DNA of 38,787 nucleotides from Bacteroidales bacterium (GTDB taxonomy: Bacteria > Bacteroidota > Bacteroidia > Bacteroidales > UBA7960), in contig PXAA01000105.1 in NCBI GenBank assembly GCA_003567205.1, positions 1 to 38,787 of the forward strand. Direction: 5' to 3'. Shown one piece after another: positions 1-38,787 of this stretch. Below the pieces are notes generated by a model, which saw nothing but the letters and a program-made list of their open reading frames with translations, searched no databases and was not told where the DNA came from. The position numbers and the translations under genes were made by a program. Within the stretch, counting starts at the first letter, position 1. Every line of letters begins with the position of its first letter.

Positions 1-463
1 CATAAAGCGGCAAAATCCCCGACAATACCTCTTCATCGTACACCTCGTCATAAGGGATCTCAGCATAGGTCAGGGCCAGAGTCACTGCATCATCCCAGGG
101 TAAACTGTTTGGTGGTGTATATACGGCAATGCGCGGAACCTTGTGCAGGCGGATTTCATCCATATTTATCTCCGGGTCGGAAATCTCACGAAGAATGCCC
201 GCTGCCTGTATGTCAGCGATCACCTGGTAGCTTACCCCGCGTATCATCATTTCCTGTTCAAACTCCGGATAATGGTCAAACATAAAACTGCCCCCGCGGT
301 AGTTCAGGAGCCAGCTTACTTCCACATCATAGGTCAGCACATAATAAGCGATGCCATAAGCCTTCAAATGATTGCGCTGGGCATCGTCCATAGGTATAAG
401 TATTTGCGCGGCAAATGCAGACAATGGCATCCATAACAACAAAAATGACAATAAATATTTCAT
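1..463 (-). CDS. Secreted conserved Bacteroidota protein, 3' part outside the window
   Basis: The gene starts at the ATG at 463-461 and runs out of the window on the minus strand, so only about 154 codons are seen. The first 19 residues form a clear signal peptide (MKYLLSFLLLWMPLSAFAA), followed by ILIPMDDAQRNHLKAYGIAY and an LLNYRGGSF segment. From memory, this start resembles a Bacteroidota family of about 400 residues that databases often label asparagine synthetase B. Nothing visible resembles the Ntn amidotransferase or the ATP-pyrophosphatase domain of that enzyme, so the label should not be taken as function. I would call it a secreted or periplasmic protein of unknown role. It lies 43 bp downstream of dnaB in the same direction and may be read from the same transcript. 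No terminator is visible between them. Confidence 0.75.
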   Translation of the reverse strand, partial: MKYLLSFLLLWMPLSAFAAQILIPMDDAQRNHLKAYGIAYYVLTYDVEVSWLLNYRGGSFMFDHYPEFEQEMMIRGVSYQVIADIQAAGILREISDPEINMDEIRLHKVPRIAVYTPPNSLPWDDAVTLALTYAEIPYDEVYDEEVLSGILPLY

Positions 464-506
464 AGTTAAAAAACTTAGGCCGGCAGATGGCCTGAACACA
501 AATCCC

Positions 507-2039
507 TCAAAATGGTACTTCATCATCGTCCATATCATTCATTTTAGACGGGATGGTGAGGGTGTTGGGTTGGTCTTCAAAAGAATCCGAGGGTCTTATG
601 TCGGTTGACACGGCAAAATCGCCGGCTTCATAGTCTGTAAATTTTGCAAAGTTTTGAATAAAACGCAGATCAATGTCTTTTAGTGCGCCATTGCGGTGTT
701 TGGCAATAATTAGCTGCGCCAGCCCTTCGGTCGAGTTGCCCTGTTCGTCTTCGGTGATCTGGTAGTATTCAGGACGATAGATAAACAAGACCATATCTGC
801 ATCCTGTTCGATGGCACCGGATTCGCGCAAATCCGAGAGGATTGGCCGTTTGGACCCTCCCCTGGTTTCTACTGCACGGCTAAGCTGTGATACGGCAATA
901 ACCGGTATATTCAGCTCTTTGGCCAGGCTTTTCATGGATCGTGATATATTGCTGATCTCCTGTTCGCGGTTACCACGGTGATTGTCCGAGCCGGTAGTCA
1001 TTAACTGCAGGTAGTCAACGACAACCAGTTGCACATTGTGCTGGGCTTTTAGGCGCCTGCACTTGGCCCTCAGCTCAAAGATGGAAAGGGCCGGTGTATC
1101 ATCAATAAATAACGGGGCATCCGTTAATGCACTCAATCGTGCATTGAGTTGTTCCCACTCATATTGTTCCAATTGTCCACGCCTGAGCTTGTTGGAAGAA
1201 AGTTCTGTTTCACTGGAGATCAAACGGGTAACCAACTGAACACCAGACATCTCCAAAGAAAAGATGGCAATGGGTTTTTTAAAGTCCACGGCCATATTCC
1301 TAGCCATGGAAAGCATTAAGGCCGTTTTACCCATACCCGGACGGGCAGCCAGTACCACAAGGTCTGATTTCTGCCATCCGGCCGTCACCCTGTCCAGTTC
1401 CGCAAAACCACTGGGAATGCCGCTGATATGGCCATCCTGATCTTTGGCGCCTTCAATTTGTTTTACCGCCTCCTTAATCAAAGAGTGCATGTCATCGTAA
1501 TTGCGCCGGAGGTTGGTTTCACTAACGGCGAAAAGCTCCTTTTCCGCTCTGTCCAGAATATCAAAAACATCCTTACTGTCTTCGTAAGATTCTTTGATGA
1601 TCTCGGAGCTGATGCGTATCAACTCACGCTGCAGAAACTTTTGCAGGATAATGCGTGCATGGTATTCCACATTGGCAGAACTGGCCACCCTGTTGGTGAG
1701 CATGGAAATAGTATAGGCGCCGCCCACAATATCCAGTTCACCGTTTTTCTTCAGTGCTTCCGTAACGGTAAGAATGTCTACGGGCTGGCCGGCGGAAAAC
1801 AACTCATGTATTGTGGCAAATATCTTTTGATGTGTTTCTTTGTAAAATATTTCGGGCTTTAAAATATCAATGACATTGGTCAGGGCATTTTGCTCCAGCA
1901 TCATCGCCCCCAAAACGGCTTCTTCCAGGTCTATGGCCTGGGGTGGGACACGTCCGTGGTCGGAATAATCCAGCGGAAGGAAGAACTTTTTATTTTTCCG
2001 GCTGGTGGCTTCACGAATCCTTTGCTCTTTCTTTTCCAT
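507..2039 (-). CDS. dnaB: Replicative DNA helicase DnaB
   Basis: This is the hexameric 5'-3' helicase that unwinds DNA at the replication fork and recruits primase. It has 510 residues, a normal full length with no intein. The N-terminal helical domain spans about 28-130 (PPQAIDLEEAVLGAMM), followed by a linker. The RecA-like motor starts near 205. Walker A is ARPGMGKTA (232-240, Lys238), the catalytic Glu is in SLEMS (Glu263), Walker B is VVVDYLQLM (339-347), the sensor segment is SQLSR (384-388), the arginine-finger region is FIYRPEYY (Arg422), and KHRNG lies at 447-451. The C-terminus is acidic (NDMDDDEVPF). The ATG at 2039 is the only good start because the next Met is residue 46. A RecA-only paralogue lies at 17822-18718. 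Confidence 0.97.
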   Translation of the reverse strand: MEKKEQRIREATSRKNKKFFLPLDYSDHGRVPPQAIDLEEAVLGAMMLEQNALTNVIDILKPEIFYKETHQKIFATIHELFSAGQPVDILTVTEALKKNGELDIVGGAYTISMLTNRVASSANVEYHARIILQKFLQRELIRISSEIIKESYEDSKDVFDILDRAEKELFAVSETNLRRNYDDMHSLIKEAVKQIEGAKDQDGHISGIPSGFAELDRVTAGWQKSDLVVLAARPGMGKTALMLSMARNMAVDFKKPIAIFSLEMSGVQLVTRLISSETELSSNKLRRGQLEQYEWEQLNARLSALTDAPLFIDDTPALSIFELRAKCRRLKAQHNVQLVVVDYLQLMTTGSDNHRGNREQEISNISRSMKSLAKELNIPVIAVSQLSRAVETRGGSKRPILSDLRESGAIEQDADMVLFIYRPEYYQITEDEQGNSTEGLAQLIIAKHRNGALKDIDLRFIQNFAKFTDYEAGDFAVSTDIRPSDSFEDQPNTLTIPSKMNDMDDDEVPF

Positions 2040-2043
2040 GCCT

Positions 2044-2074
2044 CAAAAATACGCAATCCATGATGGGTCCACAA
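2044..2074 (-). promoter_or_regulatory. Possible promoter of dnaB
   Basis: On the minus strand a TTG (2074-2072) is followed after 20 bp by TATTTTTG (2051-2044), matching the Bacteroidota -7 consensus TAnnTTTG. The -7 box ends only 4 bp before the dnaB ATG, so it would give a leaderless or nearly leaderless transcript. It may also be a chance match in AT-rich DNA. Confidence 0.35.
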
Positions 2075-2138
2075 CTATTTCTGCATAAATAATTATTAAC
2101 AATGATCCCCGCACCCGGCATCCTCAAGTATAAGCGGA

Positions 2139-4103
2139 TTATTCCACATCCTGTTCCTTTTCTGTTCGCATCACCCTGAATTCTGTTCGCCTGTTATTGG
2201 CACGGCCCTCTTCTGTTTCGTTAGTGTCTATCGGGCGGGTATCAGCAAACCCCATATAACTGATCCTGTCCTTTGATATCCCCCGCCCCGTCAGATAATC
2301 ACGAACGCTCATGGCACGTTTTTCTGACAATACCATATTGTAATCAAAAGAACCTGTACTGTCTGTATGCCCGCTGATCTCGATATGAATACCTGGGTTT
2401 TCCTGCATAAAGCGCAATAGTTCAGCCAGTTCGGCACGCGATGATTCCCGGAGCCTGTGGCTGTCTGTTTCAAAGAAGATATTGCGCAGCACCACAGCCT
2501 GCCCTTCGGCAACCGGCTGCAGCGGGATGTTCCGCAGGTAAGGCTCGGCAATGGTTCGAAGGCCCGCATAGCTGAAGTGTTCGGAAAAAAACAAATAGCC
2601 TTCTTTTGACACATTCAATGCCAGATCCTGGCCCGCAGGCAGGGCCACCAGGAAGGATCCGTCAACGGGATCAGAGCTGGCCCCGGTAACCATCCGGTCG
2701 TCATTTACATTCACGATCGTAAAACGGGCAGACAGCGGGGTATTGGTCCGGGCATCGGTTACAATGCCCTTCATGTAAGTATGTGGCTCGGGCCGTGCAT
2801 CAGGATACAATTCAAAGGTATATAGATCGGAACCACCGTAACCGCCCTCCTTGTCGGAAGCAAACCAGGCCCACTGCCCGGAGGCTCCCACGATCAGGGA
2901 AAACTCATCGCCATGGGTGTTGATGGGGTACCCCATATTTACAGGCTCTGTCCACCGTCCCGAATCATCGCGCCGGCTATAAAAGATATCCAGGCCACCC
3001 ATACCGGGATGCCCGTCAGAAGCAAAATACAAGGTTTGGTTATCATGGTGGATAAAAGGGGACAATTCACTGCCAATGGTATTGATTAGCGGCCCCAGAT
3101 TTTCCGGTTTATTCCAGCTTCCATCCGCATTCTTTTTTGCCTTCCATATATCCATATGGCCTTTGCTCCCTTCCCTGCCACTGGCAAAGTATATGGTATT
3201 TCCGTCGGCCGATACCGAAGGTTGTGAATCCCATGCTGAAGAATTCAGGGGAGGTCCCGGATTTACCGGGACGCTCCATGTGTCCCCTTCACGCATTGCG
3301 TAATAGATGTCGCAACTTCCCAGGCCGTCGGGCCGGTTGCAGGCAGTAAAATACAAATGCCTGCCATCGGCGGTAATGGTCTGTGCACCTTCATTGCCCG
3401 AAGTGTTCAGAGGCGGCCCGAGATTTTCTGCTTTTGTCCACACACCGTCCTGAAAATAACTGATATAAAAATCTTCATAATAGGCCCCATAATCTGCCGG
3501 ATAGCCTTCACGGGGTTTTTTCCTGGTAAAAATAAGGGTCTTTTCATCGGCCGTAAGGGCCGGACTGTATTCTGCATGCTCAGAGTTAATTGCCCGACCT
3601 GGATTTTCAGGCTCAAAGGGTACCGGATTCTTTTTTGCATCAAGGGCAAATTGAGAACGCATGAGATAATCCCGGCCGCGATCCCGCAAGGCTTTGCTTG
3701 CGGATTCCATCCTGGTAAACCTTTCCATTACATCAATAGCCTTTTCGTAGTTACCCGTCCTGTACATGGCGATTCCCAGCGAGTATTTCGCAGGGGGATA
3801 AAACAAGGGATCCAGGCTGGCCACTTTCTGATAGGGGGCAATGCTTTCAGCGTAATTTTCTTCAGAAAAATAAATCTCAGCCATAAGCAAATGGGCCTCA
3901 ATAAAATCCGCATCCATGCCAATGGCACGCTTCAGTTGCCGGATGGCCTCCTGATGGTCAAAAGCCCGGTAAGCTTCCTCGGCCAGCAGATAAGTACGTG
4001 CGGCCCGGCGGCTTTCGGTTGTGAGCTCATCATGCGTCTGGCTCCAGGCGGTTCCGGCCAGCACAAACCAGGTACTAATGAAAATAAGGAAGGCTATTCG
4101 CAT
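2139..4103 (-). CDS. OmpA-family envelope protein with TPR, beta-propeller and regulatory domains (PorE-like architecture)
   Basis: I place the start at the ATG at 4103 because it opens a good signal peptide (MRIAFLIFISTWFVLAGTAW, cleavage after about residue 21). An upstream in-frame start at 4151 would add 16 polar residues. The mature protein (654 residues in all) has TPR helices (about 35-155), PD40/WD40-like propeller repeats (about 175-430, with repeated YFAS and DIYY-type strands), a carboxypeptidase-regulatory-like beta domain (about 444-510) and an OmpA C-terminal peptidoglycan-binding domain (about 535-650, ISGHTDSTGSFDYN, then GRANNRRTEF). This domain order is the one described for PorE (PG1058), a type IX secretion component of Porphyromonas gingivalis. 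Bacteroidota carry several paralogues with it, so T9SS membership is inference. No lipobox Cys is present. The protein is probably periplasmic, tethering the outer membrane to peptidoglycan. Confidence 0.85.
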   Translation of the reverse strand: MRIAFLIFISTWFVLAGTAWSQTHDELTTESRRAARTYLLAEEAYRAFDHQEAIRQLKRAIGMDADFIEAHLLMAEIYFSEENYAESIAPYQKVASLDPLFYPPAKYSLGIAMYRTGNYEKAIDVMERFTRMESASKALRDRGRDYLMRSQFALDAKKNPVPFEPENPGRAINSEHAEYSPALTADEKTLIFTRKKPREGYPADYGAYYEDFYISYFQDGVWTKAENLGPPLNTSGNEGAQTITADGRHLYFTACNRPDGLGSCDIYYAMREGDTWSVPVNPGPPLNSSAWDSQPSVSADGNTIYFASGREGSKGHMDIWKAKKNADGSWNKPENLGPLINTIGSELSPFIHHDNQTLYFASDGHPGMGGLDIFYSRRDDSGRWTEPVNMGYPINTHGDEFSLIVGASGQWAWFASDKEGGYGGSDLYTFELYPDARPEPHTYMKGIVTDARTNTPLSARFTIVNVNDDRMVTGASSDPVDGSFLVALPAGQDLALNVSKEGYLFFSEHFSYAGLRTIAEPYLRNIPLQPVAEGQAVVLRNIFFETDSHRLRESSRAELAELLRFMQENPGIHIEISGHTDSTGSFDYNMVLSEKRAMSVRDYLTGRGISKDRISYMGFADTRPIDTNETEEGRANNRRTEFRVMRTEKEQDVE

Positions 4104-4173
4104 ATTGCCTGATATAATGGTTTGGGGGTTGGAGTTTGAACCACCCCCCAATCAACCGATTAATATTGTAAAG

Positions 4174-4782
4174 TTACGGGATATTCATGAATTTATGTGC
4201 CTGAAGCGACACCATCCACCTGGGATGCTTTTTAATATAATCCACAATCTGCGGTAGGATTTTCTGATATTGGCTCCATTCGGGCTGCAAAAACAAGCGG
4301 CATTTTTCCTTCACCCGGCCTGCGTTTTTTTCAGCCCAGGCAAAATCCGTTTTTTTCTGTATAATGACCTTCAGTTCGTCTGCCATATGCAGCATATCAG
4401 GCCTGGGCTTAAGGTTTTGTTTCGGAGAAAGGCATATCCAGTCGTATTGACCGCTCAATGGATAAGCGCCGCAGGTTTCCAGGTATATGCAGATCCCTTT
4501 TTGTGTTAAACCCGCACAAAGGGCATCCAGGTTATAGTTCAGGGGTTCGCCACCGGTTATGACCACAGCCCTGGCAGGAAATGCGCAAACATAGTCAATG
4601 ATATCACTGACCATGGTCAGGGGATGAATGGAAGCATCCCAGGATTCTTTCACGTCGCACCAGTGACAACCCACATCGCAGCCACCAATACGCACAAAAG
4701 CCGAGGCTTTCCCGGTATGGAAGCCTTCGCCTTGTATGGAGCAGAACATTTCCATAACCGGCAGCAAAAGCCCCTCTTCCAT
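4174..4782 (-). CDS. queE: 7-carboxy-7-deazaguanine synthase (radical SAM)
   Basis: QueE converts 6-carboxytetrahydropterin to 7-carboxy-7-deazaguanine, the ring-contraction step of preQ0/queuosine synthesis. The radical SAM cluster motif is C-x3-C-x2-C in GGCDVGCHWCDVKESWD. Other family landmarks are SIQGEGFHTG, VITGGEPL, the WICLSPKQN segment and the C-terminal VSLQAHKFMNIP. The last matches what I remember of the Flavobacteria/Bacteroidota QueE branch. The chosen ATG at 4782 gives 202 residues beginning MEEGLLLPVMEMF. An in-frame TTG at 4830, one base after the folD stop, would add 16 residues and cannot be excluded, since some relatives carry a similar leader. The gene follows folD almost without a gap and is probably cotranscribed with it. 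No other queuosine gene is in the window. Confidence 0.92.
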   Translation of the reverse strand: MEEGLLLPVMEMFCSIQGEGFHTGKASAFVRIGGCDVGCHWCDVKESWDASIHPLTMVSDIIDYVCAFPARAVVITGGEPLNYNLDALCAGLTQKGICIYLETCGAYPLSGQYDWICLSPKQNLKPRPDMLHMADELKVIIQKKTDFAWAEKNAGRVKEKCRLFLQPEWSQYQKILPQIVDYIKKHPRWMVSLQAHKFMNIP

Positions 4783-4831
4783 TTTTTTTTGTTCAGCGGG
4801 GCCCAGGTTTATCAGTTCACAATCGGCCAAA

Positions 4832-5713
4832 TTATCCGTATATTTCTTTTTTGAATGCTTTCAGGGTATTCATCAACAGGGAAACAATGGTCATTGGGCC
4901 AACGCCCCCGGGAACAGGCGTTATATGAGATGCCTTTTTTGAAACCTCGTCAAAACGAACATCCCCGATCAGCCGGAAGCCCGATTTGGTTTTGTCGGAA
5001 GGCACCCTGTGAATACCCACATCAATGACCACAGCGCCTTCTTTCACCATATCGGCAGTAACAAATTCCGGCTGACCAATGGCCACAATGAGAATATCGG
5101 CACGGGATGTTACCTCACTGAGGTTTTGTGTTTTGCTGTGACATACGGTTACCGTGGCATTGCCCGGTTCTTCATTACGGGCCATAAGCAGACTCATTGG
5201 TTTTCCGACAATATTGCTGCGTCCCAAAATCACACATTGCTTTCCCTTGGTTTCAATACGGCTGCGCATGATCAGCTCCATAATTCCATAAGGGGTTGCC
5301 GATACATAGGAGGGCAGCCCGATGGTCATGCGACCGACATTTACCGGGTGAAAGCCATCCACATCCTTTTCCGGAACAATGTGTTGTATTACCTTTTGGT
5401 TATCAATGTGCGCAGGCAGGGGCAACTGGACGATCAGCCCGTCAATTTCCGGGTCTTTGTTGATGAATTCAACCGCCTCAAGAAGCTCTTCTTCCGACAC
5501 ATCGGCAGGAAAACGATAGGTGGAAGAATCAAAACCAACCTGTTTACAGGCCCTGGCCTTACTGTTCACATATGTTTCACTGGCCGGGTCCTCACCGACC
5601 AGAATCGCCGCCAGATGAGGCACCTTACCATCCAGGTCCTTTATCCGCTGAACCTCCCCGGCAATTTCCTGTTTAATGGTTTCCGCAATCTGTTTTCCGT
5701 CAATCAACTGCAT
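4832..5713 (-). CDS. folD: Bifunctional methylenetetrahydrofolate dehydrogenase / methenyltetrahydrofolate cyclohydrolase
   Basis: FolD interconverts 5,10-methylene-, 5,10-methenyl- and 10-formyl-tetrahydrofolate, feeding purine and formyl-Met synthesis. It has 293 residues, the normal length. The catalytic segment is [16 protein letters not shown] with Tyr48 and Lys52. The QLPLPAHI motif starts at Gln96, the KDVDGFHP loop follows near 116-123, and the NADP-binding GRSNIVGKP lies at 164-172. The C-terminus has the [12 protein letters not shown] signature. The ATG at 5713 is the natural start. Upstream, between ffh and folD, lies a seven-unit heptamer array (5762-5810). It sits in the folD leader or promoter region if folD has its own promoter. 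Confidence 0.97.
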
Positions 5714-5761
5714 ATCTTACTAATCCCCATTTTTACTACCAAAAAGTAAAATATTAAGACT

Positions 5762-5810
5762 AAATACTAAATACTAAATACTAAATACTAAATACTAATT
5801 ACTAATTACT
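5762..5810 (-). repeat. Heptamer tandem array (AGTATTT/AGTAATT), copy 1
   Basis: Read on the minus strand, this is two AGTAATT units followed by five AGTATTT units, seven exact 7-bp units without spacers. It sits between ffh and folD, ending about 48 bp before the folD start. A second array at 35875-35916 begins with the same two AGTAATT and two AGTATTT units, giving a 31-base identity including flanks. Both are oriented the same way relative to the downstream gene. Confidence 0.9.
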
Positions 5811-5859
5811 TCTTAAAATCTGCCCACCCACCGTCCCTCCGTCCTTAGGTCTGTACGAC

Positions 5860-7200
5860 CTACCTCCGCGCACCCTGAAGGTTGCGCATCAAATTTGTCA
5901 TTTTTCCTTTGCCTCCCGATGATACCATGCGCATCATCTTCCTGGTATCCTCAAATTGCTTCACCAGTTTATTCACTTCCTGTATGTTCGTACCAGCGCC
6001 ACTGGAGATACGTTTTCGCCTGCTTCCGTTAAGGATGGCCGGATTTTCCCTTTCTGCAGGCGTCATGGAATAAATAATGGCCTCAATTCCTTTGAAAGCA
6101 TCATCTTCCAGGTCAATGTCCTTGATGGCCTTGCCCATACCCGGGATCATCTCCATGAGATCCTTTACATTACCCATTTTTTTAATTTGCTGCAATTGCG
6201 ACAGAAAATCATTAAAATTGAACTGATTCTTTGCCAGTTTTTTCTGAAGCTTTTTGGCTTCTTCTTCGTCATACTGCTCCTGGGCTTTTTCCACCAGGGA
6301 TACAATATCGCCCATTCCCAGGATCCTGTCGGCCATCCGGCGGGGGTGAAACACGTCAATGGCATCGACCTTTTCACCAATACCGACAAATTTTATGGGT
6401 TTATCCACCACCGAACGTATGGTCAGGGCGGCTCCACCCCTGGTATCACCATCCAGTTTGGTCAATACCACCCCTTCGTAATCAAGCCGGTCGTTAAAGG
6501 CTTTTGCTGTATTCACCGCATCCTGTCCAGTCATGGCATCCACCACAAAAAGGGTTTCCTGGGGATTCAGCGTTTTTTTAAGTGCGGCGATCTCATCCAT
6601 CATTTGCCGGTCGATGGCCAGGCGCCCGGCCGTATCGACCACTACTACCTGGTGCCCCATGGTTTTTGCATGCGCCACTGCCTTTTTAGCAATGCCCACA
6701 GGATCTTTGTCATCCTCCCCGGCAAATACCTCTACGTCAATCTGGCCACCCAGCACCTTCAGCTGTTCAATGGCCGCCGGACGGTAGACGTCACAAGCAA
6801 CCAGCAAAACCTTTTTCCCTTTCTTGGCTTTCAGGTAATTGGCCAGTTTGGCAGAAAAAGTAGTCTTTCCGCTTCCTTGCAAACCGGCAACAAGAATAAT
6901 GACAGGGCTTCCTTTCAGATCGAGTTCTTCATGGGTTGAACCCATCAGTTCGGTAAGCTCTTCGTGAACCACCTTTATCATTAATTGCCCGGGTGAAACA
7001 GCGGTCAGCACATCACGCCCCAGGGCTTTTTCTTTGACCTTCTCGGTAAAGGATTTTGCAATTTTAAAATTGACGTCCGCATCCACCAGGGCACGCCGGA
7101 CATCCTTCAGGGATTCAGCCACATTAACTTCAGTAACATGCCCCTGGCCCTTTAACACCTTAAACGCCTTTTCTAACTTATCATTAAGATTATCAAACAT
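5860..7200 (-). CDS. ffh: Signal recognition particle protein (GTPase)
   Basis: Ffh binds signal sequences and 4.5S RNA and, with FtsY, targets ribosomes to SecYEG. I start it at the ATG at 7200 (MFDNLNDKLEKAFKVLKGQG, the usual N-terminus), giving 446 residues. An open frame continues 18 codons upstream to 7254, but those residues do not look like the family and overlap a promoter. The N helical bundle covers about 1-85. The G domain contains GLQGSGKTT (106-114), DTAGR (189-193) and TKLDGD (247-252). The M domain contains the RNA-binding SRRKRISSGAG and a Met-rich end (RKMMRMVSSGGKGKMTNLMR). It is the first gene after a divergent promoter region shared with the TPR gene at 7345. Confidence 0.97.
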   Translation of the reverse strand: MFDNLNDKLEKAFKVLKGQGHVTEVNVAESLKDVRRALVDADVNFKIAKSFTEKVKEKALGRDVLTAVSPGQLMIKVVHEELTELMGSTHEELDLKGSPVIILVAGLQGSGKTTFSAKLANYLKAKKGKKVLLVACDVYRPAAIEQLKVLGGQIDVEVFAGEDDKDPVGIAKKAVAHAKTMGHQVVVVDTAGRLAIDRQMMDEIAALKKTLNPQETLFVVDAMTGQDAVNTAKAFNDRLDYEGVVLTKLDGDTRGGAALTIRSVVDKPIKFVGIGEKVDAIDVFHPRRMADRILGMGDIVSLVEKAQEQYDEEEAKKLQKKLAKNQFNFNDFLSQLQQIKKMGNVKDLMEMIPGMGKAIKDIDLEDDAFKGIEAIIYSMTPAERENPAILNGSRRKRISSGAGTNIQEVNKLVKQFEDTRKMMRMVSSGGKGKMTNLMRNLQGARR

Positions 7201-7220
7201 ATCCCAAATAATATTTTTGG

Positions 7221-7255
7221 CAAAAATACCATTTATTCTGCTATTTTCACACAAA
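7221..7255 (-). promoter_or_regulatory. Promoter of ffh
   Basis: On the minus strand TTTG (7255-7252) is followed after 23 bp by TATTTTTG (7228-7221), a match to the Bacteroidota TAnnTTTG -7 element. The box lies 20 bp upstream of the chosen ATG at 7200, supporting that start over the longer frame. Confidence 0.55.
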
Positions 7256-7287
7256 AAGTCCCTGGCAGACCAACAAGATTATTTGCA

Positions 7288-7318
7288 TTGTACGGCTCTT
7301 TGTTTTTTGTTACCTTTG
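7288..7318 (+). promoter_or_regulatory. Promoter of the TPR-comA-popT cluster
   Basis: TTG (7288-7290) and TACCTTTG (7311-7318) are separated by 20 bp, a textbook Bacteroidota -33/-7 pair. Transcription would begin around 7325, downstream of the ATG at 7321, favouring translation from 7345. Confidence 0.6.
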
Positions 7319-7344
7319 CGATGTCGTTTTTGAAGGTTGACAGG

Positions 7345-8739
7345 ATGAAAAATGAAATGAAAGACAACTTCAGTGTGCCCTGGCAGGTAGACAAGTATGA
7401 AGCACTCTCTCATCAAAAAGAGTCCATTTATTTTGACGTCGATGATTTTGAAGAGATCATCGACCACTACCTTGTTATGGGCTCGTACAAGCAATCATTG
7501 AACGCAGCAGAAATTGCCTGTGGTGTGCACCCCGCTTCCATCCCCCTGATGCTAAAAAAAGCCCAGTTGCTGGCCACCTTCAACAAGGAGGACCACGCCC
7601 TGGAACTTTTGGCCACATTGGAGAACCTTGACCCTTTCAATAACGATGTCGTATTGACAAGGGCAGCCATTTACTCGCAACTCAAGGATTATCAAAAAGC
7701 CATTGAAGAATACAATAAAGCCGTTTTTGGGGCAGACGAACCTGATTTTGTATATTGCAACATAGCCATTGAATACGAGAACCTGGGCAATTTTGACAAA
7801 ACCCTCGAATACCTTGATAAAGCCCTCAAGGTAAACCCCGATAACGACCTGGCCATTTACGAGGCAGCCTATTGTTTCGACTTATTGTCACTCACCGAGG
7901 AGGGCATCACCTTTTTCCAGCAGCTTATTGACAGAAACCCTTACAGTACGGAAGCGTGGTTTAACCTCGGGGTATCCTATATCAATGCGGGGCTTTACGA
8001 AAAGGCACTGGAAGCCCTGGAATATTCCCTGGCCATTGATCACCGGCACGAACATTCATGGTTTCACAAGGGATACACGCTCAGTTTGCTCAACCGGCAC
8101 CAGGAGGCCATCGTAGCATATAAGGAATCCATGGCCGAAGGCGACAGCGACCCCATGAAGCACTATTACATCGGGGAATGCCATGAAAAACTCGAAGATT
8201 ATCATAGCGCAAAAACATGCTATCTGAACAGTATACGCATTGACCCGGAGCTGGCAGACGCCTGGGTAGGCATTGGTATCTGCGATCTTGAAACCGGGAA
8301 CACTGCCGGGGCAATCAGGCATCTGGAGAAAGGACTCTCGCTCGACCCGGAAAACATCAACTACCTTTGCCTGCTTGCCAACACCTATTTCACGCTCGAT
8401 CAGCATGATGAAGCGCAAAGCACTTATGAAAAAGCCATTAAGGCCGATCCTGAAGACGAAGAAACCTGGCTGGAATATGCTGAAGCTTTGTCGAACCTGA
8501 GCCAATGGGATCAGGCACAGCAAGTGCTTACAAGGGGAATTGAAAGTCTGCCGGGTCGCAGCAACATCCTTTATTTCATGGCAGCCATCCTCTTCCTTTC
8601 CGGGAAAAAACAAGAAGCCGGTTTTTTCCTGGAAGAAGCGTACCATCACGATACAGAAGGCCTGAATACCATAAGAGTACGTTTCCCGAAACTCAAGGAA
8701 AACCTTGCTTTTCTGGAAGCCCTTGACAATCTTTCATAA
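7345..8739 (+). CDS. Cytoplasmic tetratricopeptide repeat protein
   Basis: This 464-residue protein consists almost wholly of TPR units, for example ALEYSLAIDHRHEHSWFHKG and YEKAIKADPEDEETWLEYAE. It has no signal peptide or membrane segment, so it is a cytoplasmic scaffold or adaptor whose partner is unknown. Start choice: the frame is open from a TTG at 7288 and has ATGs at 7321 and 7345. The promoter at 7288-7318 overlaps or immediately precedes the earlier ones, so I take 7345 (MKNEMKDNFSVPW). It is 43 bp upstream of the phosphosulfolactate synthase gene and in the same direction. I recall TPR, comA-like and DUF368 genes occurring together in other Bacteroidota, suggesting a shared but undefined role. 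Confidence 0.85.
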   Translation: MKNEMKDNFSVPWQVDKYEALSHQKESIYFDVDDFEEIIDHYLVMGSYKQSLNAAEIACGVHPASIPLMLKKAQLLATFNKEDHALELLATLENLDPFNNDVVLTRAAIYSQLKDYQKAIEEYNKAVFGADEPDFVYCNIAIEYENLGNFDKTLEYLDKALKVNPDNDLAIYEAAYCFDLLSLTEEGITFFQQLIDRNPYSTEAWFNLGVSYINAGLYEKALEALEYSLAIDHRHEHSWFHKGYTLSLLNRHQEAIVAYKESMAEGDSDPMKHYYIGECHEKLEDYHSAKTCYLNSIRIDPELADAWVGIGICDLETGNTAGAIRHLEKGLSLDPENINYLCLLANTYFTLDQHDEAQSTYEKAIKADPEDEETWLEYAEALSNLSQWDQAQQVLTRGIESLPGRSNILYFMAAILFLSGKKQEAGFFLEEAYHHDTEGLNTIRVRFPKLKENLAFLEALDNLS

Positions 8740-8782
8740 CAATCCGATAATTCCACATCACATCCTTAAAAAAACAACTGAC

Positions 8783-9556
8783 ATGCTTGATTTGCTACCT
8801 GTAAGAGAATCCAAACCAAGAAGTTCAGGAGTTACCATGGTCATGGACAAAGGCATTGGTATTCGTCAGGCGCAAGACCTGGTAGAAACTGCCGGACATT
8901 TAATTGACTTTTTAAAACTTGGTTTCGGCACATCTTACGTAAGCCACCAGGTAAAGGAAAAAGTGAAGGCCTACCAGACACAGGACATTAAGGTATACGT
9001 GGGGGGAACCCTTTTGGAAGCATTCCTGGTACGTGGCCGCTTTGAGGATTATCTCCGTTATATAGATAAACTGGGTTGTGATGCGGCAGAGGTTTCAGAT
9101 GGCTGTATTAAGCTTCCGCAGGAAGAAAAATGCCGCATCATTGAGCGGCTAAAAGAACATTACACCGTAGTGTCGGAAATTGGTGCCAAAGAAGCCGGGA
9201 TCGTTATGGAAGCGGAAGCTTGGATTTCAGCCATGAAAAATGAACTGGATGCCGGAAGCAGTTTTGTTATCGGTGAAGCGCGCGAAAGCGGCACTGTGGG
9301 TATTTATGAAAAAAACGGAAGCGCCGATGTAGCACTGATTCAGCAAATCCTGAAGAACGTGCCGGCTAAAAAAATAATCTGGGAGGCCCCCCTGAAACAG
9401 CAACAAACATGGTTTATACGTTTACTGGGTGCAGGGGTGAACCTTGGGAATATCGCACCCGCTGAAATCTTAGCCCTGGAAACGCTCAGGCTGGGGCTGC
9501 GGGGAGATACCTTCTTTAACTTTCTTCCGGAAGATTTCAAAAAATTCAAACTCTAG
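8783..9556 (+). CDS. comA: Phosphosulfolactate synthase family protein (ComA-like)
   Basis: In methanogens ComA adds sulfite to phosphoenolpyruvate to give (2R)-phosphosulfolactate, the first step of one coenzyme M route. This 257-residue TIM-barrel protein carries the family landmarks in order: MDKGIG (21-26), IDFLKLGFGTS (41-51), YVGGTLLEA (72-80), AEVSDG (102-107), IGEARESG (163-170), EAPLKQQQ (201-208), GAGVNLGNI (217-225) and LETLRLGLRGDTFF (232-245). The ATG at 8783 gives the family N-terminus; an open frame further upstream overlaps the TPR gene. Bacteroidota do not make coenzyme M. A possible role is supplying sulfolactate or cysteate, for instance for sulfonolipids, but no such genes are seen here, so the product's fate is inference. 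Confidence 0.9.
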   Translation: MLDLLPVRESKPRSSGVTMVMDKGIGIRQAQDLVETAGHLIDFLKLGFGTSYVSHQVKEKVKAYQTQDIKVYVGGTLLEAFLVRGRFEDYLRYIDKLGCDAAEVSDGCIKLPQEEKCRIIERLKEHYTVVSEIGAKEAGIVMEAEAWISAMKNELDAGSSFVIGEARESGTVGIYEKNGSADVALIQQILKNVPAKKIIWEAPLKQQQTWFIRLLGAGVNLGNIAPAEILALETLRLGLRGDTFFNFLPEDFKKFKL

Positions 9557-9623
9557 TGTCGTGTCAATGCCATGGCACCAGATACCTGCAAAGGATGGCC
9601 CGGGAGGGGCGTAAAAGCATACA

Positions 9624-9707
9624 AAAAGCCAAAAGCCAAAAACCAAAAGCCAAAAGCCAAAAGCCAACAGCCAACAGCCAAAAGCCAACAGCCAAAAGCC
9701 AAAAGCC
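9624..9707 (+). repeat. Heptamer tandem array (AAAAGCC/AACAGCC) at the popT start
   Basis: Twelve contiguous 7-bp units, mostly AAAAGCC with three AACAGCC and one AAAAACC, run up to one base before the ATG at 9709. The array has no stop in the popT frame and would encode a repeating Lys-Ser-Gln-Lys-Pro-Lys-Ala peptide if read from the in-frame ATG at 9595. Confidence 0.92.
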
Positions 9708-9708
9708 A

Positions 9709-10650
9709 ATGAAACAACGATCTGCCTGGGGGCACCTTTTGCTGGTTTTCAGGGGAATGGCCATGGGGGCTGTGGATGTTGTGCCCGGGGTTTCGGGCGG
9801 CACAATTGCACTGATCACAGGCATTTACGAAGAACTCATACTAAGTATAAAATCATTCAATGCCGGACTTCTTCAGACCCTTTACAAAGAGGGCATCGGG
9901 GCGGCATGGAAAAGGGTCAACGGGAATTTCCTCCTGGCTGTCATCACCGGGATACTGATCAGCATCTTTTCACTGGCCAGGGGTATTTCATGGCTTATCT
10001 ATCATCATCCCATGCTGGTATGGGCTTTCTTTTTCGGACTGATTCTTGGCAGTGTCATTTACCTGGGGAGAAAGATCCGACGATGGACCTATCTGTCTGT
10101 ATCCTTTCTTATTTTGGGCACCGCACTGGCATATTATATTACCATTGCCACCCCGGCAACCGGACCGGATACACTCTTGTTCATATTTATTTCCGGCAGT
10201 ATCGCCTTCTGTGCCCTCGTTTTGCCGGGGATATCCGGCGCCTTTATCCTGGTATTGCTCGGCAAATACGAATACATGCTGAATGCCGTCAGGGATCTGA
10301 ACATTTTGACAATTTTTATATTCGGAATAGGGGGTGTAGTGGGGGTAATTGCCTTTTCCAATGTGATCGGGTGGCTGCTAAAAAAACACCCCAATGCCAC
10401 CATGGCCTTGCTTACAGGCTTTATGATCGGGTCATTGAACAAGCTCTGGCCCTGGAAGGAGGTGCTTGAAACCCGCATTACCAGCGGCGGCGAAATAGTA
10501 CCCCTGCTGGAACATAGCATTTTTCCCTGGCAATACGCAGCCATCCATGGCGAAGACCCGCAGGTGCTGGCCATTGTATTTTGCACCCTGGCAGGCCTTG
10601 CACTCATCCTGTCATTTTCCTTTATCAAAAAAGCGAAGACGAAGCCCTGA
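9709..10650 (+). CDS. popT: DUF368 family membrane protein, probable polyprenyl-phosphate translocase
   Basis: DUF368 proteins (PopT) were shown in 2023 to return undecaprenyl phosphate across the membrane for reuse in envelope synthesis. The protein from the ATG at 9709 has 313 residues. It carries the family signature GMAMGAVDVVPGVSGGT near residue 16, a second related motif (CALVLPGISGAFILVLLG) in the other half, and about eight to ten hydrophobic segments. The inverted duplication of VPGVSGG and LPGISGA is typical. The frame is open back to 9556, including the heptamer array and an ATG at 9595, so an N-terminally extended form is possible. I prefer 9709 because MKQRSAWGHLLLVFRG is the usual beginning. 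The gene ends 10 bp before the convergent J-protein gene. Confidence 0.88.
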   Translation: MKQRSAWGHLLLVFRGMAMGAVDVVPGVSGGTIALITGIYEELILSIKSFNAGLLQTLYKEGIGAAWKRVNGNFLLAVITGILISIFSLARGISWLIYHHPMLVWAFFFGLILGSVIYLGRKIRRWTYLSVSFLILGTALAYYITIATPATGPDTLLFIFISGSIAFCALVLPGISGAFILVLLGKYEYMLNAVRDLNILTIFIFGIGGVVGVIAFSNVIGWLLKKHPNATMALLTGFMIGSLNKLWPWKEVLETRITSGGEIVPLLEHSIFPWQYAAIHGEDPQVLAIVFCTLAGLALILSFSFIKKAKTKP

Positions 10651-10660
10651 AAGAAAAACC

Positions 10661-11176
10661 TCAGGATTCCAGACGCTGTTTCTTATCCCAACCAAACAAA
10701 AAAAGGGATGTAAAAAATACGCCAAAAAAGATGCCCACGTATGGGTTGACCCCCTCAACAGGTTCTCCGACAGCACGATAAATCCCAAAAAACAGTGCAC
10801 TCAGCCCTGCCATCAGCATAAACAGAAATAAAAACTGATCGAAGGCTTTTTCAAAACGTGATGGGGTATGTTTTTCTTCAGGCCTGTAATACCGGTAACC
10901 AGGACGTGTTGCACGGACATGGCCATTGGCAGTGGGGCCGGGCCGGTAATAGACCCTGCGGCCAAATGTACCCCGGGCCATGCGCACATCATACAACCGC
11001 CGTTTTTCCTCATTACTTAACACCTGATAAGCCTCATTCACCAGCTGAAAATCCCTTGTTGCCCGCGAAGTGCGATTCACATCGGGATGCAGGCGTTTTG
11101 CGCGGCAGCGAAAAGCCCGTTTGATGCATTCCGCATCAGCATTACCAGGTACGCCCAGAACATCGTAGTAGTTCAT
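10661..11176 (-). CDS. Membrane-anchored J-domain protein
   Basis: The N-terminal J domain (about 2-65) has the HPD motif (30-32) needed to stimulate DnaK ATPase, within MNYYDVLGVPGNADAECIKR and KRLYDVRMARG-like helices. There is no G/F region, zinc-finger or substrate-binding domain, so it is not DnaJ itself. A basic Tyr/Arg-rich linker (about 70-105) leads to two hydrophobic helices (about 113-135 and 145-164). The protein would therefore have its J domain in the cytoplasm and a C-terminal hairpin in the inner membrane, recruiting DnaK to the membrane surface. It has 171 residues. It runs convergently against popT and has no obvious partner. dnaK lies 4 kb away on the other strand. Confidence 0.85.
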   Translation of the reverse strand: MNYYDVLGVPGNADAECIKRAFRCRAKRLHPDVNRTSRATRDFQLVNEAYQVLSNEEKRRLYDVRMARGTFGRRVYYRPGPTANGHVRATRPGYRYYRPEEKHTPSRFEKAFDQFLFLFMLMAGLSALFFGIYRAVGEPVEGVNPYVGIFFGVFFTSLFLFGWDKKQRLES

Positions 11177-11258
11177 TGATCAGCATGGATGATGATGAAC
11201 CGAAATTACACAATTCGCCATAATAAATCAAGTTGCGTATAAGATTTTTAAAAAACAC

Positions 11259-11289
11259 TTGCCCGGAACAAAAAAAATACCGTACTTTG
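11259..11289 (+). promoter_or_regulatory. Probable promoter of rpmB
   Basis: TTG (11259-11261) is followed after 21 bp by TACTTTG (11283-11289), one base short of the TAnnTTTG consensus. It would give a leader of about 45 nt before the L28 start. Confidence 0.4.
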
Positions 11290-11340
11290 CACTCCTTAAA
11301 AAAACAGAGTGTATTTCTCAACAGCATAAACTATTAACCC

Positions 11341-11577
11341 ATGTCACGTATTTGCCAGATCACAGGGAAAAGACCGATAACAGGACATCGCGTGTCGCAT
11401 TCGAATATTAAAACCAACAGATGGTTTTACCCGAATATTCAAACCAAGAAATTTTTCGTCCCGGAAGAAAACCGCTGGATTACCCTTAAGGTTTCAGCAA
11501 AAGGGATCCGCACCATCAACAAGAAAGGCATATATGCCAGCCTTCAGGAAGCACGCAAAAAAGGATTTATCAAATAA
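11341..11577 (+). CDS. rpmB: 50S ribosomal protein L28
   Basis: L28 is a small protein of the large ribosomal subunit. The 78 residues match the Bacteroidota family from end to end: [20 protein letters not shown] at the start, then [19 protein letters not shown] and a basic C-terminus [12 protein letters not shown]. In many Bacteroidota rpmB is followed by rpmG (L33) and ftsY. Here it stands alone and is closed by a strong terminator 23 bp downstream. Confidence 0.97.
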
Positions 11578-11599
11578 TAATTACTGGTTTTTGGTATAT

Positions 11600-11633
11600 A
11601 AGCTGTTGCATTTTATTGCAGCAGCTTTTTTTT
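11600..11633 (+). terminator. Rho-independent terminator after rpmB
   Basis: An 11-bp stem (AAGCTGTTGCA at 11600-11610 with TGCAGCAGCTT at 11617-11627, one G-T pair) with a 6-nt loop is followed by a run of T to 11633. Confidence 0.85.
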
Positions 11634-11751
11634 CGGCCATTGCCCGGCAAATTGCCAATGTTAAAGAAACATAAGAAGCGGCTTTCCGGTGGGGCTGATA
11701 TTTCCTTATGTCACTGATTCTTTTTACTTTTACGAACCAATAGTTGGGGCC

Positions 11752-12405
11752 ATGCGTGTGATATCCTATCGTTTATTATTTGTTTTTGCAGGCCTGTTTC
11801 TCGGACTGATGCTTTCAAATCATTCCAATGGACAGCGATCCCCGCGCCGGGTTATACAGTTTACCGGCCTGGTGCTTACCAGCGATAGCCTGAAACCCCT
11901 GCCCTACGCATCCATATGGGTAAAGCACACTCACAGGGGAACAACCACCGATTACTACGGGTTCTTTTCCATTCCGGTATATGAAAACGACACCCTGCGT
12001 TTTTCTTCAGTTGGATACCGCGAGGCTTATTATGTGGTTCCGGACACCCTGACCAGGCCCAGGTATTCAGCAGTGCAGATGATGACCAAAGATACCATCT
12101 ACCTGGCGGAAACCGTCGTGTACCCCTGGCCCACCCGCGAACAATTCCGTTACGCATTTATCCACACAGAAGTACCCTCCGACGACTACGACAGGGCCAT
12201 GCAGAACCTGGCCCGGGCTGAGATGCGCGAACGATTTGAAAATATGCCCATGGACGGAAGCATGAATTTCCGGCATTATGTACAACAACATTCAGACAGA
12301 CTGTACTATGCCGGACAAGCACCGCCCATCAGGCTGTTTGATCCCTTTGCCTGGGCTGAGTTCTTCAAGGCGTGGCGCGAAGGGCGATTTAGAAGAAGCG
12401 ATTAA
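11752..12405 (+). CDS. Secreted protein with carboxypeptidase-regulatory-like domain
   Basis: From the ATG at 11752 the 217-residue protein opens with a signal peptide (RLLFVFAGLFLGLMLSNHSNG). A beta-sandwich of the carboxypeptidase-regulatory-like type follows (about 35-122: FTGLVLTSDSLKPLPYASIW, GTTTDYYGFFSIPV, DTLRFSSVGY). The C-terminal half (about 125-217) is charged, probably helical, and contains no motif I recognise. The frame is open upstream to 11689, but those residues do not fit a signal peptide. It ends 69 bp before the TonB-dependent receptor start and is likely cotranscribed with it. The receptor has its own N-terminal domain of the same fold, so a partner role at the outer membrane is plausible but unproven. 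Confidence 0.75.
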   Translation: MRVISYRLLFVFAGLFLGLMLSNHSNGQRSPRRVIQFTGLVLTSDSLKPLPYASIWVKHTHRGTTTDYYGFFSIPVYENDTLRFSSVGYREAYYVVPDTLTRPRYSAVQMMTKDTIYLAETVVYPWPTREQFRYAFIHTEVPSDDYDRAMQNLARAEMRERFENMPMDGSMNFRHYVQQHSDRLYYAGQAPPIRLFDPFAWAEFFKAWREGRFRRSD

Positions 12406-12473
12406 TCCAATCCGGACAATATTTCCCCTGCGCTTTGGTTATAATCTATATATTCATTGCATCCGTGGTCCTG

Positions 12474-14945
12474 ATGATGCCAATAAAACGTAACAGCCAG
12501 CCGGGCATAGCCCGTTTTGTATTTATCGCTTTTTTTTCAGTCATTTCCCTGTGTTTGTCGGCGCAACAAGCTTTGGTGGAAGGCCATCTGAAAACAAGTG
12601 AAGGGCTTGCCCTCGAATACGTAAATCTTGCCCTGGAAGACACCTTTATCGGTACCATCACCGATGAAAACGGTTATTTCCGCCTGGAACTTCCGGCCAA
12701 TCAACCGCTTGTTCTGATTGTATCCCATCTTGGATTCAAACCCGAGCGCATCCCCCTGACGCTGGAAACCGGTGAAACACGTCAACTGGATATCACACTG
12801 GAACCCTTGGCCACACAGCTTCCTGACATTGAGGTACTTGATCGTCAGGTACTCAGGACGGATATCATCCGGCTCGACCCCCGCCTCAGCACGGCGCTGC
12901 CAGGCCCGGCTGCAAGTATTGAAAGACTCATACAGACATTGCCGGGGGTTTCAACAGCCTCTGAGCTATCTGCACAATATTCTGTAAGAGGGGGCAATTA
13001 CGATGAAAACCTGGTATACGTCAACGGCATCGAAATATATCGTCCCTTTCTTGTAAGGTCTGGACAGCAGGAGGGGCTCAGCTTCCTGAACCCCGAACTG
13101 GTAGCTTCCATCAATTTTTCAGCCGGTGGATTCAATGCCTTGTATGGCGACAAAATGGCCTCCGTTTTAGATATCACATATAAAGAACCCCTGGAATTTG
13201 CCGGTTCATTCTCGCTCAGCCTGCTTGAAGGTGCATTGCATCTTGAAGGCGCATCAGACAACGGGCAGTTCACCTATTTGGTAGGAGTACGGTATAAGTC
13301 GAACCAATACCTGCTTGGGACCCTGGATACCCAGGGCGATTATCGCCCCATATTTGGAGATATTCAAAGCCTGTTGCGTTATCAGATTTCTGATCAATGG
13401 TCACTGAGTTTTCTGGGCAATTACAATGACAACAGTTACCAATTCGAACCGGAGGTGCAGCGGACCCGTTTCGGTTCAATCACGGATGTAAGGGAATTCA
13501 CTGTATTTTTCGACGGACAGGAAGTAAACCGGTTTACTACCGCCACAGGGGCACTTTCATTGGAATACAGGCCGCACAGCAACCTCTCCCTGCAATTCAT
13601 TACCAGTGTTTTTCAATCGGACGAACGGGAACATTTCGACATACTGGGTCAGTATTGGCTGCACCGCGTAGGAACCGATATGGGGCAGGATGATTTCGGA
13701 CAGCCAACCGGGGAACCCCTGGGTGTGGGCACCTTTCTGAACCATGCCCGGAATTATCTCAATGCCATCGTTTGGAACACCGAAACCAAGGGAAAGTGGC
13801 AAAACGACAAACACGAGCTTCGCTGGGGACTTAAATTTCAGCACGAAGACATTTATGACATGCTGAATGAATGGACACTCATTGATTCGGCAGGTTATTC
13901 GCTGCCGCAATATCCCTCCGATGCTATTGTTTTGCAAGACACACTGAATACACGCATCAATGTCCGGTCAAGCCGTTTTTCAGGTTTTCTCCAAAACACC
14001 TGGGAGATGGAACGCCCGCACGGACGATACGCCTTTACAGCCGGCCTGCGCGCCAATTACTGGGATTTCAATAAGCAGTTCCTGTTGAGTCCGCGCACCA
14101 CTGTATTATACAAGCCCGGTTGGGCGGCACGATGGACATTCAGGGCTTCGGCAGGTTATTATCACCAGCCACCGTTTTACAGAGAGCTAAGGGACCTGGA
14201 GGGCCAGCTTAACAAAGACATCAGGGCACAGGAGTCCATACACCTGGTTTTGGGCTCTTCCTTCCATTTTACTGCCTGGGAAAGGCCTTTTCAGTATACC
14301 ACAGAAGTGTATTACAAATTCCTGAATGATTTGATACCCTATCAGATCGACAATGTGCGTATCCGGTATCTGGCCGATAACATCTCAAAAGGATACGCCA
14401 CAGGCCTTGACATGAAAATACACGGCGAGTTTGTCCCGGGTATTGATTCATGGGCAAGCCTTTCGATAATGCAGACCAGGGAAGAGATTACAGGCACTTA
14501 TGTGTTCAACCCGGATAGTGAGTTGGTACCTGCAGGATACATTCCCCGACCCACAGACCAGCGTTTTCATTTCAGCATGTTCTTCCAGGACTTTTTACCC
14601 CGCAATCCAAGCTACCAGGTTCAACTGGGCTTTTTCTTCGGTACCGGCCTGCCCTTCTGGCCACCCACACGCGACCAGAATGTAACCAGCGGACGCATGC
14701 CTTCTTACCAGCGGGTGGATATCGGTTTTTCAAAACAACTCATCGGTGAAAACTCAAGCTTTCAGGAATCCAGCCCTTTCCGGCATTTTGAATCCATGTG
14801 GTTAACGGCGGAAGTCTTTAACCTGTTGGAAATCAAGAATACCATCTCCTATTCCTGGATCAAGGATGTAGAAAACCAATTGTTTGCCATTCCCAACTAT
14901 CTTACATCGCGGCTGATCAACATTAAATTGATCGCCCGTTTTTAA
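12474..14945 (+). CDS. TonB-dependent outer membrane receptor
   Basis: TonB-dependent receptors import large ligands through an outer-membrane beta-barrel powered by TonB/ExbBD. Two adjacent ATGs (12474 and 12477) precede a signal peptide (ARFVFIAFFSVISLCLSAQ). A carboxypeptidase-regulatory-like domain (about 33-115 of this start) ends in LDITLEPLATQLPDIEV. The plug follows (RLIQTLPGVSTASELSAQYS, VRGGNYDENLVYVNGIEIYR, FSAGGFNALYGDKMASVLDI). The rest alternates aromatic strands typical of a 22-stranded barrel and ends LINIKLIARF, with a terminal Phe. No SusD-like partner is adjacent, so this is not a polysaccharide-utilisation pair, and the ligand is unknown. The total of about 823 residues is normal for the family. 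Confidence 0.9.
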   Translation: MMPIKRNSQPGIARFVFIAFFSVISLCLSAQQALVEGHLKTSEGLALEYVNLALEDTFIGTITDENGYFRLELPANQPLVLIVSHLGFKPERIPLTLETGETRQLDITLEPLATQLPDIEVLDRQVLRTDIIRLDPRLSTALPGPAASIERLIQTLPGVSTASELSAQYSVRGGNYDENLVYVNGIEIYRPFLVRSGQQEGLSFLNPELVASINFSAGGFNALYGDKMASVLDITYKEPLEFAGSFSLSLLEGALHLEGASDNGQFTYLVGVRYKSNQYLLGTLDTQGDYRPIFGDIQSLLRYQISDQWSLSFLGNYNDNSYQFEPEVQRTRFGSITDVREFTVFFDGQEVNRFTTATGALSLEYRPHSNLSLQFITSVFQSDEREHFDILGQYWLHRVGTDMGQDDFGQPTGEPLGVGTFLNHARNYLNAIVWNTETKGKWQNDKHELRWGLKFQHEDIYDMLNEWTLIDSAGYSLPQYPSDAIVLQDTLNTRINVRSSRFSGFLQNTWEMERPHGRYAFTAGLRANYWDFNKQFLLSPRTTVLYKPGWAARWTFRASAGYYHQPPFYRELRDLEGQLNKDIRAQESIHLVLGSSFHFTAWERPFQYTTEVYYKFLNDLIPYQIDNVRIRYLADNISKGYATGLDMKIHGEFVPGIDSWASLSIMQTREEITGTYVFNPDSELVPAGYIPRPTDQRFHFSMFFQDFLPRNPSYQVQLGFFFGTGLPFWPPTRDQNVTSGRMPSYQRVDIGFSKQLIGENSSFQESSPFRHFESMWLTAEVFNLLEIKNTISYSWIKDVENQLFAIPNYLTSRLINIKLIARF

Positions 14946-15103
14946 CAAGCCTGCCTTTTTGTCATTTTTATGACAGCCCTTTGGCCGGGTGGCGGAAATG
15001 ATGTGCCATATTTTCAAAAATCGGCGAAAATCAAGCATTGGCACAATCATTGAAACAGAAATTCTGAAATATGTTTTAAGGAATCAATAAAAACACATAG
15101 ACA
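14946..15103. promoter_or_regulatory. Intergenic region before dnaK
   Basis: This 158 bp gap holds a short inverted repeat (TGTCAT at 14960-14965 and ATGACA at 14970-14975, 4-nt loop, no long T run) just after the receptor stop. A weak sigma-54-like TTGGCAC...TTGAA string lies at 15038-15054. No TAnnTTTG promoter or CIRCE-type operator was found. Confidence 0.3.
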
Positions 15104-17014
15104 ATGGGTAAAATAATTGGTATAGATTTAGGAACAACCAACTCATGCGTTGCGGTGATGGAAGGCAACGAACCCGTGGTGATCCCCAACAGTGAGGGAC
15201 GTCGCACCACCCCTTCCATTGTTGCTTTTACAGAGAATGGGGAAAGAAAAATCGGTGATCCTGCAAAAAGGCAGGCCATCATAAATCCGGTAAAAACCAT
15301 CTACTCTATAAAGCGTTTAATGGGCGAAACCTACGACGCCAGTACAAAAGAGCGCGACAGGGTGACCTATAAAATAGAAAAAGGCGACAACAACACCCCG
15401 CGCATCAAGATCGACGACCGCAAATACACACCACAGGAAATCTCTGCCATGGTGCTGCAGAAAATGAAGAAGACTGCAGAGGATTACCTGGGCAAAGAAG
15501 TTACTGATGCGGTAATTACCGTACCTGCTTATTTCAGCGATTCACAGCGTCAGGCCACCAAAGAAGCCGGTGAAATTGCCGGACTGAAAGTGCGTCGTAT
15601 CATCAACGAGCCGACAGCGGCTTCGCTTGCCTACGGCCTCGACAAAAAAGACAAAGACATCCGCATCGCCGTATTCGACCTTGGTGGAGGTACTTTCGAC
15701 ATCTCTATTCTGGAGCTTGGCGATGGTGTTTTTGAGGTCAAGTCGACCAATGGAAACACCCACCTCGGTGGCGACGACTTTGATGATGTGATCATCAACT
15801 GGCTGGCAGATGAATTCAAGAAAGATGAAAACATAGATCTGCGCAAAGACCCGATGGCCCTGCAGCGCCTGAAGGAAGCCGCAGAGAAAGCAAAAATCGA
15901 ACTGTCGAGTGCCACATCAACAGAAATCAACCTCCCATACATCATGCCCGTCGATGGCATTCCAAAGCACCTGGTTCGCACCCTGACGCGCAGCCATTTT
16001 GAAAAGCTGAGCGACAAATTGATCCAGGCCACCCTGGAACCGTGCAAAATCGCTCTGAAAGAAGCAGGCATGAAGCCATCCGATATCGATGAGGTAATTC
16101 TGGTGGGAGGGTCAACACGCGTACCCGCCATCCAGGAACTGGTGGAGAAATTCTTTGGCAGGAAGCCTTCGAAGGGAGTGAATCCCGACGAGGTGGTTGC
16201 CGTGGGAGCTGCCATTCAGGGCGGCGTGCTTACAGGTGAGGTCAAAGATGTATTGTTGCTCGATGTAACACCACTTTCTCTTGGCATCGAAACCCTGGGC
16301 GGCGTAATGACCAGATTGATCGAAGCCAACACCACCATCCCTACCAACAAAAAAGAAACCTTCTCCACAGCCGCTGACAACCAGACTTCTGTGGAAATTC
16401 ATATTTTGCAGGGTGAACGGCCCATGGCCAAAGACAATCGTACCATCGGTCGCTTCCATCTCGATGGCATCCCGCCAGCCCCGCGAGGCATGCCGCAAAT
16501 CGAGGTAACGTTCGACATCGACGCCAATGGTATATTAAACGTGTCGGCCAAGGACAAAGCTTCAGGAAAGTCGCAAAACATCCGCATCGAAGCTTCTTCC
16601 GGACTCAGCGAAGAAGAGATCAAGAAAATGAAGGTGGAAGCAGAAGCGCATGCCGAGAGCGACAAAAAGCAGAAAGAAGAAATCGACAAGCTCAATGCTG
16701 CCGACAGTTTGATTTTCCAGACAGAGAAACAACTCAAAGAGTTTGGGGAAAAGCTGCCTGCCGATAAAAAAGAGCCCATAGAAAAAGCCCTGGCAGAGCT
16801 GCAGGAAGCACATAAGAACAAAGACCTGGTTGCCATTGACACCGCCATGGGAACACTCAATGCCGCATGGCAGGCTGCCAGCGCCGAAATGTATCAGCAC
16901 GCACAGGGACAGGAACAACAAGCAGCTGGAGAACAGGACCAGCAAGCGTCATCTTCTGAAAAGAAAGACAATAACGACGATGTAACAGATGTGGATTTTG
17001 AGGAAGTGAAGTAG
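15104..17014 (+). CDS. dnaK: Molecular chaperone DnaK (Hsp70)
   Basis: DnaK binds exposed hydrophobic segments of client proteins in an ATP-controlled cycle with DnaJ and GrpE. It has 636 residues. The nucleotide-binding domain starts [20 protein letters not shown] and contains [14 protein letters not shown] and [11 protein letters not shown]. The linker [13 protein letters not shown] precedes the substrate-binding domain, and a helical lid runs from about 510. The Gln/Glu-rich tail ends [12 protein letters not shown], the usual C-terminal EEVK-type end. No grpE or dnaJ is adjacent. The region upstream is short and its control is unclear. Confidence 0.98.
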
Positions 17015-17042
17015 AGCATGTTTAGTTGTTGAGACACCGGAA

Positions 17043-17086
17043 AAAAAACGGATGGTTATAGGGTATTCCACAATCATCCGTTTTTT
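17043..17086 (+). terminator. Bidirectional terminator between dnaK and the DUF2148 gene
   Basis: A 15-bp stem (17043-17057 pairing with 17072-17086, core ACGGATGGTT / AATCATCCGT) has A-runs on its left and T-runs on its right, so it can stop transcription from either side. It lies 28 bp after the dnaK stop and 134 bp past the stop of the convergent gene at 17220. Confidence 0.8.
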
Positions 17087-17219
17087 CATTTAGGTATGGC
17101 AGACCGCCAAAAACCATCTATGTCAACTTTTTGGCAGCAGCCAAGGCCTTGTTTGCCGGGCACTTTCATCCGTATCCACACCTGGGGCGTAGGAAATAAA
17201 TCGTTTGCAAATTGTTTGA

Positions 17220-17762
17220 TTACTTTTTCCTGTCGAAGAAAGGGTTTTTTGATGTGGCACTCATGGGTATGCCGTAGATGATCTTGTAATCCTTGCCAAG
17301 AATGCCCATTTGCTTCGCTGCCACACCAATGGTATACATAATGCGGTTGTCTATACGTGCATCCATGGCCACGCTCACGGCCGAACCGATGGCAATACCC
17401 AGATCGCCCGTATTGAATACACAGGGAACATCAGGGGCTTTGTCTTTCGATGCGCAATCGGGGAAACCGCATAAACCACAGGTTTTCAATCCAAGGGATT
17501 CTATCCTGGTGCCCAGAACCACAACCACTTTAGCCGAATGGAGTACGTTACCGGCGTCCCGAGTGAATATCTGGTTGTTTTCTTTTTCGCCGATTTCGTG
17601 CATGGTCTTAGCAAGCGCCTGAACATCACTACCCGTAATTATTGACATGGCCAGGTTATTCATGCCACGGGCCTTGGGGGCTGTCCGGGCAGCCAATATC
17701 ATCTTTTTGGCAATATCCAGCAGGGCGTCCTGGCGCATTTCGTTTTCATTGATGATAGCCAT
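17220..17762 (-). CDS. DUF2148 ferredoxin-domain protein
   Basis: The protein (180 residues from the ATG at 17762) belongs to the family annotated as ferredoxin domain-containing or DUF2148. It contains four Cys in the order Cys95, Cys98, Cys103 and Cys114 (KTCGLCGFPDC, then DVPC), a probable 4Fe-4S cluster site. The N-terminal part has AARTAPKARGMNN, reminiscent of the flavin-binding loop of nitroreductase-like proteins. That points to a small flavin/iron-sulfur redox protein, but the reaction is unknown. An open frame extends 13 codons upstream to 17801, but it would pass through the terminator of the preceding gene, so 17762 is preferred. It ends well before the bidirectional terminator at 17043-17086. 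Confidence 0.82.
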   Translation of the reverse strand: MAIINENEMRQDALLDIAKKMILAARTAPKARGMNNLAMSIITGSDVQALAKTMHEIGEKENNQIFTRDAGNVLHSAKVVVVLGTRIESLGLKTCGLCGFPDCASKDKAPDVPCVFNTGDLGIAIGSAVSVAMDARIDNRIMYTIGVAAKQMGILGKDYKIIYGIPMSATSKNPFFDRKK

Positions 17763-17789
17763 AACAAAGTGTTTAATTTTGTTCAAAAA

Positions 17790-17818
17790 AAAACCCGGCA
17801 AAACATGCCGGGCTTTTT
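17790..17818 (-). terminator. Rho-independent terminator after the DnaB-like gene
   Basis: Stem CCCGGCA (17794-17800) and TGCCGGG (17806-17812) with a 5-nt loop. On the minus strand it is followed by at least nine T. It separates the DnaB-like gene from the DUF2148 gene. Confidence 0.88.
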
Positions 17819-17821
17819 ACA

Positions 17822-18718
17822 TTATGATAAATCCGTAAATTTTGCGATGCTCTCAATAAAACTCAGCGGGATCACAGTCTCCTGGCCGGGGACATCCCTC
17901 TGTGTGATCAGAAGTTCAACCGTATTTCCCTGTTTCACCGGTTTGCCCGCAGGATATACCTTACGATGCAATAGCATCAGCACATCCGGGCTGTTTTTCA
18001 CAAATTCCGGGAGGACATCCATTGAGGGACGCCTGTCGGACATAAACCCATTGCCATGGGTAACCGATTGTGAAAACAACAAGACCGGCACTTGTGTTTC
18101 CCGGGCAACGGAACGAATGCGCTCAACAATTCGTCTCAGCTGCGCAGGACGGTCTTCATTATCCGGAATACCGGCAGTAAGCAACTCCAGATAATCAATG
18201 ATGATCAGGTCCACATGCTGCATACGCTTCAGGTGCCTTATTTTTTCTGAAAGTACATCCACCAGTAAGGCAGGCGTGTCGTCAATATAAATCTTTGCTT
18301 TGGCTATATTTCCCAGAAGCGAAAGCATATGTTCTTTTTCGCTGTCTTTCAATTTGCCCGACTGCAGCTTATCCAGAGACATTCCCGTTTCACTTTCAAT
18401 CAAACGGTTGGTCATCTTAATATTGGACCTTTCTGAAGAGAATATGGCCACCGCATAATCGTCTTTTATGGCCATGTTGTTTGCCAGGGACAATAAAAAA
18501 GCGGTCTTGCCCATACCCGGCTTAACCGCAATCATGTATAATTGTCCCGCCTGAAAACCTCCCAGCGCCCTGTCAAGCTCCTTAAATCCGCTGGGTACAC
18601 CATCAGGTGTGAGGTTTTTTCCAAAATTTTGATTGAGGGTCCGGTTTACCAGATCACGGATGCTGGTAAACCGGTAGCCCTCTGGCTGCTCGGTGATTTC
18701 CAAAGTGTTTAGCTCCAT
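17822..18718 (-). CDS. DnaB-like RecA-domain ATPase lacking the DnaB N-terminal domain
   Basis: This 298-residue protein aligns by eye with the motor half of DnaB (507-2039) and has only about 40 residues before it, so the N-terminal domain and most of the linker are absent. The ATPase core is intact: VPSGFKELDRALGGF, Walker A VKPGMGKTA (65-73, Lys71), catalytic Glu96 (in SSERS against SLEMS of DnaB), Walker B IIIDYLELL (172-180), and Arg252 where DnaB has its arginine finger. The SQLSR segment is changed to SQSVT. DnaB loading and primase binding need the N-terminal domain, so this is unlikely to be a second replicative helicase. It may be a paralogue acting in repair or regulation. It is a single-gene unit with a strong terminator, divergent from the MerR gene. 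Confidence 0.85.
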   Translation of the reverse strand: MELNTLEITEQPEGYRFTSIRDLVNRTLNQNFGKNLTPDGVPSGFKELDRALGGFQAGQLYMIAVKPGMGKTAFLLSLANNMAIKDDYAVAIFSSERSNIKMTNRLIESETGMSLDKLQSGKLKDSEKEHMLSLLGNIAKAKIYIDDTPALLVDVLSEKIRHLKRMQHVDLIIIDYLELLTAGIPDNEDRPAQLRRIVERIRSVARETQVPVLLFSQSVTHGNGFMSDRRPSMDVLPEFVKNSPDVLMLLHRKVYPAGKPVKQGNTVELLITQRDVPGQETVIPLSFIESIAKFTDLS

Positions 18719-18918
18719 ACTTCGTCATTTTTATAGTGTGAAGAATCATTCATTAATACCATACGGAAATGCAACCATGTTTGTATGGCTTAAATAATCA
18801 AGTTCCCCAATATAAGCATTTTTTTGATTCATCAGACATGAACTTTTTGAGCGAATATATGTTTAACGAGTAAATCTGCCGGAAAGCACACTTATCCTGT
18901 GCTGTAAAAATTCAGGAA
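18719..18918. promoter_or_regulatory. Divergent control region between the DnaB-like and MerR/B12 genes
   Basis: This is 200 bp of AT-rich DNA. TGTTTAAC (18860-18867) differs in one base from the TGTTTAAT octamer repeated in front of the sigma-factor gene, so the regulator may also act on its own promoter. No full -33/-7 pair could be assigned. Confidence 0.35.
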
Positions 18919-19800
18919 ATGATACGCTACTCCATTAACGACCTCGAAAAACTAAGCGGCATTAAAGCGCATACCTTACGCATGTGGGAGAAGCGATATA
19001 ATATTATATGTCCAAAACGCACAGACACCAATATCCGGTATTACCACGACTGTGACCTGAAAAAACTCCTGAACATCAGCACACTCAACAAGCACGGGTT
19101 CAAGATATCCAGCATAGCTCAGATGGATGAGGCCGATATCAATCAAAAGATCATTGAAATATCCGGCACCAATGGTGATTATGCAAGCATGATCAATAAC
19201 CTGGTGCTATCGATGATCGAAATAAATGAAGACACCTTTGAACATACATTAAACAATGCCATCCTGAAGCTGGGTTTTGAGAAATGCATGACCCATGTGT
19301 TGTACCCATTTCTTGAAAAAGTAGGCATCCTCTGGCTTACAGGCACAATAAATCCAGCCCAGGAACATTTTATCACTAACCTGATCCGCCAGAAACTCAT
19401 CATTGCCATCGACGGGCAGCCCCAACCCGCCTCTCCCGACGCAAAAACATTCTTGTTGTTTTTGCCCGAAAATGAATTGCATGAACTGGGTCTTTTGTTT
19501 TACAGTTTTTTAATCAGGAAAAATGGTTTCAAAGTCATTTACCTTGGACAGTCCGTACCTTTCGAAGACATCATTGAAGTCGTTAAAATCCGCAACACGG
19601 ATTATCTGTTTACTTATTTTGTGGCAGCACTCAACCGTAAAGAAATTCCTGCTTATCTTAAACGTCTTTCGCAAAGTCTCCCGGAAAAGAAGATCTTTAT
19701 AACAGGCATACAATTGCAGAACAATGAGCTTTCTGTTTCTGACAACGTAATCTCATTCTGCGATGCGGAATCCTTTAAAAAGCTCCTGACCACACTCTGA
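18919..19800 (+). CDS. MerR-family regulator with B12-binding domain (CarH/LitR type)
   Basis: A MerR winged-helix DNA-binding domain (1-70, YSINDLEKLSGIKAHTLRMWEKRY) is followed by a helical bundle (about 85-160) and a Rossmann-type cobalamin-binding domain (about 175-293). The helical bundle holds W139-x9-E149-H150, the Wx9EH signature that packs on the adenosyl group in CarH photoreceptors. The cobalamin domain holds E186-x-H188-x-x-G191, where His188 would be the lower axial cobalt ligand. In CarH the residue after the Trp (His132 in Thermus) replaces adenosyl after light; here it is Leu140. The family binds DNA as an adenosylcobalamin tetramer in the dark and lets go in light. The next gene encodes an ECF sigma factor, as in the Streptomyces litR-litS pair. 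Confidence in B12 binding is high; a light response is inference. Confidence 0.88.
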   Translation: MIRYSINDLEKLSGIKAHTLRMWEKRYNIICPKRTDTNIRYYHDCDLKKLLNISTLNKHGFKISSIAQMDEADINQKIIEISGTNGDYASMINNLVLSMIEINEDTFEHTLNNAILKLGFEKCMTHVLYPFLEKVGILWLTGTINPAQEHFITNLIRQKLIIAIDGQPQPASPDAKTFLLFLPENELHELGLLFYSFLIRKNGFKVIYLGQSVPFEDIIEVVKIRNTDYLFTYFVAALNRKEIPAYLKRLSQSLPEKKIFITGIQLQNNELSVSDNVISFCDAESFKKLLTTL

Positions 19801-20110
19801 CCATTTATTTTTCAAATAACCCGCCTCCATATCTTCATTATTTTACCGCCGGTTGACATGCTTCAGTGTTTAATGGGAAAAAAACACATCTGCATTTTTG
19901 GCTTTAAAAATTTAACAAAAATTAAACAGCTTTCTTTGTATTAATGCATTTTAATACCTAATTTTATACCGCAAACAATGCATTATGTTATACAGAACTC
20001 ACATATTACTCAACATATTTTGTTAAAAAATTTTAAAATGTTTGCATCTTATAATTTTTTGTTTAATTTTGCTATTAAATAATTAAACAATTCGTAAAAT
20101 TCATAACGTC
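19801..20110 (+). promoter_or_regulatory. Control region of the ECF sigma gene with promoter and palindromic operator
   Basis: This 310 bp gap has no plausible gene. The promoter is TTTG (20041-20044), 19 bp, TAATTTTG (20064-20071), an exact Bacteroidota -33/-7 match. A perfect inverted repeat, TTGTTTAATT (20059-20068) and AATTAAACAA (20081-20090) with a 12-bp spacer, overlaps the -7 box. Its core octamer recurs upstream as TGTTTAAT at 19867-19874 and ATTAAACA at 19921-19928, with a near copy TTTAACAA at 19911-19918. This is the pattern expected of a repressor site, most simply for the adjacent MerR/B12 protein. Confidence 0.7.
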
Positions 20111-20611
20111 ATGACAGCAGTAGAATTCAACTATAAATTACTGGGATTGCAGAAAAACCTGAAATACTTTGCCTACACCCTGACCTCGAATTACGAAGAC
20201 GCCCAGGACCTGGTACAGGAAACCTACCTGAAGGCATTGACCAACCGGGAAAAATTCACTGCAAACACCAACCTAAAGGCATGGACCTTTACCATTATGA
20301 AAAATACCTTCATCAACAACTATCGCCAGAATGTGCGCAACAACACCATTCTGGACAAAACCGATGACCTCTACTACCTGAACCTGCCAAAAGCGAGCAG
20401 CATTGGCCTGCCCGACGCTGACTATTCATTGAAAGAAATCAATAAAACCATAGGCAAGATCAGCCCTGAGCAACGTTTGCCGTTTGAGATGTACAATAAG
20501 GGTTATAAATACAAAGAAATCGCTGAAAAGCTTGACCTGAGTATCGGCACAGTGAAAAGCCGCATATTCTTTACCCGTAAAAAACTGAAGGAAGCCCTGA
20601 AGGACAATTAA
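20111..20611 (+). CDS. ECF-type RNA polymerase sigma factor
   Basis: This 166-residue sigma-70 family protein has regions 2 and 4 only. Region 2 (about 14-78) contains YFAYTLTSNYEDAQDLVQET and LKAWTFTIMKNTFINNYRQ. Region 4 (about 108-160) contains the helix-turn-helix GYKYKEIAEKLDLSIGTVKS. No anti-sigma factor is adjacent. Control is more likely transcriptional, through the palindrome-bearing promoter just upstream, than by sequestration. From memory, in many pigmented Bacteroidota a MerR/B12 gene and a sigma gene like these precede crtI and crtB; here lysC follows instead. Its target promoters cannot be told from this window. A strong terminator ends the unit. Confidence 0.92.
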   Translation: MTAVEFNYKLLGLQKNLKYFAYTLTSNYEDAQDLVQETYLKALTNREKFTANTNLKAWTFTIMKNTFINNYRQNVRNNTILDKTDDLYYLNLPKASSIGLPDADYSLKEINKTIGKISPEQRLPFEMYNKGYKYKEIAEKLDLSIGTVKSRIFFTRKKLKEALKDN

Positions 20612-20655
20612 CACCGGTAAATTCCCCTTATTATATATTTCCCTTTATTGTGATT

Positions 20656-20693
20656 GAAACCCCGCCGGTAATCCGGCCGGGGTTTCTTTTTCT
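20656..20693 (+). terminator. Rho-independent terminator after the ECF sigma gene
   Basis: Stem GAAACCCCGCCGG (20656-20668) pairs with CCGGCCGGGGTTTC (20673-20686), with one bulged base and a 4-nt loop, then TTTTTCT. Confidence 0.88.
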
Positions 20694-20715
20694 CAACAAA
20701 TTTTCTCTACATTTG
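20683..20715 (+). promoter_or_regulatory. Possible promoter of lysC
   Basis: TACATTTG (20708-20715) matches the -7 consensus. The best -33 candidate is TTTC (20683-20686), 21 bp upstream and inside the preceding terminator, so the assignment is weak. Confidence 0.4.
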
Positions 20716-20754
20716 TAAGGCATTACGATCATCCTTCATCAATATAATCAAGGT

Positions 20755-22050
20755 ATGCGCGTATTCAAGTTTGGTGGGGCCTCCGTTAAAGATCCCGCCT
20801 CTGTGCAAAACGTGGCCCGGATCATCAAAGACCAGCATGGTACAGAGCCACTGGTGGTGGTGCTGTCTGCCATGGACAAAACCACCAATGCCCTCGAAAA
20901 ACTTTGTGGATGCTTTATGGAGGGAGACAAACAGGGCATGCTGATGATGTTCGAAAAGATCAAGACCATGCATTTGCAGGTGGCCCGGGGTCTTTTCCCC
21001 GACCACACCCATCCTGTGTTCAGCGTACTGGAACAATCCTTTTATCAGCTCTTTTACTATATTAACGAACCGCCCGGCAACAACTACAACTATGAATACG
21101 ATCGCATTGTATCAACCGGCGAAATGGTGTCCAGCCAGATTATCAGTACCTACCTGAAAGAAACGGGGTTGCACAATCAACTCTTTGCCGCACAGAAACT
21201 GTTTATCACCGATGCCAACTTCAGGGATGCAACTGTCGACTGGATCTTGACATCGCAGACCATACAAGAGCAGCTTATTCCTTATCTACAAAAAAGCAAG
21301 GATGCGGATCGGCCCCCGCTGGTAACCACCCAGGGCTTTATCGGGGGAACCTCCCAGGGTTTTACCACCACCCTTGGCAGGGAAGGCTCTGATTTTAGTG
21401 CAGCCATTATCGCATACGCCCTCAATGCCTCAGAACTTGTTATCTGGAAAGATGTGCCCGGTTTATTGAATGCCGATCCGAAAATTCTTAAAGACACAGT
21501 ATTGCTCGAAAACATCAGTTACCAGGAAGCCATTGAATTATCCTATTACGGGGCCACAGTCATTCACCCAAACACCCTTAAACCACTGCTGAGCAAAAAC
21601 ATTCCTCTCCGGGTTAAATCATTTGCCCACCCGTCGCTTCCGGGTTCTCTCATCAACAACAACGAATCCAATGACAAACAGGTGCCGTCCTATATTTTCA
21701 AATTCAAGCAGGTTCTGGTATCCATTTTTTCGCTGGACTTCAGCTTTATTGCAGAACATAAGCTGTCAAGAATATTCGCCGATTTTGCCAGCCATGGCGT
21801 TAAGATGAACCTGATGCAAAATTCAGCCCTCAGCTTCTCGGCCTGTTTTGACCACGACAAGACCAAAACACCAGCCCTGCTGCGCGACCTGAAAAAGAAC
21901 TTTCATGTCAAATACAATGCAAACCTTGAGCTGATCACGGTACGGCACTACACCAGGGCATGCATAGACAAATTAATCAAAGGCAGGGAGGTAGTCCTGG
22001 AACAAAAAAGCAGAACAACACTACAGATGGTGGTCAGGAAGAAGACCTGA
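20755..22050 (+). CDS. lysC: Aspartate kinase
   Basis: Aspartate kinase phosphorylates L-aspartate, the first step to lysine, threonine, methionine and diaminopimelate. The 431 residues start MRVFKFGGASVKDPASV (KFGG motif at 5-8; the usual Ser after it is Ala). They contain VSTGEMVSS and TTLGREGSDFSAAI (TTLGRGGSD in most relatives), then VWKDVPGLLNADPK-like substrate-loop residues. The C-terminal part (about 300-431) corresponds to the paired ACT domains that bind the inhibitory amino acid. There is no fused homoserine dehydrogenase. The gene stands apart from other pathway genes. Its TGA stop directly abuts the stop of the convergent dehydrogenase gene. Confidence 0.93.
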   Translation: MRVFKFGGASVKDPASVQNVARIIKDQHGTEPLVVVLSAMDKTTNALEKLCGCFMEGDKQGMLMMFEKIKTMHLQVARGLFPDHTHPVFSVLEQSFYQLFYYINEPPGNNYNYEYDRIVSTGEMVSSQIISTYLKETGLHNQLFAAQKLFITDANFRDATVDWILTSQTIQEQLIPYLQKSKDADRPPLVTTQGFIGGTSQGFTTTLGREGSDFSAAIIAYALNASELVIWKDVPGLLNADPKILKDTVLLENISYQEAIELSYYGATVIHPNTLKPLLSKNIPLRVKSFAHPSLPGSLINNNESNDKQVPSYIFKFKQVLVSIFSLDFSFIAEHKLSRIFADFASHGVKMNLMQNSALSFSACFDHDKTKTPALLRDLKKNFHVKYNANLELITVRHYTRACIDKLIKGREVVLEQKSRTTLQMVVRKKT

Positions 22051-23004
22051 TCAGTGGATGGGTAAATCGCTGATTTTCTTTGCCAGCACTGTGGATAATT
22101 TTACCTGTGATTCGTTGGTCCAGCCAGCTACGTGCGGCGTAAGGACCACATTGGGCAGTTCTGCCAATCGCCGGAACGACCCGGGCAGGGAGTCTGTGTC
22201 AAGGTGCTCAAACGACAAATGCTCATATTCCAGCACATCCAGGGCCGCCCCCAGGATCTGTCTCGACTCAAGGGCAGCCAGCAGGCCTTCAGTGTTAACC
22301 ACTTCGCCCCTGGATGTATTGATCAAATAGATCCTTTTTTTAAATTTTGAAAAATACTTTGCATCCGCCAGGTATCTTGTTTCTTCATTCAAAGGAATAT
22401 GCAAGCTAAGCACATCCGCACAGCGGAAAATCTCTTCCATATCCGCTTCCTTTGCCAGATGCGAACCAAAACCGCTTTTATATTTGTCATAGGCCAATAC
22501 CTTCATGCCAAAGCCACTGATGCATTGGGCAAAGGCACTGCCAGTGTTTCCATATCCAATAATGCCCAGTGTTTTTCCACTGAGCTCAATGCCCCGGTTC
22601 TGCTCCCGCTTCCATAGACCTTTCCGGACTTCCCCGTCGGCAACACATATCTTATTTACCAGGGCCAGCAACATACCTGCCGCATGCTCTCCCACCGCCT
22701 GCCGGTTGCCCTCGGGTGAATTCAAACAAACAATGCCCCTGCTTTTAGCATAAGCCACATCAATATTTTCCAGACCGCTGCCCACCCTGCCGATAAAACG
22801 AAGACGGACGGCATGCTGTAAAATGTTTTTGTCGATTTTGAATCGGCTTCGCACAATAATCCCGCTCAGCCCGGGCATCATCTGAATCAGGCCTTCAACG
22901 GATATATCCGGTTTAAAAAAGCATCGATAGCCGATTTTTGTTAACGCCTCTGCCAATGAGGGATGGGTGGAGTCAAGAAATAATACGTCACCAGCATTGT
23001 TCAT
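22051..23004 (-). CDS. D-isomer-specific 2-hydroxyacid dehydrogenase
   Basis: This family oxidises D-2-hydroxyacids with NAD(P). From the ATG at 23004 the protein has 317 residues. It has the split N-terminal catalytic domain (IIVRSRFKIDKNIL, FIGRVGSGLENID), the NAD-binding fold with GIIGYGNTG (147-155), and catalytic residues Arg232 (NTSRGEVV), a Glu near 259-261 and His291 (LTPHVAGWT). It resembles 3-phosphoglycerate dehydrogenase without the ACT domain, but the substrate cannot be fixed from sequence. A longer frame to 23100 would overlap the upstream gene by about 92 bp, so I use 23004, which begins 4 bp after the previous stop. This is the last gene of the serS-led run. Confidence 0.88.
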   Translation of the reverse strand: MNNAGDVLFLDSTHPSLAEALTKIGYRCFFKPDISVEGLIQMMPGLSGIIVRSRFKIDKNILQHAVRLRFIGRVGSGLENIDVAYAKSRGIVCLNSPEGNRQAVGEHAAGMLLALVNKICVADGEVRKGLWKREQNRGIELSGKTLGIIGYGNTGSAFAQCISGFGMKVLAYDKYKSGFGSHLAKEADMEEIFRCADVLSLHIPLNEETRYLADAKYFSKFKKRIYLINTSRGEVVNTEGLLAALESRQILGAALDVLEYEHLSFEHLDTDSLPGSFRRLAELPNVVLTPHVAGWTNESQVKLSTVLAKKISDLPIH

Positions 23005-23008
23005 TGGG

Positions 23009-24310
23009 CTATTGCGATTGAATCGTTGCCTCAAAAGCTTCCAGGAATTCCCTGCCGGCATGCTCGCAGGTGCTACCCACCTTATCAGTGGTAAACTCAC
23101 TATAGTAATATGGGTTCATGTTGGCAAATCCCGAATATTTAACCGGGATCCGGAGTCTTTCTCCTGCAATCAGGCTGCCCTCCCTGCCAAACCGGCCCCT
23201 GTTGGGGGGATGGTTGATAATAAACCATGAACACACACCAAATTGGTTGTATATGAGCCCCCAGGTATCCCCCGTCCGGACTGTATAGGGAAAATCATCC
23301 GGCAAGGGGGGTGGCATTTCTTCAACTGCCTCTGCCACATCTTCCGGAACATCAGGAGACACCACCGGCTCAACGGCTTCAAAAGCCCTTGGTACGTCCA
23401 CGGTCGGATGCGGATCATAAATAAAGAGCTCATAAAACATATAAGCCACCAAAATAATACCCAGGACGGCAAGTACGCTTTTCAGGATCCTTGATCTTTT
23501 TGACGAATCGGATTTTACCGGCTTTTGCGCGGCCTGTTTCTTTCCTTCCGCCTGGTGGCCTTCCGGCCACGTCCTTACGGTATTTGTCAGGTTATAAAAA
23601 CAAAGCATCACAAAAGCCGCCGCCTGCTGCCCGCTTTTATCGCCTGCATATCTGAGCACCCTCGAAACCTTGGTCTGGGCAGGCATAGGGTCTTGAAGGA
23701 TTTTTTTTATTGTCCGGGTGTGTATGTACCGGCAAACCGAACCGGCCCCCAATAAAAGTTTGTCCCCGTCTACGGGCTCAAAAGCTTCCGGGGCCGTATC
23801 AGGATGAGCCAGCGGGCCCTGTCCCATATATACGCTATCATCCTCCCCTTCTGCCTCACCCGACTCTCCCCCTTCATAATGCTGTCCGGCGGCCTGTAAA
23901 AGCGGATAGATTCTTTTCTCGGTCGAAATAAGGAGGCACACATCACCAAGCCTGGAATAATAGATCTTTTCATCATGGAACAACACACACAGGCAACTCA
24001 GGCGAACGGGCCTTTGTTCAGGATCTTTCCTGGCCAGCTGATCAATATACCCACTGGTATATATCAATGCATTTTGGGTTACTTTGGCCACATCATCCTC
24101 CGTTTCATGTTCCAGATAATACCTGATGCGTTCAATGGCCAGTCCGGTAATTTGTGCCTGTCTTTCATCAACACCTTCATTGGCAGCCAAAATAACCACA
24201 TGACCATAAGGGGTCTCAAAACTTTCCTGACGATACAGACCCTCAGACCCGGAAGGCCCCATAACCACCTCACCGGCGTACTCAAATGTGTTAAACTTCT
24301 TTGTTGTCAT
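23009..24310 (-). CDS. Membrane protein with degenerate PP2C-like domain and periplasmic LysM domain
   Basis: Residues 1-240 look like a PP2C-type phosphatase fold: YRQESFETPYGHVVILAANEG, then GLAIERIRYYLE, LSCLCVLFHDEKIYYSRLGD, and DGDKLLLGAGSV with an AAAFVMLCF strand. The metal-binding positions are lost: DGMGG is replaced by NEGVD (44-48), GDSR by GDVC (122-125), and the late D-N-x-T by KSGQQ. A basic linker leads to one transmembrane helix (about 275-297). An acidic Pro/Val-rich stalk (about 300-340) follows, then a LysM-like domain (342-390, YTVRTGDTWGLIYNQFG...IAGERLRIPV). The topology is cytoplasmic pseudo-phosphatase, membrane, peptidoglycan binding. I do not know a characterised relative. 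Its neighbours are rsmA and a dehydrogenase. Confidence 0.75.
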   Translation of the reverse strand: MTTKKFNTFEYAGEVVMGPSGSEGLYRQESFETPYGHVVILAANEGVDERQAQITGLAIERIRYYLEHETEDDVAKVTQNALIYTSGYIDQLARKDPEQRPVRLSCLCVLFHDEKIYYSRLGDVCLLISTEKRIYPLLQAAGQHYEGGESGEAEGEDDSVYMGQGPLAHPDTAPEAFEPVDGDKLLLGAGSVCRYIHTRTIKKILQDPMPAQTKVSRVLRYAGDKSGQQAAAFVMLCFYNLTNTVRTWPEGHQAEGKKQAAQKPVKSDSSKRSRILKSVLAVLGIILVAYMFYELFIYDPHPTVDVPRAFEAVEPVVSPDVPEDVAEAVEEMPPPLPDDFPYTVRTGDTWGLIYNQFGVCSWFIINHPPNRGRFGREGSLIAGERLRIPVKYSGFANMNPYYYSEFTTDKVGSTCEHAGREFLEAFEATIQSQ

Positions 24311-24375
24311 AAAAAGATGATTTGACCTGTTACCCGCAAAAATACTTTCTTTTGTCTAGAAAAAGAAATTACGCC

Positions 24376-25164
24376 TTATCCATTGTTTACCCTGATATTC
24401 CGGGCAATTTCAACAAAATCAATTACATCCAGGCGTTCAGGCCTTTCTTTCATAAGGCCGGCAGGCAGTTTGCCCCATTCGACCGGTAAGTTTTTCAGGC
24501 TGTTTTTCAAAGTTTTTCTGCGCTGGTTAAAAGCGGTTTTGACCACTGTAAAAAACATGGATTCATCACATTCCAGAATAAATGAATCTTTTCTTGTGAG
24601 CCGTATTACGGTCGATTGCACTTTGGGGGGTGGCACAAAAACATGTGGCTCCACATGGAACAAAACCTTCACATCGTAAAATGCCCGGGTTAAAACACTG
24701 AGAATGCCATAGACTTTACTTCCGGGTGGTGCCGCAATGCGCAAAGCAAGTTCCTTCTGAAACATACCCACCACCTCAGGGATATATTTTCGATGATTTA
24801 ATACCCTGAATATGATCTGGGAAGAAATATTATAAGGGAAGTTTCCGATAATGGCAAATGCCTCATTCCCAAAAAGGCCATGCAGGTCATGACGGAGAAA
24901 GTCTCCTTCTATAATCCGTTCATCCTCTGACTGATAGGTGTTTTTTAGGTAGGCGATGGCATCCTTGTCAACATCCAGTCCGACCCAGCAGTACTTTTCA
25001 TTGCCTATAAGGTGTTTGCTGAGCATGCCCGTACCCGGCCCAATTTCCAGAACGTGCTTATAATTGCCGTACCCGGTAAGGCTGGCAGCGATCTTGCGTG
25101 CAATATTGGGATCTAGCAAAAAATGCTGGCCCAATGATTTTTTTGGTGATATGTATTGTGACAC
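24376..25164 (-). CDS. rsmA: 16S rRNA (A1518/A1519-N6,N6)-dimethyltransferase
   Basis: RsmA (KsgA) dimethylates two adjacent adenosines near the 3' end of 16S rRNA and acts as a late 30S assembly checkpoint. The 262 residues carry SLGQHFLLDPNIARKI (10-25), the SAM motif LEIGPGTGM (39-47), and the catalytic NFPY (108-111, NLPY in most relatives). The C-terminal rRNA-binding part contains FVPPPKVQSTVIRL and FNQRRKTLKNSL. The length is normal. It starts 13 bp after the TPR gene stop. Confidence 0.96.
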   Translation of the reverse strand: MSQYISPKKSLGQHFLLDPNIARKIAASLTGYGNYKHVLEIGPGTGMLSKHLIGNEKYCWVGLDVDKDAIAYLKNTYQSEDERIIEGDFLRHDLHGLFGNEAFAIIGNFPYNISSQIIFRVLNHRKYIPEVVGMFQKELALRIAAPPGSKVYGILSVLTRAFYDVKVLFHVEPHVFVPPPKVQSTVIRLTRKDSFILECDESMFFTVVKTAFNQRRKTLKNSLKNLPVEWGKLPAGLMKERPERLDVIDFVEIARNIRVNNG

Positions 25165-25177
25165 GATGCGGATGTTT

Positions 25178-27028
25178 TCAGTTTACCATATCCCCGCGGA
25201 GTATCCTGAAACGGTTCCGTGCCGTAATCGTATGAATGCTTCCCGGGTAATCAAGCATCAGCTGCTGGTACAGGGTCATGGCTTTATTATGTTGATTGAA
25301 ATAATGATGATGCATATCCGCCCTCTGGAATAATGCTTCATCAGCCAACAGCCCATGCGGATATTTTTCCACAATCAGGGAAAGCAAGCTGTCGGCAGAT
25401 GTATAATCGCCCCTGTGGCGCATGATTTCGGCACGTGCATAAAGGACATCGTCATTGATCTGATGATTGGGAAAACGCACACTGATTGAATCGAGCGTCA
25501 GTGTAGCATTTGCATAGTTGTTCATAAACATGTGTTGCTCCGCCCTGGCAAACAGTTGCAAAGGCTCGGGGTCCCCACCCACACCAAGATTGTCCTGGAT
25601 CCTGAGCGACAACCTCATTGCATCGTTGGCAATGAGGCGGGAAGTACCGGCCTTGAGCACATCGAGTTGTACTTTTGCCCAGTCAAATTCCCCGATGAAA
25701 TAGGTTAAACGGGCATTCTTAAATTTGGCTTCATGTGCCAGGGGGTCATCCCTGAACATACGGTCTACCTGCGAATATAACAAGGTAGCATCCCATACCT
25801 CCCCGGTCAACACCAGAATATCGGCAAGCTCAATGCGGCATTCCCCCTTGACACGGTTTGAAATATTCGGGAGGTCAAGGGTGGCTTCCAGCAATTCAAT
25901 GGCTTCATCTGTATTATGAAGATAAAACGCCCGAAGTTTGGCCAGGTTACGCACCAGTTGTACCGTCCTGGCACCCACACCCAACTGCTCAATGGCCTGC
26001 TTGTATTCCTGCTCAATATCCAGCAGGTCTTCTTCGGTGTACTGATAATCATCAATGACAGATAAAAAACGGACATTCAGGTAGCCGACAAGGGCATCCA
26101 GATAATGTGGGCTGTTTTCACCCATTTCCAGCACATAGCGGTAGGCATCGGCAGCGATCCGGTAATTCCTGTTGCCGGTACTGAGGGAGGCCACTTCCAA
26201 TACCGGTTTGCCCTCCTGTTGCAGGCGGCGGTCAAGTGCCCTGGCCTGCATAAACGCCATTCTGAAATCCTGTTGCTGAACAGACAGCCACAACAACATT
26301 TCCGAATACATGATATTTTCAGGATCGCGCTGGGTATTTGCGAGCAATACCGCCCGCAAGGCATCATTGCGCTCAAAGCCGGGGTCGTTGGCAATCATAT
26401 CCTGCAGCATGCCCCTGACCCTTTCCATTTCTTCCCGGTGCTTGTTCAGGTAGTCCAGATATTCTTCCATCATGGACCTGTATTCGCCTTTCTTTTCATA
26501 GATGCCGGCAATACGCAGGTGCAGCGGATGCTGCTCACCAAGCAGACGCCGGCCATGCATATATGTTTCCAGCGCAAGATCGAGAAATCCGCGTGTTTCA
26601 AAAGCCATGGCAAGGTCAAACACATCCTGCCTGACGGCCTTAAGGTCACCGATCAGGGCGTCCATCTGCCGGCGCGCCCTGCGGTTATTGCCTGCACGGT
26701 GATGTACCCACCCCAGGTCAACCTGGTAACGAATATCACCCGGGTGATGATCTCCCTGACGCCGCACAATCCTTTCGGCACGCCGGAATTCTTCCAGGGC
26801 CAGGAGGCTTTGCAGGTAATGGTTATAGTTCGAATGCGACGGATTGTCCTCAAACAACTCCTCATACAACACAAGGGCCTGCTCAAACCGGCCTTCCCTG
26901 AAATACTGGGCAGCCAGGCGCTCATCCGCTGTATCCTGTGCAAAAACTATTGAGGCCGACGCCAAAAGAACCAACACAGACAATGCCTTCAAAAAACACC
27001 TGTTTATTATGAATACATGTATGCCCAT
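25178..27028 (-). CDS. Secreted tetratricopeptide repeat protein
   Basis: This 616-residue protein has an N-terminal signal peptide (CFLKALSVLVLLASASIVFA, cleaved near residue 30; no lipobox Cys). The rest is almost entirely helical TPR-like repeats (YFREGRFEQALVLYEELFED near the start, LADEALFQRADMHHHYFNQH near the end). It therefore acts in the periplasm, probably as a scaffold, with an unknown partner. It starts 20 bp after serS and ends 14 bp before rsmA, so it is part of the same transcript. I recall similar TPR genes near serS in other Bacteroidota, but no function is established to my knowledge. Confidence 0.85.
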   Translation of the reverse strand: MGIHVFIINRCFLKALSVLVLLASASIVFAQDTADERLAAQYFREGRFEQALVLYEELFEDNPSHSNYNHYLQSLLALEEFRRAERIVRRQGDHHPGDIRYQVDLGWVHHRAGNNRRARRQMDALIGDLKAVRQDVFDLAMAFETRGFLDLALETYMHGRRLLGEQHPLHLRIAGIYEKKGEYRSMMEEYLDYLNKHREEMERVRGMLQDMIANDPGFERNDALRAVLLANTQRDPENIMYSEMLLWLSVQQQDFRMAFMQARALDRRLQQEGKPVLEVASLSTGNRNYRIAADAYRYVLEMGENSPHYLDALVGYLNVRFLSVIDDYQYTEEDLLDIEQEYKQAIEQLGVGARTVQLVRNLAKLRAFYLHNTDEAIELLEATLDLPNISNRVKGECRIELADILVLTGEVWDATLLYSQVDRMFRDDPLAHEAKFKNARLTYFIGEFDWAKVQLDVLKAGTSRLIANDAMRLSLRIQDNLGVGGDPEPLQLFARAEQHMFMNNYANATLTLDSISVRFPNHQINDDVLYARAEIMRHRGDYTSADSLLSLIVEKYPHGLLADEALFQRADMHHHYFNQHNKAMTLYQQLMLDYPGSIHTITARNRFRILRGDMVN

Positions 27029-27047
27029 CCCAATATAATGTTACAAA

Positions 27048-28319
27048 TCAACCAATCACCTCAAACCTGGTATAAGCGTGCAGCACCCGGGGAACACGAA
27101 CCCCTTCCGGGCCCTGGTTGTTTTCAAGCAATGCCGCCATAATGCGGGGCAAGGCCAGTGCGCTGCCATTGAGTGTGTGTGCCAGCAGGTTCTTGCCATC
27201 TTTTGAGCGGAACCGAAGTTTCATACGCTGCGACTGGTAGGTCTCAAAATTGGATATTGAGCTTACTTCCAACCAACGTTTTTGTGCAGCAGAAAAAACC
27301 TCTATATCATATGTCAGCGCAGATGCAAATCCAAGGTCGCCACCACACAAGCGTGATACACGAAAAGGAAGCTCCAGTTTCCGGAGCAATGAAGCCACAT
27401 AGTCTACCATTTCATCGAGGATGGCATAACTTTTTTCCGGATGGGTCACCTGAACGATTTCCACCTTATCGAACTGATGCAGGCGGTTGAGCCCGCGCAC
27501 TTCCTTGCCATAAGACCCCGCTTCCCTGCGGAAACATACCGAATGGGCCGTACACTTGAGCGGAAGGTCCTCTTCGCGCTGAATGGTATCCCTGAAAATA
27601 TTAGTAAGAGGCACTTCTGAGGTAGGAATGAGGTACAGTTTATCGGATGGTACCTGGTACATCTGTCCGTCCTTGTCGGGCAGTTGTCCTGTGCCAAAGG
27701 CCGAGTCTTCATTTACCAAAAGGGGTGGTTGATATTCTGTATAACCCTCCTTTGCAGCCTCATCGAGAAAGAAAGCTATCAGGGCCCTTTGTAAACGGAC
27801 GCCTTTGCCTTTGTACACAGGAAATCCCGCTCCAGTTACCTTGGTGCCCGCCTCAAAATCAATTATATCATATTTTTTTGCCAGGTCCCAGTGCGGTAGC
27901 GCATCAGGGCCCATTTGGGGCATATCCCCCTCTTCCCTGACAATTTCATTGTCCTTTTCCGAACGGCCTGCTGGAACCGAAGTATGGGGCAACATGGGCA
28001 ATTGCGTCATCAGGCCGTTCAATGCAAGCGAGAGCGCATCCAGTTGTTCCTGCAGATCTTTGGCCTGTTTTTTCAAGCGTACCGATTCATCCTTCAGGTG
28101 TTCGGCTTCATGGGCTTTGCCCGACTTGAATAATTCACCAATCTTTCGGGCCAGGGCATTGCCTGCAGCCAGGGTATCGTCCAGTTGCTTTTGTGTCTGG
28201 CGGCGCAGGGCATCTTTTTTCTGGATGTCCTCCACCAGGACAGCGGCCTCAAAATTCCTGACCTGATAACGCCGGATCACTTCCTGGCTGTTATCGCGTA
28301 TTTGCTGTATATCAATCAT
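27048..28319 (-). CDS. serS: Seryl-tRNA synthetase
   Basis: SerS charges tRNA-Ser (and tRNA-Sec where present) with serine. The 423 residues start with the family sequence MIDIQQIRDNSQEVIRRYQV. A long antiparallel coiled coil (about 28-105) reads the tRNA variable arm. The class II core contains TSEVPLTN, motif 2 (CFRREAGSYGKEVRGLNRLH) and motif 3 (NGSALALPRIMAALLENNQ). It heads the run serS, TPR, rsmA, PP2C/LysM and dehydrogenase after the rpmA terminator. A TAAATTTG box at 28325-28332 lies 5 bp upstream of the ATG. Confidence 0.97.
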   Translation of the reverse strand: MIDIQQIRDNSQEVIRRYQVRNFEAAVLVEDIQKKDALRRQTQKQLDDTLAAGNALARKIGELFKSGKAHEAEHLKDESVRLKKQAKDLQEQLDALSLALNGLMTQLPMLPHTSVPAGRSEKDNEIVREEGDMPQMGPDALPHWDLAKKYDIIDFEAGTKVTGAGFPVYKGKGVRLQRALIAFFLDEAAKEGYTEYQPPLLVNEDSAFGTGQLPDKDGQMYQVPSDKLYLIPTSEVPLTNIFRDTIQREEDLPLKCTAHSVCFRREAGSYGKEVRGLNRLHQFDKVEIVQVTHPEKSYAILDEMVDYVASLLRKLELPFRVSRLCGGDLGFASALTYDIEVFSAAQKRWLEVSSISNFETYQSQRMKLRFRSKDGKNLLAHTLNGSALALPRIMAALLENNQGPEGVRVPRVLHAYTRFEVIG

Positions 28320-28347
28320 GAGATCAAATTTAAAAAGAAATACGGCA

Positions 28348-28375
28348 TAAAAAAATCCTGCCGCAGCAGGATTTT
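28348..28375 (-). terminator. Rho-independent terminator after rpmA
   Basis: A perfect 10-bp stem (AAAATCCTGC at 28352-28361, GCAGGATTTT at 28366-28375) with a 4-nt loop is followed on the minus strand by T residues. Confidence 0.9.
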
Positions 28376-28425
28376 ATAAGTGATTTATCTGTGTCCGGTC
28401 TTTCAGCCGGTGGGATTTTCAAATC

Positions 28426-29073
28426 TTATTCCTTGTCCTCTTTCTTTTTGGGTGCCGCTTTTTTTGCAGCACTTGATTTCTTTTCAGTGGACGCTTTTTT
28501 TGTGGTGCTTGCTTTTTTTGCCGTAGCTGTTTTTTTGGTTGTGGCCGGCTTTTTGGTTGCAGTCGGCTTTTTGGCTGTGGCCGGCTTTTTGGTTGCAGTC
28601 GGCTTTTTGGCTGTGGCCGGCTTTTTGGTTGCAGTCGGCTTTTTGGCTGTGGCCGGCTTTTCCGCCGGACTCTCTTTCTTGACAGCCACCTTTTTTTCTG
28701 CAGGGGCTTCCGCTTCCATTACAGCAACATCAGTTTCTGCAGCTGCTTTGGCAGGACTTTTAGCTTCTGCTGTATCTTTTACAGGCTTCTTTTTGGGGAG
28801 GACTTCCGGCATGGCTTCCATCACAGGTTTCACATTGACATAGGATTTGTTTCCGTATGTTTTCCTGAATACCACCTTGCCGTCAACCAGGGCATACAGT
28901 GTATGGTCTTTACCCATACCAACGTTCTGGCCCGGGTAATGCCTGGTTCCGCGTTGCCTTACAATAATATTGCCTGCAATGGCCATAGAACCACCGAATA
29001 TCTTAACACCGAGCCGCTTGCTGTGCGATTCGCGTCCGTTGCGTGAGCTGCCAACTCCTTTCTTGTGTGCCAT
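28426..29073 (-). CDS. rpmA: 50S ribosomal protein L27 with long Lys/Ala/Pro/Thr-rich C-terminal tail
   Basis: Residues 1 to about 84 are canonical L27 ([61 protein letters not shown]), whose N-terminus reaches the peptidyl-transferase centre. Normal L27 ends there. This protein continues for about 130 residues: an acidic/Ala stretch (about 97-130), then a highly basic low-complexity tail made of [12 protein letters not shown] repeats and similar Lys/Ala/Thr/Ser units, ending [12 protein letters not shown]. The tail resembles histone-H1-like or nucleoid-protein tails. No stop or frameshift separates the two parts. rpmA is 29 bp after rplU and followed by a strong terminator. Confidence 0.93.
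28545..28652 (-). repeat. Three identical 36-bp repeats inside the rpmA tail
   Basis: Units 28545-28580, 28581-28616 and 28617-28652 are identical base for base, with a partial fourth copy from 28653. Each encodes one 12-residue [12 protein letters not shown]-type unit, so a change in copy number keeps the reading frame. Confidence 0.93.
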
Positions 29074-29102
29074 AATATGCTATTTTTTTCGATTGCCAAT
29101 GT

Positions 29103-29414
29103 TTAAGCGGTAATGTCCTCGATCTGGATCTGTGTCATCGGCTGGCGATGACCATTCATCTTTTGATAGCCTTTTCTTCTTTTCTTTTTAAAGACCAATA
29201 TCTTATCGGCTTTTACATGATCCAAAACCTTTGCCTTGATTTTCGCGCCTTTTACCAGGGGTTTTCCAACCTTGATCTTATCGCCATCGGACAACAACAT
29301 GACCTTGTCAAACTCCAGTTCACTGCCCGCTTCGTTGTCCAGCAGGTTCACAAAAAGTCTCTGCTCCTTTTGTATTTTAAACTGCTGACCGCCTATTTCA
29401 ACAATTGCGTACAT
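29103..29414 (-). CDS. rplU: 50S ribosomal protein L21
   Basis: L21 is a 23S rRNA-binding protein of the large subunit. The 103 residues begin MYAIVEIGGQQFKIQKEQRL and end with the basic KKKRRKGYQKMNGHRQPMTQ segment typical of the family. It is the first gene of the rplU-rpmA operon. Its promoter at 29457-29486 gives a leader of about 35 nt. Confidence 0.97.
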   Translation of the reverse strand: MYAIVEIGGQQFKIQKEQRLFVNLLDNEAGSELEFDKVMLLSDGDKIKVGKPLVKGAKIKAKVLDHVKADKILVFKKKRRKGYQKMNGHRQPMTQIQIEDITA

Positions 29415-29456
29415 TTCTTATTCTGAATTAAATGGGTTACCCAAATATTGGGGGTG

Positions 29457-29486
29457 CAAAGATAATATAATTTTATCAGGCTGCAA
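29457..29486 (-). promoter_or_regulatory. Promoter of rplU-rpmA
   Basis: On the minus strand TTG (29486-29484), 19 bp, TATCTTTG (29464-29457): a clean Bacteroidota -33/-7 pair. Just downstream, in the leader, ACCCAAATATTGGGGGT (29434-29450 on the plus strand) is a small inverted repeat that could fold or bind a regulator. Confidence 0.65.
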
Positions 29487-29505
29487 TGCATCAAAAGAAA
29501 ATTTT

Positions 29506-30399
29506 TTATAAGCCCCGGGCTTTCCTGTTTGCAAGGTACACACCGGCCAGGATGAGCCCGATCCAGAGCAGATACAGGATAAGGAACGCCTCCCCGTCGG
29601 CAATCCCCCACATGATCGACACAATGGGCATCAAATACGTCACCGTGGAGGTAAACAGGGCAGATGTCTGCTTGATGAGCCAGTTGTGGATAATCATGGC
29701 CACAGCCGTACCCACCACAGCCAGGATGGCAATATAACCGAAACTTTCCCATCCGCGGGGGTCATTGGCAAGGATAGATATCATATTGCTTCCGGCAAAC
29801 AAATAAATCAGCGAGGGGATCCCGATGAACATAAACACAACGGAAGTAATGGTAAGGGCGCTAAAGCCGGACAGGTAGCGCTTGATCAGGTTCATATTGA
29901 TGGCATAGCAAACAGCAGCCGTCACAGCCAGCAATCCATACCATGCATTGTTCAGCTGGCCTCCGTTAGCTACCGACAACAGGCCAATGGCCCCACTAAG
30001 GCCAATCGCTACCCCCAATACATTGATCCACCGTGTGTGTATGCCAAAAAACAGGACTCCGATCAGCAGGGTAAACAAAGGAGTCAGGGAGTTCAACACA
30101 CCGGCCATATAACTGTCAATAACCGTTTGTGCCACAGCAAACAAAAAAGGAGGTAAGCCATTGCCAATAATACCCGCCATGATAAAATAGATCAATGCCC
30201 GCCGTGGAACCTTTTTCAGGTGCCAGATGAGCAGGGGCGACAACACAATAAAGGAAATGGCAATGCGCATTGCACCGACCTCCATACTGCTAAAAGCGAC
30301 CAACCCACGTTTGATCAGTATAAAAGAACTGCCCCATACCAATACCAGGATGGCCAGCGCCAACCAGTGAACGCCATGTGGTTTATTGTTGTGTTGCAT
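29506..30399 (-). CDS. EamA/DMT-family transporter
   Basis: This inner-membrane protein has about ten transmembrane helices in two EamA repeats (WLALAILVLVWGSSFILIKR at the start; a second half starting near NNAWYGLLAVTAAVCYAINM). Family members export amino acids or metabolites, and the substrate cannot be inferred here. I start it at the ATG at 30399 (MQHNNKPHGVHWLAL, 297 residues). An open frame upstream to 30561 runs through the divergent macro-domain gene and its promoter and is not believable. A -7-like box TAACTTTG on this strand (30448-30441) supports the choice. Confidence 0.88.
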   Translation of the reverse strand: MQHNNKPHGVHWLALAILVLVWGSSFILIKRGLVAFSSMEVGAMRIAISFIVLSPLLIWHLKKVPRRALIYFIMAGIIGNGLPPFLFAVAQTVIDSYMAGVLNSLTPLFTLLIGVLFFGIHTRWINVLGVAIGLSGAIGLLSVANGGQLNNAWYGLLAVTAAVCYAINMNLIKRYLSGFSALTITSVVFMFIGIPSLIYLFAGSNMISILANDPRGWESFGYIAILAVVGTAVAMIIHNWLIKQTSALFTSTVTYLMPIVSIMWGIADGEAFLILYLLWIGLILAGVYLANRKARGL

Positions 30400-30440
30400 G
30401 ATGATCCTCGTGGAATAATAACAAAAGCCTGTGGCGGCTG

Positions 30441-30478
30441 CAAAGTTATGCAAATGCGTATGATTTTTTTTAACTTTG
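30441..30478. promoter_or_regulatory. Divergent promoter region with two identical -7 boxes
   Basis: TAACTTTG occurs at 30471-30478 on the plus strand (for the macro-domain gene, start 30500) and at 30448-30441 on the minus strand (for the EamA gene, start 30399). Together they form an inverted repeat. No good -33 box was found for either. Confidence 0.5.
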
Positions 30479-30499
30479 GTGGAATTTAGGCTTACCGAT

Positions 30500-31027
30500 A
30501 TGAAAAAAAGCGGGCAAGAACACCGGATAAAAATAGAACTGGTCCGTGGCGATATCGCCAATCAGCCAGACATCAGTGCCATTGTAAATGCCGCCAATGC
30601 ACAGTTGCGCATCGGTGGCGGAGTAGCCGGCGCCATTCATCGCGCCGCCGGTCCGGGACTGGAAGAAGAGTGCCACCCAATGGGCCCCATTCGTCCCGGA
30701 CAGGCAGTAATTAGCGGGGGGCACAATCTTCCGAACGACTACGTAATCCATTGCCTTGGCCCTGTTTACGGGGTAGACAAGCCGGAAGACAAGCTACTGG
30801 CCGATTGTTACCGCAATGCCCTGAAGCTGGCAGATCAAAAACACATAGAATCCATAGCTTTCCCGGCCATTTCGGCAGGCGCTTTCGGTTACCCGATCAA
30901 TGAAGCAGCCGGTATCGCGCTGAAAACCATTAACAATACAATTCCCGAACTGCAGCACCTGAAACGGATCCGCATGGTGCTTTTTAGTGAGCAAGACCTG
31001 CAAGTGTTTAAAAGCCTCAATAAATAA
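30500..31027 (+). CDS. Macro-domain ADP-ribose-binding protein
   Basis: Macro domains bind ADP-ribose and often remove it from proteins, nucleic acids or O-acetyl-ADP-ribose. This 175-residue protein is a stand-alone macro domain: LVRGDIANQPDISAIVNAAN (15-33), RIGGGVAGAIHRAAG (37-51), and FPAISAGAFGYP (121-132). In MacroD/YmdB-type hydrolases the loop reads GGVDGAIH with a catalytic Asp; here the position is Ala43, as in Af1521-like GGGVA loops, so the activity may differ. The ATG at 30500 follows the -7 box by 21 bp; a longer frame to 30476 would overlap that box. It is followed after 26 bp by the M28 peptidase gene. Confidence 0.9.
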   Translation: MKKSGQEHRIKIELVRGDIANQPDISAIVNAANAQLRIGGGVAGAIHRAAGPGLEEECHPMGPIRPGQAVISGGHNLPNDYVIHCLGPVYGVDKPEDKLLADCYRNALKLADQKHIESIAFPAISAGAFGYPINEAAGIALKTINNTIPELQHLKRIRMVLFSEQDLQVFKSLNK

Positions 31028-31053
31028 TCGCTGAAACCAATCAGCATAAAAAC

Positions 31054-33480
31054 ATGAGGTCAATGAAAAACCAAAACAAACAAAACCTGATTATAGGTCT
31101 GGCGGTGACCCTGGCCATACTCTTTATCGTGTTTATTTCATTCCGCTTGAACACCCCGCCGGCGGTTATCCCATTCGATGCCCCCGTCAATGAGTTTTCA
31201 GCCGAACGTACTTTAACGGATCTTTCTTACATCGCTTCTATGAAGAACCCTATTGGCAGCCAGGCCAATGAAGTGGTGCGGCAGTATATCATTGACCGGC
31301 TGGAAGAACTGGATGTTAACCCCCGGATGCATCTGACCGGTTATTATGAGCCCAATATGCAACGGGCAGCCACACTAGGCAACATCCTGGCCCGCATTCC
31401 AGGCACAGGATGCGGCCAGGCCATTATGTTCATGGGCCATTACGACACCGTTATGGACGCATACGGAGCTTCCGACAACGGATCAGCAGTAGTGGCCATG
31501 CTTGAATTGATCCGCCTGCTTCAGTACCATCCCCCACTTAAGAACGACCTCATTTTTTTCTTCCCCGATGGCGAAGAAGTCGGGCTGCTTGGCGCCAGGG
31601 CTTTTTTGGATGACCACCCGTGGGCCGGAGATGTCCGCTTTGTGGTCAATCTGGAAGCCAGGGGAACGAGCGGTCAAAGTATTATGTTTGAAACCGGTTT
31701 TAACAACCTCAAAGCGATATCAGCATTCGCCAAAACGGTACCGCATCCCGCAGCCAATTCGCTGTCGTATGAAATTTACGCCCGCATGCCCAACGACACC
31801 GACTTCAGTCCCTTTAAAAACAGGGGATTCCAGGGACTCAACATGGCTTATATCAACCAGGCATTCGACTATCATACCGCAGGCGACAACCTGGAGAATA
31901 CCGACCTGCGCTCCATACAGCATCACGGATCATATATCACTGCCATAGCCCTGGAATTGGGCAATCAGCCCCTGGATTTTGAAGCGGACCAGAATGCCAT
32001 ATATTTCAACACCCCCGGTAACGGATTTTTATATTATCCATACAGTTGGGCCATTCCACTTGCCATTGCCGTATTCATTATTTTGTTACTGGTAATTACA
32101 CTGGGGATCATCAGAAAGGCCATGACCCCCCTGGGGGCAATATTTGGCATCGTGGCTTTCCTCTTGTACCTGCTCATACTTTTTACCCTGATTTACTCGA
32201 TCTATCACATTCTGGCCAGGTATTATCCCGGCAGCGACCACCTGCTACTCGAATACAGCCATCAGACTTTGATGCTCGGTTTTACCGGAATTTCTGCAGC
32301 CTTTTCCCTGATCTTTTACCGCATGATCGGCAGGGGGGTCAAAGCCTGGCAGTTATTCATTCTTCTGGCAGTGATCCTTGCCCTGATGATACTGGGCGGA
32401 CAGTTAAGTGCCTGGCGTATTTTTGCTGCTATTGCGGTAAGTCTTGTTTTGTTTCTGGTGTTCAAAAAACCCGCAGGGTTATGGGACCTTTCGGCAGGCG
32501 CCCTGATCAGCTGGGCCGTGCTCATGCTTTTTGTCACATTTTCAATGCCCGGGGGCAGCTTTTTGTTTATCTGGCCGCTGACATTCAGTCTGCTGGCTGC
32601 AGGAATTCTTATTTTTATGACACCCCACGGTCAAAAGCCGGTATTTCAGGCCATTATACTGGTACTCTTTGCCATTCCGGCATTAACATGGTTTCCGGTC
32701 ATCAGCCAACTTTTCTCTGTGGCCATGGGGCTCGAAATGATCGGGGTTGCCATGCTGCTCATTGGCCTGATGATGGGGCTGTTGATCCCCCATATGGATA
32801 TCATCACAAAATATAAGCCCTATATGATTCCCATATTGATCTTATTGGCCGGTCTGTTTTTCCTGCTGACAGGATCCATTGGCCTGGAGTATGATAAGCG
32901 GCACCGAAAACCCAACAACATCCTATACGTCTTTAATGGTGTAACCAACAAATCACTTTGGGTATCGACTGATAGCCGGCCCGATGCGTTTACCCGTCAG
33001 TTTCTTACAGATCATCCCAACAGGATTCAAATGACAGATTTTTTTCCACTCAACACCAGAGACCACCTGGCGTGGCCGGCTGATTCTGAAGCAATGCAGC
33101 CACCGGTGGCGCGTATTTTACAGGACACACTGGTAAACGGGGAACGAAGCCTGACATTAAATATCCGTTCGGAGCGGGGTGCCGCCTGGATTTCCACTTA
33201 TATCAGTGCCGGGATGGATGGGTTGGAAATACAGCTGGAAGACCATGCCAGGCATCCCTTGCGGCCCTATCGGGGTACCAGCTGGCATAGCCTGCGTTAT
33301 TTTGCCCCCCCGGAATCAGGCTTTGATCTGACCATATATTTTGAACCGGACGAAGCAATTGAACTCCGGATAACGGATCATGTGTTTGGTATTCCGGACT
33401 TCATTGATTACATAGCGCGGCCTTCACATATGATGCCAGCCATGGACCAGTCGCTGGCCACCCAGCGCTACATTTACTGA
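31054..33480 (+). CDS. Membrane-anchored M28-family metallopeptidase
   Basis: After one N-terminal transmembrane helix (about 12-30) comes a zinc aminopeptidase domain of the M28 family (about 45-310) with all metal and catalytic positions: His129 and Asp131 (MGHYDT), Asp141 (ASDNGS), Glu174-Glu175 (GEEVG), Glu201 and His274 (DYHTAGDN). The C-terminal half holds about eight to nine transmembrane helices (about 330-630) and a soluble end domain (about 640-808). This layout resembles eukaryotic ERMP1 and yeast Pff1 membrane proteases. The peptidase domain would face the periplasm. The substrate is unknown. An in-frame ATG at 31063 could also be the start. Confidence 0.88.
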   Translation: MRSMKNQNKQNLIIGLAVTLAILFIVFISFRLNTPPAVIPFDAPVNEFSAERTLTDLSYIASMKNPIGSQANEVVRQYIIDRLEELDVNPRMHLTGYYEPNMQRAATLGNILARIPGTGCGQAIMFMGHYDTVMDAYGASDNGSAVVAMLELIRLLQYHPPLKNDLIFFFPDGEEVGLLGARAFLDDHPWAGDVRFVVNLEARGTSGQSIMFETGFNNLKAISAFAKTVPHPAANSLSYEIYARMPNDTDFSPFKNRGFQGLNMAYINQAFDYHTAGDNLENTDLRSIQHHGSYITAIALELGNQPLDFEADQNAIYFNTPGNGFLYYPYSWAIPLAIAVFIILLLVITLGIIRKAMTPLGAIFGIVAFLLYLLILFTLIYSIYHILARYYPGSDHLLLEYSHQTLMLGFTGISAAFSLIFYRMIGRGVKAWQLFILLAVILALMILGGQLSAWRIFAAIAVSLVLFLVFKKPAGLWDLSAGALISWAVLMLFVTFSMPGGSFLFIWPLTFSLLAAGILIFMTPHGQKPVFQAIILVLFAIPALTWFPVISQLFSVAMGLEMIGVAMLLIGLMMGLLIPHMDIITKYKPYMIPILILLAGLFFLLTGSIGLEYDKRHRKPNNILYVFNGVTNKSLWVSTDSRPDAFTRQFLTDHPNRIQMTDFFPLNTRDHLAWPADSEAMQPPVARILQDTLVNGERSLTLNIRSERGAAWISTYISAGMDGLEIQLEDHARHPLRPYRGTSWHSLRYFAPPESGFDLTIYFEPDEAIELRITDHVFGIPDFIDYIARPSHMMPAMDQSLATQRYIY

Positions 33481-33514
33481 ATTCCTGTTTCGACAGGCAT
33501 ATGGGTTACTTTCT

Positions 33515-35869
33515 ATGACGACAGAAATTATTCTTGTATTCAGCATTCTTGGCATAGCCCTCCTTTTGTTCTTTACAGGTTGGTTCCGGATGGATATTGT
33601 GGCCTTGCTGGTTCTGGCCAGCCTGGCCTTTACCGGTATTATTGCCCCCCACGAGGCCCTGGCCGGATTCAGTAATCCGGCCGTTGTTACGGTATGGGCG
33701 ATGTTCATATTAAGCGCTGCCTTGTATCAGACCGGGGTGGCCAGAATCATCGGCCGCCAGGTATTGTATTTGGCGGGCAGGGGTGAAGGCAGGCTTACAG
33801 CTCTGATCATGCTTTCTTCCGGAGTGATGTCTGCATTCATGAACAACGTAGGGGTGGTTGCCCTGATGCTTCCCGTAGTGATGGATATGGCCCGTGCCAA
33901 AAACATTTCCCCTTCCAGGTTGCTGCTGCCTCTGGCCTTCGGATCCATGTTGGGCGGACTGACCACTTTGATAGGAACACCACCCAACCTGCTGATAAGT
34001 TATGCGCTGGAAGATAGTGGCCACAGGCCTTTTATGCTCTTCGACTATACACCAATTGGTGTTGGGGCATTGCTGGCCGGCGTGGTATTTATGGCGTTGA
34101 TTGGCAGGCATTTTTTACCCCGCCACGATGCCATCAGTGAAACAAAAAAACTCACTGGCGTTATTCCTGCTGAATCATATGATTTACAAAAGCGCACCTT
34201 CCTCTTAAAAGTCAAACCAACTTCTTCACTGGCAGGAAAAACACTCAAAGAAAGCCGGCTAAGGGCAGGATTGGGCCTTAATGTAATGGCCATCATCAGA
34301 AGCAAAACCACCTTGCTCGACCCGGGTCCCAACACCATCATACAGAGTAATGACAAACTGCACGTCCAGGGAAACATAGATGCATTAAAGGCCATGCAGC
34401 ACTGGCAACTGATCATTCCATCTGAATTGAATATGGATATCCGCGCATTGCTGACCCAGGACCTGCAGATTTTCGAAGCCACTGTTGCAGGAAAATCCAC
34501 CCTGGCTGGCATAAGGCTGCAAGATACCGATTTCAGAAAGCGACTGGGATTAAACGTATTGGCCGTCAACAGGTCCGGCCAGATCATGCGCTCCGGATTG
34601 CAGGAAGTCATTCTGAACCATAATGATATTCTGCTTTTACAAGGGCCGCACGAACGACTCGATATATTGGAAAAAGAAGGGATGATCGACAATATAATAA
34701 AAACACCGCCTGACAAACTGATCAAAACCTACAAGCTCGACGAAGTGCTTTTCGTAATGGATGTGAGTGATGATGCCCGTCTTTTTGAAAGGGCTATTGC
34801 GGAAAGTCAGATCGGCAGTGCCTTTGGCCTGACAGCCATCGGCATTTTTCAACAGGACAATAAACTGATGCCCTATTCGCCGGGCACCACCATTGAGAAA
34901 AATGACCGCTTGCTTGTTAAAGGCAATATTGATGACCTGCCATTGCTGATCGGACTGCAGGAACTCGAACTGATGGATAAAACGGTTCCGGAAATACAAA
35001 GCCTTGAATCGGACGACATTCAAATGGCCGAGGTGGTTCTGGCTCCACGGTCTTTACTGGCCGGAAAAACCTTGCGCGAAATTAATTTCCGCCAAAAATA
35101 TGGCCTCACTGTTCTGGCCATATGGCGGGAAGGTCAAGTGCATCGGATAAATCTGCATAATATGCCGCTCAGGGTCGGGGAAGCCTTATTAATCTATGGT
35201 AAACGAGACAAGTTGGAACTCATCGATAGTGAACCCGATTTTATCCTTCTCACCGAAATGGCCCGGCAACCTACCCGTACCGGAAAGGCACTGACATCAG
35301 TCATTGTGATGATAGGCATTCTGATTCCTGTGTTGCTGGGGTTCGTTCCACTTGCCATTGCAGCGGTGGCCGGTATTGCCCTGATGGTACTCACCGGCTG
35401 TTTGAAAATGGAAGAAGCCTACCGGGCAATTGAGTGGCGCGCCGTCTTTTTGATCGCCGGCATGATCCCCCTGGGCACCGCCATGCAGCAGACCGGTGCA
35501 GCAAGCTTACTGGCTTCAGGCGTCGTGAATGTATTTGGCTATTTTGGCCCCTGGGGTGTTATTGCAGGACTTTACCTGCTGACCTCAATCTTCACTATTG
35601 CTATACATCCTGCCGCCCTGGTTGTCATTATGTCGCCCATCGCCCTGGAGGCCTCGGCCAGTTTCGGCATATCACCCCATACCGCAATGATGGCCATAGC
35701 CATAGCCGCCGCAGCCGTATTTATGAGTCCGGTGTCGCATGCCGCAAACCTGCTGGTAATGGGTCCGGGGGGGTATCGCTTCATTGATTACATTAAAATA
35801 GGTGTGCCTCTTACATTGGTGGTTATGGTCGTTGCCATGTTGCTGTTGCCGGTGTTTTGGCCACTGTAG
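33515..35869 (+). CDS. SLC13-family permease with four RCK_C (TrkA-C) modules
   Basis: This 784-residue inner-membrane transporter is of the divalent anion:sodium symporter (SLC13/ArsB-like) type. The N-terminal membrane half has the motif GGLTTLIGTPPNLLIS (about 147-162), and the C-terminal half has IHPAALVVIMSP. Between them a cytoplasmic part (about 215-590) has four RCK_C-like units, recognised by repeated LAGKTL-type beginnings and a closing DKLHVQGN, DILLLQGP, DRLLVKGN or EALLIYGK. Relatives usually have two. Substrates in the family are sulfate, phosphate or dicarboxylates; sulfate would fit nearby sulfur genes, but this is a guess. It may be cotranscribed with the M28 gene, 34 bp upstream. 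Confidence 0.88.
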   Translation: MTTEIILVFSILGIALLLFFTGWFRMDIVALLVLASLAFTGIIAPHEALAGFSNPAVVTVWAMFILSAALYQTGVARIIGRQVLYLAGRGEGRLTALIMLSSGVMSAFMNNVGVVALMLPVVMDMARAKNISPSRLLLPLAFGSMLGGLTTLIGTPPNLLISYALEDSGHRPFMLFDYTPIGVGALLAGVVFMALIGRHFLPRHDAISETKKLTGVIPAESYDLQKRTFLLKVKPTSSLAGKTLKESRLRAGLGLNVMAIIRSKTTLLDPGPNTIIQSNDKLHVQGNIDALKAMQHWQLIIPSELNMDIRALLTQDLQIFEATVAGKSTLAGIRLQDTDFRKRLGLNVLAVNRSGQIMRSGLQEVILNHNDILLLQGPHERLDILEKEGMIDNIIKTPPDKLIKTYKLDEVLFVMDVSDDARLFERAIAESQIGSAFGLTAIGIFQQDNKLMPYSPGTTIEKNDRLLVKGNIDDLPLLIGLQELELMDKTVPEIQSLESDDIQMAEVVLAPRSLLAGKTLREINFRQKYGLTVLAIWREGQVHRINLHNMPLRVGEALLIYGKRDKLELIDSEPDFILLTEMARQPTRTGKALTSVIVMIGILIPVLLGFVPLAIAAVAGIALMVLTGCLKMEEAYRAIEWRAVFLIAGMIPLGTAMQQTGAASLLASGVVNVFGYFGPWGVIAGLYLLTSIFTIAIHPAALVVIMSPIALEASASFGISPHTAMMAIAIAAAAVFMSPVSHAANLLVMGPGGYRFIDYIKIGVPLTLVVMVVAMLLLPVFWPL

Positions 35870-35874
35870 AAGTA

Positions 35875-35916
35875 AGTAATTAGTAATTAGTATTTAGTAT
35901 TTAGCAATTAGTATTA
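35875..35916 (+). repeat. Heptamer tandem array (AGTAATT/AGTATTT), copy 2
   Basis: Six 7-bp units (two AGTAATT, two AGTATTT, AGCAATT, AGTATTA) lie 6 bp after the permease stop and end just before the start of the next gene. The first four units match the array at 5762-5810 read on the minus strand. Confidence 0.88.
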
Positions 35917-35921
35917 TATAT

Positions 35922-36911
35922 ATGAGGGTTGGTGTGAATAAATTTATTTTGGGGTTTTTTCCGACACCTTTGCACGAATTGAAGAATTTTTCTGCGATGT
36001 ATCCGGATTACCGGGTGTTTATCAAACGCGATGACCACACGGGCCTGGCCACCGGTGGAAACAAGACGCGCAAACTGGAATATCTTATTGGCGATGCCCT
36101 GGCAAAGGGAGCCGACACGGTGATTACAGGCGGTGCACAACAATCAAACCATTGCCGGCAAACAGCAGCCGCCTGCAACATGGCCGGGCTGAAATGTCAT
36201 CTGCTCCTTGGGGGGGATAGCCCCGGTGAACATACCGGGAACCTGCTGCTTTCCACCATTTTTGGTGCTACGATCCACTACACAGGTGCACAACGCAAGG
36301 GTGAGGACATGGACTTGTTAGCCAAACAATTAAAAGAAAAGGGTTATAAGCCTTACATCATCCCTTATGGCGGTTCAAACATAACCGGCGCTATGGGTTA
36401 CCTGGAAGCTGCAGGCGAATTGAAAACACAACTCGACCGGGAAGGCCTCGACATCGATTACATCTTTTTTGCCTCCAGTTCGGGGGGAATGCAGGCAGGC
36501 CTTATGCTGGGCAAAGCAATCTGCGGACTGGGCGCTACACTCATGCCAATACGCATCGATAAACAGGAAACAGCAGGCCAATCGCTGGAAAATATCATCC
36601 GGAATCTTGTCAATGAAGGCATCCGGAACCTGGATATAAAAGACACTACCAGTCTTGATCAACTCCCCATGATCAGGGGATATGAGGAAGCAGGTTACGG
36701 CGTGGTCACCCACCAGGAAAAAGAAGCCATCGGCATACTGGCCCGCACCGAAGGCATTTTGCTTGACCCGGTATATACAGGACGTGCATTTTACGGAATG
36801 ATGCACCATATGCAAAAGGGGTTCCTGAGAACCGGGACCAATGTATTGTTCTGGCATACGGGGGGGATTCCGGCCAACTTCAATTATGCGGAAAAATTGA
36901 TTGACCCGTAA
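35922..36911 (+). CDS. dcyD: PLP-dependent D-cysteine desulfhydrase (ACC deaminase family)
   Basis: This is a fold-type II PLP enzyme of 329 residues. The Schiff-base Lys48 is in GGNKTRKLEYL, with QQSNHCRQTAA at 73-83 and the phosphate loop SSSGGMQAG near 185. ACC deaminases carry Glu (VYEGK) and Leu (HLGG) at the two specificity positions. Here both are Thr: Thr286 (DPVYTGRA) and Thr313 (WHTGG), the pattern of D-cysteine desulfhydrase, which splits D-cysteine into pyruvate, sulfide and ammonia. The related L-cysteate sulfo-lyase (CuyA) cannot be excluded. The leader is the heptamer array. The start at 35922 lies 5 bp after it, and the family N-terminus (FPTPLHELKNFSAMY) begins near residue 13. 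Confidence 0.85.
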   Translation: MRVGVNKFILGFFPTPLHELKNFSAMYPDYRVFIKRDDHTGLATGGNKTRKLEYLIGDALAKGADTVITGGAQQSNHCRQTAAACNMAGLKCHLLLGGDSPGEHTGNLLLSTIFGATIHYTGAQRKGEDMDLLAKQLKEKGYKPYIIPYGGSNITGAMGYLEAAGELKTQLDREGLDIDYIFFASSSGGMQAGLMLGKAICGLGATLMPIRIDKQETAGQSLENIIRNLVNEGIRNLDIKDTTSLDQLPMIRGYEEAGYGVVTHQEKEAIGILARTEGILLDPVYTGRAFYGMMHHMQKGFLRTGTNVLFWHTGGIPANFNYAEKLIDP

Positions 36912-36962
36912 AAACACCTCCATGATGTAAGCCCATTTGAATCATTCATAAACGTTTATTTT

Positions 36963-38561
36963 ATGTTTTACTTTTCATCAAAAGCAATCCGTCCTGCAGT
37001 ATTATTTGCCATCATCGCGGCATCTGTCGTTCTGCTGCCTGTCTCTGGCAGGGCGGCGGGGCCTGCTTCAACCAGCCTGGCCGGCCTGCCTGAATTTATG
37101 GAGCGCGGCATGGCCGATTGGGGCATCCCTGGCATGGCAGTGGCCGTGGTACAAAACGGTGAATTGGTCTATGGCCGGGGCTTCGGTGTGCGCAAGCTGG
37201 GTTCGGATGAGGCCGTCGACGAACACACCGTATTCGGGATGGCCTCCCTTACCAAGGCCATGACGGCCACAGCACTGGGTATGCTGGTTGACGAGGGCAA
37301 GCTACACTGGGACGACAGGGTGCGTAACCACTTACCGTGGTTCACCCTCTCAGACCCATGGGTCTCCGAGCAGATAAGCATACGCGATCTGTTGTCGCAC
37401 CAGGTAGGCATCGGACGGTTTACCGGAAACCGGCTCCGTTTTATGCCCAGCCGTGATCCGATAACCATCGCAGGTTTCATCCGCCACATGCCGTTTGAAC
37501 AGCCCTACCGGTCGGGTTATATTTACAGCAATATGATGTATATGGTGGCCGGCCTGGTGCTGGAAGCCGTTTCGGGCATGTCGTGGCATGAATTCATGGC
37601 CGAACGGATATTTGCCCCGCTCGACATGACCTCTGCCAACACGTCCATTACACAAATAAGCAACACCAACAATGCCGCATGGCCCCACCAGGAGATCTTC
37701 GGGGAAGTGCAGATTATCCCCCGGCGCAACTTCGACAACATCGGCCCCGCTGCATCAGTCAACGCCTCCGTATATGATATGGCCCGGTGGATGATTTTTC
37801 AGCTGGGCGAAGCCGGTGTATACCAAGGAAAACGCCTGATCAGCCGGGAAAATATCCTGGAAACACCCCAGCCGCAACAGGTGTTCAGGCTGGAAGACCC
37901 CATGACCGAGCCACTCCGTGGATACGGGCTGGGCTGGGGCTTACGCCAGTATGAAGGATACAGGGTATCGCAACACAGCGGTGCTACAGATGGCATGACC
38001 TCTTTCCTGGTACTGCTTCCTGAAAAAGACCTCGGAATACTGGTAGTTAGCAACCTGTTCTGTAATTTCCGGCCGGCGGTGATCAATTACATACTGGATG
38101 GTATGCTCGACATCGAAAGAGATAAAGACTGGCATGCGCATTTTTTTGACACCTACATAGAAGATAAGGCCAGGGCCATGGAACGCCGTGCAGCCATCGA
38201 AGGCCACCGGACAGAAAACACAAGCCCTTCAAGGCCATTGGAAGCCTATACCGGCGATTACCACCACATTGTGTATGACAATGCAAAGATCACCCTGGGC
38301 GAAGACGGCCGGCTGATCATGCAATTATGGGATGATGAGGAAATGATCGCAGACCTGGAACACTGGCATTACGATACCTTCAGGGCCCACTGGCGCAACC
38401 TCTCAATGCGCGAAAAATTCATCACATTCGATCTGGACCAGTATGGCGAGGTGAAACAACTGAACGTCAAGTTTACCCTGCGGCAGATCCTGATCTCTGT
38501 AGGCATCTACCCCACCGACTATTACCGCATCGTTGAATACCGGCGCCTGAACAAACAATAA
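36963..38561 (+). CDS. Secreted serine hydrolase (beta-lactamase class C / penicillin-binding protein family)
   Basis: A signal peptide (PAVLFAIIAASVVLLPVSGR) precedes a class-C-type domain with the three active-site motifs: Ser95-Leu-Thr-Lys98 (MASLTKAM), Tyr188-Ser-Asn190 (YIYSNMMY) and His338-Ser-Gly340 (QHSGATDG, in the KTG position). The C-terminal segment (about 430-525) is a small beta-rich domain of the DUF3471 kind found in such proteins (EAYTGDYHHIVYDNAKITLG). Members include D-amino-acid peptidases and esterases, so antibiotic hydrolysis should not be assumed. It has 532 residues. It is 51 bp downstream of the D-cysteine desulfhydrase gene. Confidence 0.9.
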   Translation: MFYFSSKAIRPAVLFAIIAASVVLLPVSGRAAGPASTSLAGLPEFMERGMADWGIPGMAVAVVQNGELVYGRGFGVRKLGSDEAVDEHTVFGMASLTKAMTATALGMLVDEGKLHWDDRVRNHLPWFTLSDPWVSEQISIRDLLSHQVGIGRFTGNRLRFMPSRDPITIAGFIRHMPFEQPYRSGYIYSNMMYMVAGLVLEAVSGMSWHEFMAERIFAPLDMTSANTSITQISNTNNAAWPHQEIFGEVQIIPRRNFDNIGPAASVNASVYDMARWMIFQLGEAGVYQGKRLISRENILETPQPQQVFRLEDPMTEPLRGYGLGWGLRQYEGYRVSQHSGATDGMTSFLVLLPEKDLGILVVSNLFCNFRPAVINYILDGMLDIERDKDWHAHFFDTYIEDKARAMERRAAIEGHRTENTSPSRPLEAYTGDYHHIVYDNAKITLGEDGRLIMQLWDDEEMIADLEHWHYDTFRAHWRNLSMREKFITFDLDQYGEVKQLNVKFTLRQILISVGIYPTDYYRIVEYRRLNKQ

Positions 38562-38568
38562 CCCCCCA

Positions 38569-38722
38569 GACCCTTAGACATTTAGACCTTTAGACATTTA
38601 GACCCTTAGACCTTTAGACATTTTCGACATTTAGACATTTTCGACATTTAGACATTTAGACATTTAGACATTTAGACATTTAGACCCTTCGACATTTCGA
38701 CATTTGTACATTTGTACATTTT
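38569..38722 (+). repeat. Octamer tandem array (GACATTTA and variants)
   Basis: About 19 units of 8 bp (two of 9 bp) follow the hydrolase stop almost directly. Most are GACATTTA; others are GACCCTTA, GACCTTTA, GACATTTC, TACATTTG. There are no unique spacers. The array runs into the promoter at 38711-38745. Confidence 0.92.
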
Positions 38723-38745
38723 CAATAATTTTTTTATTACCTTTG
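38711..38745 (+). promoter_or_regulatory. Promoter directed out of the window
   Basis: TTTG (38711-38714), 23 bp, TACCTTTG (38738-38745). The -33 box lies within the last octamer units, so the array contributes part of this promoter. An ATG at 38757 opens a frame that stays open to the window end (10 codons), but the true first gene may start beyond it. Confidence 0.55.
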
Positions 38746-38787
38746 CACCTCGTTTTATGAATAGCACAAATCAATCATTACAAACAA

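Follow-up and report, generated by a model that had tools for sequence, protein, structure and literature searches.

The gene at positions 23009–24310 of the window, that is, of the whole 38,787-nucleotide stretch of Bacteroidales DNA analysed here, encodes a 433-residue protein that is likely a membrane-bound, receptor-type pseudophosphatase and adaptor. It is a PP2C pseudophosphatase in that the fold is under selection and the catalytic ligands are lost. A preliminary description had already proposed a pseudophosphatase, and the analysis supports that reading: a PP2C fold was predicted, and the correct alignment contained no intact M1/M2 metal site.

Domain plan and PP2C fold

The gene is single-copy in its source genome (a draft of 145 contigs, about 75% complete) and is divided as follows.

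23009–24310, minus strand: whole gene, 433 residues, PP2C-like pseudophosphatase – transmembrane helix – LysM-like domain (exact open reading frame coordinates, ATG start)
23582–24310, minus strand: cytoplasmic PP2C-fold domain, residues 1–243 (AF2, Foldseek, profile against PDB)
23420–23485, minus strand: transmembrane helix, approximately residues 276–297, N-in/C-out (Kyte-Doolittle maximum of 2.42 at 279–297; AF2 helix 270–297)
23138–23296, minus strand: divergent LysM-like domain, residues 339–391 (Pfam LysM in orthologues, PDB profile, AF2 and Foldseek)
23012–23137, minus strand: family-specific C-terminal extension past LysM, residues 392–433 (AF2 helices, pLDDT about 84–96)
23231–23233, minus strand: Cys360, invariant in 38/38 aligned sequences
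23066–23068, minus strand: Cys415, likewise invariant in 38/38

Full-length orthologues share 29–54% identity with the protein. Relatives with names come from Bacteroidales or Bacteroidota metagenome-assembled genomes, many of them bearing sediment isolate names of a type that we take to indicate soda lakes; no cultivated strain from the family turned up among them.

Searched alone, the protein gave a marginal match to Pfam PP2C_2 (E 0.25) and a match to NCBIfam Stp1 (E 2.5e-4), while Pfam PP2C and PP2C_2 matched several orthologues (9e-6 and 5e-5). A single-sequence phmmer search of the PDB found no match; with a profile built from the family alignment, Staphylococcus aureus Stp1 (4.6e-13) and tPphA (1.3e-12) were recovered. 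The AF2 model of the protein had a mean pLDDT of 85, mostly above 90 in the PP2C domain, and Foldseek placed residues ~1–240 on bacterial PP2C phosphatases (best match 2pk0, E 2.5e-12), with TM-scores normalised by target of 0.70–0.83 against bacterial PP2C structures. By structure prediction and profile, then, the cytoplasmic domain has the PP2C/PPM alpha-beta-beta-alpha fold, as the preliminary description had suggested from the order of strands.

Because the single membrane helix is preceded by a Lys/Arg-rich flank (SKRSR) and followed by an acidic, Pro-rich linker, the PP2C part is placed inside and the C-terminus outside; by the positive-inside rule the protein is laid out as a bitopic receptor, N-in/C-out. 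A Pfam YukC match at residues 241–301 (E 0.07) lay below the cut-off and was set aside as an artefact of coil and membrane helix. Misassembly or chance fusion was rejected since the identical architecture recurs in several other families.

The outer part had been called a LysM domain, and the analysis points to a divergent, LysM-like domain. Pfam LysM (PF01476) reached only E 0.09 in the query, below the curated cut-off, and matched 33/37 orthologues at E<1 (best 3.4e-4). The outer-domain profile retrieved LysM proteins as its top PDB matches, all weak and none below E 0.02; modelled separately, the domain reached an AF2 pLDDT of 95 and its top Foldseek structures were mostly LysM, again weakly (E ≥ 0.14). 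It is the best-conserved part of the protein, with 64% mean column identity against 44% for the whole (alignment A4). In the C-terminal extension, N399, P400, F406, G412 and C415 are invariant in the family alignment, and Cys360 and Cys415 could form a disulfide.

Metal ligands, flap and family-specific residues

Ligand positions were read by alignment to intact relatives as reference, a reading that is alignment-dependent, above all where indels occur in the family, at DGMGG and in the flap.

24233–24235, minus strand: Y26 in place of the NED Asp (motif now GLY), lost ligand
24179–24184, minus strand: A43-N44 in place of the DGMGG Asp-Gly, lost bridging M1/M2 ligand
23942–23944, minus strand: D123, the GDSR Asp, M3-type ligand, retained
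23741–23743, minus strand: G190 in place of the SDG Asp (motif now AGS), lost M1 ligand
23624–23626, minus strand: Q229 in place of the DN Asp (motif now Q229-A230), lost M1 ligand
23825–23896, minus strand: eroded flap, residues 139–162, short, variable and partly disordered (spacing, Asp140 loss, pLDDT)
24026–24166, minus strand: helices alpha1 (49–68) and alpha2 (74–95), the PPM switch element (AF2 helices)
23660–23692, minus strand: family-specific segment D207-x-M209-P210 ... R217, candidate partner surface (near-invariant in the family, not in intact relatives)

The M1/M2 site of an active PP2C/PPM enzyme is thus replaced at Y26, A43-N44, G190 and Q229. Three of the substitutions had been described beforehand, with differing accuracy. 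The exchange of the D-N end for KSGQQ was confirmed. NEGVD does stand in for DGMGG, but the register was one residue off, the Asp and Gly aligning with A43 and N44. GDVC has indeed lost the Ser-Arg of GDSR, but its metal-binding Asp is still there as D123. The NED and SDG replacements had been missed. At the M3 site and flap, D123 is kept and Asp140 is lost (as it is throughout the family); the flap is shortened and disordered, the D123–G163 spacing being 28–45 residues in the family versus 50–52 in operon-linked phosphatases, and AF2 pLDDT falling below 50 at residues 148–155.

An active phosphatase could in principle persist on a rearranged metal site that uses D123, kept in 16/23 sequences of the window's sub-clade, together with other acids, and the domain does contain conserved E10, E69, D183 and D207. 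Against this, the bridging Asp and its Gly, both M1 Asp residues and the NED Asp are gone with no conserved acidic substitute in the same motifs, and mutating metal-coordinating Asp residues is stated to abolish PP2C activity (PMC3375153); we regard residual activity as very improbable. From the ligand pattern we infer that catalysis is absent in the window protein.

The domain also has conserved positions of its own. On alpha1/alpha2, R61, Y64, E69, Y84 and G87 are near-invariant in the family and not in intact relatives.

Graded loss and intact relatives

Ligand loss is graded within the family. The four members of genus g3 keep the NED Asp, DG, SDG/TDG and DN, have Asn for the GDSR Asp and lack the flap motif. 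Genus g5 (n=9) keeps the NED Asp with the other ligands mixed, and genus g8 (n=2) has lost most ligands. In the sub-clade formed by the window's genus g1 with g4 and g6 (n=23), all are lost except D123 in 16/23 and a single DN Asp: Asp stands at NED, DG or SDG in 0/23 and at DN in 1/23. Since g3 retains D, DG, TDG and DN, the family is not uniformly dead, and g3 members, missing just M3 and the flap, could still have activity. In the order of loss, M3 and the flap went first and the M1/M2 site followed.

A check of the changed residues in orthologues, which had been suggested beforehand, showed the ligand losses to be shared across the window's sub-clade. By a rough pairwise Nei-Gojobori estimate, dN/dS of the PP2C part was 0.13–0.20 in dead pairs versus 0.09–0.18 in other pairs, and the gene is under purifying selection. 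Because the ligands are absent from the 23-sequence sub-clade, bar that one DN Asp, and yet dN/dS is low, we read the gene as a retained pseudophosphatase and not as a decaying one. A decaying pseudogene was likewise rejected, since the frame is open across the family and dN/dS is low.

A search of the order returned relatives in many other families, with strong PP2C matches (E to 1e-16), and many of those outside the family carry a membrane helix and LysM domains (LysM E to 6e-21). In many such relatives the gene is flanked by an FHA gene and a Hanks-type kinase gene, or immediately precedes a kinase, and every ligand is kept in 18/18 operon-linked sequences. Three of these operons (G147, G161 and G044) carry the LysM variant seen in the window's family (E 1e-13 to 4.5e-12); in operon-linked L122 Pfam recognised no LysM. 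Three FHA – PP2C-TM-LysM – kinase clusters (L140, L143 and L149) contain several FHA genes and two kinases, and probably make up an intact Ser/Thr phosphosignalling system by which Bacteroidales sense the wall. A phylum-wide search found many PP2C or LysM proteins, each domain taken singly.

A tree of the PP2C domain, computed with all motif columns masked and with no root inferred, set the window's family apart by a branch supported at 100/100, suggesting a single origin of the family. As the intact state lies on the other side of this branch, loss within the family is the natural direction. Among the orphan PP2C-TM-LysM proteins of families f19, f89 and f115, which make up a clade apart, the GDSR Asp-to-Asn change recurs (7/10 orphans), so the first step of decay was taken at least twice after leaving the kinase operon. 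The orphan of family f120 is intact. Eight orphan loci (L134, L137, L141, L142, L144, L146, L148 and L150) group in a clade by themselves, and in most of them the GDSR M3 Asp has become Asn. At L147 (4421–5821, minus strand, genome G060, family f27) a PP2C-TM-LysM protein on a long branch has all M1/M2 motifs degenerate, and is apparently, from its sequence, an independent pseudophosphatase outside the window's family.

Genomic context and proposed role

The gene is present in 45/47 family genomes and in all 22 of those at least 90% complete. Two conserved neighbours lie upstream of it.

24376–25164, minus strand: rsmA (KsgA), upstream neighbour (Pfam RrnaAD, 4e-48)
25178–27028, minus strand: TPR protein with an apparent signal peptide, judged by eye (Pfam TPR families, synteny)

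In 34/34 named family contigs long enough to show it, rsmA is directly upstream, and the usual order is L27-serS-TPR-rsmA-gene-(2-hydroxyacid dehydrogenase)-aspartokinase. Elsewhere in the window, a MerR regulator with B12-binding domains, possibly a light or cobalamin sensor, adjoins an ECF sigma factor gene (18919–19800 and 20111–20611, both plus strand), a pair found beside aspartokinase in most family contigs. Ribosomal protein L27 (28426–29073, minus strand, 215 aa) has a long Lys/Ala/Pro/Thr-rich tail with repeats (12 protein letters, not shown) that resembles histone-H1-like tails.

This context bears on a passive anchor, in which the dead PP2C domain would be a structural cap and the protein, through its outer domain, would only link peptidoglycan to the inner membrane or to a neighbouring complex. 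The outer domain being the best-conserved part fits such a role, as does the lack of any co-occurring partner gene except housekeeping neighbours. A cap, however, has no need of near-invariant R61, Y64 and Y84 or D207-M209-P210, which intact relatives lack, nor of a dN/dS close to the low values of intact phosphatases, and we consider an anchor unlikely.

Statements on absent signalling genes rest on draft genomes. No Hanks kinase or FHA gene stands beside the gene in any family contig whose neighbourhood was examined, and genome G000 yielded neither. Across the family, Hanks kinases exceeded the cut-off in 13/47 genomes, mostly of genus g5, and FHA proteins were found in 2/47. A Hanks kinase was rejected as present-day partner, with 0/7 near-complete g1 genomes over the cut-off; one 86%-complete genome (G005) does have such a kinase. 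SpoIIE-type phosphatases and HATPase_c_2-type proteins occur in 47/47 family genomes; as these are universal and some genomes outside the window's lineage (mostly g5) have Hanks kinases, phosphosignalling is not gone from the family, and the idea that none is left was rejected. Two g8 genomes (G027 and G032) have 22 and 16 SpoIIE-type matches, against 1–5 in most of the family.

Given the universal SpoIIE-type and HATPase_c_2 proteins, a role beside partner-switching phosphosignalling is possible. The same proteins could favour a phosphoprotein binder, which would shield phospho-sites against other phosphatases, whether these sites belong to SpoIIE/RsbW-type partner-switching or to remaining kinases, and PHLPP2 is proposed to keep substrate binding (PMC12002173). 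The eroded flap, with its Asp lost family-wide, the missing metal-bound phosphate site and the scarcity of Hanks kinases in the window's genus, most of whose genomes lack one, speak against shielding, to which we give little credence.

We instead favour the membrane-bound pseudophosphatase and adaptor. Its ancestor would have been a Bacteroidales membrane phosphatase, with PP2C inside, one membrane helix and a LysM-like domain outside, of the kind still encoded elsewhere next to FHA and Hanks-type Ser/Thr kinase genes. The gene would then have left the kinase operon for its place behind rsmA. Flap and M3 site would have gone first and, in the lineage of the window, the M1/M2 site later, with the membrane and outer parts retained. 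In the present-day protein the outer domain would bind peptidoglycan or another envelope glycan; occupancy or clustering, relayed by the juxtamembrane helix and by alpha1/alpha2, the switch helices of the PPM fold, would shift the inner domain to another conformation or dimer state; and a cytoplasmic partner would bind or be released. Peptidoglycan state would thereby pass to a cytoplasmic partner, as had been suggested at the outset. RsmA is a candidate partner, by position only. Because living relatives show every step from working enzyme to pseudophosphatase, the protein probably senses the wall and signals through binding instead of catalysis.

Most known pseudophosphatases are eukaryotic, RssB being the clear bacterial PPM example. 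Wall-binding outside domains joined to phosphosignalling inside are familiar from PASTA kinases (PknB/PrkC) and plant LysM receptor kinases, in which the inner part has a kinase and not a phosphatase fold. PPM phosphatases are regulated through alpha1/alpha2, and the PPM domain of Escherichia coli RssB lost activity and became an adaptor while keeping this regulation (PMC12143880), a logic that by analogy would fit the window protein. Both would be bacterial PPM adaptors without activity, but RssB is a soluble protein in which a truncated PPM domain accompanies a receiver domain, whereas the window protein has the complete fold, a membrane helix and a LysM-like domain. Stp1, tPphA and PstP have fold and strand order in common with it, and PstP also has the plan of cytoplasmic PP2C, transmembrane helix and outside domain (PMC12088040); in contrast to these enzymes, the window protein lacks metal ligands and flap, and its outer domain is LysM-like, not PASTA-like. 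TAB1 and PHLPP2 are likewise PP2C pseudophosphatases that have lost metal ligands (PMC12002173), but they are eukaryotic, each keeps one M2-site metal, and neither has a comparable LysM domain or membrane helix. The same architecture, with a homologous PP2C domain, occurs in the FHA – PP2C-TM-LysM – Hanks kinase operons (G044, G050, G147, G161 and others), which differ in having all catalytic ligands intact and the kinase adjacent. LysM goes unmentioned in a survey of bacterial PP2C architectures (PMC12088040), and our literature search found no paper on a bacterial PP2C-LysM combination and no biochemical data on the family.

The family adds a membrane-bound, LysM-type bacterial pseudophosphatase and preserves a series from intact and kinase-linked through intact and orphaned, M3 and flap lost, and partly lost to fully lost. 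With these natural intermediates kept, the conversion of an enzyme into a signalling scaffold becomes directly testable by assay. The family also directs attention to the intact FHA – PP2C-TM-LysM – kinase operons in Bacteroidales, which would form a phosphosignalling system that senses the wall. More tentatively, and with the odds in our view against it, the family may exemplify a class of bacterial membrane receptor whose phosphatase module turned, via extant intermediates, into a phosphorylation-independent envelope sensor; it would have been kept family-wide after kinase and FHA loss and have acquired a new cytoplasmic partner. If that were true, envelope state and ribosome maturation could even be linked through the gene's constant position behind rsmA.
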